In this document: one piece after another, positions 1 to 42,191 of the stretch | Position numbering within the stretch: position 1 is the stretch's first letter | Layout of the letters: each line of letters begins with the position of its first letter | Source: a virus | Strand: one strand, 5' to 3' | Length of the DNA: 42,191 bases | IMG/VR virus record: IMGVR_UViG_3300032288_002341 | Coordinates: 1 to 42,191 of that record | The notes under the pieces: model-generated | The model's database searches: none | Seen by the model: only the letters and a program-made list of their open reading frames with translations | Told to the model about the DNA's origin: nothing | Position numbers and translations under genes: made by a program

Positions 1-123
1 GTTCCTGACAGATGCAGGCTATTCCGCATCGTCAACGGACGGTTCAACAACGGCGCAAGCCACTACATTTTTCCATTCAACTAGCGGTGGAAGCACCACC
101 GTTGCCAACAGCTACAGCGGTGA
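1..123. repeat. Terminal direct repeat, left copy
   Basis: The first 123 bases match the last 123 bases of the window exactly. The reading frame of the tail-appendage gene continues through the join without a break. This is what a circular contig, or a circularly permuted genome closed by an assembler, looks like. A copy this short, lying inside a coding gene, is more likely an assembly overlap than a biological terminal repeat. The unique genome length would be 42,068 bp. Confidence 0.95.
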
Positions 124-331
124 AATGTGGATAACCGGAATGAACAATTCGACCACATACAAAAAAATGCACTGGCGGTTTGGGTTCATTAACAGTGCCG
201 GCGCGTTGGTAAACGTGTCTGGAACTGGGGTCTATTCGACCAACACAACGGCCATAGACGGGCTGCGATTCCTGATGACCGCCGGAAACATCGCAAGCGG
301 CAAATTTGCCTGTTACGGAGTGACGAAATAA
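1..331 (+). CDS. Tail appendage (fibre/spike-like) protein, C-terminal part
   Basis: The frame is open from base 2 to the TAA at 329-331 and is the continuation of the gene that starts at 41383. Joined across the circle the protein is about 338 residues. This part is rich in Ser, Thr, Gly and Asn with short beta-prone stretches and ends in a Lys codon, typical of receptor-binding or appendage proteins of phage tails. No catalytic motif was seen. It overlaps the start of the next small gene in a TAATG arrangement, so the two are probably translated together. Confidence 0.8.
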   Translation, partial: FLTDAGYSASSTDGSTTAQATTFFHSTSGGSTTVANSYSGEMWITGMNNSTTYKKMHWRFGFINSAGALVNVSGTGVYSTNTTAIDGLRFLMTAGNIASGKFACYGVTK

Positions 332-507
332 TGTTGACGCGAATGGTTGATGGTAAAGAAGTTGTATTGAGCGAGGAAGAAGAATCTGCGGTTCGCGCAG
401 AGTGGGCGGCTAATGAAGCTAAATCTTCTGTTCCGCAAGAGCCCACGAAAGCTGAACTACTCGCGCAGATTCAGGCGTTGACGGCCAAGGTGGAGGCGTT
501 GCCTTGA
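331..507 (+). CDS. Small tail-fibre-assembly-like protein
   Basis: This 58-residue gene begins at the ATG that overlaps the TAA of the tail appendage gene. The product is acidic in its first half (an EEEE stretch) and ends in a short heptad-like segment (LLAQIQALTAKVEAL). Small proteins of this sort directly after a fibre gene often assist fibre folding or attachment, but no family was recognised with certainty. Its stop overlaps the TTG start of the holin candidate. Function is inferred from position and size only. Confidence 0.65.
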   Translation: MLTRMVDGKEVVLSEEEESAVRAEWAANEAKSSVPQEPTKAELLAQIQALTAKVEALP

Positions 508-794
508 ACGACTGGCTTGATTCATTTAAAGAGATTCTCCCACCCGCAGTAGGCGCAGCACTCGCAGCCGTGAGGCAACCGCATCAGGGGTGGGTGGAGA
601 GGCTAATCGGGTTCTTCGTAGGCTTCTGCATTGCCTTATGGGGAACGGCGCCGTTTATTGATTTCTTCCACCTTAACCCTGTGACGTACGCCGGAGGAGT
701 AGGGTTCTCGCTTGGGTTCTTCGGGATGACCATAGCGGACGCCGTTACGGGTTCAGATTGGGCGGGGATTATCAAGGCGAGGCTAACCAAATGA
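504..794 (+). CDS. Putative holin (LydA-like)
   Basis: The 96-residue product has two hydrophobic segments at about residues 32-52 and 62-82. The second is glycine-rich (GGVGFSLGFFGM), resembling the conserved C-terminal part of LydA-type phage holins as I recall them. A holin opens the inner membrane to release the endolysin. The start is a TTG that overlaps the previous stop (TTGA); no ATG lies nearby in frame. The stop overlaps the ATG of the next membrane gene. The endolysin and Rz/Rz1 lie downstream in the same operon, which supports a lysis role. Confidence 0.65.
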   Translation: MNDWLDSFKEILPPAVGAALAAVRQPHQGWVERLIGFFVGFCIALWGTAPFIDFFHLNPVTYAGGVGFSLGFFGMTIADAVTGSDWAGIIKARLTK

Positions 795-1075
795 TCGTTT
801 TTACTTCGGCAATTATTGCTGTAGTGGCGGTCTTTCTGGTTTGTCACTGTGAGTATGAGGATGGAATCATAGGGCGGTTGGCGCTGATTATTCTGGCTCT
901 GTCTAATGGGCTGATAGTCGCTGACTACCTGATAGACCGCACAGAATACGTGATGCTTCCAAATACGCTAATGACGCAGTTCGGCACGGCGATGTTCCTT
1001 GCAAGGCATTGCTATCGGTTTATGAAGTGGCGCTCACTTGGGGATTACCAATGGCGTCCAGCGCGCAAGGGTTGA
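791..1075 (+). CDS. Small inner-membrane protein of the lysis region
   Basis: Starting at the ATG at 791, which overlaps the previous TGA, the product has 94 residues. It has a hydrophobic N-terminal segment (about 1-18), a second one at about 28-45, a possible third near 60-75, and a basic tail. A TTG at 758 would give a longer form but has no advantage. Its place after the holin candidate suggests an antiholin or accessory lysis protein, but no family was recognised. Confidence 0.65.
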   Translation: MIVFTSAIIAVVAVFLVCHCEYEDGIIGRLALIILALSNGLIVADYLIDRTEYVMLPNTLMTQFGTAMFLARHCYRFMKWRSLGDYQWRPARKG

Positions 1076-1245
1076 TAGACCTGTTTGAGGGAAAGACCGT
1101 AACCAAAGTGGCGTTTGAAGATGGCTGCATCATCTTTCACCTTGGCAGGGATTCAGCACTGATAGCAATAGAGCCGATGATGATTGAGGGGGTTCCTGCT
1201 TTTGGTTTCTCCATAGCTGAACTGTCAGAAGCTCCTCTGCAATGA
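1051..1245 (+). CDS. Small hypothetical protein
   Basis: An ATG at 1051 gives a 64-residue protein that overlaps the end of the previous gene by 25 bases. A TTG at 1009 is an alternative start. The sequence has alternating beta-like strands (TVTKVAFEDGCIIFHL, SALIAIEP) and no membrane segment. The stop overlaps the start of the SprT-like gene. No family was recognised. Confidence 0.6.
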   Translation: MASSAQGLIDLFEGKTVTKVAFEDGCIIFHLGRDSALIAIEPMMIEGVPAFGFSIAELSEAPLQ

Positions 1246-1589
1246 TTTTTACTCCAGTAAACGTAGCTTCTGCATACGAAATGCTCAGGGATTTGCACCC
1301 ATTCAAAAGGTGGAAATTGCCGCACGCAGATTTGGTTGAGTTTCGAACTGATATGCGTAAAGAGGTGTTCGCAGAGCATAACTACAGGTCGCGTGAAAGA
1401 AAGCCACCACTTATAAGGCTTTCGCTTGTGAACATAGACCACCTTGACACATTTCTTAGAAGCATCGCGCACGAAATGGTGCATTTAGCGCAGGTTGTAA
1501 ACGGAGAACGCGAAGGACACGGCGATACGTTTACCAGAAGGGCAAAGACCGTGTGTAAACATTTCGGATGGGATTACAAAGCCTTTTAA
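1242..1589 (+). CDS. SprT-like zinc metalloprotease
   Basis: The 115-residue product has the zincin motif HEMVH at residues 77-81 and a third histidine in HGDTF at about residue 93. This is the arrangement of SprT/Spartan-type metallopeptidases (HExxH plus a downstream His). It lacks the C-terminal zinc ribbon of full SprT proteins, so it is a minimal version. Members of the family cut DNA-bound or cross-linked proteins, but what a phage lysis or late cassette gains is unknown. It begins with an ATG overlapping the previous stop and is directly followed by the phosphoesterase gene. Confidence 0.7.
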   Translation: MIFTPVNVASAYEMLRDLHPFKRWKLPHADLVEFRTDMRKEVFAEHNYRSRERKPPLIRLSLVNIDHLDTFLRSIAHEMVHLAQVVNGEREGHGDTFTRRAKTVCKHFGWDYKAF

Positions 1590-2525
1590 ATGCCTACACC
1601 TAAACTGGATGACGCTCTACTCATAGAAGCACTGAATCTTGTTGAGGAATACGGAAGCGAATATTTAGCGGTTCAGGCGGGGGCTTCGACACTATCCCGC
1701 GCAACGCTGAGAGACAGGGCAAGGCAGGGAAGGCTTCGCGGGCTTAGACCCACATTCCGCAAGGACGAAAAGCGCATCTACACGCGGCAACGGTTGGGCA
1801 AAATGATTATGGTCATACCGGACACGCAGGTTAAAACTGGCGTGAACATTGACCACATGGAATGGGCGGGGAACTACGCAGCCGAAAAGCGCCCCGATGT
1901 GATCGTCCATATCGGTGACCATTGGGATATGCCGTCCCTGAGCCTCTACGACAAGGGGAAACTTGCGTTTGAGGGTAGGCGCTACGTCAATGATATTAAA
2001 GCTGGCAGGGACGCAATGGAGAGGTTTTTAGCCCCTATTCGCGCCGTTCCTGATTACAACCCGCGTCTAGTTTTCACTATGGGAAACCACGAAAACAGGA
2101 TTGTGCGGTTTGCTGATAACTGCCCTGAAATGGCGGGGCATGTGTCTTTAGATGACTTGGGTATTCAGGATTATGGATGGGAGGTTGTGCCGTTCCTGAA
2201 ACCTATAGAAATAGAAAACATTGAGTTTTGCCACTATTACACAAGCGGCGTTTTAGGGCGTCCTGTTTCCAGTGCTGCGGTGATGCTGAGAGAACGCCAA
2301 AAGTCTTGCGTAATGGGGCATGTGCAGACGTTTGATATGGCGGTGCATAAGAAAACGCAAAACATCGCAATGATGGTTGGCACGTTCTACCAACATGACG
2401 AAGATTACCTTGGCCCGCAGGGGAATAACCAGCGCAGGCAGATTGTGATTCTAAACGAGGTAGAAAACGGCACTTTCGACCCAATGCTGGTCAGTCTTAA
2501 ATTTTTGCAAAAGAGTTATTCATGA
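1590..2525 (+). CDS. Calcineurin-like metallophosphoesterase with N-terminal HTH-like region
   Basis: This 311-residue protein has an N-terminal helical region (about 1-60) that looks like a DNA-binding domain. The phosphoesterase core follows, with a D-T-Q motif at 78-80, GDH at 109-111, GNHE at 165-168, His 215 and GH at 243-244. The usual first motif is D-x-H, and here the His is a Gln (Q80). Similar HTH-phosphoesterase proteins occur in many tailed phages and may act on nucleic acid or nucleotides. The gene starts one base after the protease stop and overlaps the endolysin start by four bases. Confidence 0.75.
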   Translation: MPTPKLDDALLIEALNLVEEYGSEYLAVQAGASTLSRATLRDRARQGRLRGLRPTFRKDEKRIYTRQRLGKMIMVIPDTQVKTGVNIDHMEWAGNYAAEKRPDVIVHIGDHWDMPSLSLYDKGKLAFEGRRYVNDIKAGRDAMERFLAPIRAVPDYNPRLVFTMGNHENRIVRFADNCPEMAGHVSLDDLGIQDYGWEVVPFLKPIEIENIEFCHYYTSGVLGRPVSSAAVMLRERQKSCVMGHVQTFDMAVHKKTQNIAMMVGTFYQHDEDYLGPQGNNQRRQIVILNEVENGTFDPMLVSLKFLQKSYS

Positions 2526-2956
2526 AATGCAGCGACGCAGGGCTTGAATTCATCATGGCGCACGAAGGCTGTGTGCTACACGCCTACCCCGACCCCGCCA
2601 CAGGTGGCGAGCCGTGGACGATTGGGGTGGGGCATACGGGTGGAGTAAAGCAGGGCGATACGATCACCAAAGAACAAGCCCTAGATTATCTGCGTAAAGA
2701 CGTAGAAAGCGCGGAACGCTGCATCAATAATTCCGTCAAAGGAAACATCACGCAAAACCAATTCGATGCCTTGTGCAGTCTGGTGTTTAACATCGGCTGC
2801 GGGAACTTCGGGAAGTCTACGGTATTGCGCGAGACGAACGCGGGTAACGATATGAGCGCAGCGCAAGCCTTCCTAATGTGGAATAAAGCGGCGGGTAAGG
2901 TTATGGCTGGCCTCACGAAGCGCAGGACAGATGAAATGAACTTGTTTCTATCATGA
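2522..2956 (+). CDS. Endolysin, GH24 phage lysozyme
   Basis: The 144-residue protein is a muramidase of the T4/P21 lysozyme type that cuts the glycan strands of peptidoglycan. The catalytic Glu is E15 in MAHEG, followed by D24 and T33 in the block that leads to TIGVGHTGG. The region NQFDALCSLVFNIGCG is the conserved second half of the family. There is no N-terminal signal-anchor segment, so it should need a holin to cross the membrane. It overlaps the previous gene and the next small membrane gene by ATGA junctions. Confidence 0.95.
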   Translation: MKCSDAGLEFIMAHEGCVLHAYPDPATGGEPWTIGVGHTGGVKQGDTITKEQALDYLRKDVESAERCINNSVKGNITQNQFDALCSLVFNIGCGNFGKSTVLRETNAGNDMSAAQAFLMWNKAAGKVMAGLTKRRTDEMNLFLS

Positions 2957-3105
2957 GCATAGGGCTTCTATGGCTAGTTACCGCCATTTACTTCTACGTC
3001 GCAATGGAACAGGCGTATCTGAAGCACCCCAACGAAGCCATTATTTACTTGGGTTATGCAATGGCGAACATCGGACTAATACGGAGTATTGAGGGGGCTA
3101 AGTAA
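2953..3105 (+). CDS. Small membrane protein (50 residues)
   Basis: An ATG overlapping the endolysin TGA opens a 50-residue frame that ends in a TAA overlapping the next ATG (TAATG). The N-terminal third is hydrophobic (GLLWLVTAIYFYVAM), and a second weaker segment lies at about residues 30-44. Tight coupling on both sides supports it as a real gene. It may be an accessory lysis protein; no family was recognised. Confidence 0.6.
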   Translation: MSIGLLWLVTAIYFYVAMEQAYLKHPNEAIIYLGYAMANIGLIRSIEGAK

Positions 3106-4316
3106 TGGCTGGACTACTTGAAAAATACGCGCAGGGGTTGTTTGGCCTAGCCCCTGTGCCCGCCCCCAATGGGGTATTCGGTCAAGCCCTAGACAGCGCG
3201 GCACAGTGGGGCAGGGGTGCACAGGATAAGTGGCAAATGCTCGGCTCTACGCTTGCCGACTTGCTGAAAACCCCGCAAAGCGCATTGCCTAACCTAGACC
3301 CGCAGAAGTTGAGCGCGTTAATGCAGCAGCCGGTATCGCCGGAAATGAAGCAGCAGGTCGCGCAGAAGGCGCTAGATTTTGGCATGGAGTTTGGGCCGCT
3401 TACCTTTATCGGTAAAGGCGCGAAAACGTGGTCTGCGGCAATGGCTCAAAAGGCACAAGAATTAGAAGCGGCAGGCGTTGACACTCGCAAGATATGGCAG
3501 GAAACAGGAACATGGAAAGCTCCGGATGGTCAATGGCGGCAAGAGATACCGGACAACGTTGCAGGTTTCAAAAAAAGCGGAATTTCGGATATTTACTCTT
3601 TTGGGTATAGGCCGCAGGAAAAGGTATTTAGCCACAATGAACTTTATTCCGCGTATCCAGATGCGGGGAAAATACAAACCACTTACGCATCTGGCGATAT
3701 TGCGAAAGAGGCGGGTAATTACGGGGCGCATTTTTCCCCCGAAGAAAATATGATTTCTTTGAGCGTTCCTAGAAAAAATGCCGATTTGTCTAAGGCTACA
3801 AGTTCAAACATTCACGAATTGCAACATGCGGTTCAGGAGCGCGAGGGCTTTGCTAAAGGCGGCTCTCCTGAAAACTTCGATCCAAAGACGGCAGAACGCG
3901 CCCGCGACATCCTTAGCTATCGCAAGGAAATTGATAACTACATAGCTAAAAATTGGCCTAATGCAAAAAATGAATTTGAGGTTAGGAGCAACGCTGACAA
4001 TGCACTTCGCCAAGAATATTACAGACTTGGAGCGCATGACATGCTACCAAGCCATGAAATCATAAGCGAGGCAATTAGTCCGAATTACAACGCGGGAACT
4101 GCTGGCAGGCAGCAACTAGAGCAAATGGTTAAAGAATTCGGGCTTGATAAAAAAGTGACGCCTAATAGCGCAATGGACATGTACCGACGATTAGCCGGAG
4201 AAGCCGAAGCCCGCGCCACGCAAGCAAGGCTTCCTTTAAACGCCGCACAGCGCCGCGCAACATTCCCCGCAGATAGTTACGACGTTCCGCTAGACCAACT
4301 TATTATTAGGCGCTGA
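3105..4316 (+). CDS. Polyvalent-protein-like putative zincin (LPD23-type)
   Basis: This 403-residue protein carries HELQH at residues 237-241 followed by an EGFAKGGSP-like stretch, and near the C-terminus a GEAEARATQAR motif. As I recall, these are hallmarks of the zincin-like domain found in large polyvalent proteins of phages and conjugative elements, which are thought to enter the new host with the DNA. The segment around 128-150 (DTRKIWQETGTW, IPD) also belongs to this domain type. The first 110 residues are helical with no clear domain. It lies between the endolysin and spanin genes, an odd place for an ejected protein. Confidence 0.65.
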   Translation: MAGLLEKYAQGLFGLAPVPAPNGVFGQALDSAAQWGRGAQDKWQMLGSTLADLLKTPQSALPNLDPQKLSALMQQPVSPEMKQQVAQKALDFGMEFGPLTFIGKGAKTWSAAMAQKAQELEAAGVDTRKIWQETGTWKAPDGQWRQEIPDNVAGFKKSGISDIYSFGYRPQEKVFSHNELYSAYPDAGKIQTTYASGDIAKEAGNYGAHFSPEENMISLSVPRKNADLSKATSSNIHELQHAVQEREGFAKGGSPENFDPKTAERARDILSYRKEIDNYIAKNWPNAKNEFEVRSNADNALRQEYYRLGAHDMLPSHEIISEAISPNYNAGTAGRQQLEQMVKEFGLDKKVTPNSAMDMYRRLAGEAEARATQARLPLNAAQRRATFPADSYDVPLDQLIIRR

Positions 4317-4317
4317 A

Positions 4318-4752
4318 ATGGAACTTATCCCGATACTTCTCCGCTTCTGGTGGGCAATTCCAATCGCCATCCTGACCGCCACCACAGCTTTTTACAAGCA
4401 CGAAGCGCAATCAAACCACGATCAGCTAATCACCTACCAAGCCACCGTAGAAGCTCTTGGAAAGGCGCAGGAAGCGCGTAACCGTGAAACCATAGCCAAA
4501 CAACAGAAAGTGACCGATGATGCCGCTAAAAGCTACCAAAGCCGTCTTGATGCTATCAATTTTGCTTATGGCCGGTTGCGCGACGAAAAAGCCGCTAGTA
4601 ACAGCCGTCCAATGCCCCCCGACGCCAATGCCGCCAAGCCAACTAATGACGCCGCCCGCGACGCAGAGCTTTCTTCCGTTTTACGACAGGCTGAAATCCA
4701 AACCGGCCAACTGATTGAATTGCAGGAGTGGGTTAGGGCTTTGCCGCGCTAG
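4318..4752 (+). CDS. Rz: Rz-like inner-membrane spanin
   Basis: The 144-residue product has an N-terminal membrane anchor at about residues 8-24, then a long Ala/Glu/Gln-rich coiled-coil region, and a C-terminal helix. This is the plan of i-spanins, which join the inner and outer membranes at the last step of lysis in Gram-negative hosts. A lipoprotein gene with an Rz1-type layout is nested in another frame inside it, which makes the assignment strong. Its stop overlaps the stop of the convergent HNH gene. Confidence 0.88.
   Translation: MELIPILLRFWWAIPIAILTATTAFYKHEAQSNHDQLITYQATVEALGKAQEARNRETIAKQQKVTDDAAKSYQSRLDAINFAYGRLRDEKAASNSRPMPPDANAAKPTNDAARDAELSSVLRQAEIQTGQLIELQEWVRALPR
4517..4714 (+). 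CDS. Rz1: Rz1-like outer-membrane lipoprotein spanin, nested in Rz
   Basis: This 65-residue gene lies entirely within the Rz gene in a different frame. It has a basic start, a hydrophobic stretch and the lipobox LMAGC with the lipidated cysteine at residue 21. The mature part is proline-rich (CPPTPMPPSQ), as in other Rz1 proteins. The o-spanin sits in the outer membrane and binds the periplasmic end of Rz. Two adjacent ATG codons at 4517 and 4520 are possible starts. Confidence 0.88.
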   Translation: MMPLKATKAVLMLSILLMAGCATKKPLVTAVQCPPTPMPPSQLMTPPATQSFLPFYDRLKSKPAN

Positions 4753-5267
4753 GATAAATTCAAATAAGCGTGTTCTCCCCAAGTGCTTTTGGCTACCGCA
4801 TCGTATGCTTTTGCCGCCTCAAGTTCGTCATCAAATAAACCGATATGTTTTTGGCCTCTGTTGATACAGATGTAAGCGCGCCATTTGTTTGCTCTGTGGT
4901 GCCAAGAAACGCCCTTAAATGACGATTTCCCAGCGACGTGCTTCCTAGAATTTGCTTGATTTAGCTGTGGGGTAACAATTCGTAGATTTTCACGACGGTT
5001 ATCTAGACCATCTCCGTTTATGTGGTCTACGTGCATACCCTCCGGTGCGTTCATAATCAATCGGTGCATTTTTATTCGCGTCCGGTTATTACGTGGGCCT
5101 GTTTCAGTTTTTGCGTAATACACGCGGCCACCATATTTTGTGTTTGAAGCTACGCTCCACCGATACCGCAAAACCAACTCGGCGTCTTGAGGGCTTATTT
5201 TTGCATAACGCTCTTTATTTTGAGAGCCGATATAGACCAAAAAACAGGTATTATCCGATGCAGCCAT
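4749..5267 (-). CDS. HNH endonuclease with AP2 DNA-binding domain
   Basis: The 172-residue protein has an HNH core (MHVDHINGDGLDNRRENL, about residues 78-97) and a C-terminal AP2-type DNA-binding domain (FKGVSW to ETAKAYD-like EAAKAYDAVA). This pairing is typical of free-standing homing endonucleases in phage genomes. It is on the minus strand, between the spanins and the integrase, with a good ribosome site (GGAGG) eight bases before the ATG. Its stop overlaps the Rz stop. It is probably a selfish element inserted at the convergent junction and is not needed for the phage cycle. Confidence 0.9.
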   Translation of the reverse strand: MAASDNTCFLVYIGSQNKERYAKISPQDAELVLRYRWSVASNTKYGGRVYYAKTETGPRNNRTRIKMHRLIMNAPEGMHVDHINGDGLDNRRENLRIVTPQLNQANSRKHVAGKSSFKGVSWHHRANKWRAYICINRGQKHIGLFDDELEAAKAYDAVAKSTWGEHAYLNLS

Positions 5268-5301
5268 TTGCCGAACCTCCTTACAGGTTGGTGATTGGTT
5301 A

Positions 5302-5333
5302 GAGACGGTCGGCGTTGGCGCGCCTGCCGTCTC
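5302..5333. repeat. Hairpin between HNH and integrase genes (attP or terminator candidate)
   Basis: GAGACGG at 5302-5308 pairs with CCGTCTC at 5327-5333. An inner stem GGCG/CGCC lies at 5311-5314 and 5321-5324. No run of T follows on either strand, so it is not a standard intrinsic terminator. It lies just beyond the 3-prime end of the integrase gene, where transcript ends and attachment sites are often found. Its role is not known. Confidence 0.5.
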
Positions 5334-5338
5334 GCTTA

Positions 5339-6256
5339 TTATAGCTTCTTTGCGGTCTCATTGGGGTCGCTTTGGTAATAAGTATTTAGGCACATTTTTG
5401 GGTCTTTCCACCCAAACATTTTGCATAACTCCCAAACGTCCAATTTCTTGGAAAGCCTTGAGGCTGCGTGGTGCCTGAGATCATGGAACGTCAATCCTTT
5501 GATGCCGCACGCCTTGGTTAGTTTCGCAAACTCTGCGGATATGCTGCCCGCGGTTAGTCCAACGCCACCCACCAGCGCCTGAAATGCTTTCTCGGAGAGT
5601 GGAACCGAGCGCCCAGCCCCCGTTTTAGAATCATCCAAAATAGCAATCTTCCCGACGATCTTCGGATTAGAGGCAATTTCCGACGCCCGCATACCAGTCT
5701 CAAGCGCGACAATAATCGCCCGCCTAATGCCACTTCCTCCAGAACGTAACAATTTACTGATTTCATCGTCTGTCGCTATCCTATCTCTCGGCTTTGACCC
5801 CTTCGGCCTTCTAACCGATTTCAGGGGGTTAAACTTCAGCCATTTCCACTCGTTTACCGCAATGTTAAAGGCGTGGCTCAGTAGGTTACGCTCCCGCCTC
5901 ACAGACTCGCCAGAAACGCTTTTAAGCCTCCGTACCTGCCAATCCGATACATGGGGTGCGTCTAGCGCCGAAAGCCGCGTAGAAGCTATCCTGTCGCGTT
6001 TTAGAAGGTCTATCCGTATTTCCTCCCATCTGCGCCCCTTCTTGTGTATGGATACCTCTTCGGCGTAGCGGTCAAGCAGATCAGATAGGGTAAGATGCGG
6101 CGGTATGAAACCGCTATGCACCCCGATGATTTCCGACTCAATCCTAGCCGCCCAAGCCTCGGCGTCCTGTTTCCTGTCGAATGTCTTGGATTGCCTGCGG
6201 CCAGCGCGAGCGACTTCTGCCCGCCACTTCCCAAGCCGTTTTCTGAACGTAGCCAT
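5339..6256 (-). CDS. int: Tyrosine integrase
   Basis: This 305-residue recombinase inserts and excises the phage genome at attachment sites. The catalytic set can be read: Arg in GMRASEI (about 190), Lys in DSKTG (about 212), H-D-L-R at about 258-261, Trp in FGWKD (about 283) and the Tyr nucleophile in NTYYQ (293 or 294). The N-terminal part (MATFRKRLGKWRAEV) is a short arm-type binding domain. It shows that the phage is temperate. The ATG lies inside a sequence that also occurs at the end of the excisionase-like gene just upstream. Confidence 0.95.
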   Translation of the reverse strand: MATFRKRLGKWRAEVARAGRRQSKTFDRKQDAEAWAARIESEIIGVHSGFIPPHLTLSDLLDRYAEEVSIHKKGRRWEEIRIDLLKRDRIASTRLSALDAPHVSDWQVRRLKSVSGESVRRERNLLSHAFNIAVNEWKWLKFNPLKSVRRPKGSKPRDRIATDDEISKLLRSGGSGIRRAIIVALETGMRASEIASNPKIVGKIAILDDSKTGAGRSVPLSEKAFQALVGGVGLTAGSISAEFAKLTKACGIKGLTFHDLRHHAASRLSKKLDVWELCKMFGWKDPKMCLNTYYQSDPNETAKKL

Positions 6257-6276
6257 TGGCGTAAATCCGGCGTAAA
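6254..6276. repeat. Direct repeat at the integrase start (copy 1)
   Basis: The stretch reads CATTGGCGTAAATCCGGCGT on the plus strand and continues with AAA. It holds two GGCGTAA units. A near copy lies at 6406-6427. The pair brackets the 141-bp gap between the integrase and the excisionase-like gene. Repeated short boxes near int are often arm-type integrase or excisionase sites, but this is inference. Confidence 0.55.
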
Positions 6277-6397
6277 GATATGCGCCAGTTTATACCGAAA
6301 AGTGATTTTTTCTACCGTATTCCGCAGGGCGCGGATATTTGACAAGGTAGGTGGAGTGCCCAGAAGAGGACTCCGCACCATCTTATTTATCAGAATG

Positions 6398-6601
6398 TTA
6401 GGCTGCATTGGCGTAATTCTGGCGTAGCGCCCACTCCATAACAGCTTTTGCAGACCACCGAGGCTGACCCTCGGCAGACCATTCCAGCGGCTTTGGGAAT
6501 CCCACGAAATAAGGCAATTTCTGCTGGAAATACTTTTTGCTAAATCGCAGGTATTCCGCACACTCCTGCGCGTTCCAGATTTGCAGTTCAACGGGGGTCA
6601 T
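6398..6601 (-). CDS. Excisionase-like small protein
   Basis: From the ATG at 6601, which overlaps the stop of the Lar-like gene (ATGA), the product has 67 residues. It has a winged-helix or MerR-like pattern (WNAQECAEYLRFSKKYFQQKL, then RWSAKAVMEWAL), like AlpA/Xis regulators. An excisionase directs the integrase towards excision. The position directly before int supports this. A start at 6631 would add ten residues inside the upstream gene and is less likely. Confidence 0.7.
   Translation of the reverse strand: MTPVELQIWNAQECAEYLRFSKKYFQQKLPYFVGFPKPLEWSAEGQPRWSAKAVMEWALRQNYANAA
6406..6427. repeat. Direct repeat at the end of the excisionase-like gene (copy 2)
   Basis: The plus-strand sequence CATTGGCGTAATTCTGGCGT, continuing AG, matches copy 1 at 6254-6276 with few changes and again holds two GGCGTA units. 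It covers the last codons of the excisionase-like gene. The shared core on the minus strand is TTACGCCAATG. It may be a second arm-type site or a duplicated gene edge. Confidence 0.55.
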
Positions 6602-6903
6602 TTTTTCAGCGCCCTTATCGCGGCGGCACACTTGTTACCGTGGAAAACGTGTCCAAGTCCATGTAATTCGGCGTCCGTTATTTCAACGCCTTCGCACACC
6701 ATCGCCGCCCGTTCATACGCAGCGTTTTCGTCAGTAGCGCGGCGGTTCCACTTTTCCACAGCCATTTCTTTCGTATCACCCATCGGGCCGTCTGCCGCGC
6801 AGTTTTGACATTGAGCATAAACATCAGGCTCGCCAGCAAACGAATACTTAAACGTGCGGACTTCTTCACCCCCGCAAAACGGGCAAGGTTTCAGTTCCAT
6901 CAT
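6598..6903 (-). CDS. Lar-like restriction alleviation protein
   Basis: The 101-residue product begins MMELKPCPFCGG, and a second Cys pair follows (CQNC at about residues 33-36). WNRR comes after it, as in the zinc-ribbon family that contains the Lar restriction alleviation protein. Lar proteins modulate type I restriction-modification to protect phage DNA. The second half (residues 55-101) is helical and unlike classic Lar. A strong ribosome site (AGGGGGA) overlaps the SSB stop region, and ATG codons at 6903 and 6900 are both possible. Confidence 0.75.
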   Translation of the reverse strand: MMELKPCPFCGGEEVRTFKYSFAGEPDVYAQCQNCAADGPMGDTKEMAVEKWNRRATDENAAYERAAMVCEGVEITDAELHGLGHVFHGNKCAAAIRALKK

Positions 6904-6908
6904 TCCCC

Positions 6909-7307
6909 CTAAAAAGGCACGTCACTATCGTCATCGCCATCAGTCTTGCCCTTGGGCGCGAGTTTTTCCTCTGACGACTTCCCGCCAAGCATCTGCATAC
7001 TGCTTGCCTTTATTTCTGTTCTGTAGCGGTCTTGGCCCTCTTTGTCCTGCCACTTTCGCGTATGGATTGAGCCTTCCACATAGACCGCGCTGCCTTTCTT
7101 CAGGTATTGGGCGCAGATTTCAGCCAGTTTCCCGAATGTGCTGATGTTGTGCCACTCGGTTTTCTCTTGTTGAGCGCCGCCCTTGTCTTTCCATTTGTCC
7201 GTTGTGGCCACGCTAAAGTTGCATACAGCATCGCCAGAAGGCAAAAAGCGTTGTTCCGGTTCTGCGCCAAGGTTGCCGATTAGGATTACTTTGTTTACTG
7301 ATGCCAT
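6909..7307 (-). CDS. ssb: Single-stranded DNA-binding protein
   Basis: The 132-residue protein starts [14 protein letters not shown], the classic SSB opening, followed by the OB fold ([36 protein letters not shown]). It ends in the acidic tip DDDSDVPF that recruits partner proteins. The ATG at 7307 is chosen over an upstream in-frame ATG at 7370 because it matches the family start. It lies just behind the exonuclease gene (1-base gap) and completes the Red-like recombination set. Confidence 0.96.
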
Positions 7308-7308
7308 G

Positions 7309-7899
7309 TTATGCAGCCTCTTTAAGTTCGTTAAATTTGAATTTCTTTTGCCGCTTTGGTTCACGATCATCTATTACGTGCTGCCAAAACTCTTTAAGCG
7401 CGTCTTCCATGTTGTGCCAGATTTCCGGCACGTTATAGATGCGCTCGACTACCTGCTGACCATTCGGTGTCCAGCACCAGCAGTCGCACCAAGCGCGCTT
7501 AGTGATTCCCAATTGCCCGATAACCTGCGCTCGGTAGTAAACCGGCCATTCTGCGTAAATATTCTGGCTAAACGGGCATTTCACTTCGATTAGCCCATCC
7601 TCTCCGATGTATCCGTCCGGCGATGCTCCAGACCAATCCTCATACGGCACAAACGGCGCGGGCATTACGATGTTTCCCGTTTCGCACTCGTATGCGTCTA
7701 TGGCAATCGGTTCGTGCTCCGTTCCCCAATCTGTAGCTTCGTTACCCACAAATGCCGCCTCTCGGCCTGTCAGAACGCGCCATAACTGCTGGCGGCTCAT
7801 GTAAGGGTTAAGGCCTAGCGCCGCACCGAAAAGGCTTCCTGTAAGCCTTCCCTTGCGTTCCTGATGCCATGCTTCGCTACGCTGCGGCGCGTTCTGCAT
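7309..7899 (-). CDS. YqaJ/lambda-type exonuclease
   Basis: This 196-residue nuclease has the family pattern [15 protein letters not shown] near the N-terminus and the metal site SPDGYIG...LIEVKCPF (Asp, then E-V-K). It should degrade one strand of duplex ends and hand single strands to the annealing protein encoded just upstream. Its start overlaps the ERF gene by 23 bases. Together with ERF and SSB it forms a two-component homologous recombination module. Confidence 0.93.
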
Positions 7900-8455
7900 C
7901 TTGAGCCTTGATGATGTTTTGCTTGCACTCGTCTTTTAGGGCTGCGTATGCCAGCTTTGTTTCTTTGTCCAACGGCTCCCAAACGGCTTGCAGGGCTGAT
8001 GCGGTTCCGCAGTCCAAAAGTTTCTTTGCAAGCGGGGTGGTGCGGTCAATGGCGGGCTTCGGTTGCTCTTTCTTCGGCGCAGCCTTTGCCGCAGCGTTTC
8101 CATCGTCATCCTCGGCACCACAGCCAGTAGCCGCAGCAAGCCCATACCGGCGAGCGTAGGTGAGGGCAGAGCCATATCCCTGCGCGTCATGCTTTGAAAC
8201 CGGAACAGCCACGCACCCTGCGCTGAATTGATGGCCTGATTCGTGGACGATGACCGTTTCCACTTTTGCGGCGTTCTCAGCGTCATGGCAAATCTGGATA
8301 AACGCCAATCCGTGCTTTGCGAATACAGGCTTTACCGCACCCATAACGCTATTCAGGTCGGCATATTTGCTCTTGAAAAACGGGTTGTTGCTGTCCTTGC
8401 TCGCCGCTTCCATTTCCGCCTGCGCCTTCGCAAATGCTGTGAATAGTTCTTTCAT
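7877..8455 (-). CDS. erf: ERF-family single-strand annealing protein
   Basis: The 192-residue product shows the ERF pattern: NPFFKSKYADLNSVM at about residues 23-37, GHQFSAG, and GYGSALTYARRYGL (about residues 90-105). ERF proteins anneal complementary single strands and can circularise phage DNA or promote recombination. The C-terminal third is low-complexity and helical (AAAKAAPKKEQPKPA). A fair ribosome site (GAGGAAC) precedes the ATG. Confidence 0.93.
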   Translation of the reverse strand: MKELFTAFAKAQAEMEAASKDSNNPFFKSKYADLNSVMGAVKPVFAKHGLAFIQICHDAENAAKVETVIVHESGHQFSAGCVAVPVSKHDAQGYGSALTYARRYGLAAATGCGAEDDDGNAAAKAAPKKEQPKPAIDRTTPLAKKLLDCGTASALQAVWEPLDKETKLAYAALKDECKQNIIKAQDAERAAA

Positions 8456-8502
8456 AATCTTGTTCCTCTAGAAATTGTTGAAGGCACTGCCAAACATCGC
8501 CG

Positions 8503-8625
8503 TCATCGTCCATGCCGGTAATCCAGATGCGCCTGCACATACGGCTTCGGGTCAAACGTCGGTGCGTAAACGCCGAGTATGTAGGCCACGCCAAGACCGA
8601 TGCACAGGGCTAGGAAGTCATCCAT
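8503..8625 (-). CDS. Small membrane protein (40 residues)
   Basis: The ATG at 8625 overlaps the stop of the upstream gene (TAATG) and opens a 40-residue frame beginning MDDFLALCIGLGVAYILGVY, which is one membrane helix followed by a short polar tail. The frame ends at the TGA at 8503-8505, before the ERF gene. The evidence is coupling and the membrane segment only. No family was recognised. Confidence 0.5.
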   Translation of the reverse strand: MDDFLALCIGLGVAYILGVYAPTFDPKPYVQAHLDYRHGR

Positions 8626-8807
8626 TACGCCGCCTCCGGTTTATTGGTTGAAACGGGGATACCGATCTGATGCCAGTTTCCCTTCGGCTTCCAGCGGGAG
8701 AACAGAACACGACTCCCATCCTGCCAGCACTTCACGCCCTCCCGACGCGCCGCTTCTATGTCCTGAATCGTGACTGTGAAACGCGGTGCGATTCGTTCGA
8801 TTTGCAT
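8625..8807 (-). CDS. Small hypothetical early protein (60 residues)
   Basis: A good ribosome site (GGAGAAG) precedes the ATG at 8807. The protein is basic with several aromatic residues (VLFSRWKPKGNWHQIG) and no membrane segment. It overlaps most of another frame at 8641-8901, and of the two this one has the better ribosome site. No family was recognised. Confidence 0.6.
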   Translation of the reverse strand: MQIERIAPRFTVTIQDIEAARREGVKCWQDGSRVLFSRWKPKGNWHQIGIPVSTNKPEAA

Positions 8808-8901
8808 GATCTTCTCCGTAGAAGTAACCGTAAATAAAACCGATGAAAGCGCCCGAAAGCGCGGACAGAAAAATGATTAGCGAGAGCGCGAGGTCAGTCA
8901 T
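8641..8901 (-). CDS. Possible small membrane protein overlapping the next gene
   Basis: The ATG at 8901 overlaps the end of the upstream gene by eight bases. It encodes one clear membrane segment (LALSLIIFLSALSGAFIGFIYGYFYG, residues about 3-28). After that the frame runs through the 60-residue gene in another frame. Only the membrane part is convincing. The long tail may be read through by chance. Confidence 0.35.
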   Translation of the reverse strand: MTDLALSLIIFLSALSGAFIGFIYGYFYGEDHANRTNRTAFHSHDSGHRSGASGGREVLAGWESCSVLPLEAEGKLASDRYPRFNQ

Positions 8902-9169
8902 GCTTCCACCCGCGCTGACTCTCCGCATATTCCCGAAAGTGGCGCATTAGAATTTGTCCGAGTTCCGCAGCGTCTTGCAGATTGACCGCCTCAAGTATTT
9001 GCTTGGTCGGCTCAAGATCACCCATTGCGTCGTGCAGGTCATCCATGTTCCAGTGAGCAAGCCGGTCGTTGGTCTGCATTTCGCGCATGATTTCGCGTTT
9101 ACCCTCTGCGATTTTTTCGCGAATCATCTGTGCGGCTTCGGCGCGTATTTGGTTTTCTACTGTGTCCAT
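8894..9169 (-). CDS. Helical hypothetical early protein (91 residues)
   Basis: The ATG at 9169 overlaps the stop of the repeat-protein gene (TAATG). The product is almost all helix, with charged repeats (RAEAAQMIREKIAEGKREIMREM) and a second helical region near the C-terminus. It has no membrane or zinc motif. It is probably co-translated with the repeat protein. No family was recognised. Confidence 0.65.
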   Translation of the reverse strand: MDTVENQIRAEAAQMIREKIAEGKREIMREMQTNDRLAHWNMDDLHDAMGDLEPTKQILEAVNLQDAAELGQILMRHFREYAESQRGWKHD

Positions 9170-10059
9170 TATTTGACCTCCGCAAGTTTCCCGTTTTCCA
9201 CGTAATACCAAACATCGGCTTTAATTCCATTTTCGCCAACATAGCCAACAGCGATGCGGTAGCGTTTTTCTTCATTGTTCCACCATGCCAGCGCGATTGC
9301 GCCATCTTCCCCGGCTTTTGCTGTGCATTTTGTATTAGCGGCCATTGCAATTGATTTTTTTCCAGACGCGGCGAGGTTGCTGGAGCCACCAGACGCGGCG
9401 AGGTTGCTAAAGTCACCAGACGCGGCGAGTTTGCTGGAGTAACCAGACGCGGCGAGGTTGCTGGATTCACCAGACGCGGCGAGGTTGCTAAAGTCACCAG
9501 ACGCGGCGAGGTTGCTAAAGTCACCAGACGCGGCGAGTTTGCTGTAGTAACCAGACGCGGCGAGGTTGCTGGAGCCACCAGACGCGGCGAGGTTGCTAAA
9601 GTCACCAGACGCGGCGAGTTTGCTGTAGTAACCAGACGCGGCGAGGTTGCTGGAGCCACCAGACGCGGCGAGGTTGCTGTAGTAACCAGACGCGGCCATT
9701 ACCGCATCGTCTTTTTTAGTTTTCTTGCCTTTTCCGGCTTGCTTAAACGTCCATTCGATCTGCGCCGAAATTAACGCGGGAATGGTCAGGGCGGCTTTAA
9801 TGGTGATGGACTTCGCGCAGCGTTTCGTATCGCCTTCTTTTTTCGACTTGGCAACGTCATCCGCTTCGACAAGCGCGAATTTATTGTTGCCGCCGATGTC
9901 ATAATAATTCCAGACATCAAGCGGAGCTTCGCAGAAATGAAACCCGCTGCCGCACAAAACCGCATCGCCGTCATGCACATAAGTTTTGCCGACTTCATAC
10001 TGAAAGTCGCGGCATTTCCAGTTTTTGTCGAATCCTTTGTAGCCAATTATTTTGGTCAC
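9169..10059 (-). CDS. DUF7666-like protein with twelve 9-residue repeats
   Basis: This 296-residue protein is the first gene of the leftward operon. The N-terminal domain (IIGYKGFDKNWKCRDFQYEVGK, then GFHFCEAPLDVWNYY) matches a domain I recall as DUF7666. From about residue 121 it has twelve units AASG-x-x-S-(N/K)-L, then one decayed unit, then a C-terminal domain (IALAWWNNEEKRYRIAVGYVGENG). The regular spacing suggests a beta-solenoid or stacked-turn fold, as in trimeric adhesin heads. The start is a GTG with AGGGGAG ahead of it. The function is unknown. Confidence 0.75.
   Translation of the reverse strand: MTKIIGYKGFDKNWKCRDFQYEVGKTYVHDGDAVLCGSGFHFCEAPLDVWNYYDIGGNNKFALVEADDVAKSKKEGDTKRCAKSITIKAALTIPALISAQIEWTFKQAGKGKKTKKDDAVMAASGYYSNLAASGGSSNLAASGYYSKLAASGDFSNLAASGGSSNLAASGYYSKLAASGDFSNLAASGDFSNLAASGESSNLAASGYSSKLAASGDFSNLAASGGSSNLAASGKKSIAMAANTKCTAKAGEDGAIALAWWNNEEKRYRIAVGYVGENGIKADVWYYVENGKLAEVK
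9363..9694. repeat. 27-bp tandem repeat array inside the DUF7666-like gene
   Basis: About twelve units of 27 bases are strung together, each holding the core CCAGACGCGGCGAG. The 3-prime part of each unit varies (GGTTGCTGGAG, GGTTGCTAAAGT, TTTGCTGTAGTA), giving the protein variants GSSNL, YYSKL, DFSNL, ESSNL and YSSKL. The order GSSNL-YYSKL-DFSNL occurs twice in a row, so an 81-bp block was probably duplicated. Near-identity between units suggests recent expansion and likely copy-number change. Confidence 0.9.
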
Positions 10060-10105
10060 TGTCGCTCCCCTCGTTAGTTAGTGAATTGCTACACCGTGAA
10101 CGAAT

Positions 10106-10133
10106 AATATAGGAATCCCTAAACACGTGTCAA
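10106..10133 (-). promoter_or_regulatory. Leftward early promoter (PL-like)
   Basis: Read on the minus strand, TTGACA (10133-10128) is followed 16 bases later by TATATT (10111-10106), which extends into TATTAT. The -35 box is a perfect consensus. Transcription would start near base 10099, about 40 bases before the GTG of the repeat protein, and drive the whole leftward operon. Operator-like dyads overlap the spacer and the upstream edge. Confidence 0.75.
10108..10123. promoter_or_regulatory. Operator-like dyad in the leftward promoter spacer
   Basis: The sequence TATAGGAATCCCTAAA contains the dyad TAGG-N4-CCTA. It lies between the -35 and -10 boxes of the leftward promoter. The same dyad form recurs at 10132, at 10678 and, imperfectly, at 10644, so this is probably a site for the phage repressor or the Cro-like protein. 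Confidence 0.65.
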
Positions 10134-10147
10134 TAGGGTTGCCTAAA
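10132..10147. promoter_or_regulatory. Operator-like dyad upstream of the leftward promoter
   Basis: AATAGGGTTGCCTAAA has the dyad TAGG-N4-CCTA. Its core AGGGTTGCCTA is identical to that of the site in the rightward promoter at 10678-10693. It abuts the -35 box of the leftward promoter. Confidence 0.65.
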
Positions 10148-10245
10148 TATTTTTATATGGGCATCGGCCAGGGGGGGTCTGCGGGGGTTGTTACGCCGAG
10201 GTGTGGGTAGTGCTTGGTTTGGCTAGGTAGCAGCCCGAACGGGCG

Positions 10246-10620
10246 CTATTTGACGGTTGCCGGGTAGGGCTTTGCCTTGTTGGACTTAGCTGGTTTTTGC
10301 TGATCTAGCAGGGAACGGCCTGCGGCGAGCCACGCGCCCTTATAAGCCTCGTTAAGCTCGCGGAAGATGGCTATGGCCTCGGACTCGTCTGGCGTCGTTT
10401 CTACGGGCAATACGGGGCTTCCGTGGCCTGTTTGTAGCCAGTTTGGGGAGGTTTCTAGCGCTTTGGCGATTTTTAGGAGGGTATCGCCTGCCGGCTGCTT
10501 GGTATGTCCGTGTTCAATTTCGGACAGGGAGGCCTGTTTAATACCAATGCGCCCAGCCAGTTCGCCCTGTTTCAGGCCTTTGGCTAGTCGTGCCGCCCGA
10601 ACCCTTGCGCCGATTGTCAT
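10246..10620 (-). CDS. CI-like repressor lacking a peptidase domain
   Basis: The 124-residue protein has an N-terminal XRE-type HTH (LKQGELAGRIGIKQASLSEIEHGH, about residues 16-39), followed by a helical region and a basic tail (KPAKSNKAKPYP). It should bind the dyads on either side of its gene and hold the lytic promoters off. It has no LexA/S24-type peptidase domain, so RecA-driven self-cleavage is not expected and induction must work another way. It is divergent from the Cro-like gene. A GC hairpin without a T run follows the stop. Confidence 0.8.
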   Translation of the reverse strand: MTIGARVRAARLAKGLKQGELAGRIGIKQASLSEIEHGHTKQPAGDTLLKIAKALETSPNWLQTGHGSPVLPVETTPDESEAIAIFRELNEAYKGAWLAAGRSLLDQQKPAKSNKAKPYPATVK

Positions 10621-10643
10621 GTTGGGATTGTAGTTTCTAGGGG

Positions 10644-10659
10644 TTTAGGGATACCGGAA
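10644..10659. promoter_or_regulatory. Imperfect operator-like dyad between repressor and Cro-like genes
   Basis: TTTAGGGATACCGGAA resembles the other sites but has CCGG in place of CCTA in its right half. It lies upstream of the -35 box of the rightward promoter, mirroring the second site at the leftward promoter. Confidence 0.45.
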
Positions 10660-10667
10660 AAAAGTGC

Positions 10668-10697
10668 TTGCATGAAATTTAGGGTTGCCTATATACT
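10668..10697 (+). promoter_or_regulatory. Rightward early promoter (PR-like)
   Basis: TTGCAT (10668-10673) is followed 16 bases later by TATATA (10690-10695), or 18 bases later by TATACT (10692-10697). The predicted start of transcription is close to base 10702, only a few bases before the ATG of the Cro-like gene at 10705. That transcript would have almost no leader. An operator-like dyad occupies the spacer, as in the leftward promoter. Confidence 0.65.
10678..10693. promoter_or_regulatory. Operator-like dyad in the rightward promoter spacer
   Basis: TTTAGGGTTGCCTATA has the dyad TAGG-N4-CCTA and shares eleven bases with the site at 10132-10147. Binding here would block RNA polymerase at the rightward promoter. 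Confidence 0.65.
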
Positions 10698-10704
10698 GCT
10701 AAGC

Positions 10705-10905
10705 ATGAAGACACAAAACGCAATTAAATTTTTCGGTGGCAAGCCCCAGTTGGCGAAGGCTTTGGGGGTGCAGCTTTCTTCTCTTTACGACTGGAAGGAT
10801 GTTGTGCCTTTTGCTCGACAGCAGCAGATCGAGGAAATAACAGGGGGCAAGTTAAAAGCGATGACATGGGCTGAGTTTCTTGCGTCCAAGAAGGTTGCTG
10901 CGTGA
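10705..10905 (+). CDS. Cro-like HTH protein (YdaS/Cro type)
   Basis: From the ATG at 10705 the product has 66 residues. It opens MKTQNAIKFFGGKPQLAKALGV followed by SLYDWKDVVP, the pattern of YdaS/Cro-type phage regulators. It is divergent from the CI-like gene across the operator region and should turn off the repressor and early promoters. No ribosome site fits between the promoter and the ATG, so the message may be leaderless. A start at 10672 would lie inside the promoter and is rejected. Confidence 0.75.
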   Translation: MKTQNAIKFFGGKPQLAKALGVQLSSLYDWKDVVPFARQQQIEEITGGKLKAMTWAEFLASKKVAA

Positions 10906-10930
10906 CAACTATAGTTTCCATTGTTGGCAA

Positions 10931-11167
10931 CTACGGTTTACGCGATGCCCACCGCGCAGGTATTACGTCGCCGTCTCCGGCCACCAGCCAGCGCATCCGC
11001 ACTCTGGTTACTTCCGCGACCCTGCATAGATGCTCTCCGCTTAAATCGGCGGTTTCCATCTTCTGCCACTTCAGTGCGGTCTGTCTTGAAACTTTGCAAT
11101 GCCTTGCTAAATCGCTGGTCTTGATGCCGGAAAAGATCATAGCGACCCGAAGCCGCTTTCCGAACAT
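10931..11167 (-). CDS. Second HTH regulator, antisense between early-right genes
   Basis: The 78-residue protein reads MFGKRLRVAMIFSGIKTSDLARHCKVSRQTALKWQKME in outline, a clear XRE-type HTH (about residues 16-38), followed by a short dimerisation-like helix region. It is on the minus strand between the Cro-like gene and the next plus-strand regulator. It would be transcribed against the rightward operon. It is either a second repressor or a regulator of the 11264 gene. A plus-strand frame over the same bases (10902-11252) has poor, Cys/Ser-rich composition and is probably not a gene. Confidence 0.65.
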   Translation of the reverse strand: MFGKRLRVAMIFSGIKTSDLARHCKVSRQTALKWQKMETADLSGEHLCRVAEVTRVRMRWLVAGDGDVIPARWASRKP

Positions 11168-11209
11168 TGCAAGATTTTCTCATAGCTGCTTTTCCGGTTG
11201 TTGTGGAAT

Positions 11210-11238
11210 TTGTTTAGCAATCTTAAGCGCAATATTTT
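11210..11238 (+). promoter_or_regulatory. Possible promoter for the 11264 regulator
   Basis: TTGTTT at 11210-11215 is followed by a 17-base spacer and TATTTT at 11233-11238. The spacer holds a CTTAAG palindrome. A strong ribosome site (AGGAGG) and the ATG at 11264 follow. It is divergent from the second HTH gene. Confidence 0.4.
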
Positions 11239-11263
11239 TTTTTGCTAGCTAGGAGGCGCAACC

Positions 11264-11602
11264 ATGAGCAACCAGCAGCAACTGCGTTACCTCACCGAGA
11301 TACCGAAACCGCGTGAAGTGGACATGGAAACCGTCAAGCGTTGCGAGTCGCGGCATCAGGCAATGGCGATGTGCTTCAACCTCTCAGGCCACACTTTGGA
11401 GACGGTTGCGGACGCTTTAAACGTCAATAGAGGCACGATGAGCAAGGTGGTAAGGGGTAAGGCGCCGTTACCGCTGCGCGTGTCTCTAATCGACTATATG
11501 CGCGCCTGCGGCAATCTTCTTCCGCTGCAATGGCTGGCGTGGAAATCGGGCTATCAGTTGGTTGATCGGGCGATTCTGGAATCGCTGCGGGAGGCCGCTT
11601 GA
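11264..11602 (+). CDS. HTH regulatory protein of the early-right operon (CII position)
   Basis: The 112-residue protein starts after a strong ribosome site (AGGAGG, eight bases upstream). It contains an HTH-like segment (TLETVADALNVNRGTMSKVVRGKAPLP, about residues 45-71) and a helical C-terminal half (DYMRACGNLLPLQWLAWKSGYQL). Similar proteins occupy the CII slot in many temperate phages, but it is not recognisably CII. It probably controls early transcription or replication. Confidence 0.65.
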   Translation: MSNQQQLRYLTEIPKPREVDMETVKRCESRHQAMAMCFNLSGHTLETVADALNVNRGTMSKVVRGKAPLPLRVSLIDYMRACGNLLPLQWLAWKSGYQLVDRAILESLREAA

Positions 11603-11775
11603 GGCTGAACGATTTACCTGTCCGCAAGGTGCAGCCTAACGGCGCCCCTAAACGCGCTCGGCGGTATGGAAGTTACGAGCAGGAGAAACGGCTATGGGTT
11701 GCACGGCACCCGGACGCCACACCAGAACAATATCAGGCGCAAATGATGCGCTTGGCTAGGAAATGCGGGGTTTAA
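11599..11775 (+). CDS. Conserved small phage protein (58 residues)
   Basis: A TTG that overlaps the previous stop (TTGA) opens a 58-residue frame. It contains SYEQEKRLWVARHPDATPEQYQ and ends RLARKCGV. This EKRxWxxxHPxATPxEY pattern is one I recall from small proteins near phage replication genes. It is basic and likely binds nucleic acid or a replication protein, though that is inference. The next gene starts at the following base. Confidence 0.65.
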   Translation: MRLNDLPVRKVQPNGAPKRARRYGSYEQEKRLWVARHPDATPEQYQAQMMRLARKCGV

Positions 11776-12189
11776 GTGTCGAATCTATCGCAATCAGAAA
11801 TTCAATTTCTCGTAAATCTACAAGATGCAGGTATTGAGGTTCCGACCATTCACGGAACGCGCAGCGTTATTGCCGCCTACGACAACGTGCGCGGAACGAA
11901 TTTAGAGAAAGTTCTTGCGTCTCTGGTTTGTTCATTTGCTGGTGGAAAATCTTTTTATTCGACTGGATGCTGGAAGCGTGCGCGTTATTTCGCCATTGCA
12001 CAGCATGGCAACAAATGCCAGTGCTGCGGAGCATCCCCGGCCACTGGCGCAGTTCTTCATGTCGATCACATAAAGCCGAAGTCAAAGTTTCCAGAGTTGG
12101 CTTTGTCCATAGATAACCTTCAAGTGCTTTGCGCTGATTGCAACATCGGGAAAAGCAATCTTGATGAAACTGACTGGAGGGGAGTGTGA
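11776..12189 (+). CDS. HNH endonuclease
   Basis: The 137-residue protein has a zinc-binding HNH domain: CQCCGA, then LHVDHIKPKSKFPELALSIDNLQVLCADCNIGKSN. The two Cys pairs hold a structural zinc, and the His of the DH pair is catalytic. The start is GTG. It lies within the replication region and overlaps the next gene by four bases. It may be a homing endonuclease or a phage nuclease with a packaging or recombination role. Position suggests the former. Confidence 0.85.
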   Translation: MSNLSQSEIQFLVNLQDAGIEVPTIHGTRSVIAAYDNVRGTNLEKVLASLVCSFAGGKSFYSTGCWKRARYFAIAQHGNKCQCCGASPATGAVLHVDHIKPKSKFPELALSIDNLQVLCADCNIGKSNLDETDWRGV

Positions 12190-12773
12190 GCGTCCGCGTT
12201 AAGAATTGGGCGAAGTTCCAGCATTTCAAAGACCGGAAACCGCCTTGGATAAAGTTGTATCGGGAAATTTTGGATGACCCCGACTGGTTTGCGCTTGATG
12301 CTGAGTCATCAAAAGCACTCGTTATGTTTTGGCTTTTGGCGTCTGAATCAGACGGATATCTTCCCGATATCAAGAAGATATCGTTCAGATTGCGAATTTC
12401 TGAGCAAAAAGTTAAGTCGTTGATTTCTAATCTGTCTCACTGGCTGGAACAAGATGATATCGAAGTGATATCAGAAGGGCATCAAGTTGATGCACCAGAG
12501 ACAGAGACAGAGACAGAGACAGAGGCGCGGAAAAAACCCGCGCTGCCTGATTGGTTGCCGCTTGAATCTTGGAACGGTTGGATTGCATCACGCAAGAAAA
12601 AACCAACTGCCCGCGCATTGAATCTCGCCATTGCAAAACTTGAATCTTTTAGGGCGAAGGGGATAGACCCTGCCGCCGTTTTAGACGCTTCAACCCTTGG
12701 CGGTTGGACTGGTCTTTACGAACCTAAGGATGCGCCTAAACCTGCCCGCTTGGGCGGTTTGTCGCTTTACTAG
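12186..12773 (+). CDS. Replication protein, helicase-loader-like
   Basis: This 195-residue product has an N-terminal winged-helix region (KPPWIKLYREILDDPDWFALDAESSKALVMFWLLASESDGYLPDI... in outline) like phage O-type or DnaT-type proteins. A Glu-Thr repeat linker lies at about residues 105-113, and a C-terminal domain follows with LPDWLPLESWNGWI and ending GWTGLYEPK. The C-terminal block is typical of primosomal proteins that contact DnaB. The start is GTG, overlapping the HNH stop. The helicase gene follows after three bases. Confidence 0.7.
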   Translation: MSVRVKNWAKFQHFKDRKPPWIKLYREILDDPDWFALDAESSKALVMFWLLASESDGYLPDIKKISFRLRISEQKVKSLISNLSHWLEQDDIEVISEGHQVDAPETETETETEARKKPALPDWLPLESWNGWIASRKKKPTARALNLAIAKLESFRAKGIDPAAVLDASTLGGWTGLYEPKDAPKPARLGGLSLY

Positions 12774-12775
12774 CC

Positions 12776-13651
12776 ATGGACTTTATCCCGCTGGACAAGC
12801 TGTGCGAGGACGTAACGAACCTCTACGAAACGGGTTTACCGCCGGGGTCATCTACCGGCTGGCCTCTGGTGGACAAGCACTACACCGTGGCGATGAACCA
12901 ATGGACGCTCGTAACCGGAATCCCGCACTCAGGGAAGTCGGAATGGCTCGATGCGCTAATGGTGAATTTGTGCAATCAGGAACGGTGGCGATTCGTGATC
13001 TTCTCGCCTGAGAATCACCCGCTTTCGATGCACGCCGCGAAGATTCTGGAAAAGAAAGTTGGCAAGCCTTTTTCTGCTGGCCCGACCGAAAGAATGACGC
13101 CGCAAGAACGCGACGAGGGCATGAAGTGGATGCGTAAACACTTCAGTTTCATGTATTCGGACGCGCCAGATTTGCAGTCAATCCTAGCCGCCGCTTCACC
13201 TGTTGCGAGCATGGGAACGAACCACAAGCTAGGCGTTGTTGTAGACCCTTGGAACACGCTTGAGCATCGGCACCCGAAGGACATGACGCTAACGCAATAC
13301 GTCAGCGAACAGTTGTCGTGGATTATCAATTTTACGCGCACCCACTACGCGCATTTCTGGCTCGTTGCACACCCGAAGAAGCCGCACCCTGACCGAATGG
13401 GAAAAGCGCCTTCGCCGTACGAAATCGCAGACTCCGCGCATTTTTACAACAAGGGAGACAACATCATCTGCGTTCATCGTGACCAGCTTGAGGACTCCCG
13501 CGAGGTTGAGATTCACTTGCAGAAAATTCGCTTTAAAAACGTCGGGCATATCGGAATGGTGAAGCTGCGTTATGACCGCGTGACTGGCCGGTATTTTGAG
13601 CCGAAGGTCGATCACGCCATCGCTAATTTTTATAAACGGGATGCTGCATGA
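12776..13651 (+). CDS. DnaB-like replicative helicase / RecA-fold ATPase
   Basis: The 291-residue protein has Walker A GIPHSGKSE at about residues 48-56, a hydrophobic strand with Walker B-type Asp (LGVVVDPWN, about 150-158), and a WLVAHPKKP sensor region (about 195-203). This is the RecA-like core of DnaB/Twinkle C-terminal domains without an N-terminal primase or DnaG-binding domain. It probably unwinds DNA at the replication fork, loaded by the upstream gene product. It overlaps the next small gene by four bases. Confidence 0.85.
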   Translation: MDFIPLDKLCEDVTNLYETGLPPGSSTGWPLVDKHYTVAMNQWTLVTGIPHSGKSEWLDALMVNLCNQERWRFVIFSPENHPLSMHAAKILEKKVGKPFSAGPTERMTPQERDEGMKWMRKHFSFMYSDAPDLQSILAAASPVASMGTNHKLGVVVDPWNTLEHRHPKDMTLTQYVSEQLSWIINFTRTHYAHFWLVAHPKKPHPDRMGKAPSPYEIADSAHFYNKGDNIICVHRDQLEDSREVEIHLQKIRFKNVGHIGMVKLRYDRVTGRYFEPKVDHAIANFYKRDAA

Positions 13652-13782
13652 AAATTTCCGTAATGAATGGATGGAAGGCTGCGCCGCATCAATGGCGGCG
13701 TTATTGGATGTTTGGCTGGCAAAAAAATTCTGGATGGTTTGAGTTTTCGGCCTTTGGTTTTGTTTTCTTTTTTTACAGATGA
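13648..13782 (+). CDS. Small aromatic protein (44 residues)
   Basis: An ATG overlapping the helicase TGA opens a 44-residue frame that ends overlapping the next ATG. It is rich in Trp and Phe (NGWKAAPHQWRRYWMFGWQ, FGFVFFFYR). Coupling on both sides suggests it is expressed. No family was recognised. Confidence 0.45.
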   Translation: MKISVMNGWKAAPHQWRRYWMFGWQKNSGWFEFSAFGFVFFFYR

Positions 13783-13982
13783 CAAAGGATGAACTCCGCG
13801 CCGCAATGCCTCAAACGGCGGCATGGGTTGACGAAATAAGGAGGGTATTCGGAAATGAATCTATATCAGGAATTATTGCAAATGAAGGGCAGCATGAAAT
13901 CCGGTGGCAAGCAAGAAAGAGCATGGCGGGCGCTGGTTCGCCCCACGCCCCGGCGCAAGGTGGTCGGGGAAAAGGCGCCTAG
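13779..13982 (+). CDS. Small hypothetical protein (67 residues)
   Basis: The product begins MTKDELRAAMPQTAAWVDEIRRVFG, a pattern I recall from small phage proteins. Its second half is low-complexity and overlaps another frame that has its own good ribosome site. It may end early in function or both frames may be used. Confidence 0.5.
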   Translation: MTKDELRAAMPQTAAWVDEIRRVFGNESISGIIANEGQHEIRWQARKSMAGAGSPHAPAQGGRGKGA

Positions 13983-14037
13983 TGCGTATCACAGGGGTTT
14001 GATCTGGTCTGCGCGGACGGTGAGGGAGGGGCAATGA
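13855..14037 (+). CDS. Small basic protein overlapping the previous gene (60 residues)
   Basis: AGGAGG lies ten bases before the ATG at 13855, and the TGA overlaps the ATG of the next gene, so coupling is good at both ends. The product is basic (RAWRALVRPTPRRKVVGEK). It shares 128 bases with the previous frame. No family was recognised. Confidence 0.5.
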   Translation: MNLYQELLQMKGSMKSGGKQERAWRALVRPTPRRKVVGEKAPSAYHRGLIWSARTVREGQ

Positions 14038-14156
14038 GCGATTACTTCTACAGCCTATCCTGCGCGTGTATCCGCTACTGGCGCAACGCTGACGATGTTG
14101 GCTATGCGCTGACGGTAGCGACGTTGAATTTTGTGTGCGATGAGGAGTGCCAATGA
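14034..14156 (+). CDS. Small Cys-containing protein (40 residues)
   Basis: The ATG overlaps the previous stop, and a GGAGGGG ribosome site is present. The product MSDYFYSLSCACIRYWRNAD... ends FVCDEECQ and has four cysteines. The TGA overlaps the next ATG. No family was recognised. Confidence 0.45.
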   Translation: MSDYFYSLSCACIRYWRNADDVGYALTVATLNFVCDEECQ

Positions 14157-14323
14157 AAGCAGCTTGGCTTGCGTTGTGGTTTTTAGTTTTGCCTTTTGTT
14201 ATTGGCGCTGCGTTTCATTTTTTTGGCGCGTGGTTGGGTATTCCATGTTTATTTGTGCTGGGAATTATTTGGGTTGGGGTTTGCATAGAAATTTATGAAG
14301 TAGGAAAGGCCGGAGATTTGTAA
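14153..14323 (+). CDS. Small membrane protein (56 residues)
   Basis: Nearly the whole product is hydrophobic, with two segments at about residues 4-22 and 26-46, and a short charged tail (EIYEVGKAGDL). The ATG overlaps the previous stop and the TAA overlaps the next ATG (TAATG). A membrane role such as host exclusion is possible but not shown. Confidence 0.5.
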   Translation: MKAAWLALWFLVLPFVIGAAFHFFGAWLGIPCLFVLGIIWVGVCIEIYEVGKAGDL

Positions 14324-14490
14324 TGGACTTCGCAGAGTGCAGCGTAACGATGCGCCGCTTGATAACGCAAGCAGAACAGTGTGAGCGCGACAAACTTTAC
14401 CGCGCTGCTGTTGTCGAATTGGAGGAGATTATTAGTCTTGCACGACGCGCGATGGAATGTTGTTACGCAAAGGACGAAATCGGTGGTTGA
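14323..14490 (+). CDS. Small helical protein (55 residues)
   Basis: The product is a charged helix with heptad-like spacing (MRRLITQAEQCERDKLYRAAVVELEEIISLARRAMECC). It starts at a TAATG overlap and ends eight bases inside the RusA gene. No family was recognised. Confidence 0.5.
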   Translation: MDFAECSVTMRRLITQAEQCERDKLYRAAVVELEEIISLARRAMECCYAKDEIGG

Positions 14491-14896
14491 GTTGACGCTA
14501 CCTTGGCCGCCAAGCATCAACAATTATTACGGGAGGGCGCGTAATGGGCAGGTGTTTACTAAAGCGCATGGAAAGAAATTCCGTCAAACAGTTGCGGATA
14601 TTGTTGCGGATGCGCGTTGTGAAAAACAGATTGGAACTCTTGCGATGTTCATATTCGCATCGCCGCCTGATAAAAGAAAACGCGACCTTGACAACATTGT
14701 TAAGGCAACCCAAGACGCACTTCAGGAGGCTGGCTGTTACGACAATGACTGCCAGATTGCAGGACTTCACGTCGAGCGCGGGTCTATTGTCAAAGGTGGA
14801 AAAATCTTTGTGCAGATAGTGCAGCACAGAAGCGAAGAACGCAGCAAGCCGGTTTGGTGCATGGACGATTACCCTGACAATCGCAAAGACGTATGA
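14483..14896 (+). CDS. rusA: RusA-type Holliday junction resolvase
   Basis: From the GTG at 14483 the protein has 137 residues and opens with VELTLPWPPSINNYYGR, the usual RusA start. The metal site is in KRDLDNIVKATQDALQEAGCYDNDCQI, with the conserved Asp residues. It cuts four-way DNA junctions during phage recombination and replication. A longer frame back to 14381 overlaps the previous gene and has no family match, so the GTG is preferred. Confidence 0.9.
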   Translation: MVELTLPWPPSINNYYGRARNGQVFTKAHGKKFRQTVADIVADARCEKQIGTLAMFIFASPPDKRKRDLDNIVKATQDALQEAGCYDNDCQIAGLHVERGSIVKGGKIFVQIVQHRSEERSKPVWCMDDYPDNRKDV

Positions 14897-15270
14897 AACC
14901 AGAGATAACCCGCTGCCCTACCTGCAAGCGCAAGCGCACACGATCTAACCCTGCAAACGCTCGCCTGTGGCTGCTGTATCACATGTTGGAAAAATACGAA
15001 GTTCCGGTTATTGATGAAAACGGGGATTTTGTGCTGGACAAGAATGGCAATAAGCGCATGACAACACATTCCGCTGAAACGTGGCACTACTTTTTCAAAA
15101 AAAAGTTTCTTGGGAAAACAGATATTCGCTTGCCTAACGGGAAATATGCGGAAGTAATCAATAGCACTGCGGAGTTGGACGTATCGCAATTCGCGGAATA
15201 CATGGAACAGGTAGAGCAATTCGCAGCCGAGCGCGGGGTGTATTTGGACGCGGTGGAGACGATGGCGTGA
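14893..15270 (+). CDS. NinB/Orf-like recombination protein
   Basis: The 125-residue product has an N-terminal CPTCKRKR pair and then SNPANARLWLLYHMLE. The C-terminal segment STAELDVSQFAEYMEQVEQFAAERGV resembles the conserved end of lambda NinB (Orf), which helps load recombinases on SSB-coated DNA. The Cys pair at the start is not usual for NinB. It overlaps RusA and the methyltransferase by four bases each. Confidence 0.65.
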   Translation: MKPEITRCPTCKRKRTRSNPANARLWLLYHMLEKYEVPVIDENGDFVLDKNGNKRMTTHSAETWHYFFKKKFLGKTDIRLPNGKYAEVINSTAELDVSQFAEYMEQVEQFAAERGVYLDAVETMA

Positions 15271-16016
15271 AGGTGTTGGATTTATTCAGCGGAATAGGAG
15301 GGTTTAGCCTTGGACTTGAGCGAGCCGGATTTGAAACCGTTGCTTTCTGCGAAATTGAACCATTCTGCCGAGCCGTGCTTAGAAAACACTGGCCCAACGT
15401 TCCGCAATACGACGATGTGCGAACCCTCACAGCAGAACGACTCGCGGCAGATGGAATTCGACCCGACGTTATTTGCGGAGGGTTCCCATGCCAACCATAC
15501 AGCCACGCTGGAAAACGAATGGGTAAAGAAGATAACCGCGCCCTCTGGCCTGAGTATCGCCGCCTTATCAAAGAATGCAGGCCGTCTTGGGTTATTGGAG
15601 AAAATGTTGTTGGGTTCGTCGATTTGGGCCTCGACGACATGCTTACCGATTTGGAGGGTTTGGGCTACTCCTGCCGGCCGTTTGATATTCCGGCTTGTGC
15701 CGTTGGGGCGAACAACGAGCGAAGAAGGGAATGGATTATTGCCCACGCCTACAGCGATGGACTCAAAAGGCGGATCAATTTCAAGGTATGGGGAAAAACA
15801 CAAGAAAGACCGCTTGAAATACTGGGCGGCATACCAAGCAAAAATAAAAGGAACGGTATACCCGCACCCGAATTTTGTAGAAAAAATGATGGGATACCCG
15901 GACTCGTGGACAGACTTAAAGGACTCGGAAACGCCGTTGTCCCGCAAATCCCCGAATTGATTGGCAGAGCAATATTGGAGGCTGAAAAATGCAAACTTGC
16001 CGAATCTGCGAAGTAA
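15267..16016 (+). CDS. DNA cytosine-C5 methyltransferase
   Basis: This 249-residue enzyme has motif I (LDLFSGIGGFSLGLERAGF, SAM site), motif IV GGFPCQPYS with catalytic Cys 75, motif VI ENV, motif VIII NNERRR and motifs IX-X RLKGLGNAVVPQI. It is short for the family because the target-recognition region is small. It should methylate phage or host DNA and protect against restriction. The start is GTG. A second long frame overlaps most of it, and the downstream HNH gene ends in a similar tail; both are discussed as findings. Confidence 0.93.
   Translation: MKVLDLFSGIGGFSLGLERAGFETVAFCEIEPFCRAVLRKHWPNVPQYDDVRTLTAERLAADGIRPDVICGGFPCQPYSHAGKRMGKEDNRALWPEYRRLIKECRPSWVIGENVVGFVDLGLDDMLTDLEGLGYSCRPFDIPACAVGANNERRREWIIAHAYSDGLKRRINFKVWGKTQERPLEILGGIPSKNKRNGIPAPEFCRKNDGIPGLVDRLKGLGNAVVPQIPELIGRAILEAEKCKLAESAK
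15310..15960 (+). CDS. Overlapping frame inside the methyltransferase gene (possible second protein or relic)
   Basis: A 216-residue frame from a TTG at 15310 runs in a different frame through the methyltransferase gene. Its second half contains LLPTPTAMDSKGG and HPNFVEKMMGYPDSWTDL and ends SETPLSRKSPN. I recall these motifs from independent phage proteins annotated near C5-methyltransferases. The first half has no recognisable content and the start is weak. It could be translated, or a relic of a fusion or recombination with a related gene. Confidence 0.35.
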   Translation: MDLSEPDLKPLLSAKLNHSAEPCLENTGPTFRNTTMCEPSQQNDSRQMEFDPTLFAEGSHANHTATLENEWVKKITAPSGLSIAALSKNAGRLGLLEKMLLGSSIWASTTCLPIWRVWATPAGRLIFRLVPLGRTTSEEGNGLLPTPTAMDSKGGSISRYGEKHKKDRLKYWAAYQAKIKGTVYPHPNFVEKMMGYPDSWTDLKDSETPLSRKSPN

Positions 16017-16441
16017 CTAAACCGCTGTCTGAGTTTCGCTTTCGTCAGGATAAAAACTGGCGCGTGAAAGAGTGCAAGCCTTGCGAAAGTAAGGCCGCAA
16101 AAGTCTGGTATAAGGCGGCGAAACGTCGCGACCCGATCAAATGGCGAGTTCAAGTTTTAAGATTGAATAGAAGCAAACATATAACACTGGAATGGCTTGA
16201 GTCCGAACTTCAAAAGCAGGACTTTAAATGCGCTCTAAGCGGTAGGCAAATTGACATTCTTACATTAGAAGTCGATCACATTATCGCCCGATCTAAGGGC
16301 GGCACTGATGAGTTATCAAACCTGCGCCTTGTATGCCGAGCAGCCAATGCCGCAAAGGGAGAACTGACAGACGCCGAACTGTTGACGCTATGCAAAGAAA
16401 TCATCGGTCGCGCAATCATGCAAGCGGAATCCGTGAAATGA
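15989..16441 (+). CDS. HNH endonuclease with zinc-finger N-terminus and methyltransferase-like tail
   Basis: The 150-residue protein begins MQTCRICEVTKPLSEF with CKPCESKA completing a zinc finger. The HNH core LEVDHIIARSKGGTDELSNLRLVCRAANAAKG lies at about residues 92-123. The last residues EIIGRAIMQAES closely match the tail of the upstream methyltransferase (ELIGRAILEAEK). It overlaps the methyltransferase end by 28 bases and its stop overlaps the next ATG. This looks like a mobile endonuclease inserted at the 3-prime end of the methyltransferase gene. Confidence 0.85.
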   Translation: MQTCRICEVTKPLSEFRFRQDKNWRVKECKPCESKAAKVWYKAAKRRDPIKWRVQVLRLNRSKHITLEWLESELQKQDFKCALSGRQIDILTLEVDHIIARSKGGTDELSNLRLVCRAANAAKGELTDAELLTLCKEIIGRAIMQAESVK

Positions 16442-16737
16442 GCAAGCTACTAGCCGATGCCCGCGATCAGCAATGCACAAACTGCGGAGGGTTCAGCGGT
16501 GTTGTATCGGCCCATAGCAATCTAGGCATACATGGTAAGGGAATTGGAAAGAAATCCGCAGATATTTTCAGCGCCCATCTGTGTCAATACTGCCACGACT
16601 GGTATGACGGGCGCGCAGGTTACAAGCTAGACCCTACGCAGGTATACGAATACGCCGAGCGTCAGGAGATGTGGCAAAGGGCGTTTGAGCGCACGTTAAA
16701 GCGACGGATTGAGGAATTGGAGACGGTGAAGATATGA
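16438..16737 (+). CDS. DUF1364-type nuclease domain protein
   Basis: From the ATG at 16438, overlapping the HNH stop, the product has 99 residues: MSKLLADARDQQCTNCGG, then VVSAHSNLGIHGKGIGKKSADIFSAHLCQYCHDWYDGR. The Cys pairs and the HxN...CxxCH pattern match the DUF1364 family found in Nin regions, thought to be HNH-type nucleases. It lies with RusA and NinB-like genes. A longer frame back to 16333 overlaps the HNH gene and is rejected. Confidence 0.8.
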   Translation: MSKLLADARDQQCTNCGGFSGVVSAHSNLGIHGKGIGKKSADIFSAHLCQYCHDWYDGRAGYKLDPTQVYEYAERQEMWQRAFERTLKRRIEELETVKI

Positions 16738-16988
16738 CAGAGAGCGAAGCGAAAACTAAATGGTGCCCGATGGTGCGGTTTTACGTTGCAGACCACGATC
16801 ATTACGACAACAAACCGCAAAACGACGGATTTGGTAAAGCCGACAAAAATTCAGGATTTTGCATCGGCTCTGCGTGCATGATGTGGCGATGGAATGAACC
16901 GCAAAACATAAATTTTAAAGGAGACCCGCCGTATTCAATGGTTGGCGAGGATATGAACGGCTACTGCGGATTATCGGGGAAACTATAA
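16734..16988 (+). CDS. Cys-rich phage protein (84 residues)
   Basis: The product has several conserved-looking Cys residues (KWCPMVRFY, FCIGSACMMWRW, GYCGLSGKL), as in small phage proteins seen in Nin-type regions. The spacing suggests a metal site. The ATG overlaps the previous TGA. No function is known. Confidence 0.7.
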   Translation: MTESEAKTKWCPMVRFYVADHDHYDNKPQNDGFGKADKNSGFCIGSACMMWRWNEPQNINFKGDPPYSMVGEDMNGYCGLSGKL

Positions 16989-17204
16989 ATGGGCGTTAGG
17001 AACTCAACCTTCACAGACTGCTACAACGAAATCGTCGGGCTTCGTCGGTTGCTGACCTATAAAGCAATGGAACGCATAACCGGGGTTCCCGCCGACACAT
17101 TGAAAGATCAGATTTACCAAAACAGAAACGGCCTTCAACGTAGAGACGCGGCGCAGAAAATAAAAGACCTTCACGCGGACTTTAAAAATAGGGGGTGGAT
17201 TTAA
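16989..17204 (+). CDS. Small hypothetical protein (71 residues)
   Basis: The gene starts right after the previous stop. The helical product has an HTH-like stretch (YKAMERITGVPADTLKDQIYQNRNGLQRRDAA). Its TAA overlaps the ATG of the Q-like gene (TAATG). It may bind DNA, but no family was recognised. Confidence 0.6.
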   Translation: MGVRNSTFTDCYNEIVGLRRLLTYKAMERITGVPADTLKDQIYQNRNGLQRRDAAQKIKDLHADFKNRGWI

Positions 17205-17719
17205 TGGCAAATTTGCGCGAAGCCTACAGCCATATTTCGTTTGCATCCCTTGAATGGAACGAAAACACCGAAAAAGCCATAGACCGAGTGGCGGCTGCGG
17301 CACTGGCCTCACCTGTCGGGTTGCTTCTCTGGAAAGCTAAGTATCTGCTGGAACCGGACGCCTACAAACGCGCTCAGATCGCTTTAAGCGAGATTTACGG
17401 CAAGCGGTATAAGGATGCCCCAACCGTCCGCGCTGCGCTCGTTGGGCAGGCTTTACGCGAGTTTTTGGCGCCTTCATGCCGCACATGCAAAGGGGTCGGG
17501 GAGCACATGCTAGAAGATCGGCGTGTGGTTTGCGATACCTGCGGGGGTTCAAAGATTCACCGATATACCGACCAAGAACGGGCGGGAACTATGCAGCTAT
17601 CCTACGCTCTAACGAAACATTGCGCCCATAAACTGCAATGGCTGCTTGGGGTGATGGGTGCCGAGGATTCAAAGGTAAACGCGGAAATGTGCAGGCAGTT
17701 GGAACGTCATGCAAATTAG
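17204..17719 (+). CDS. Q-like late antiterminator
   Basis: The 171-residue product has a helical N-terminal half, then a DnaJ-like zinc finger (CRTCKGVGEH ... VCDTCGG, about residues 92-117), then a helical tail. This layout and its place at the end of the early-right operon fit phage antitermination protein Q, which lets RNA polymerase read through the terminator before the late genes. A strong terminator does lie downstream at 19155. The family assignment is by layout; no single signature proves it. The ATG at 17204 is preferred over one nine bases upstream. Confidence 0.65.
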   Translation: MANLREAYSHISFASLEWNENTEKAIDRVAAAALASPVGLLLWKAKYLLEPDAYKRAQIALSEIYGKRYKDAPTVRAALVGQALREFLAPSCRTCKGVGEHMLEDRRVVCDTCGGSKIHRYTDQERAGTMQLSYALTKHCAHKLQWLLGVMGAEDSKVNAEMCRQLERHAN

Positions 17720-18196
17720 CGTGAACCTGCTTTAGCAATCTGCGTTATAAGTAACCAAATTCGGGCGGCTCGCGGCTGATGCAAAGCCGGAGATTAAAAA
17801 GCGATGGACTCGCTCGCCCTGCAAAATCCGCGCCCTTGCCGAAACCCTGCCACCCTACCACTACGAGTAAAACAGGGATTTCGCGTCAAGGCCGGAACTA
17901 ATTGCTGATTTGCCGAAACTGAGCTTGGTAATGGGTAGCCGCCAAAGAACCTTTCAGTAGGGCGCGGCCTAAGTCGCACGTAGCAGCCAGCAAATAGCAA
18001 TCTCGCCTCGATGCAGGCCGCTTGCCAGTTGCGAACGCTGGCACCTATTTCGGCGGCAGACGTTTCGCGTTGGATGGAACAAACCATCTGTTCCCCAGCT
18101 TGACCGCCCCCGGTATGCGCCCCTCGGAGACGAGGACGTGGGCGCGTTGGCGATTGACGGCGTTGAGTTTAGCCCATCGGGGCAGGGGGATTAGGT
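17720..18196. other. Long gap without a convincing gene (late leader candidate or gene remnant)
   Basis: No good start with a good frame was seen on either strand in these 477 bases. One plus-strand frame is open from 17973 to the TAG at 18192-18194 and ends with protein-like sequence (LGDEDVGALAIDGVEFSPSG) but has no ATG, so it may be the end of a broken gene. In lambdoid phages the late promoter and Q-binding site follow gene Q. No clear promoter pair was found here, only a TTATAA near 17744. Confidence 0.4.
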
Positions 18197-18385
18197 TCAT
18201 TTGCCCCCCTGAACGGTTGCCCAGTGCGCTGCGATCTCATCGCGGGATTGCTTGCTTATTGCCTCAGAAAACCCAAGGTCTCGGTAAAGAGATCCGAAGA
18301 TTTCAAGCTGGTGGCGTTTTTCAATATCGGAAATTTTTACGGTAATTCCAATTGAGTTAAGAATAGAACTGTATCCAATTTCCAT
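18197..18385 (-). CDS. Small hypothetical protein, last gene of the leftward side operon (62 residues)
   Basis: The ATG at 18385 overlaps the previous stop (TAATG). The product has a mixed helix-strand pattern (SILNSIGITVKISDIEKRHQLEIFGSLYRDLG) and no motif. It is the last of four coupled or close genes read leftward from the promoter at 19017-19045. Confidence 0.6.
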   Translation of the reverse strand: MEIGYSSILNSIGITVKISDIEKRHQLEIFGSLYRDLGFSEAISKQSRDEIAAHWATVQGGK

Positions 18386-18636
18386 TATTGCGCTCCTTTT
18401 GCTTTGGCGATAGCTGCGCGTGCCATATTTAGAACATCGTCAGGCGTCCCGGTGTCGTATTCCAGCATAGTTTCCAGCGCCGCAAGCAGATCGGGCGCGG
18501 CGGCTATCAGATGCGCCATTTGGTCATGTTCTGCGGAACGCTGCAAGCCTTCGCCGGGAGTAATCATGCCTTCTTCGCCGGTATCGACGGACAGGCGGTT
18601 TTTGATGGGGTTGGTAACAACTTTCCAGTTTTGCAT
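18385..18636 (-). CDS. Conserved small phage protein with AHLIAAAPDLLAALE motif (83 residues)
   Basis: The motif MAHLIAAAPDLLAALETML is very common in small phage and prophage proteins of unknown function. A perfect-looking ribosome site (AAGGAGA) lies eight bases before the ATG. Its presence in many prophages suggests a regulatory or accessory role, but none is established. Confidence 0.8.
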   Translation of the reverse strand: MQNWKVVTNPIKNRLSVDTGEEGMITPGEGLQRSAEHDQMAHLIAAAPDLLAALETMLEYDTGTPDDVLNMARAAIAKAKGAQ

Positions 18637-18668
18637 GTTTGCATCTCCTTAAGCGCCCTGAAGGGCTG

Positions 18669-18836
18669 TTAGCGGTTTACCCAGATAATTTTGCCTTGCT
18701 GCCTAGCTGTGCTGTAGTGCCACATCTGACCTGCGCCGCAGCGTTTGCAATTCCTTAACATTGGGCGACCGCCGTGATCGTTTTGTATGTATTTCCACGA
18801 ATGAATGCCAATTCTGCAAAGAAAACGGCCAATCAT
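18669..18836 (-). CDS. DUF1660-like zinc protein (55 residues)
   Basis: The product begins MIGRFLCRIGIHSWKY and has NCKRCGAGQ later. This Cys...His, CxxC layout resembles the DUF1660 family of small prophage proteins. The ATG overlaps the previous stop (ATGA). It is probably a small zinc-binding protein. No role is known. Confidence 0.65.
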   Translation of the reverse strand: MIGRFLCRIGIHSWKYIQNDHGGRPMLRNCKRCGAGQMWHYSTARQQGKIIWVNR

Positions 18837-18976
18837 TTGGCCGCCTCGAATTTCTTGATTACGGCGATTGCTTGAGCAACAACCGGATTGTTATTTTTGA
18901 GTTTTGCGACCAGCAAGATGCTGCGGGCTTGTTCAGCGTTTTCTACCGTGTATCCCATCAAAGTGTATTTTTGCAT
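18833..18976 (-). CDS. Small hypothetical protein, first gene of the side operon (47 residues)
   Basis: The product MQKYTLMGYTVENAEQARSI... ends AVIKKFEAAK and is mostly helical. AAGGAGAAA lies just before the ATG. It is the first gene after the strong leftward promoter and overlaps the next by an ATGA junction. No family was recognised. Confidence 0.65.
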   Translation of the reverse strand: MQKYTLMGYTVENAEQARSILLVAKLKNNNPVVAQAIAVIKKFEAAK

Positions 18977-19016
18977 GTCGTTTCTCCTTGTGTGTGATGC
19001 GTTAGTTGATGAGTGA

Positions 19017-19045
19017 ATGATATAGACCAGCGTCTATGCTGTCAA
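19017..19045 (-). promoter_or_regulatory. Near-consensus leftward promoter with internal dyad
   Basis: On the minus strand TTGACA (19045-19040) is followed by exactly 17 bases and TATCAT (19022-19017). The spacer and edges hold the dyad ATAGAC-N4-GTCTAT, at about 19022-19037, which has the same N4 layout as the immunity operators but a different sequence. The promoter drives the four genes at 18197-18976, against late transcription. Confidence 0.75.
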
Positions 19046-19154
19046 GCATTTAACGCAAAATAGATCGGCCAATAATCAAGCACTTAGCGATTTGGGCAAA
19101 AATAGTTGCATTTTCAACCCCTCGCACTAGCTTACCGTCCGGTGGCTGGTGCTT

Positions 19155-19177
19155 TGCCCCGAAAGGGGCTTTTTTAT
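19155..19177 (+). terminator. Strong plus-strand intrinsic terminator before the late genes
   Basis: GCCCC-GAAA-GGGGC is followed by TTTTTTATT. The stem is perfect and GC-rich. It stands between the Q-like gene region and the first late gene. In a lambda-like scheme this is where early-right or late-leader transcripts stop unless Q modifies the polymerase. Confidence 0.85.
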
Positions 19178-19202
19178 TAGCTGGCCGGATAGATAGCCCG
19201 AA

Positions 19203-19436
19203 GTGAACGGAACGCACGGAAGGCTACCGGCTGGCGCCCTCGATATGTTTGCGAAACCGAACAAGAGACTAGACGAGAACATACCGCTGGAAGCCTTCAG
19301 GATGCGATTAGAGGGCATGAGTTACGCAGATATAGCAAAGGTATTGGGCAAGAGTGAGAGATGGACGCAAAGACTGATAGCGCGGGGAAGGCCGCGAAAG
19401 ACCGGGCTGGGGCTGATGGCGCTACTAAGCCAGTGA
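19203..19436 (+). CDS. Small HTH protein at the start of the late region
   Basis: From the GTG at 19203 the product has 77 residues; an ATG at 19245 would give 63. The segment MSYADIAKVLGKSERWTQRLIARGRP is a clear HTH. It could be an early terminase-type DNA-binding factor or a regulator. No strong ribosome site was seen before either start. It overlaps the next gene by 76 bases. Confidence 0.55.
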   Translation: MNGTHGRLPAGALDMFAKPNKRLDENIPLEAFRMRLEGMSYADIAKVLGKSERWTQRLIARGRPRKTGLGLMALLSQ

Positions 19437-19582
19437 TTGACTTCGCAGACCTGTTAACCGTGCGCTGTAGCCAGTGCAGGATGTTCGCGTATCACACTGG
19501 AGGCCATGGCGAAATGACGGAGCAGGGTTACGTGTGCCAAGGATGCCTAGACATGAATGACGGTAAATACGCTTATGGGTAA
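19361..19582 (+). CDS. Small zinc-finger protein (73 residues)
   Basis: The product has an Ala/Lys-rich start and then RCSQCRMF ... YVCQGCLD, two Cys pairs spaced for one zinc ion. It overlaps the HTH gene in another frame and the next gene by 26 bases. No family was recognised. Confidence 0.55.
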   Translation: MDAKTDSAGKAAKDRAGADGATKPVIDFADLLTVRCSQCRMFAYHTGGHGEMTEQGYVCQGCLDMNDGKYAYG

Positions 19583-19739
19583 GACCGTCGATGAGGCAGA
19601 GCAGATCGCAACAAAGGCCGCTGAAGACGCATTTATCGCCAGCTTTGAACCGCAAGACCGCCTAGCCGCTGAACGCATGGCAAAGGCAATCACCGCTTAT
19701 CTGGAAGCTAAACACCAAACAGAATGGGAAACCACATGA
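19557..19739 (+). CDS. Small helical protein (60 residues)
   Basis: The acidic helical product (TVDEAEQIATKAAEDAFIASFEPQDRLAAERMAKAI) starts at an ATG at 19557 or at one at 19575 that lies closer to the previous stop. Its TGA overlaps the start of a very short Lys-rich frame. No family was recognised. Confidence 0.5.
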   Translation: MTVNTLMGKTVDEAEQIATKAAEDAFIASFEPQDRLAAERMAKAITAYLEAKHQTEWETT

Positions 19740-19780
19740 AGAAATCAAAAGGAAAGGGCAAGGGCAAAAAGCCTTGTTAA
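19736..19780 (+). CDS. Possible 14-residue Lys-rich peptide
   Basis: The ATG overlaps the previous stop (ATGA) and encodes MKKSKGKGKGKKPC followed by TAA. Seven of 14 residues are Lys. The next gene starts four bases later. The coupled position supports translation, but so short a frame can arise by chance. Confidence 0.35.
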   Translation: MKKSKGKGKGKKPC

Positions 19781-19783
19781 GTC

Positions 19784-20251
19784 ATGTCGGTTAAATACTA
19801 CGTCTACATCCTGCGCGATCCGCGAGACGGTAAACCCTTCTACGTTGGTAAGGGTCGGCATCGCAGAATGGGGCAGCATGTCTTGGACGCAGAAAGCGGG
19901 AACGGCGCCAAGGCAGCAAAGATTCGGGAAATAACGGAAGCTGGCCGGGGCATCGAATACACGGTCGATTCTGAGTGGGTAATGGAACAGGCTGCATTTG
20001 ACCGCGAGCGCGAACTAATTAAAACCACGCCCGGATTAACCAATATCGTCCATAACAACACAAAGCCGCTTGTCTGGGATACGCACAGTTTATTCTTTAA
20101 TGCTCTGCTAGAGAGCGGCAAAGCAAGGAAGTATTACGCTGAGAAATACCTGCAAATCTTCAGCAAAGAGCGATGCAAAAAGCATGACCTATTGTGGCAA
20201 TGGGAATCATGCGAACACATGGCATTAAACGCCACGCCGGAAATGGCGTAA
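19784..20251 (+). CDS. GIY-YIG endonuclease
   Basis: The 155-residue protein opens with YYVYILRDPRDGKPFYVGKGRHRR, the GIY-YIG core, and has a downstream Glu-rich region typical of the LEM-3-like branch (FDRERELIKTT). The C-terminal 60 residues are likely the DNA-contacting part. It sits just before the small terminase candidate. It may be a homing endonuclease or a nuclease working with packaging. Confidence 0.85.
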   Translation: MSVKYYVYILRDPRDGKPFYVGKGRHRRMGQHVLDAESGNGAKAAKIREITEAGRGIEYTVDSEWVMEQAAFDRERELIKTTPGLTNIVHNNTKPLVWDTHSLFFNALLESGKARKYYAEKYLQIFSKERCKKHDLLWQWESCEHMALNATPEMA

Positions 20252-20258
20252 ATATCTG

Positions 20259-20678
20259 ATGGCAAGAACAAAAGGCGCATTAAACAAACGCACTCGACTC
20301 GCTTTGAGAGAGGCCGAAAGCGGTAAGCTGGATGGCGGCGAGACACTGGCGTATCTGATTCGGGTTGCGAACGACAGACACAAGGACGAACAGATCAGAA
20401 TGCAGGCGGCAAACATCGTTTTGCCTTATCTCAGGCCTAAACTTTCTGCCGTAGAACAGACAAACGTCGATGCAACGCGCTCAGAATCCGAGATTATGCA
20501 GCAAATCAAGCAGTTAGTAGAGGCCAAGCCCGAACTGTTGAACGATCTGCTCCCGGCTGGCAAGGTGCTGGTCAGTGTTGGGTCTACCGTTGTGCAACCG
20601 CAGCAAACGCTACCCGATGCGCCAAAGCCACAGAATAGTGGTGATAATGACGCACATTACGAGGCCGATAAAGCGTAA
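20259..20678 (+). CDS. Terminase small subunit candidate
   Basis: The 139-residue protein begins MARTKGALNKRTRLALREAE and has RMQAANIVLPYLRPKLSAVEQ at about residues 46-67. I recall this RxxAAxxLLPYxxPKLSAVE pattern from proteins at the small terminase position. The tail is Pro/Gln-rich. TerS recognises the packaging site and hands DNA to the large subunit. Here the two subunits are separated by about 5.4 kb. Confidence 0.65.
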   Translation: MARTKGALNKRTRLALREAESGKLDGGETLAYLIRVANDRHKDEQIRMQAANIVLPYLRPKLSAVEQTNVDATRSESEIMQQIKQLVEAKPELLNDLLPAGKVLVSVGSTVVQPQQTLPDAPKPQNSGDNDAHYEADKA

Positions 20679-20835
20679 TCGTTACAAATCAAGTAGATAT
20701 GATTTGACATAATGGTTATTATGCGCCATTCTGTCAGTAGGGTTATTCGGTAGGCTGGCTGGACGGTAGGGGAGCCCCCCCCCAACGCGGTGAGTCTGTG
20801 ACTGTATACCCCTTCCCCTATTTTTCGGACAAAAA
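20679..20835. other. Intergenic stretch with a nine-C run
   Basis: No gene was seen. The stretch contains a run of nine C (about 20776-20784) and a TTGACA at about 20713 without a convincing -10 box. A run this long is prone to replication slippage and sequencing error, so a frameshifted gene cannot be excluded. Confidence 0.4.
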
Positions 20836-21003
20836 ATGCGCCTTTTCGTCTCTCGCCTATCCCGTTCCCAGCGTCGAATAGGTGGTTCGTGGTCGGTAGA
20901 TCGGTCGAAATACATGCCGCATGAGGGTTTGAAGCAGAGGATGAAGGCTTTGCTGCGGAGCAACACACTGGGCAAGGTATCAAAAAACACGGGGTTTAAC
21001 TGA
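20836..21003 (+). CDS. Possible small basic protein (55 residues)
   Basis: An ATG at 20836 opens a 55-residue basic frame (MRLFVSRLSRSQRRIGGS... ending KVSKNTGFN). No good ribosome site was seen and no family was recognised. The C-terminal half (HEGLKQRMKALLRSN) looks protein-like. Confidence 0.35.
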   Translation: MRLFVSRLSRSQRRIGGSWSVDRSKYMPHEGLKQRMKALLRSNTLGKVSKNTGFN

Positions 21004-21036
21004 TTTGGTTACTGCAACGCAACATGGAGAAATGAA

Positions 21037-21210
21037 ATGACGTATACGAAAAAGCATGTGGGTCACACGAAGCACTCGGTGAAGGCGGGTTCGAATGGCG
21101 GTGGTAAGGCGATGCCGGTGCAACTGGCTAAAGCTGGCACTCCGCATGGTCGGGATATGAAAGCGGCGCATCCTGACCGCAATCACAACATGAACAAGGG
21201 CAACTGCTAA
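21037..21210 (+). CDS. Small basic His/Lys/Gly-rich protein (57 residues)
   Basis: GGAGAAATGAA provides a ribosome site before the ATG at 21037. The product MTYTKKHVGHTKHSVKAGSN... ends MNKGNC. It is rich in Lys, His, Gly and Asn and should be positively charged and flexible. Its TAA overlaps the convergent lipoprotein stop region. It may bind DNA or be a small virion protein. No family was recognised. Confidence 0.6.
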   Translation: MTYTKKHVGHTKHSVKAGSNGGGKAMPVQLAKAGTPHGRDMKAAHPDRNHNMNKGNC

Positions 21211-21509
21211 TAGCCTGTCGTGCAGTGGGTGCCTAGGTAGTCGGTTGTGCAGTTGGTTATAGAGGGCGCAGGGGCGCCGTAGGTCTGTTGGTAGACCTGA
21301 GGGTTAAGAACCGCCCCTGCCCCTTGTAGGGAGCGTCCTAGCGTGTTTGGGCGCTGTATTTGAGCGATGACGCAGTTATCGAACTGGGGTGTGTTCTTGG
21401 GGATACCCATAGAACTACAGTTTTGAGCGTAACCGCTGATTATTTCCAGTTTTTGCGCGTCAGTCATGGCGCAGCCACCAAGTAACAACACCAGAGCAAT
21501 TTTACGCAT
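21207..21509 (-). CDS. Small lipoprotein on the minus strand of the late region (100 residues)
   Basis: From the ATG at 21509 the product has a signal peptide MRKIALVLLLGGC with a lipobox Cys at residue 13. The exported part has paired cysteines (NCSSMGIPKNTPQFDNC and NCTTDYLGTHC) and a predicted disulfide-rich fold. GGAGG precedes the start. It is antisense to the late operon, so it needs its own promoter and may be expressed in the lysogen. Phage lipoproteins like this can block superinfection or alter the envelope; that is inference. Confidence 0.7.
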   Translation of the reverse strand: MRKIALVLLLGGCAMTDAQKLEIISGYAQNCSSMGIPKNTPQFDNCVIAQIQRPNTLGRSLQGAGAVLNPQVYQQTYGAPAPSITNCTTDYLGTHCTTGY

Positions 21510-21531
21510 ACGGCCTCCGTAGGGAGAAACT

Positions 21532-22581
21532 TTGCCAGAAATCACCATTAAGACTGGGGGTGATCTAAAACCGTTCCGCGAGATTGATTATAAGTCTTTG
21601 CGGTTGATAACGGAGCGATGTGAGGCGTCGGATTTAAAACGACGGTTCATGTTAAAGCATTTGGATAACCGCTGGAAAGAGGGGCGGTTATTCAGGGGTA
21701 GGGATACCACAGAACAGAAGTGGCGGCTGTGTGAAGGGAGAATGATGTATGGGGATTTCTCCGACTGGGATGGTTGGCAATATCGCGACCCTTGGGCGGC
21801 GGGTTTGTGGCATAACCCTGACCGGCTTGGAGTTCCGCCTTGGAACGGCCTCAGAACCGGTCATCTTTACATCATTGGAGAGCAAGGCGTTGGAGACGAG
21901 ATTTTTTTCGCCCAAGCTATACCCGCCTGTTTACAGCTTGCTGACCGGGTTACCTTCGAGGGTGACCCTAGAGTAATTCCCGCTTTAACTAGGATGGGTG
22001 TGCAGAACTGCATATCGTCCAATTATGTTTGGCAGGGGAATGTAAAGCTTCGGAAGATGCTACCCATAGAAGCGGATTGCTGGATTCCGCTGGGCGATCT
22101 GCCGAGGGTGTTTTGTCGGTTGAAGGATGTAAGACCACCGTTTGCGGTGAACTACATCACACCAGACCCGGAACAGGTTAAAAAGTATGAAGCGTACAAA
22201 GGCAGGGTCGGGATTAGCTGGAGGGGTGCCCAAGGGTTCTACCGGGCAAAAGAATTCGCCCAAGTCTGTGAAAACCCCCTATCCCTCCAATATGACCAGT
22301 CTCCCTTGGAGTCGATTGAGCGCCCACAGCTTGACCTCAAGGAAGATTTCGAAGGGTTACTCGGACTACTAGCGAACCTTTCAAAGGTTTATACGGTTTC
22401 CACCACCGTCGCACACATGGCCTCCGCAATGGGGGTTGATACAACGGTGATTATCGCCCCGTTGAATGGTCGGCATAAGAACATGCTGAACTGGAAATGG
22501 TCACTCCTTAAACGCAGCCCTTGGTATCCAAATACTAAGGTGCATCAATCATTGAGGGAATATCTTGCAGGAATTCGGTAA
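21532..22581 (+). CDS. Glycosyltransferase family 9-like protein
   Basis: The 349-residue product has a helical N-terminal third with small tetratricopeptide-like character (LKRRFMLKHLDNRWKEG). The GT-B-type part follows, with the family landmark GEQGVGDEIFFAQAIP at about residues 116-131 and VSTTVAHMASAMGVDTTVI near the C-terminus. GT9 enzymes move heptose or similar sugars. The start is TTG after GTAGGGAG, overlapping the divergent lipoprotein leader. It is the first gene of the sugar cassette between the terminase genes. Confidence 0.75.
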   Translation: MPEITIKTGGDLKPFREIDYKSLRLITERCEASDLKRRFMLKHLDNRWKEGRLFRGRDTTEQKWRLCEGRMMYGDFSDWDGWQYRDPWAAGLWHNPDRLGVPPWNGLRTGHLYIIGEQGVGDEIFFAQAIPACLQLADRVTFEGDPRVIPALTRMGVQNCISSNYVWQGNVKLRKMLPIEADCWIPLGDLPRVFCRLKDVRPPFAVNYITPDPEQVKKYEAYKGRVGISWRGAQGFYRAKEFAQVCENPLSLQYDQSPLESIERPQLDLKEDFEGLLGLLANLSKVYTVSTTVAHMASAMGVDTTVIIAPLNGRHKNMLNWKWSLLKRSPWYPNTKVHQSLREYLAGIR

Positions 22582-22765
22582 TTCTTTTGAACTTCCCTGC
22601 CGTATGTCAGAGGAAGATTTGAAAAAGATCATGTTAGCCGACATGAAGGTTACGGGTCTTGATTTCCACGACATCGAGATGACTTTTAACAACGAAGTCA
22701 AATTGATTGGTGAAGATGGAAAGCCTTTTACGATGTATCGCTCTGCGTGGCGGGCTGCGCTGTGA
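22565..22765 (+). CDS. Small hypothetical protein in the sugar cassette (66 residues)
   Basis: A TTG inside the end of the GT9-like gene starts a 66-residue frame (FELPCRMSEEDLKKIMLADMKV, EVKLIGEDGKPFTMYR). It has a mixed charged pattern and no motif. Its TGA overlaps the GTG of the next glycosyltransferase gene. No family was recognised. Confidence 0.55.
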   Translation: MQEFGNSFELPCRMSEEDLKKIMLADMKVTGLDFHDIEMTFNNEVKLIGEDGKPFTMYRSAWRAAL

Positions 22766-23511
22766 ACATCGTTACCAGCTTCCATAAAGAAGGGTATGAG
22801 GTTTACGGGCGTAAGTTTCTTGATTCGTTCAGGAAGTTCGCCCCTAAAAACGTCAACCTGACGATTTATTACGAAGACGAGCATGAGCGACCCAAAGGGT
22901 TTAACTGGGTGTCGATGCACGAAGTCGAATTGCTGGATGAGTATTTGGGGAAGCTTCAGTTTCCCCTGATGCACGGTGATGTTGGCGGTGAATATAACAT
23001 CAATTGGGATGCGCGGATGGCGCGTAAATCCTTCATTCAGATGCACGCCATGCGAGTTTTTGGAGGCAAGGTGTTCTGGTTGGATTCAGACACTGTTTTC
23101 CACGAACCAATGCCGGAGACGTTTCTGAATTCTGTTTTGCCCGATGACAAGTTCAACTGTTATTTGGGGCGAGATGGGTGGATGTATACCGAATCTGGTT
23201 TCTTGGGATTCAACGCAAACCATCCTATCGCTAAGAAGTTCGCCGCTGTGTATTTGGGTATTTTTCTGACTGGCGCGATCTTCAAATTAGAGGGTTGGCA
23301 CGACTGCTACGGGTTTGATATGGCTCGCAAGTCGATGCAGTTAGATTCCGCTTTCGTGAATCTGGCTAAAGACTGCCCGCACGGTACGAACCACGTATTT
23401 ATTAACAGCGTTCTTGGTGGCTACCTCGATCACAGAAAAGGAAATCGCAAATTGCACCGCAGCGACCCATCCGAGCTTGTTTTTGGTAGAGATGAAAAGT
23501 ATTGGCAATGA
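22762..23511 (+). CDS. GT-A glycosyltransferase
   Basis: From the GTG at 22762 (overlapping the previous TGA) the product has 249 residues. It opens MNIVTSFHKEGYEVYGRKFLDSF and has the metal-binding DxD in FWLDSDTVF (108-110), then GFLGFNANHPIAKKFAAVY and a C-terminal HGTNHVFINSVLGGYLDH. This is the plan of nucleotide-sugar-dependent transferases with a GT-A fold. Donor and acceptor cannot be told. A GTG at 22747 is a weaker start. Confidence 0.8.
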   Translation: MNIVTSFHKEGYEVYGRKFLDSFRKFAPKNVNLTIYYEDEHERPKGFNWVSMHEVELLDEYLGKLQFPLMHGDVGGEYNINWDARMARKSFIQMHAMRVFGGKVFWLDSDTVFHEPMPETFLNSVLPDDKFNCYLGRDGWMYTESGFLGFNANHPIAKKFAAVYLGIFLTGAIFKLEGWHDCYGFDMARKSMQLDSAFVNLAKDCPHGTNHVFINSVLGGYLDHRKGNRKLHRSDPSELVFGRDEKYWQ

Positions 23512-23696
23512 TTTGGTTCACGCTGTCCACGATGAAGCCCCTTAAACCCTGTGTGGTTTATCTGCTGTCCTGCGGTGACAGAGTGACGTGGGGCAGTTGG
23601 GATGCAGAGAAAAAAAGATTCCTTGGCGCTAACGGCCAAGCAGTTTACGGCGTCACTCATTGGGGTGATATGCCTGACCCGGTGAGAGATGACTGA
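23508..23696 (+). CDS. Small hypothetical protein in the sugar cassette (62 residues)
   Basis: The ATG overlaps the previous TGA (ATGA). The product has a beta-rich pattern (VVYLLSCGDRVTWGSWDAEKKRFLGANGQAVYGVTHW) like a small SH3-type or ribbon fold. It overlaps the methyltransferase start by eight bases. No family was recognised. Confidence 0.55.
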   Translation: MIWFTLSTMKPLKPCVVYLLSCGDRVTWGSWDAEKKRFLGANGQAVYGVTHWGDMPDPVRDD

Positions 23697-24285
23697 TAGA
23701 ACTCGGCAATACGGCAAATTAGACGAAATCAGGGCAGACCATTTAAACCGCTACAAATTCGCACTCCAACGTGTGAAACAGGTGGACGTTAACCCACGAT
23801 TCAGGGTTCTGGACGCTGCGTGCGGGTGTGGGTATGGGTCTTCTATCCTGAATGAACTGGGTAGAGTTGTTGGTGTTGATATCAGTCAGGATGCTATTGA
23901 CTACGCCAGAAAGAATTATCACGGGCCGGGGTATGTTTTAGGGTCGATTCTTGAAAAGCCGTGGTGCGGTGTGTTTGATGTTTTGACCTCGTTTGAAACG
24001 ATTGAACACCTGAAAGAACCTGAAAAAGCATTGAAGCTGTTTCGGGATTCTGTAGACGGTTTGTTTTTTGTGTCTGTTCCGAATGAATCTGTGAATCCGT
24101 TTAACGCAGATGATTTTGCGGGCGATGAATACCCACACCAGAGACACTACACACCTGATGAACTGGACGAGCTTTTAAGTGCGGCAGACTTCAAGGTTAT
24201 TGAGCGTTACTGCCAGAAAGACAAAAGACCCGGCGTTGTTGAACCCGGAACCGATGGGCGTTTCTTGGTTTACGTATGCACGTAG
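23689..24285 (+). CDS. Class I SAM-dependent methyltransferase
   Basis: The 198-residue protein has the SAM-binding motif RVLDAACGCGYGSSIL at about residues 38-53, VVGVDISQDAIDYAR (motif II), and FDVLTSFETIEHLKEP (motif IV-like). No DNA-recognition motif (such as DPPY) is present, so a small-molecule or sugar target is more likely. It overlaps the next gene by ten bases. In this company it probably O- or N-methylates a sugar. Confidence 0.85.
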   Translation: MTDRTRQYGKLDEIRADHLNRYKFALQRVKQVDVNPRFRVLDAACGCGYGSSILNELGRVVGVDISQDAIDYARKNYHGPGYVLGSILEKPWCGVFDVLTSFETIEHLKEPEKALKLFRDSVDGLFFVSVPNESVNPFNADDFAGDEYPHQRHYTPDELDELLSAADFKVIERYCQKDKRPGVVEPGTDGRFLVYVCT

Positions 24286-25097
24286 CCTTTTACCTGTCCG
24301 GTAATCCGGTTCACGACAACGTGATTCTGGCGATGTATGAGGGTTGCCCAGAACACAGACAACTGATTCAGGGCTTTAAATTCCAGCCGGATGCCGATGT
24401 TGCGGTGGTGTTCGGTATTCGCAAATCGCGTGTTCCTGTGAGTTGGCCGCGTGGTCGTGTGATTGACCAGCAAAAAGAGGCCGGTGGCCGCGTGCTGGTT
24501 CTGGAAACTGGCTACATTCATCGCGGGGATGGTAACGAGCATTACTACGCCGCAGGGTTTGACCATATCAACGGGCGTGCAGACTTCCGCAATGTTGGTA
24601 TGCCGTCAGACCGTTTCATTGATTTGGAAGTAGAGCCTAAACCTAGACGGTTTGGTTCAAATATTGTTCTCTGCGGACAGGTTCCGCAGGATGCCTCGGT
24701 TGACCACATAGATATAGAGGAATGGCTTGAATATGCGCGTGACGAAATCAAGCAAAGAACCCAAAGGAACATCGTATTCCGCCCGCATCCTTTGGCGAGA
24801 ACACCCGCTATTGAAGGCTGCGAGTATTCTAAAAGACCTTTGGCGAAAGATTTGGAAAACGCGCACTGTTGCGTCACGTTCAATTCAAACTCGGCGGTTG
24901 AAGCCGCTATCGCGGGTATCCCGCCGTTCGCGTTCGATATAGGTTCTATGGCTCACAAAATAGCCAATACAGATTTTGATCTGATTGAAGAACCTGTTTT
25001 TTACGACAGAACGCAGTGGTTAAACGATCTGGCTTACACACAGTGGACGCCTGCTGAAATGCGGAAAGGGCTTACGTGGTCACACCTATTCCGTTAG
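24276..25097 (+). CDS. Capsule-synthesis-type GT-B protein
   Basis: The 273-residue product has FRPHPLAR at about residues 167-174 and NSNSAVEAAIAGIPPFAFD at about 204-222. These resemble the nucleotide-sugar binding half of capsule polysaccharide enzymes (KpsC/KpsS-like) and related GT-B proteins. The N-terminal half (VAFYLSGNPVHDNVILAM...) has the usual first Rossmann-like domain. It overlaps the aminotransferase gene by 22 bases. Substrate unknown. Confidence 0.65.
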   Translation: MHVAFYLSGNPVHDNVILAMYEGCPEHRQLIQGFKFQPDADVAVVFGIRKSRVPVSWPRGRVIDQQKEAGGRVLVLETGYIHRGDGNEHYYAAGFDHINGRADFRNVGMPSDRFIDLEVEPKPRRFGSNIVLCGQVPQDASVDHIDIEEWLEYARDEIKQRTQRNIVFRPHPLARTPAIEGCEYSKRPLAKDLENAHCCVTFNSNSAVEAAIAGIPPFAFDIGSMAHKIANTDFDLIEEPVFYDRTQWLNDLAYTQWTPAEMRKGLTWSHLFR

Positions 25098-26065
25098 CAA
25101 AACCGGACTTTGGACAGAATGAAACTCGGCATTTATGGTTTGCGGTCAAGGACGGATACCTCACGCACAGGGGTGAGTATGAACGAAAGTTTGAGCGCCT
25201 ATTCACTAAAACGACCGGAAAACCGTCACTTGCTACTTCGTCGGGAACCGGGGCGCTTCACTGTGCTTTGCTTGCTCTTGGGATTGGTCGGGGTGATGAG
25301 GTTATTGTACCGACGCTGACTTTCGGTTCTACCGCTTCAGTAGTCGTTCAAGTTGGTGCTAAACCCGTATTTGTTGATGGTGTTCCTATGGATTGGGAAC
25401 TCGTTAAAAAAGCGGTTACGAAGAAAACGAAGGCAATTATTCCGGTTCATATCTACGGGGAACGGTGCCACTTTGAAGACATCGGAATTCCAATTATCGA
25501 AGATTCATGTGAAGCCCTCGGTTACGTTGAACCAACCGGAACATTTGCAGCGTATTCATTCTACGGAAATAAAGTTATCACCTGCGGAGAAGGCGGGATG
25601 TTGGTGGGGAACGATCTCGTTCGTGCCGCCCAGTTCAGAGATGGAGGATTCGACGCCGACTACGACATGAGCGTAGCGGGGTTGAATTACCGCATGACCA
25701 ACATGCAGGCCGCTATCGGTTTTGCACAGTTGGAACGGCTTAAAGAACTTTTGGAAAAGCGCAATAAGGTTGTCGCTACATACCAGAAGTGGATTGAAGG
25801 CTTTGGGAAGTGGTTGTTTGTAGCCAAGACACATAACCCTAAAGCACTGCAAGAACACCTTAAAAAGCACGGCATTGAATCACGACCCGTATTCAAGCCT
25901 TTGCACCTGACGCACGCCTTTAACCAAGTTGGTTACTTTCCTAAAGCGGTTGAGTTTTGGAAGACTGGTCTGTGTCTGCCGACTGGAACCCATGTATCTG
26001 AATCGCAAGCAGCGATGATTGCAAAACTCGTAAGGGAACATGAACGAATTAGCCAAGCTGCTTGA
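25076..26065 (+). CDS. DegT/DnrJ/EryC1-type sugar aminotransferase
   Basis: This 329-residue PLP enzyme has SSGTGALHCAL (phosphate cup, 56-66), EVIVPTLTFGSTASVV, IIEDSCEALG with Asp 143, and AYSFYGNKVITCGEGGM with the PLP Lys 166. It would make an amino sugar from a keto-sugar nucleotide. No dehydratase or epimerase gene lies nearby, so the keto-sugar must come from the host. The start is GTG inside the previous gene, and its end overlaps the large terminase by 26 bases. Confidence 0.93.
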   Translation: MVTPIPLAKPDFGQNETRHLWFAVKDGYLTHRGEYERKFERLFTKTTGKPSLATSSGTGALHCALLALGIGRGDEVIVPTLTFGSTASVVVQVGAKPVFVDGVPMDWELVKKAVTKKTKAIIPVHIYGERCHFEDIGIPIIEDSCEALGYVEPTGTFAAYSFYGNKVITCGEGGMLVGNDLVRAAQFRDGGFDADYDMSVAGLNYRMTNMQAAIGFAQLERLKELLEKRNKVVATYQKWIEGFGKWLFVAKTHNPKALQEHLKKHGIESRPVFKPLHLTHAFNQVGYFPKAVEFWKTGLCLPTGTHVSESQAAMIAKLVREHERISQAA

Positions 26066-27482
26066 TGAATTACAGACACGGCGCAAATTCAACAAGATCG
26101 AGCAGTATAAGCCTTACCCTTGGCAGTTAAAGTTTCACAACGCACGCGGGTATCTGACAGACCAGCCTGCGATTCAGAAGGGCGCAATGTGCGCCAATCA
26201 GGTAGGCAAAACCGCCTCCTGCGCTGCTGAAGCGACATTTCACGCAACCGGACTTTATCCCGAATGGTGGGAAGGGCCGCGTATCCCAATGCCCAACAGT
26301 GGGCTTGTGGCTGGACTCACTAACGAGTCAGTGCGTGATATTTGCCAGAGTGAATTGTTGGGTGACCCCAAAGACCCGACTGCATTAGGTTCTGGAACGA
26401 TACCTAAACACCTTTTAGGGAAAGTAACCCGCAAAGCGGGTGTTCCTGAAGCGGTGGACTCGGTTCTGGTTAAACACCGTCTAGGTGGGTGGTCGAAGAT
26501 TAACTTTAGAGCCTATGAGCAGGGCTGGCAGAAGTTCATGGGAACCCGCTTTCAGTGGGGTTGGGGTGACGAAGAACCCCCGGAAGAAGTCTGGTCGCAG
26601 ATGATTCGCTCGACGTTATCGACAAACGGTTATTTGTTTCTGTCGTTTACGCCTGAGTCAGGGATTACGAAGGTTGTTCATGGGTTCATGTCTGACCTCA
26701 AAAAAGGGCAGGCGTTGATTACAGCGACTTGGGCAGATGCGCCGCACATGACAAACCCTGATGGAACTTTGACAGAGCGTGCTTTGCAGAACTTGGAGTC
26801 TATCCCTGCACATCAAAGGGAAATGCGCTCGAAAGGTATTCCGTTGATGGGTTCTGGTCTGGTGTATCAGATACGCGAAGAAGACATCACCTGCGACCCG
26901 ATTGCACTGCCTACCCACTGGCCGAAGTTGGCTGCGGTTGACTTTGGTATCGGTCACGGATTCGCGGCGGTGTGGAGTGCGTGGGATAGGGATACGGACA
27001 CGGTTTACATCTACGACGCCTATAAGGTTGAAGGCGAGAAGATGCCGGTTCACGTATCGAAGCTGAACAACAACGGCAAGTGGATTCCGGTGGTATGGCC
27101 GCATGACGGTCTGAACCGTGAAAAGTCCAGCGGTGAGCAGTTGGCCGACCTCTACAGAAAAGAGGGGGCGAACATGCTGATGCACAAATTCAGCAATCCC
27201 CCGGCGCCCGGTCAGGATGAGGGAACGGGCGGGAACTCTGTAGAAGCTGGCGTTGAGTCGATCTTAAACAGGATGAATATGGGCAGGCTCAAGATATTTA
27301 AGAGCCTGAAGCCATTACTTGAGGAAATCAGGATGTATCACAGAGACAACGGCAAGATTGTTAAGCAGAACGATGACCTTATGGATGCCATGCGCTATAA
27401 CGTCATGTCTGTTCGCCATGCTCGTACGCCCACAGTTTCCGCTAAACGACAGCCCGTTGCGGCTGGTGCGTCGAACTGGTAG
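26040..27482 (+). CDS. terL: Terminase large subunit (P22/Sf6-like)
   Basis: This 480-residue packaging motor has a Walker A-like CANQVGKT (51-58), Walker B FQWGWGDEE (171-179), and the nuclease Asp in AAVDFGIG (301) with a second acidic site DDLMDAMRY near residue 447. The early pattern KFHNARGYL...NQVGKT and TGLYPEWWEG follows the P22/Sf6 branch as I know it. It drives ATP-dependent DNA filling of the capsid and cuts the concatemer. The ATG overlaps the aminotransferase end. Confidence 0.93.
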   Translation: MNELAKLLDELQTRRKFNKIEQYKPYPWQLKFHNARGYLTDQPAIQKGAMCANQVGKTASCAAEATFHATGLYPEWWEGPRIPMPNSGLVAGLTNESVRDICQSELLGDPKDPTALGSGTIPKHLLGKVTRKAGVPEAVDSVLVKHRLGGWSKINFRAYEQGWQKFMGTRFQWGWGDEEPPEEVWSQMIRSTLSTNGYLFLSFTPESGITKVVHGFMSDLKKGQALITATWADAPHMTNPDGTLTERALQNLESIPAHQREMRSKGIPLMGSGLVYQIREEDITCDPIALPTHWPKLAAVDFGIGHGFAAVWSAWDRDTDTVYIYDAYKVEGEKMPVHVSKLNNNGKWIPVVWPHDGLNREKSSGEQLADLYRKEGANMLMHKFSNPPAPGQDEGTGGNSVEAGVESILNRMNMGRLKIFKSLKPLLEEIRMYHRDNGKIVKQNDDLMDAMRYNVMSVRHARTPTVSAKRQPVAAGASNW

Positions 27483-27487
27483 GCACT

Positions 27488-29725
27488 ATGGCCGAAATCA
27501 AAAATCGTCGTATCAATAAGAACGATATCAAAAAAGTAGAAGAATTCATCACGGCTGAACTCGACTCGCGTAAAAACGCGCAGTTCCGCAAAGATGCAGA
27601 AGAAAAGTGGCGCGAGATTGACCGCCAGCTTGCCATGAAGCCGATGGACAGGGTTGATTCTACCGGCAAGAAACTTCCCAAATCTTGGCACAACGTGTTT
27701 GAACTTGGGGAATTGTCCAAGGCGTCAGAAATCATCACCGCCGACACAATGCGGATTGCCTTCCCCAGTGATCGGAAATACTTTGAGGCGCACGTAGAAG
27801 TTCCTCTTGGTCAACAGAAACCAGAGGAAGCCGAAAGCGGGCAGCGTAGGGCAGATGGTGTTCTGCGTTCACTGATGATTCAGCAACAGATGGACTTCGG
27901 GTTCCGCCCGCGTGTTGAACTGTCGGTTAAAGAAGCCCTGCACCACGGTTCATTTGTGGCTGTGGTCAAGTGGCATCAGGAAAAGATGGTTCGGCAGGGC
28001 GATAAGGTCAAGTTTCTAGGGGCGCCGGTTTGGACGCCTTACAGCATGTGGAACTCTTACCCCGACCCTAGCCCCGCCGTTATTCCGTCAGGAATCTTCT
28101 ATCAGGGTTCCATGATTGTTGTGGAATACATGCCGCTTTGGAGGCTGAAAAAGCAGACCGGCAACGGCTGGATGCCCTCCCAATACAGTCAGATTAAAAG
28201 CGACGAAAAAGAAACCAAGGATGGCAACCGAACCAAGGACGTAGAACTTGCCCATTATTACGGTGATTTGTTTATAGACCGTAAAAACGAGGAAAGCGGC
28301 ATCTACCTACCTAACTGCCACGCAATCACGGCTAATGGCATCCTAGTGTTCTACGAGGCCATAGATTTGCCGTTTAGCCCTGTCATTTACGACGGCTACG
28401 AGCGTCAGGATATCCGCGACCCGTATTACGTTTCCCCGCTGGTTAAACAGTCTCCGATTCAGAAGATTGCGACGATCTGCGCGAACAAGTATCTGGATGC
28501 CCTCGCCTTGGCGGTTGAGCCTCCCGGTGAGTATGACGCAAACGACCCTGATTACGTGGCTAACGGTGGCCCGATTATCGCCCCCGGCGCACAGACCCCG
28601 ACCCGTTCAATGGGCAAGGGCTGGAACACGCTGAAAGTTGGTGACCCTAACTTTGCGCTCGGCGGGCTTCAAATGTGTCTCAGACAGCTTCAGGAAGGCA
28701 CTGGCGTTAGTGCTGTCCGTTCTGGCATTGCCAATTCAGACCGTCAAACCGCGACAGAGGTTCAGAAGGTTGCACAAGGTGCTGAAGTCCGAACGGTTGA
28801 CTTTGTGAGCAAGTTGGAACGCTCGGTTAAGAACTTTCTGTACATGTCGCACGAATATAACCGCATGTATCTGGACGATTACCCGTTCTACAACGACGAG
28901 ATGAACACGCCTGACTTCATGCGGGCGTCTAAGGATGACATTGATTATCCGAGTCACTTCGACGTTGTAGGGTCTAAGGGTCTGTTGGGCGAGGAACAAC
29001 GCACCCAACGTATTACGCAAGCCACGATGCTGTTCTCAGGGAACCCGCTATTCGCGCCGAAACTTCGTGTTCAGGACATCATGCTTGAAGTCTATCGGGA
29101 TGCGGGCAAGAAAAACCCCGAGGAATTCGTGCAGATCGAGGAATCCGGTAAACAGGTTCCCCCTGAGATTCAGCAGAAGATGCAACAGGCTCAAGCAATT
29201 ATTCAGGAATTGAGCCAAAAGCTACAGCAGTCAGAGGCTAAAACTCAGGTTGAAATGGCGAAGCTTCAGCAGAAGGCACAAGAGGCCGCCGCTAAAGACA
29301 AGCTTGAGCGCGACAAGATGGCCGCTGAATACAAGACCGAAATGCTGCGTCTCGCAGAGGAAACCAAGCTTGCGTACGCGCAAATCCAATCAGACAACAA
29401 TCAGAAAATGATGCAAATGTCTGCTGATTTGAAAATGGCGCACAAAGAATTGGGAATGAATCTGCTGACCCATATTTCAGGTTTGCGGCATGAGGCTGGT
29501 CTTAAACAGCTTGAAATGAAATACAACACAGAGTCAGAGGATGGTGCGCCGGAAGAAGATGCCAAACCGGAAACCAAGCTTGAGGATGTTTTGGCAATGA
29601 TGGCTGGAGCCATTGACCAAGGAAACAAAACTCAGCAAGAAATTCTGAAGACCGTAAGCAAACCAAAGACCGTTAAGGTTGAAAGAACCGCTACAGGTCT
29701 TGTTGGCACAGTAAACACGCAATAA
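27488..29725 (+). CDS. Portal protein
   Basis: The 745-residue protein directly follows TerL. It has a charged N-terminal region (RKDAEEKWREID), a central body with GATAT-like SDRQTATEVQKVAQGAEVRTVDFVSKLER at about residues 415-443, and a long C-terminal Gln/Lys/Glu coiled coil (about 555-640). Size and place match P22-type portals, which extend with a long helical barrel. It forms the twelve-fold DNA entry ring. The assignment rests on order and the conserved portal-like body. Confidence 0.88.
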   Translation: MAEIKNRRINKNDIKKVEEFITAELDSRKNAQFRKDAEEKWREIDRQLAMKPMDRVDSTGKKLPKSWHNVFELGELSKASEIITADTMRIAFPSDRKYFEAHVEVPLGQQKPEEAESGQRRADGVLRSLMIQQQMDFGFRPRVELSVKEALHHGSFVAVVKWHQEKMVRQGDKVKFLGAPVWTPYSMWNSYPDPSPAVIPSGIFYQGSMIVVEYMPLWRLKKQTGNGWMPSQYSQIKSDEKETKDGNRTKDVELAHYYGDLFIDRKNEESGIYLPNCHAITANGILVFYEAIDLPFSPVIYDGYERQDIRDPYYVSPLVKQSPIQKIATICANKYLDALALAVEPPGEYDANDPDYVANGGPIIAPGAQTPTRSMGKGWNTLKVGDPNFALGGLQMCLRQLQEGTGVSAVRSGIANSDRQTATEVQKVAQGAEVRTVDFVSKLERSVKNFLYMSHEYNRMYLDDYPFYNDEMNTPDFMRASKDDIDYPSHFDVVGSKGLLGEEQRTQRITQATMLFSGNPLFAPKLRVQDIMLEVYRDAGKKNPEEFVQIEESGKQVPPEIQQKMQQAQAIIQELSQKLQQSEAKTQVEMAKLQQKAQEAAAKDKLERDKMAAEYKTEMLRLAEETKLAYAQIQSDNNQKMMQMSADLKMAHKELGMNLLTHISGLRHEAGLKQLEMKYNTESEDGAPEEDAKPETKLEDVLAMMAGAIDQGNKTQQEILKTVSKPKTVKVERTATGLVGTVNTQ

Positions 29726-29904
29726 TGCACTCGTTTATTTTTGAAACTGAAGAAGAAATAGATATCGACTTCAGATGCGAAAAATGCGGTGTGCTTCTTG
29801 AGTTTAACAAACCGCCTTACGGCGAACCCCACGCGGTGTTTAACGGCACTTCATGGGAAACACCAAGTAACCCCGACTTATGGATAGGGCCGTGTAATGA
29901 ATAG
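29725..29904 (+). CDS. Small CxxC protein (59 residues)
   Basis: The ATG overlaps the portal TAA (TAATG). The product has FRCEKCGVLLEF, a single Cys pair that could bind metal with the later Cys, and an acidic N-terminus. It overlaps the next gene by eight bases. Small zinc proteins after portal genes occur in other phages. No function is known. Confidence 0.6.
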   Translation: MHSFIFETEEEIDIDFRCEKCGVLLEFNKPPYGEPHAVFNGTSWETPSNPDLWIGPCNE

Positions 29905-31090
29905 TATTCCCCTGCAAAACGGGCTTGAGAACTGGAAACCCACTAACTCATCTCACATTGAGCGTTGGCTTGGTAAAGAAAAAGTAGAAGAAATCTCCAA
30001 GAACATGCGTGATTTCTACTGGCCTGTGGCAATTCACGGAGTTCCGGGTTACGTCTATGGTATGCCGGGTGGTGACTTCGCCGGAAAGATTCTCTGCGGC
30101 TCTGAAATGTCTGCTTATGATCGTGCGATGGATTCCGTCCGTCGTTACGAAAAAGAACAGATTGCCAAGATTGCACAGCACCGCATCGGTTCAGATTTGT
30201 CGCTTCGTTCGCGCATGGACAAGCGGCATCACTCGTTTGCGTCTCTTTCTGCAATCATTACCGCCGCAACTGGCGGCAAGATGCAAAACCTTAACTTTTC
30301 AAAAACAGGCGTTGCCTCTAACGCAATCGGTAATGCAAACGACTTGTGGACTCGCGCAGGTCAACCGGTGGCAGGTGCTGCTGGCGGCGCGGCTCCGGGC
30401 GGAACCGTTCCAACTAACGCATCAACCGGCGCATTGGGTTATGTAAATCCGTCCAGTGCTAATACCGGGCATTTGACAACGGCCAATATTACGGCGTCCG
30501 TCGTAAACAACACACTTCTGCTTTATGACCGTCTTTTTGCCGTTGCGAAGACGATGAATAGCACGGTAACTGAGGTTGTAAGCGGCGTTCCTACACGCTA
30601 CACGAATACCACCGTTGGTTCAACCGACTACATCGGCGGTAACTACGTTTTCCCGGCAAATCCGACTACCGTTCTGGCTGCGACGGCGCATAACTGGAAC
30701 GGTCTTTATACAGACCAAGACGGAAACGCCGCTGTTGTTCTGCCGACTACGGCGGGTGTTTCTGCCTGCGTTGTTGGTGGCGTTGATATTATTGCATCGA
30801 CTCCGGGGTGGTTCCTGCCTCTGGCGTCCGGTGATACAGGTATTAAAGCCCTAACCGCAATGACATGCTCTGCATTGGTTGCCACAGGAACTATTGATTT
30901 TGTAATTGGTCATCCGATTGCGTTTTTCCCGTGTCCGATTGCAAACATGATTTGCACATTTGACGGCATTAATACAGCGTTTAACCTGCAATTCATTTTT
31001 GATAATGCTTGCTTGTCGTTTATGGAGATGCCAAAACCGGCAACAACCGCAACAACTTACAGCGGCATTATCACTACCGTCAGTGAATAA
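29897..31090 (+). CDS. Head-region protein of unknown function (397 residues)
   Basis: The N-terminal 95 residues are charged and helical (HIERWLGKEKVEEISKNMRDFYWPVAIHGVPGYVYG). The rest is rich in Thr, Ala, Gly and Val and beta-prone, ending GHPIAFFPCP...DGINTAFNLQFIFDNACLSFMEMPKP. I recall similar C-terminal sequences from virion proteins of temperate podoviruses. It lies between portal and scaffold, so it may be a head fibre, decoration or neck protein. Confidence 0.6.
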   Translation: MNSIPLQNGLENWKPTNSSHIERWLGKEKVEEISKNMRDFYWPVAIHGVPGYVYGMPGGDFAGKILCGSEMSAYDRAMDSVRRYEKEQIAKIAQHRIGSDLSLRSRMDKRHHSFASLSAIITAATGGKMQNLNFSKTGVASNAIGNANDLWTRAGQPVAGAAGGAAPGGTVPTNASTGALGYVNPSSANTGHLTTANITASVVNNTLLLYDRLFAVAKTMNSTVTEVVSGVPTRYTNTTVGSTDYIGGNYVFPANPTTVLAATAHNWNGLYTDQDGNAAVVLPTTAGVSACVVGGVDIIASTPGWFLPLASGDTGIKALTAMTCSALVATGTIDFVIGHPIAFFPCPIANMICTFDGINTAFNLQFIFDNACLSFMEMPKPATTATTYSGIITTVSE

Positions 31091-31800
31091 TGATTCGCTA
31101 CAGGTATAACGCTGGGAGCATTACAAGACCCAGCATTAACCGCTGGCAACCGACGCTAAGAAACCACGACGCAAACACATCTCCGATTGAACTAATCCAC
31201 TCACCTGAACCTGAATGGATTGATGTGGATGATGGTGATCGGTCATTTACAGCCAATACGCAGGATATTCACCTGTATTGGGCTGAAAGTATGGCAGACG
31301 CATCGCTTTCTGCAAACGGAACGGCCACAGGCTATACGGTTTATGTGAATGGTGTTTCGTATCAACCTACCTATTTGTCTGGTAGCGGAACGGCGTCTTG
31401 GATGCTTCGTATCGCTGCGCTGGTTAAAAACGGTGACGTTGTTACGTTGTCTTACGACCCGGCAACTGGAAATACAACCGCTACAGCCGATAGTGCTGAG
31501 TGCGTCAAATTGGTTGAGGCTGGCGTTGAAAACGATCTGTCAAAGCGTGTTCGGTTTACGTTGTGCGATTCTAACGACGCCCTTGTTGTTGAGACTGTAA
31601 AAGCTGCGTTGTTTGATTACGCATCTAACGTAGTCACAAACGATTCATGGATGGTTAAAACTGACAAGGCATCTGTTACAACAGATGCAACTGGTCAGTT
31701 TGACATGCAATACAACGGAACAGCTAGAGTCGGCTCAAGCGTTTTCTGTGCAGTTATTAGGGCAAGCGAAAGCCTGATTGTTGCAGCGACTATAACGTGA
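31090..31800 (+). CDS. Structural-type protein with Ig/SwmB-like region (236 residues)
   Basis: The middle part (IHLYWAESMADASLSANGTATGYTVYVNG to LVKNGDVVTLSYDP) follows a beta-sandwich pattern with a SwmB-like repeat, seen in surface and fibre proteins. The C-terminal half is also beta-rich. It starts at an ATG overlapping the previous stop. A capsid decoration or head-fibre role is likely but not shown. Confidence 0.6.
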   Translation: MIRYRYNAGSITRPSINRWQPTLRNHDANTSPIELIHSPEPEWIDVDDGDRSFTANTQDIHLYWAESMADASLSANGTATGYTVYVNGVSYQPTYLSGSGTASWMLRIAALVKNGDVVTLSYDPATGNTTATADSAECVKLVEAGVENDLSKRVRFTLCDSNDALVVETVKAALFDYASNVVTNDSWMVKTDKASVTTDATGQFDMQYNGTARVGSSVFCAVIRASESLIVAATIT

Positions 31801-32285
31801 CAACGTATTACACCAATAGTCCGGGCAGGTTTGGCACTTGCTACGCCACACACGACCCATCTGCTTCTCAGGCTACCGTAACGACTCCGGTAACGCCCCC
31901 GGTTGTTATAACGGCTGCACAACAGAACTACGTAGGCGGTAAGCGTAGGGGCTACAAATTTACACCGTTTAATCCGGGTAGATTGCAGGCTGAGATTTCA
32001 CGCCAAGAGGCTGCAAAAGAACGCACTGCGATTCAAGAGGCTTTTGCAAAGGCCGCTGAAAACATTGTTGTTCCAGAAGTAAAAGCAGAACCCATAAATC
32101 CTGATGTTTCGTTTACTTCCGTAACGGTAGACGAATCTCTGGTTCCGGGTATTGAAAAGAGGCTTGCTGAATACGAAGCACTGGCCGACGAGTTGCAGGA
32201 AAAGACGAAAAAGAGGCTTGCTGAACTAGCCCTGATGCGAGAAGAAGAAGAATTGATTGTGATGTTACTTGCACAGGATATATGA
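31797..32285 (+). CDS. Hypothetical protein with C-terminal coiled coil (162 residues)
   Basis: The N-terminal third is Thr/Pro-rich (ATVTTPVTPPVVITAAQ), and the C-terminal half is a strong coiled coil (EKRLAEYEALADELQEKTKKRLAELALMREEEE). The start is GTG, overlapping the previous TGA. It may be a structural or assembly protein. No family was recognised. Confidence 0.6.
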   Translation: MTTYYTNSPGRFGTCYATHDPSASQATVTTPVTPPVVITAAQQNYVGGKRRGYKFTPFNPGRLQAEISRQEAAKERTAIQEAFAKAAENIVVPEVKAEPINPDVSFTSVTVDESLVPGIEKRLAEYEALADELQEKTKKRLAELALMREEEELIVMLLAQDI

Positions 32286-32497
32286 ACGACTACTTTAAGC
32301 GACTAAATGCAGAACCGCAGTGGCGAAAGGCTATTGCGGAATTGGGCAAATCGGCGCGGCCTATTGTTCCAGAATACACGGTTTGTCAGAGTGTAGAGGA
32401 ACGGCAGACGCTTATAGAGAACATCAAAATTAAAACTGGCGAAAGAAAAGGTTTCGATCTTTTGTTCCAGTTGCTTACGGGCGAAAGCCCATCTTAA
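32282..32497 (+). CDS. Small hypothetical protein before the first late terminator (71 residues)
   Basis: The ATG overlaps the previous stop. The product is helical and charged (YFKRLNAEPQWRKAIAELGK, EERQTLIENIKIKTGERKG). It is the last gene before the terminator at 32517. No family was recognised. Confidence 0.6.
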   Translation: MNDYFKRLNAEPQWRKAIAELGKSARPIVPEYTVCQSVEERQTLIENIKIKTGERKGFDLLFQLLTGESPS

Positions 32498-32516
32498 TCG
32501 AAACCGTTTCATAACT

Positions 32517-32539
32517 AACCCGCTTCGGCGGGTTTTTTA
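32517..32539 (+). terminator. Intrinsic terminator before the scaffold gene
   Basis: AACCCGC-TTCG-GCGGGTT is followed by TTTTAT. The stem is perfect with a UUCG loop. It separates the portal-side genes from the scaffold and capsid genes, perhaps setting relative expression. A nearly identical sequence occurs at 41344. Confidence 0.92.
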
Positions 32540-32554
32540 TTGACCGGAGTTTAT

Positions 32555-33250
32555 ATGGCTGAAGAAGCACAAACGCAGGAAGTTCAAACCCAACAGGTAG
32601 AACAGACTAGCACCGCAGAACCGACGCTTGATGATGTTTATAACGAATATCAAGTGGCACCTTCGCAACCGCAGCAACCCCAACAAGCGCAGCAAACACA
32701 GCAAATTCCGGTACAGCAGCAAGTCCGGTCAGAGCCTGTGATACCTGACCCTGCGCTTGACCCCGAAGGTCATAAAGCCTTCATGCGGTCGCAGCTTCAA
32801 GCATCGGACGAAATGAAAGGCATTTTGCGGGCAGTGGTGCAGCACACACAGAATTTTGAAGCACAGCGCGCCAGAGCAGCAGAGGAAGCCGACATCAAGA
32901 AGGCCGTTGAAACGGTCAATTCAAAGCTTAACGCTGACCCAGACTTCGCAGAGATTGCGATTGCTCAACGGGTGCGGAAAGACGCGAAATTTAAAGCACT
33001 TTGGGAGAACAGGACTAAAAACCCTGAAGCACTGGATAAGGGTCTTAAAGCCCTTGCAACAGAACTCTCCAAGAAATTTGAATTCCGAGTTGACCCGCAG
33101 TTGACTGAAAACCAACGCGCCATGAAAGAGGCTACTCAAACCAAGGCCGTAGGCGCACCGCCCGAAAACCTCGTTGACAGACTCGCTAAAGCGACTGGAC
33201 GCGATTTCGATGCTGAACTGGACAGGATTCGCAGCCAGCCCAGCTACTAG
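32555..33250 (+). CDS. Scaffolding protein
   Basis: From the ATG at 32555 (after CCGGAG) the product has 231 residues. It has a Gln/Pro-rich, low-complexity start (residues about 5-65), then IPDPALDPEGHKAFMRSQL and a long charged helical body, ending DFDAELDRIRSQPSY. This is the usual look of phage scaffold proteins, which guide capsid assembly and leave before filling. It lies directly before the capsid gene. Confidence 0.78.
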   Translation: MAEEAQTQEVQTQQVEQTSTAEPTLDDVYNEYQVAPSQPQQPQQAQQTQQIPVQQQVRSEPVIPDPALDPEGHKAFMRSQLQASDEMKGILRAVVQHTQNFEAQRARAAEEADIKKAVETVNSKLNADPDFAEIAIAQRVRKDAKFKALWENRTKNPEALDKGLKALATELSKKFEFRVDPQLTENQRAMKEATQTKAVGAPPENLVDRLAKATGRDFDAELDRIRSQPSY

Positions 33251-33286
33251 GGAAGCACTACAGCCATAAAATAAGGATAAAAGCAC

Positions 33287-34366
33287 ATGGCTGCTTTAAC
33301 CACTGCAACTAGTAATATCAACAGCCCAGTCAACTTTGTGTTGATGAAGGCTCTGTTGTCCGCTGCTCGTAAAAAACTGCCGTTTTTCAATGGCACGCTG
33401 TCTGCCTCGATGCAAAAAGAGGGCAATGGCGCTGCTTCTGTTAAATGGCGTCGTATTGAGAACCTTACCGCTGTAACCACGGCACTGTCGGAAGTTAACG
33501 GCACTGCGGCTGCTTTCCTTGGCCGTGACGCTGTTCGCCCGACCTACACCGACATTACGGCTACGGTTCAGAAATACGGCAACGCTGTTCTGACCACGGA
33601 AGAAATGGACTTGTATCAAGTCAATAGCAAGACTGTTGACTTCGTGGACACGCTCGGCGCTAACGCTGGCGAATCGCTGAACCGCCTGATGGAAGTGGTT
33701 TATGCTGGTGCTACGACTATCCGTTATTCGGGTAGCGCGGCTCCGACCACGACTGTTACGGTGTCTAGCGCGATCACGCTGAACGACATCAAGAACAACG
33801 TCAACCTGCTGAACGCTGGCAGCGCGATGAAGTTCACGACGCCGGGTTATGGCTCGGTGAATGTCGGCACTTCGCCGGTTCGTTCGTCCTACTATGGTAT
33901 CTGCCATGTGGACGTTGAGGAAGATATCCGTCTGCTGTCGGGCTTTATCCCGGTTGAGCAATACGGTGGCTACACTGAAACCATGCCGTTTGAATTCGGC
34001 GCGGTTGGTGGTGTCCGCTTCTGCTCGACGGAGATTATCCCGATTCTGTCGGACGTTTCCACCGTTAGCACGACTGGCCTGCGTGGCACCAGCACCGCAC
34101 TGCACAACGTCTACCCGACGTATATCTACGGCAAAGAGGCTGTGGGTTCGGTGTCGCTTGGTAACACTCACGCCACGACTGCGTACGAGATGTATGACCC
34201 GCAGAAACCCCCGGCGGTTGAACTGATTATCCACCCGAAGGGTAGTTCAGGCATTTTTGATATGTACAACGAAATGGGTTCCGTTGCTTGGAAAACCTAC
34301 TTTGCTGGACAAATCCTGAATGCAAGCTGGATTAGCAAGGTGTATTCGGCTTCGACTCGTTGGTAA
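33287..34366 (+). CDS. Major capsid protein (N4-gp56 family)
   Basis: The 359-residue protein has the family landmarks VKWRRIENLTAVTTALSE (about residues 53-70) and TVQKYGNAVLTTEEMDLYQ (about 95-113), and a C-terminal block ELIIHPKGSSG...WKTYFAGQILN. The fold is HK97-like. AAGGATAAAAGCAC precedes the ATG. A terminator follows directly, as expected for a highly made protein. It points to a short-tailed virion. Confidence 0.9.
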   Translation: MAALTTATSNINSPVNFVLMKALLSAARKKLPFFNGTLSASMQKEGNGAASVKWRRIENLTAVTTALSEVNGTAAAFLGRDAVRPTYTDITATVQKYGNAVLTTEEMDLYQVNSKTVDFVDTLGANAGESLNRLMEVVYAGATTIRYSGSAAPTTTVTVSSAITLNDIKNNVNLLNAGSAMKFTTPGYGSVNVGTSPVRSSYYGICHVDVEEDIRLLSGFIPVEQYGGYTETMPFEFGAVGGVRFCSTEIIPILSDVSTVSTTGLRGTSTALHNVYPTYIYGKEAVGSVSLGNTHATTAYEMYDPQKPPAVELIIHPKGSSGIFDMYNEMGSVAWKTYFAGQILNASWISKVYSASTRW

Positions 34367-34380
34367 TGATGTGATGAACT

Positions 34381-34416
34381 CGGGGGAGTCTTCTAGAGGC
34401 TCTCCCGTTTTCTTTT
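34381..34416 (+). terminator. Intrinsic terminator after the capsid gene
   Basis: CGGGGGAG at 34381-34388 pairs with CTCTCCCG at 34400-34407 (one G-T pair), followed by TTTTCTTTT. It probably isolates the capsid transcript from the tail genes. Confidence 0.85.
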
Positions 34417-34426
34417 GTGGGGTCTT

Positions 34427-35131
34427 ATGACATTTCTTGAAGCCGTTAACAGGGTTCTGCGAGTAAACGGGATTATCCGTGGTGATACGGACACCGTTTC
34501 TACGTTCTCAGATACCGCGCACAATGCCACGCTGAATCTGGCTATTGTTGCGATTCAGGACGAATTGGGTTCTCTTGTCGCTGACCGCCTGATTCCGTAT
34601 GAATTCGCGTCTAGCACGGTCACGCTTGTATCTGGTACGCGCACCTATTCGCTTGCGAGCGATTTCATAAGATTCTACGGCAGTGCGTTTTTCTACGACT
34701 CCAACGGAAACCGCGAGATTTACGAATACAGCGGTGGCCGCGAAAAACTCCAACAAGACATTCCTAACTATAAAACTGCGTCCGGTAGCCCTATAAATTG
34801 GTATTGGGAACCCGGCACTACAAAGCAGATCGGGTTTTATCAAGTTCCCGGTTCCAATGAAAACGGACGGATTTACACCTATGACTATGAAAAATCAGTC
34901 ATGGTTTCGGCATCGACAGACACGATACCGCTTCATAACACGGAGGAAGCAAACCAGTTTTGCTTGATGTCTGCGCGTCGGTTCAAGATCATGTTTGAGG
35001 ACACAGACAAGGCTTCGGATATTGTGTCCGTTTTGGATAACGACCAGACCTACCGGAGTGCTAAGAAGAACCTGATTAACTTCATCAAGGGCGAGAATCC
35101 TCCGGCTAAATACTCGCCGACCTACCGATGA
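34427..35131 (+). CDS. Head-tail adaptor (P22 gp4-like position)
   Basis: From the ATG at 34427 the product has 234 residues. It begins MTFLEAVNRVLRVNGIIRGD, and a beta-rich middle follows (YEFASSTVTLVSGTRTYSLASDFIRFYG). Its helical C-terminal part includes FCLMSARRFKIMFEDTDKA. This pattern and place match the adaptor or tubular protein A-type connector that joins the portal and the short tail. Sequence similarity is by recall only. A TTG at 34415 is a weaker start. Confidence 0.7.
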   Translation: MTFLEAVNRVLRVNGIIRGDTDTVSTFSDTAHNATLNLAIVAIQDELGSLVADRLIPYEFASSTVTLVSGTRTYSLASDFIRFYGSAFFYDSNGNREIYEYSGGREKLQQDIPNYKTASGSPINWYWEPGTTKQIGFYQVPGSNENGRIYTYDYEKSVMVSASTDTIPLHNTEEANQFCLMSARRFKIMFEDTDKASDIVSVLDNDQTYRSAKKNLINFIKGENPPAKYSPTYR

Positions 35132-36702
35132 GGCTTTACTTTAGCGGTGGGGTTAACGAAAACCAATACCCCACATTAGCGGAGGCTGCGGAGGGTTCCT
35201 ATAACTTCGACCTCGCAAAAGACTCTACTAAGCTGGTTCCTCGCGCACCGTTTGACCTGAAGGGAACTGCGCCTAACGCCAGTGATGTGCGTGGGATTAT
35301 GCAGTTGATTAAGCGTGACGATACTGCTACGACGCTGGTTCAATCTGGTGGCACTGTATACAGTTGGAACGGCGCATCGACTTGGACTAACGTAGGTTCT
35401 GTAACGTCATCGTCAAAGCTTCGTGATACGTATTGGTCTTTGGGTGACTATATCGTTATCACCGACCTGCAAAAGGCAACGGTTGTAAAGAAGTGGGATG
35501 GCACGACGTTTTCCACTTTGACCACAGGACTTGGCACAAGCCTGTATGCAAAGTATGGGATTGTGTGGAATAGCCGTGTATGGCTGTTTAACGTCACAAC
35601 TACCACAGATACCCCGCACCTTCTGGTCGCTTCAAAGTTTGAAGACCCGACCAGCTACGACACGACTCTAAGGGCGGCAAGCACGACGTTTTCCGCTGTT
35701 GGTGGAACGGAAGCGTTCTACATGCTCTCCCCTGACCTTCGCCCGATTAACGGGGCTTGTCTGTTCTATGACCAGCTTATCGTATCGACTGAAGGCGGGA
35801 AGCTTTTTGTTCTCACGGGCAATGACTCAACGAATTACAAATTCCAAGAGTTTTACCCCAAGTCAAACTGTATCGGGCCGGAGAGCATAGTTTCAGCCGG
35901 TGACGATGTTTACTACATGAAACAAAGCGGGGCGATAGAAAGTCTAAGCGCAACGCAGCGATTCGGTGATGTTGCAACTGATGATCTGTCTAGATACATC
36001 CTGAACACCGTTGACGGACTGACTTCATGCACCACGGTATATGACCAAGCACTTCAAAAGGTGCTGTTCTTTACCGGCAACAAAATCCTTGTTCTGTTTA
36101 AAGACCTGAATAAAGAGGCCGCACTTATATCTGACAAGGGTGACCGTCAGAAGGTTTCACCGTGGTCGATTTACAAGACGCAGCACAGTTCAGGATTTTC
36201 CACTAACGCAGTTAAATACCTGCGTGTTCCGAGTAACACGAATTACTCCGTTTATTTTGGAGATTCTTCAGGGAACGTATACAACCTGAACGGAACCGGA
36301 ACGAGTGGGGATGGTGGAACAACTGCCATTCATGTCAATCGTAAAACCCGCGTAATTGATGACCGCGACGGCCTTAAAACCATGCGGAGCATTACTAAAG
36401 GAACGGTTGAGTATCACCGTATCAGTCAGGTAAGTCTAAACATTACGCTGGATTGGTCGGACGAGTATTCTAGTTCAACCGCTAGTGTGACGCTAAACGG
36501 CGCTACGGCATCGACCAATGGCGCATATTTTGGCGGGTCTGTTTATTTTGGTGGTTCTGTTTATTTCTCGCAGGGTTTTGCGTTCGCTAATCGCGTATCG
36601 CATAAAAACTTTAGCAACGTAGGTAAAGGGCCGGGATGCACAATAACGCTATCGACGGAAAGCGCACTGCCGTATCAAGTAGATCACCTCGATCTGAATT
36701 AA
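35128..36702 (+). CDS. Tail stabilisation protein (gp10 / tubular B-like)
   Basis: This 524-residue beta-rich protein opens MRLYFSGGVNENQYPTLAEAAEGSYNF and has repeated beta strands and turn motifs consistent with a propeller or nozzle-type tail protein. A short direct repeat near the C-terminus (YFGGSVYFGGSVYF, about residues 469-482) suggests local duplication. It overlaps the adaptor end by four bases. In podoviruses this gene makes the tail nozzle; here that is inferred from order. Confidence 0.7.
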   Translation: MRLYFSGGVNENQYPTLAEAAEGSYNFDLAKDSTKLVPRAPFDLKGTAPNASDVRGIMQLIKRDDTATTLVQSGGTVYSWNGASTWTNVGSVTSSSKLRDTYWSLGDYIVITDLQKATVVKKWDGTTFSTLTTGLGTSLYAKYGIVWNSRVWLFNVTTTTDTPHLLVASKFEDPTSYDTTLRAASTTFSAVGGTEAFYMLSPDLRPINGACLFYDQLIVSTEGGKLFVLTGNDSTNYKFQEFYPKSNCIGPESIVSAGDDVYYMKQSGAIESLSATQRFGDVATDDLSRYILNTVDGLTSCTTVYDQALQKVLFFTGNKILVLFKDLNKEAALISDKGDRQKVSPWSIYKTQHSSGFSTNAVKYLRVPSNTNYSVYFGDSSGNVYNLNGTGTSGDGGTTAIHVNRKTRVIDDRDGLKTMRSITKGTVEYHRISQVSLNITLDWSDEYSSSTASVTLNGATASTNGAYFGGSVYFGGSVYFSQGFAFANRVSHKNFSNVGKGPGCTITLSTESALPYQVDHLDLN

Positions 36703-37259
36703 AGGAACGCCGTCAAAGGCTGTTTAAGAAATCTAGGCCGTTTATACGGCCTTTTTCTTTGGATGATATGGGATGGCTGTGGGCTGCTTACCGGCAAGGC
36801 TCTTTCAAGATTCAGTCAGGAATGAATCAGCAGGAATTTTCAGATGCCGTCCAAGGAATACTTGGGCATTTTGAAAATTTTATTGTTGACGATGACCATC
36901 CTAAGTTTAAGAGCAAGCGCGGCCCTGTCGCACTGATAACGGTTACCTCAGATGGATGGAGATACGAGCCAGCAATAGCGTTTTTTAAGTGGGCGTCTCC
37001 TAGAAACAAGCTTCGCTGTGCTGTGTCGTTTTTCCATAAGTCTGCGCTTTCCTCAAAGGTTGGCGTATGCGTCGTGCGTTGGGGAAGGTCTGTTCTGCTA
37101 GACCACTTAAAAAACTATGGCGTTTTGTTTCCTCGCGGAAAGATTCCAATGGGGAACATGGACGGAGACGAATACATCTATTCGGTTTTGGGGCGCAAAG
37201 GCTCTGAAGCTATAAAACAAGGCAACAAACATGGCTCTTATCAGACTTCCGACACTTGA
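36636..37259 (+). CDS. Acetyltransferase-like or virion-associated protein (207 residues)
   Basis: The product has a basic start and then RPFIRPFSLDDMGWLWAAYRQGSF and a body (GPVALITVTSDGWRYEPAIAFFKWASPRNKLRCAVSFFHKS) resembling GNAT-like proteins I recall at this position in similar phages. No clear acetyl-CoA motif (Q/RxxGxG/A) was found, so enzyme activity is doubtful. It overlaps the previous gene by 67 bases and the next by 29. Confidence 0.55.
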   Translation: MHNNAIDGKRTAVSSRSPRSELKERRQRLFKKSRPFIRPFSLDDMGWLWAAYRQGSFKIQSGMNQQEFSDAVQGILGHFENFIVDDDHPKFKSKRGPVALITVTSDGWRYEPAIAFFKWASPRNKLRCAVSFFHKSALSSKVGVCVVRWGRSVLLDHLKNYGVLFPRGKIPMGNMDGDEYIYSVLGRKGSEAIKQGNKHGSYQTSDT

Positions 37260-38751
37260 CTCTCGCGGCAATGGAGATACAGGCGTTGCCCCCATTGAGG
37301 CGTATGTTGACACTTCTACTGGGCAGATTCTAAACCGCGTGCGACAGGGTGATAGCGAGAACGGATTTACCTACGCTTATCAGCCGACTGGTCAAACGTG
37401 GGAGTTTGCAAACCGCGCTGGCTCAAATGGTCAGATGATTTACGGTTCCCAAGGCTATACAGCGCCGACATTCCAAGATCAGGGTGACGGCTCTTGGAAC
37501 TCTATGGGTTCTGGTGGTGATACTGCAAACGGTATGCACCAGATTGGCGATGACCCGCAGTTGATGCAGTGGTTGACATCGCACGGCGCAGCACCGCAAT
37601 ACGACCCGAATTACGGGTATGTGGTTTCTGCGAAAGATTGGTCAACGCTCGGCCCTGAGTATCGGAAATCCATTTATACGGGCGGCGACCCGATGAGCGA
37701 TTTCCTCGGCTCTTACGGGCCTTTGCTTGTCGCTGGTTTTGGCGCTGGTTCAATTCTTGGTTCTGGTCTTGGTGGTGTTGCTGGCGCGGGTGATGCATAT
37801 CTACCCGGAGCGCTTGGGGCTGACGGAATTAACTCAGGAATTATAAACGCTGGTCTTGGTTCGGTTGCAGGTGATGCATATCTTCCGGGTGCTTTGCCTA
37901 GTGGAGTAGGTGACGCATATCTTCCGGGGAATATGCTTAGTGGTTCTGGCGCCGCCGCTGGCGATGCCTATCTTCCGGGTTCATTGGCAAATACCCTAAG
38001 CCCATCAGATGCTTTGGCCGCAACTCAGGGCGCACCCGGTGGTTACAGCAGCATTATTCAGCAACTCCAACAGTTGGCACAAAACACGCCGACAAGCCTT
38101 CCGGGGGGAACTCAGGCACCGGCACCCGTTCAAAACGGCCCGACCAATCCTAGCACCGGCCCCAATGGTAGCGTTCCGGGTTCTGCCGCAGGTTCAAGCC
38201 TGTCGCAAATGCTTCAACAACTTGGCATTAGCCCATCTTTGGCTAACCTACTAGCTGGCTCTAGCGGAACCTCTGGTGGACTTCTTGGCGCAGGCATGTC
38301 CGCGCTTCCTTCCTATCTCGCCTATAACTACGCCAGCAACCTACCGCAGCCTAACATCGGTGCCTATACAGACCTCTACAACAAGGCAGGAGACACTTCT
38401 GGACTGCTTGGCACCTACGACCTCAATACCGGCACAGGACGCAGCCAGCTTCAATCTAGCCTGTCCTCGCGGGGTGTCTTGGGTTCATCCTTTGGCGATC
38501 AGGCGCTAACCAACTACAACACGCAGCGCGACCTCGGCAGGGGTTCGCTTGGGTATCAGGGCATCGGCACCCAACTGAACGCCTTGAACGGCGGTAATAC
38601 AACCCTGCTGGCTCAGAACAAGATTAAAACAGACCTGCTCGGCAGGGCATTGGGCGGGGCTGGTAATGCGCTGTCAACTTCCACCACGCCGACAGGTGGA
38701 ACCAATCTGAACGATTGGCTGACTGGCTTTAAAAACATCTTCGCCAGCTAA
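37231..38751 (+). CDS. Ejection/injection-type virion protein with GDAYLPG repeats (506 residues)
   Basis: This Gly/Ala/Ser-rich protein has a glycine-rich hydrophobic stretch (LLVAGFGAGSILGSGLGGVAGAG, about residues 165-187) and four GDAYLPG repeats within residues about 187-250. Its C-terminal region includes SSRGVLGSSFGDQALTNYNTQ. Such proteins leave the virion with the DNA and line a channel across the envelope. The repeats may form a fibrous or membrane-active element. It is the first of three ejection-type genes. Confidence 0.65.
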   Translation: MALIRLPTLDSRGNGDTGVAPIEAYVDTSTGQILNRVRQGDSENGFTYAYQPTGQTWEFANRAGSNGQMIYGSQGYTAPTFQDQGDGSWNSMGSGGDTANGMHQIGDDPQLMQWLTSHGAAPQYDPNYGYVVSAKDWSTLGPEYRKSIYTGGDPMSDFLGSYGPLLVAGFGAGSILGSGLGGVAGAGDAYLPGALGADGINSGIINAGLGSVAGDAYLPGALPSGVGDAYLPGNMLSGSGAAAGDAYLPGSLANTLSPSDALAATQGAPGGYSSIIQQLQQLAQNTPTSLPGGTQAPAPVQNGPTNPSTGPNGSVPGSAAGSSLSQMLQQLGISPSLANLLAGSSGTSGGLLGAGMSALPSYLAYNYASNLPQPNIGAYTDLYNKAGDTSGLLGTYDLNTGTGRSQLQSSLSSRGVLGSSFGDQALTNYNTQRDLGRGSLGYQGIGTQLNALNGGNTTLLAQNKIKTDLLGRALGGAGNALSTSTTPTGGTNLNDWLTGFKNIFAS

Positions 38752-38760
38752 GGGGAAACA

Positions 38761-39858
38761 ATGGCTAATCTTTTGGAAAGCCTCGCAATGGGGCTGAAAA
38801 GCGCGGGTGGAACGCTAAACCCTCAGGTATACGCCGGGAACGAACAGGAATACCAGAACACTATCCAGAACAATCGAGCACAGGAAAACGCACTTCGCAG
38901 CATGGTCATGCAAGCGCAGATGAAGCAGCAAATGCAGCAGCAAGACCCCGAATATCAGGCTAGGTTGCAGGCATTGCGTAACGAGCAGGGTTACAGAAAA
39001 GCCCTTGAGTCATTGCCGCCTGATGCGCCGCTTGAAGAACAGGCAAAACTTGCCATGCGCTTTGGTAAACCTGAAATCGCCGCCCAGTTTGTAAAGGCTA
39101 GGGAAGACCGCGCTACGAGAGAGCAGCAATTTGCTTTGACGATGGAACAGAAGCGCTCAGAACTAGAGGGGCGTTTGCGTGAGGCGCAGAATAACCGCGC
39201 ATCGCGTGAAGAACTGGCACGCATTGCGCAGGAAGGCCGCGCAGACATGCTAAGACTTGCGGCAAGCCTTAGACAGCCTCCGCAACCGCAGATGATTACC
39301 AATAACGACGGCGTGTTCCAAATAGGTCGTGATGGCGTTGCCACGCCTGTAGTTGATGCCAGCGGTAAGCCGTTGACCGGTAAACCGCAGGAAAAAGCGT
39401 TGCCAGCAACAGCGGCTAAAGGTCTTCTTGAAAACAATCAAAACCTCCGCAGGGCTGAAAGTGCGCTTGCATTGATTGAGGGTAAAGATCAAGGTGAAAT
39501 GAAAGGCGATAAAAACGCAACTGGATTGAAAGGCTTTTTGCCTGACGCTGTATTGCAGCGTGTAGACCCGGAAGGCATAGACGCTCGCGCAGCCATTGCA
39601 GACCTTGGCAGCCTTGTTATTCACGACCGATCTGGCGCTGCTGTTACTGCCGCAGAATTCCCGCGCCTTCAACCGTTTATTCCGTCATCCAGAGATGACC
39701 CTGAAACAGTCAAGAAAAAGCTTAAACGCTTTGTTCAGGTTTACAAGGGAATTGTTGACGATACCAAGGGGTTCTATAAGGACTCTGGGTTTAAGGTTCC
39801 TGATTCCGTTGTTGGAACGGGCGGTTCTGGCGAATGGACGGTTAAGGAAAAGAAATAA
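38761..39858 (+). CDS. Internal virion / ejection protein with coiled coil (365 residues)
   Basis: The N-terminal half is a long coiled coil (Gln/Glu/Arg/Ala-rich, about residues 28-170). The C-terminal half has AAIADLGSLVIHDRSGAAVTAAEFPRLQPFIPS, a conserved block I recall in phage internal or ejection proteins. GGGGAAACA precedes the ATG. The stop overlaps the next ATG. It probably travels with the DNA at infection. Confidence 0.7.
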   Translation: MANLLESLAMGLKSAGGTLNPQVYAGNEQEYQNTIQNNRAQENALRSMVMQAQMKQQMQQQDPEYQARLQALRNEQGYRKALESLPPDAPLEEQAKLAMRFGKPEIAAQFVKAREDRATREQQFALTMEQKRSELEGRLREAQNNRASREELARIAQEGRADMLRLAASLRQPPQPQMITNNDGVFQIGRDGVATPVVDASGKPLTGKPQEKALPATAAKGLLENNQNLRRAESALALIEGKDQGEMKGDKNATGLKGFLPDAVLQRVDPEGIDARAAIADLGSLVIHDRSGAAVTAAEFPRLQPFIPSSRDDPETVKKKLKRFVQVYKGIVDDTKGFYKDSGFKVPDSVVGTGGSGEWTVKEKK

Positions 39859-41345
39859 TGCCGACTTTTGAAATTACCGCACCAGACGGTAAAACATACG
39901 AAGTAACCGGCCCCGAAGGTTCAACGGCAGAACAGGCGCTTGCAAAAGTAAAAGAACAGCTTGGCGCATCCACAAAGCCGTCAGAACCGTCAATGCTTGA
40001 TAAGGCTAAAGGCGTTGGTGAGGCCGGTCTTTCTGTGTTGTCCGCAATTCCCGCCGCCGTTGCTGGTAGTGCTGCTGGTGTTTATCAGACAGTAACAGGG
40101 GGGAAATTCGGAACTCCCGAAGGAATACGGCAAGGCGAGCAACGAGCGCAGGAAGTCATGCGAAATATGACTTACCAACCGCGCACCGCAGAAGGCCAGA
40201 ATTATCTGCAAAATGTCAGCAATGTAGTCGATCAAACCAAGATTGCCGGGCTTGGTCCGACTGAGGCTATTGCGTTGGCCGGAACTGCCGGGCCTGCTAT
40301 TCAACAGGTAAAAGCCGCTGCCGCGCCATTAGTTGACGCCGCGACAAATATTCCGGTTGGAAGCATGGTGAAAAATGCAGTTTTGCCTATGCCTAAACCT
40401 GAAATTGCCCGCCTTGCATACAAAGCGCAAGCCCTAGATATACCCCTGCGCCCCGACATGCTTTCGGACAATAAATTCCTCCGCATGATGGGTGAAGCTT
40501 TTGAGAAGGTTCCTTTGTCCGGCTCACGAGAGGATGCCCGCAGGATTGCTTTTAACCGCGCTCTTACGGCTCAAATAGGTGGGGATGCCAATGCCCAAAG
40601 ACTGACGCCAGATGTGTTTAAGGGCGCAATGGATGCTTCTGGCGGAAAGATTGGCGATATCGCTAAAAAAACCCCAATTCGCCTAGATGCTGAATCTGTT
40701 GGAGTGCTGGATTCTCAAGTAGTAAATGCAGAAAAATTTTCTACAGACACAATAGCAAAGATTGTCCGTAATTACGTTGGAGAAATAAAAAACAAAGCCG
40801 CCAACGGAGAAGTAAACGGGGAAGCTTTCAGGAAAATTGATTCACAAATCGGCGCACGCATGAGGGGAACAAGCGACGGCGATCTAAAAATGGCGCTTAG
40901 TGATTTGCAGGATTCTTTGCACGATTTGCTTGCAAAAAACGTCAAAAATCCAGAAGACATTTCTGCGCTTGACACGGCCCGTAGACAGTATGCAATTGGT
41001 AAGACTTTGGAACCGCTTGTTGCCAAATCTCCCAATGGGAACATTAGCCCCGCCGCTTTGATGGGCGCCGTAACAAACACGGCAAGCAAGAAAAGCGCAA
41101 TGGCTAGGGGTGGTGGTGACATTGGCGATCTTGCCAGAATTGGGCAGTTGTTCCTCAAAGAACCAACATCATCTGGAACTGCTGAACGTAGCTTAGTTTA
41201 TGGGGCATTGGGTGGCGGTGCTGCAATGAATCCCGGTGCCGCAGCGGGTGTATGGGGTGCTGCAAACGCATATAACAGGGCTGGCCCTAGTATCGTTAGT
41301 GGAATTCTGCGAAATGCGCCACAAGAAATTCTGTCAAAACAATAA
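39858..41345 (+). CDS. Ejection-type virion protein with small N-terminal beta-grasp-like domain (495 residues)
   Basis: The first 36 residues (FEITAPDGKTYEVTGPEGSTAEQALAKVKEQL) look like a small strand-helix domain that recurs in phage ejection proteins. Then come a hydrophobic Ala/Gly/Val segment (about 55-75) and a large helical body. Near the end, GALGGGAAMNPGAAAGVWGAANAYN is a glycine-alanine rich membrane-like stretch. A terminator follows. It probably helps form the DNA delivery channel. Confidence 0.65.
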   Translation: MPTFEITAPDGKTYEVTGPEGSTAEQALAKVKEQLGASTKPSEPSMLDKAKGVGEAGLSVLSAIPAAVAGSAAGVYQTVTGGKFGTPEGIRQGEQRAQEVMRNMTYQPRTAEGQNYLQNVSNVVDQTKIAGLGPTEAIALAGTAGPAIQQVKAAAAPLVDAATNIPVGSMVKNAVLPMPKPEIARLAYKAQALDIPLRPDMLSDNKFLRMMGEAFEKVPLSGSREDARRIAFNRALTAQIGGDANAQRLTPDVFKGAMDASGGKIGDIAKKTPIRLDAESVGVLDSQVVNAEKFSTDTIAKIVRNYVGEIKNKAANGEVNGEAFRKIDSQIGARMRGTSDGDLKMALSDLQDSLHDLLAKNVKNPEDISALDTARRQYAIGKTLEPLVAKSPNGNISPAALMGAVTNTASKKSAMARGGGDIGDLARIGQLFLKEPTSSGTAERSLVYGALGGGAAMNPGAAAGVWGAANAYNRAGPSIVSGILRNAPQEILSKQ

Positions 41346-41364
41346 CCCGTTTCGGCGGGTTTTT
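41344..41364 (+). terminator. Intrinsic terminator before the tail appendage gene
   Basis: AACCCG-TTTCGG-CGGGTT is followed by TTTC. It overlaps the end of the ejection gene and resembles the terminator at 32517. It separates the ejection genes from the tail appendage and lysis genes. Confidence 0.88.
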
Positions 41365-41382
41365 CATTTCTAGGGTCTGAAT

Positions 41383-42191
41383 ATGGGAACAAAATACAGC
41401 AGCGTAACCGTTAGCGGATACAACAGCAGCCCGCCCGCAGATGATGGTTCTACCTCGGCCAGCAATCAGATTACGTGGGATAGGATTAAAACAAAACTCC
41501 CTGACCCGCTGAATACCGCTATTGCTGCGATCAATTCAGGACTTACCACGGCTTTCGATTACTCGGCGCGGTCTATTACCACCAGCGATTCCGCTATAGC
41601 TTCAGACCACATGAAGACTATAGAAGTTGCGCCTACTGTATCCAGTAACGTCACTGTAACGCTGTCCGATGCTGCGACTATGGCGGCTGGTTACTGCGTT
41701 GGCATCTGCAACCGTTCAAACTTTACAGCTACGGTCACGCGGGCTACGACTTCGGACGTTATTGATAACACGGCTGCGGCTGTTGCTTTGATGCCGCAAA
41801 CGTCAGTTGGTTACAAGGTAAACGCATCGACCAACGGTTATTTGACGATGTATCGCGGAACGATAACAGTTACTTCTGGCAATAGCGGTGACTGGGTAAA
41901 AATCGGCACTACTCAAACCGCTTCCGCATCATCATCTGTTGATTTCACATCAGCAAGTTACGCCACAGCCTTTAACGGAACGTACGACACGATCTGTTTC
42001 AAGTTTGTTGACATTGTTCCGGCAACAAACGCAACTACTTTTGGCGTTAGGGTATCGCAGGCGTCAACGTTCCTGACAGATGCAGGCTATTCCGCATCGT
42101 CAACGGACGGTTCAACAACGGCGCAAGCCACTACATTTTTCCATTCAACTAGCGGTGGAAGCACCACCGTTGCCAACAGCTACAGCGGTGA
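41383..42191 (+). CDS. Tail appendage (fibre/spike-like) protein, N-terminal part
   Basis: An ATG at 41383 opens a frame to the end of the window that continues at base 2 of the left end, giving about 338 residues in total. It opens MGTKYSSVTVSGYNSSPPADDG followed by SASNQITWDRIKTKLPDPLNTAI, a virion-attachment module I recall from many fibre proteins of short-tailed phages. The rest is Thr/Ser/Ala/Gly-rich and beta-prone. It likely contacts the host receptor. Confidence 0.8.
   Translation, partial: MGTKYSSVTVSGYNSSPPADDGSTSASNQITWDRIKTKLPDPLNTAIAAINSGLTTAFDYSARSITTSDSAIASDHMKTIEVAPTVSSNVTVTLSDAATMAAGYCVGICNRSNFTATVTRATTSDVIDNTAAAVALMPQTSVGYKVNASTNGYLTMYRGTITVTSGNSGDWVKIGTTQTASASSSVDFTSASYATAFNGTYDTICFKFVDIVPATNATTFGVRVSQASTFLTDAGYSASSTDGSTTAQATTFFHSTSGGSTTVANSYSG
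42069..42191. repeat. Terminal direct repeat, right copy
   Basis: The last 123 bases equal bases 1-123. The tail-appendage frame is in phase across the copies, since 42070 is in the same codon phase as base 2. See the left copy for interpretation. Confidence 0.95.

Follow-up and report, generated by a model that had tools for sequence, protein, structure and literature searches.

A sugar-gene cassette between the terminase genes is the norm in a podophage clade and may serve virion glycosylation

We analyze a 42,191-nt stretch of viral DNA (IMG/VR record IMGVR_UViG_3300032288_002341; hereafter, the window) from a freshwater bacterial virus, a P22-like podophage judged temperate from its integrase and repressor/cro genes, in which a cassette of sugar-transfer and amino-sugar genes lies between a probable small terminase gene (terS) and the large terminase gene (terL). 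Such a cassette is the norm for the podophage clade and no peculiarity of a single phage: sugar genes occupy the terS-terL site in 36 of the 37 same-clade contigs that have upstream sequence, versus 0/27 outgroup contigs. The cassette is near-universal at this one site while its sugar chemistry varies, and therefore the phages of the clade probably use it to cover their own particles, or the dying cell, with sugars that can be exchanged. Our favored reading, to which we give about an even chance, is that a virion protein is glycosylated late and in the cytoplasm with an amino or methyl sugar derived from GDP-mannose, both the acceptor and the sugar being predicted.

The locus and the genes relevant to it are as follows.

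5339..6256, minus strand: tyrosine integrase, far from the cassette (21.5-26.1 kb)
20259..20678, plus strand: probable terS, the upstream anchor kept in sister phages; weak PHROG terS match, E 0.0099
21207..21509, minus strand: 100-aa lipoprotein-like ORF (MRKIALVLLLGGC...), divergent from the cassette and outside its core
21532..22581, plus strand: putative GT9-like glycosyltransferase, the first, clade-anchored cassette gene; TTG start, AGGGAG Shine-Dalgarno sequence
22565..22765, plus strand: small ORF, probably 53 aa from an internal ATG
22747..23511, plus strand: GT-A glycosyltransferase with a D113-x-D115 motif; AlphaFold model
23502..23696, plus strand: small ORF with sub-threshold DUF551 similarity, E 0.03
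23689..24285, plus strand: class I SAM methyltransferase, PF13489 2e-12
24276..25097, plus strand: GT-B glycosyltransferase of predicted KpsC/WbbB fold, from an almost exclusively phage family
25076..26065, plus strand: DegT/DnrJ/EryC1 aminotransferase, perosamine-synthase-like, PF01041 8e-72
26040..27482, plus strand: terL, PF03237/PF17289, 4e-16
27488..29725, plus strand: P22-type portal protein, Pfam and PHROG matches
33287..34366, plus strand: major capsid protein, PHROG major head protein 1.2e-40; putative acceptor

The coordinates of the seven overlapping cassette ORFs, which run from the probable terS to terL, were borne out. Consecutive ORFs from the GT9-like gene into terL overlap by 8-26 nt, and terL is spaced 5 nt from the portal gene. 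The terS-GT9 gap measures 853 nt and contains the minus-strand ORF, absent from the original prediction, which has a good Shine-Dalgarno sequence and is annotated as “lipoprotein” in MW202713.1. That complete circular genome (Manatee Spring, Florida) is near-identical to the window and carries the same cassette; as it was obtained independently, an assembly artefact is ruled out. The original prediction had placed the cassette in the late operon, and this placement was upheld by a promoter and terminator search, which found no convincing plus-strand element separating the cassette from terL and no strong promoter upstream of the GT9-like gene. Cassette GC content and codon usage resemble those of the virion genes, so there is no sign of recent import. 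The terS call stands as probable, its weak match being accompanied by conservation at the same place in sister phages. The premise that packaging genes are normally tightly ordered does not fully hold, as other podophages carry cargo there (e.g., terS-lysozyme-terL in Pseudomonas phage tf).

The GT-A, capsule-type GT-B, methyltransferase and DegT assignments hold, with Pfam matches and AlphaFold models behind them. The GT9-like call fared less well: the motif GEQGxGDE, TPR repeats in 3 members of the family and the GenBank label “tibC” speak for it, but Glyco_transf_9 is matched only at E 0.21, in 1/8 members; this weak and indirect support allows the product to be called at best tentatively GT9-like. 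A single-sequence GT9 scan of viral sequences gave no match. In the GT-A enzyme, the D113-x-D115 motif is invariant across an alignment of 11 homologues, and the top PDB matches of its model (pLDDT 88; Foldseek) are GT6 alpha-1,3-galactosyltransferases (E 1e-8). The GT-B model (pLDDT 84) best matches the beta-Kdo transferases KpsC and WbbB (E 1e-8, TMq about 0.57); for both models, similarity to PDB folds reaches a TM of about 0.5-0.6 only. A profile search of PDB sequences yielded zero homologues of the GT-B protein among the KpsC/WbbB retaining Kdo transferases, with which, as modeled, it has only the fold in common. PDB-sequence profile searches with all three glycosyltransferases (GTs) returned nothing useful, and NCBIfam assigned no family to them. 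The GT-B family is found at 54 loci in viral contigs, versus 1 in 84,980 prokaryote species. Distant GT-B homologues also occur in cultured Caulobacter phages of the C1/CcrSC/CcrBL9 group, the C1 gene lying between those for tail fibre and lysozyme.

The DegT protein has the expected fold with a conserved PLP lysine (K166 in the alignment), and its nearest solved structures are the GDP-perosamine synthases 3bn1/3dr7 (7e-50); it passes no NCBIfam equivalog cut-off. The methyltransferase is conserved in 7 cassettes, and the two small ORFs had zero significant matches in Pfam and PHROG searches. As originally predicted, dehydratase and epimerase genes are both absent from the whole record.

Looking in other phages for this gene set at the terS-terL site, as suggested with the original prediction, gave a positive result. 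The GT9-like gene is present in 12/12 clade contigs where terS is visible; among the other interval ORFs, methyltransferases (FkbM and others), GT2, GT9, GDP-mannose dehydratase, NUDIX and radical SAM are frequent, whereas those of the outgroup are mainly terS matches. Cassette content swaps, with sister phages carrying GDP-mannose 4,6-dehydratase (GMD) and a ColD-type DegT (His-for-Lys). Two cassettes (L011 and L040) encode GMD inside, that of L011 passing the NCBIfam gmd cut-off, a linkage that points circumstantially to GDP-4-keto-6-deoxymannose as the substrate of the window DegT.

A second genomic position bears on the choice of target. In a sister lineage, the same order GT9-GTA-MT-GTB-DegT is found away from the terminase, flanked by the major capsid gene and a gp4-like head-completion gene. 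In GT9 and GTA trees, the GTA-MT-GTB-DegT block of the window groups with this lineage and its GT9 with the terS-terL clade, a discordance that suggests a modular swap. In 6/6 siphophage contigs checked, a GT-B family gene lies a short way downstream of the gene for a verified major head protein, followed by head-tail adaptors wherever checked. None of the seven cassette ORFs of the window has a membrane-like segment; the phage-encoded GTs thus look soluble and are linked to virion genes, as in a virion glycosylation system. The C-termini of major capsid proteins show no obvious Ser/Thr-rich tail or acceptor motif.

Under the favored reading, the tandem operon running into terL would encode a late-expressed, wholly cytoplasmic glycan module. 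Host GMD would make GDP-4-keto-6-deoxymannose, the phage having no dehydratase of its own, and DegT would aminate it, yielding GDP-perosamine or a closely related amino sugar. The GT9-like enzyme would put the first sugar on a phage acceptor, GTA and GTB would lengthen the glycan and the methyltransferase would cap it. The genes' place in the late operon, the apparent solubility of the enzymes and their association with capsid genes make a virion protein (the major capsid or another head protein), modified before or during assembly, the most likely acceptor. Of the targets originally proposed (virion, DNA or dying cell), the virion is favored since other lineages carry the same cassette next to their major capsid gene. 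The glycan would be exchanged, antigen-like, under outside selection (debris adsorption, defence, grazers). It is conceivable, at somewhat below even chances, that this is a hitherto undescribed, phage-specific “glycan coat” module, in which soluble enzymes equip the capsids of podophages (and, via the GT-B core, of siphophages) with a GDP-mannose-derived sugar (amino, dideoxy or methyl) that varies between lineages, with sugar-specifying genes swapped behind an anchored GT9 at fixed head/packaging-operon sites to give viral “serotypes”.

The main rival to virion glycosylation is late modification of the host surface, which we regard as possible if rather doubtful: soluble GTs would add an amino or methyl sugar to the LPS core at the inner leaflet, and the altered receptors would prevent progeny loss to debris or exclude superinfection. 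In bacteria, GT9 and KpsC-fold families act on lipid-linked envelope glycans; cell-envelope glycans are where GT9, KpsC-like GT-B enzymes and perosamine chemistry are typically found, which counts against the virion reading, and the late-operon neighborhood may reflect timing only. The sugar swapping looks like O-antigen variation, the minus-strand lipoprotein gene adjoins the cassette, and the authors of a pelagimyophage study interpreted comparable phage genes as modifying the O-chain (PMC7029224). However, multi-pass proteins (two or more membrane-like segments, of the Wzx/Wzy/GtrC type) number 0/214 among the cassette proteins of relatives, neither a GtrA flippase (PF04138) nor, in the cassettes, a GtrC-type multi-pass membrane glucosyltransferase was found, in both podophages and siphophages there is tight linkage to capsid/head genes, and little LPS is probably newly made late in infection.

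That the cassette is seroconversion-like moron cargo, expressed in the lysogen from its own promoter, seems improbable, even though the phage is temperate and the divergent lipoprotein gene hints at some transcription close by in the lysogen. Promoter-like sites are not in excess (6 observed versus 11.4 expected in shuffles), and the genes are co-oriented with terL and overlap it. Phage gtrABC cassettes (P22, SfV) encode membrane GtrA/GtrC, are prophage-expressed and lie near att; the window cassette resembles them only in being phage-borne glycosyltransferase genes and differs from ordinary seroconversion loci in having no Gtr-type gene, no membrane protein and no adjacent integrase. Least credible, and very improbable, is DNA hypermodification, in which GTs would glycosylate modified bases before packaging. 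Phage DNA glycosyltransferases are known and the terminase proximity would fit, but a hydroxymethyl-pyrimidine synthase (PF00303, thymidylate-synthase-type hydroxymethylase) is absent from the record, on which ground we rejected this reading; moreover, the sister-lineage cassette stands away from the terminase, and we know of no base-modification precedent for aminotransferase/GMD/ColD chemistry.

Virion glycosylation has parallels elsewhere. Phage GTs of mycobacteriophages (Che8, Corndog, Myrna) glycosylate capsid and tail-tube proteins (Freeman et al. 2023, via PMC12363180, PMC12619734, PMC11256854). The window phage likewise encodes GTs, with the same kind of target proposed, but their sequences are not detectably related (searches with them return no mycobacteriophage), and for the mycobacteriophage genes no nucleotide-sugar aminotransferase/dehydratase cassette is noted and no location at terminase genes. 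Viral GTs and a methyltransferase of chlorovirus PBCV-1 (A064R, A111/114R, GMD A118R) build its capsid glycan (PMC9614988); compared by description, GTs, methyltransferase and GDP-mannose-derived sugars are shared, whereas PBCV-1 is a eukaryotic algal virus with an N-linked glycan. Bacterial perosamine/colitose O-antigen clusters (GMD with PerA or ColD, Gmm) share the precursor chemistry: GMD, a DegT with Lys (perosamine-type) or His (ColD/RfbH-type), and NUDIX. Unlike them, the phage cassettes have no flippase, polymerase or lipid-linked initiating transferase, include a nearly phage-only GT-B and lie inside a virion operon. Pelagimyophage clusters (e.g., phage Mosig) contain homologous GTA, GTB and GT8-like genes but in hypervariable or other regions, neither between terS and terL nor behind the capsid gene.

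A literature search for phage perosamine, glycosylated-capsid gene sets and GTs between terminases found no description, and both the glycan locus, which is fixed in the packaging operon across the clade while its content swaps, and the nearly phage-only KpsC-fold transferase family are undescribed in the literature searched. Should the virion prove to be what is glycosylated, exchangeable glycans would sit on the capsids of many environmental phages, and phage “antigenic variation” would become testable beyond giant viruses and mycobacteriophages; the comparative result also supplies enzymologists with ready-made glycan modules. One ORF within sister cassettes, X200 (L002:9384-9986), which has no homologue in the window and a weak PHROG match to an unknown family, is possibly virion-like and a possible acceptor.

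Sugar genes 5' of terL are a recurrent feature of the podophages related to the window phage. The scans were run on short conserved patterns with the best 80 matches taken for each; from the best 80 loci of the terL profile scan of viral contigs, we counted as clade members those in which terL adjoins the clade's portal gene and at least 1.2 kb lies upstream, with duplicates removed by hand. The original prediction had proposed looking for the gene set between terS and terL in other phages, and HMMs of the cassette genes placed sugar genes 5' of terL in 36 of 37 clade contigs and in 0 of 27 outgroup contigs, frequencies that describe this set of contigs alone, given the pattern-based, 80-match scans and a few contigs that share a sample or stem from related ones. 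The sole clade exception (contig L096) has a short upstream stretch with ORFs lacking an assignment. Where terS is visible (12 clade contigs), the terS-terL interval spans ~5-9 kb and a GT9-like gene is always present (12/12). An unbiased Pfam scan agrees with the HMM counts: the 98 remaining clade interval ORFs include FkbM and other methyltransferases, GT2, GT9, GDP-mannose dehydratase/epimerase, NUDIX, radical SAM/SPASM and a TPP enzyme, and 51 outgroup interval ORFs returned terS (11 members) and two unrelated matches.

In the window, seven plus-strand ORFs with overlaps of 8-26 nt lie between the probable terS and terL. Family assignments were obtained for the DegT aminotransferase (8e-72) and the methyltransferase (2e-12), structure models assign a GT-A and a GT-B of KpsC/WbbB fold, and the GT9-like label rests on a motif and weak profile evidence; the two tiny ORFs received no family among the family and profile results. 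The window covers an entire IMG/VR virus record, and its cassette proteins are 97-100% identical to those of MW202713.1, the complete circular genome of 'Podoviridae sp. ct7QV12' from Manatee Spring, Florida, which is annotated with a repressor/cro, an integrase, a single-strand annealing protein and an antiterminator. The window phage is a temperate P22-like podophage, and its features outside the cassette include the following.

1590-2525, plus strand: metallo-phosphoesterase (PHROG 221, 7e-56)
5339-6256, minus strand: integrase, confirmed in the window
19784-20251, plus strand: ORF beginning MSVKYYVYILRDPRDGKPFYVGKG, directly 5' of terS, a candidate GIY-YIG nuclease by eye
21207-21509, minus strand: lipoprotein-like ORF (100 aa), divergent from GT9, with a strong SD that overlaps the GT9 start region; possibly a superinfection-exclusion moron within the late operon

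A second position emerged from the GT-B profile. About 15 further podophage contigs carry the order GT9-GTA-MT-GTB-DegT (MT, methyltransferase), with gp4-like/gp10-like head-completion genes directly 3' and, where the contig extends far enough, the major capsid gene directly 5' (verified in contig L015); some of these cassettes are partial or cut off, and some add GDP-mannose 4,6-dehydratase (GMD), NUDIX-like or nucleotidyltransferase-like genes. Two contigs with terL 46-50% identical to that of the window, L132 and L109, have a GT9-led cassette at this capsid-gp4 position, and L132, in which terS is visible, has a short terS-terL interval. In trees, the window GT9 groups with the GT9s of the terS-terL clade (support 100/100) and the window GTA with the capsid-gp4 type (100/100 in a larger set, 91/96 in a narrower one); GTB, whose tree has poor internal support, and DegT are nearest to the capsid-gp4 type by identity. 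Because GT9 and GTA/GTB/DegT side with different types, the GTA-MT-GTB-DegT block has probably shifted behind a resident GT9.

The GT-B family itself is largely viral, with 54 loci in viral contigs versus one among genomes of 84,980 species, the latter on a planctomycete MAG contig with no obvious phage genes. In six siphophage contigs (L072, L048, L044, L053, L075 and L073), GT-B lies a few genes 3' of a verified HK97-type major head protein, the intervening genes often being MptE-like, sulfotransferase or methyltransferase genes, and in L075 a verified head-tail adaptor follows GT-B. Siphophage contigs L043-L075 (e.g., L075:5234-7279 and L049:3884-10606) hold variable islands from major capsid to head-tail adaptor, made up of MptE-like, sulfotransferase, pyruvyltransferase-like, GT2-like, methyltransferase and GT-B genes, which are likely the same phenomenon as the podophage cassettes. 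Among cultured phages, distant GT-B homologues occur in Caulobacter jumbo phages and Pelagibacter phage Mosig.

Cassette content also varies in ways that would alter the sugar. Sister contigs (L002, L024, L025, L026 and others) have the order GT9-GT29-like-GTA-(GMD)-DegT-GT8-like, and their DegT aligns a His with the PLP lysine K166 of the window protein (HHICTMEGG versus GNKVITCGEGG); that of L002 scores highest to RfbH. Replacement of the PLP Lys by His is the signature of ColD/RfbH-type 3-dehydratases, so the sister product would be a 3,6-dideoxyhexose. The Lys is retained in the window DegT, for which GDP-perosamine synthases are the closest solved structures. GDP-4-keto-6-deoxymannose would be the starting point of perosamine-type and ColD-type routes alike. 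The earlier claim that the window encodes no dehydratase or epimerase held, as no GMD or other SDR enzyme was found there, and the precursor must therefore come via a host enzyme. The unusually long cassette of contig L110 (L110:2136-8511; 10 ORFs between GT9 and GTB), which includes epimerase-like and TPP-enzyme-like genes, suggests a more elaborate sugar. Radical SAM/SPASM genes also recur within cassettes (6 of the 98 interval ORFs), and their products might act on a peptide acceptor or on the sugar; examples are:

L132:10422-11360, radical SAM/SPASM gene
L034:6018-6968, radical SAM/SPASM gene
L093:6347-7294, radical SAM/SPASM gene

Two membrane-like segments were found in none of the window ORFs and in 0 of 214 cassette proteins of relatives, four cassette proteins having a marginal single segment; searches for GtrA and for a hydroxymethyl-base synthase were negative. 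The cassette enzymes thus all look cytoplasmic, and with no membrane protein the acceptor would need to be cytoplasmic too, which leaves a virion protein or the inner-leaflet LPS core. In three architectures the cassette is linked to genes for capsid and packaging functions, which favours a virion protein. Gene order, families, conservation and the lack of membrane and precursor genes are observed; late timing, the donor sugar, the order in which sugars are transferred, the target of methylation and the acceptor are inferred. Working analogues are mycobacteriophage virion glycosylation (PMC12363180, PMC12619734) and chlorovirus capsid glycans (PMC9614988); glycosyltransferase clusters of pelagimyophages have been interpreted as O-chain modification (PMC7029224). 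We found no description of a glycan cassette at terS-terL or capsid-gp4 in the open literature, and within that coverage, which leaves out most subscription journals, the arrangement appears new. Inside sister cassettes, a repetitive 200-aa protein (L002:9384-9986, with homologues in L024, L026 and L079) is probably beta-rich and possibly a virion or decoration protein, making it a candidate glycan acceptor.
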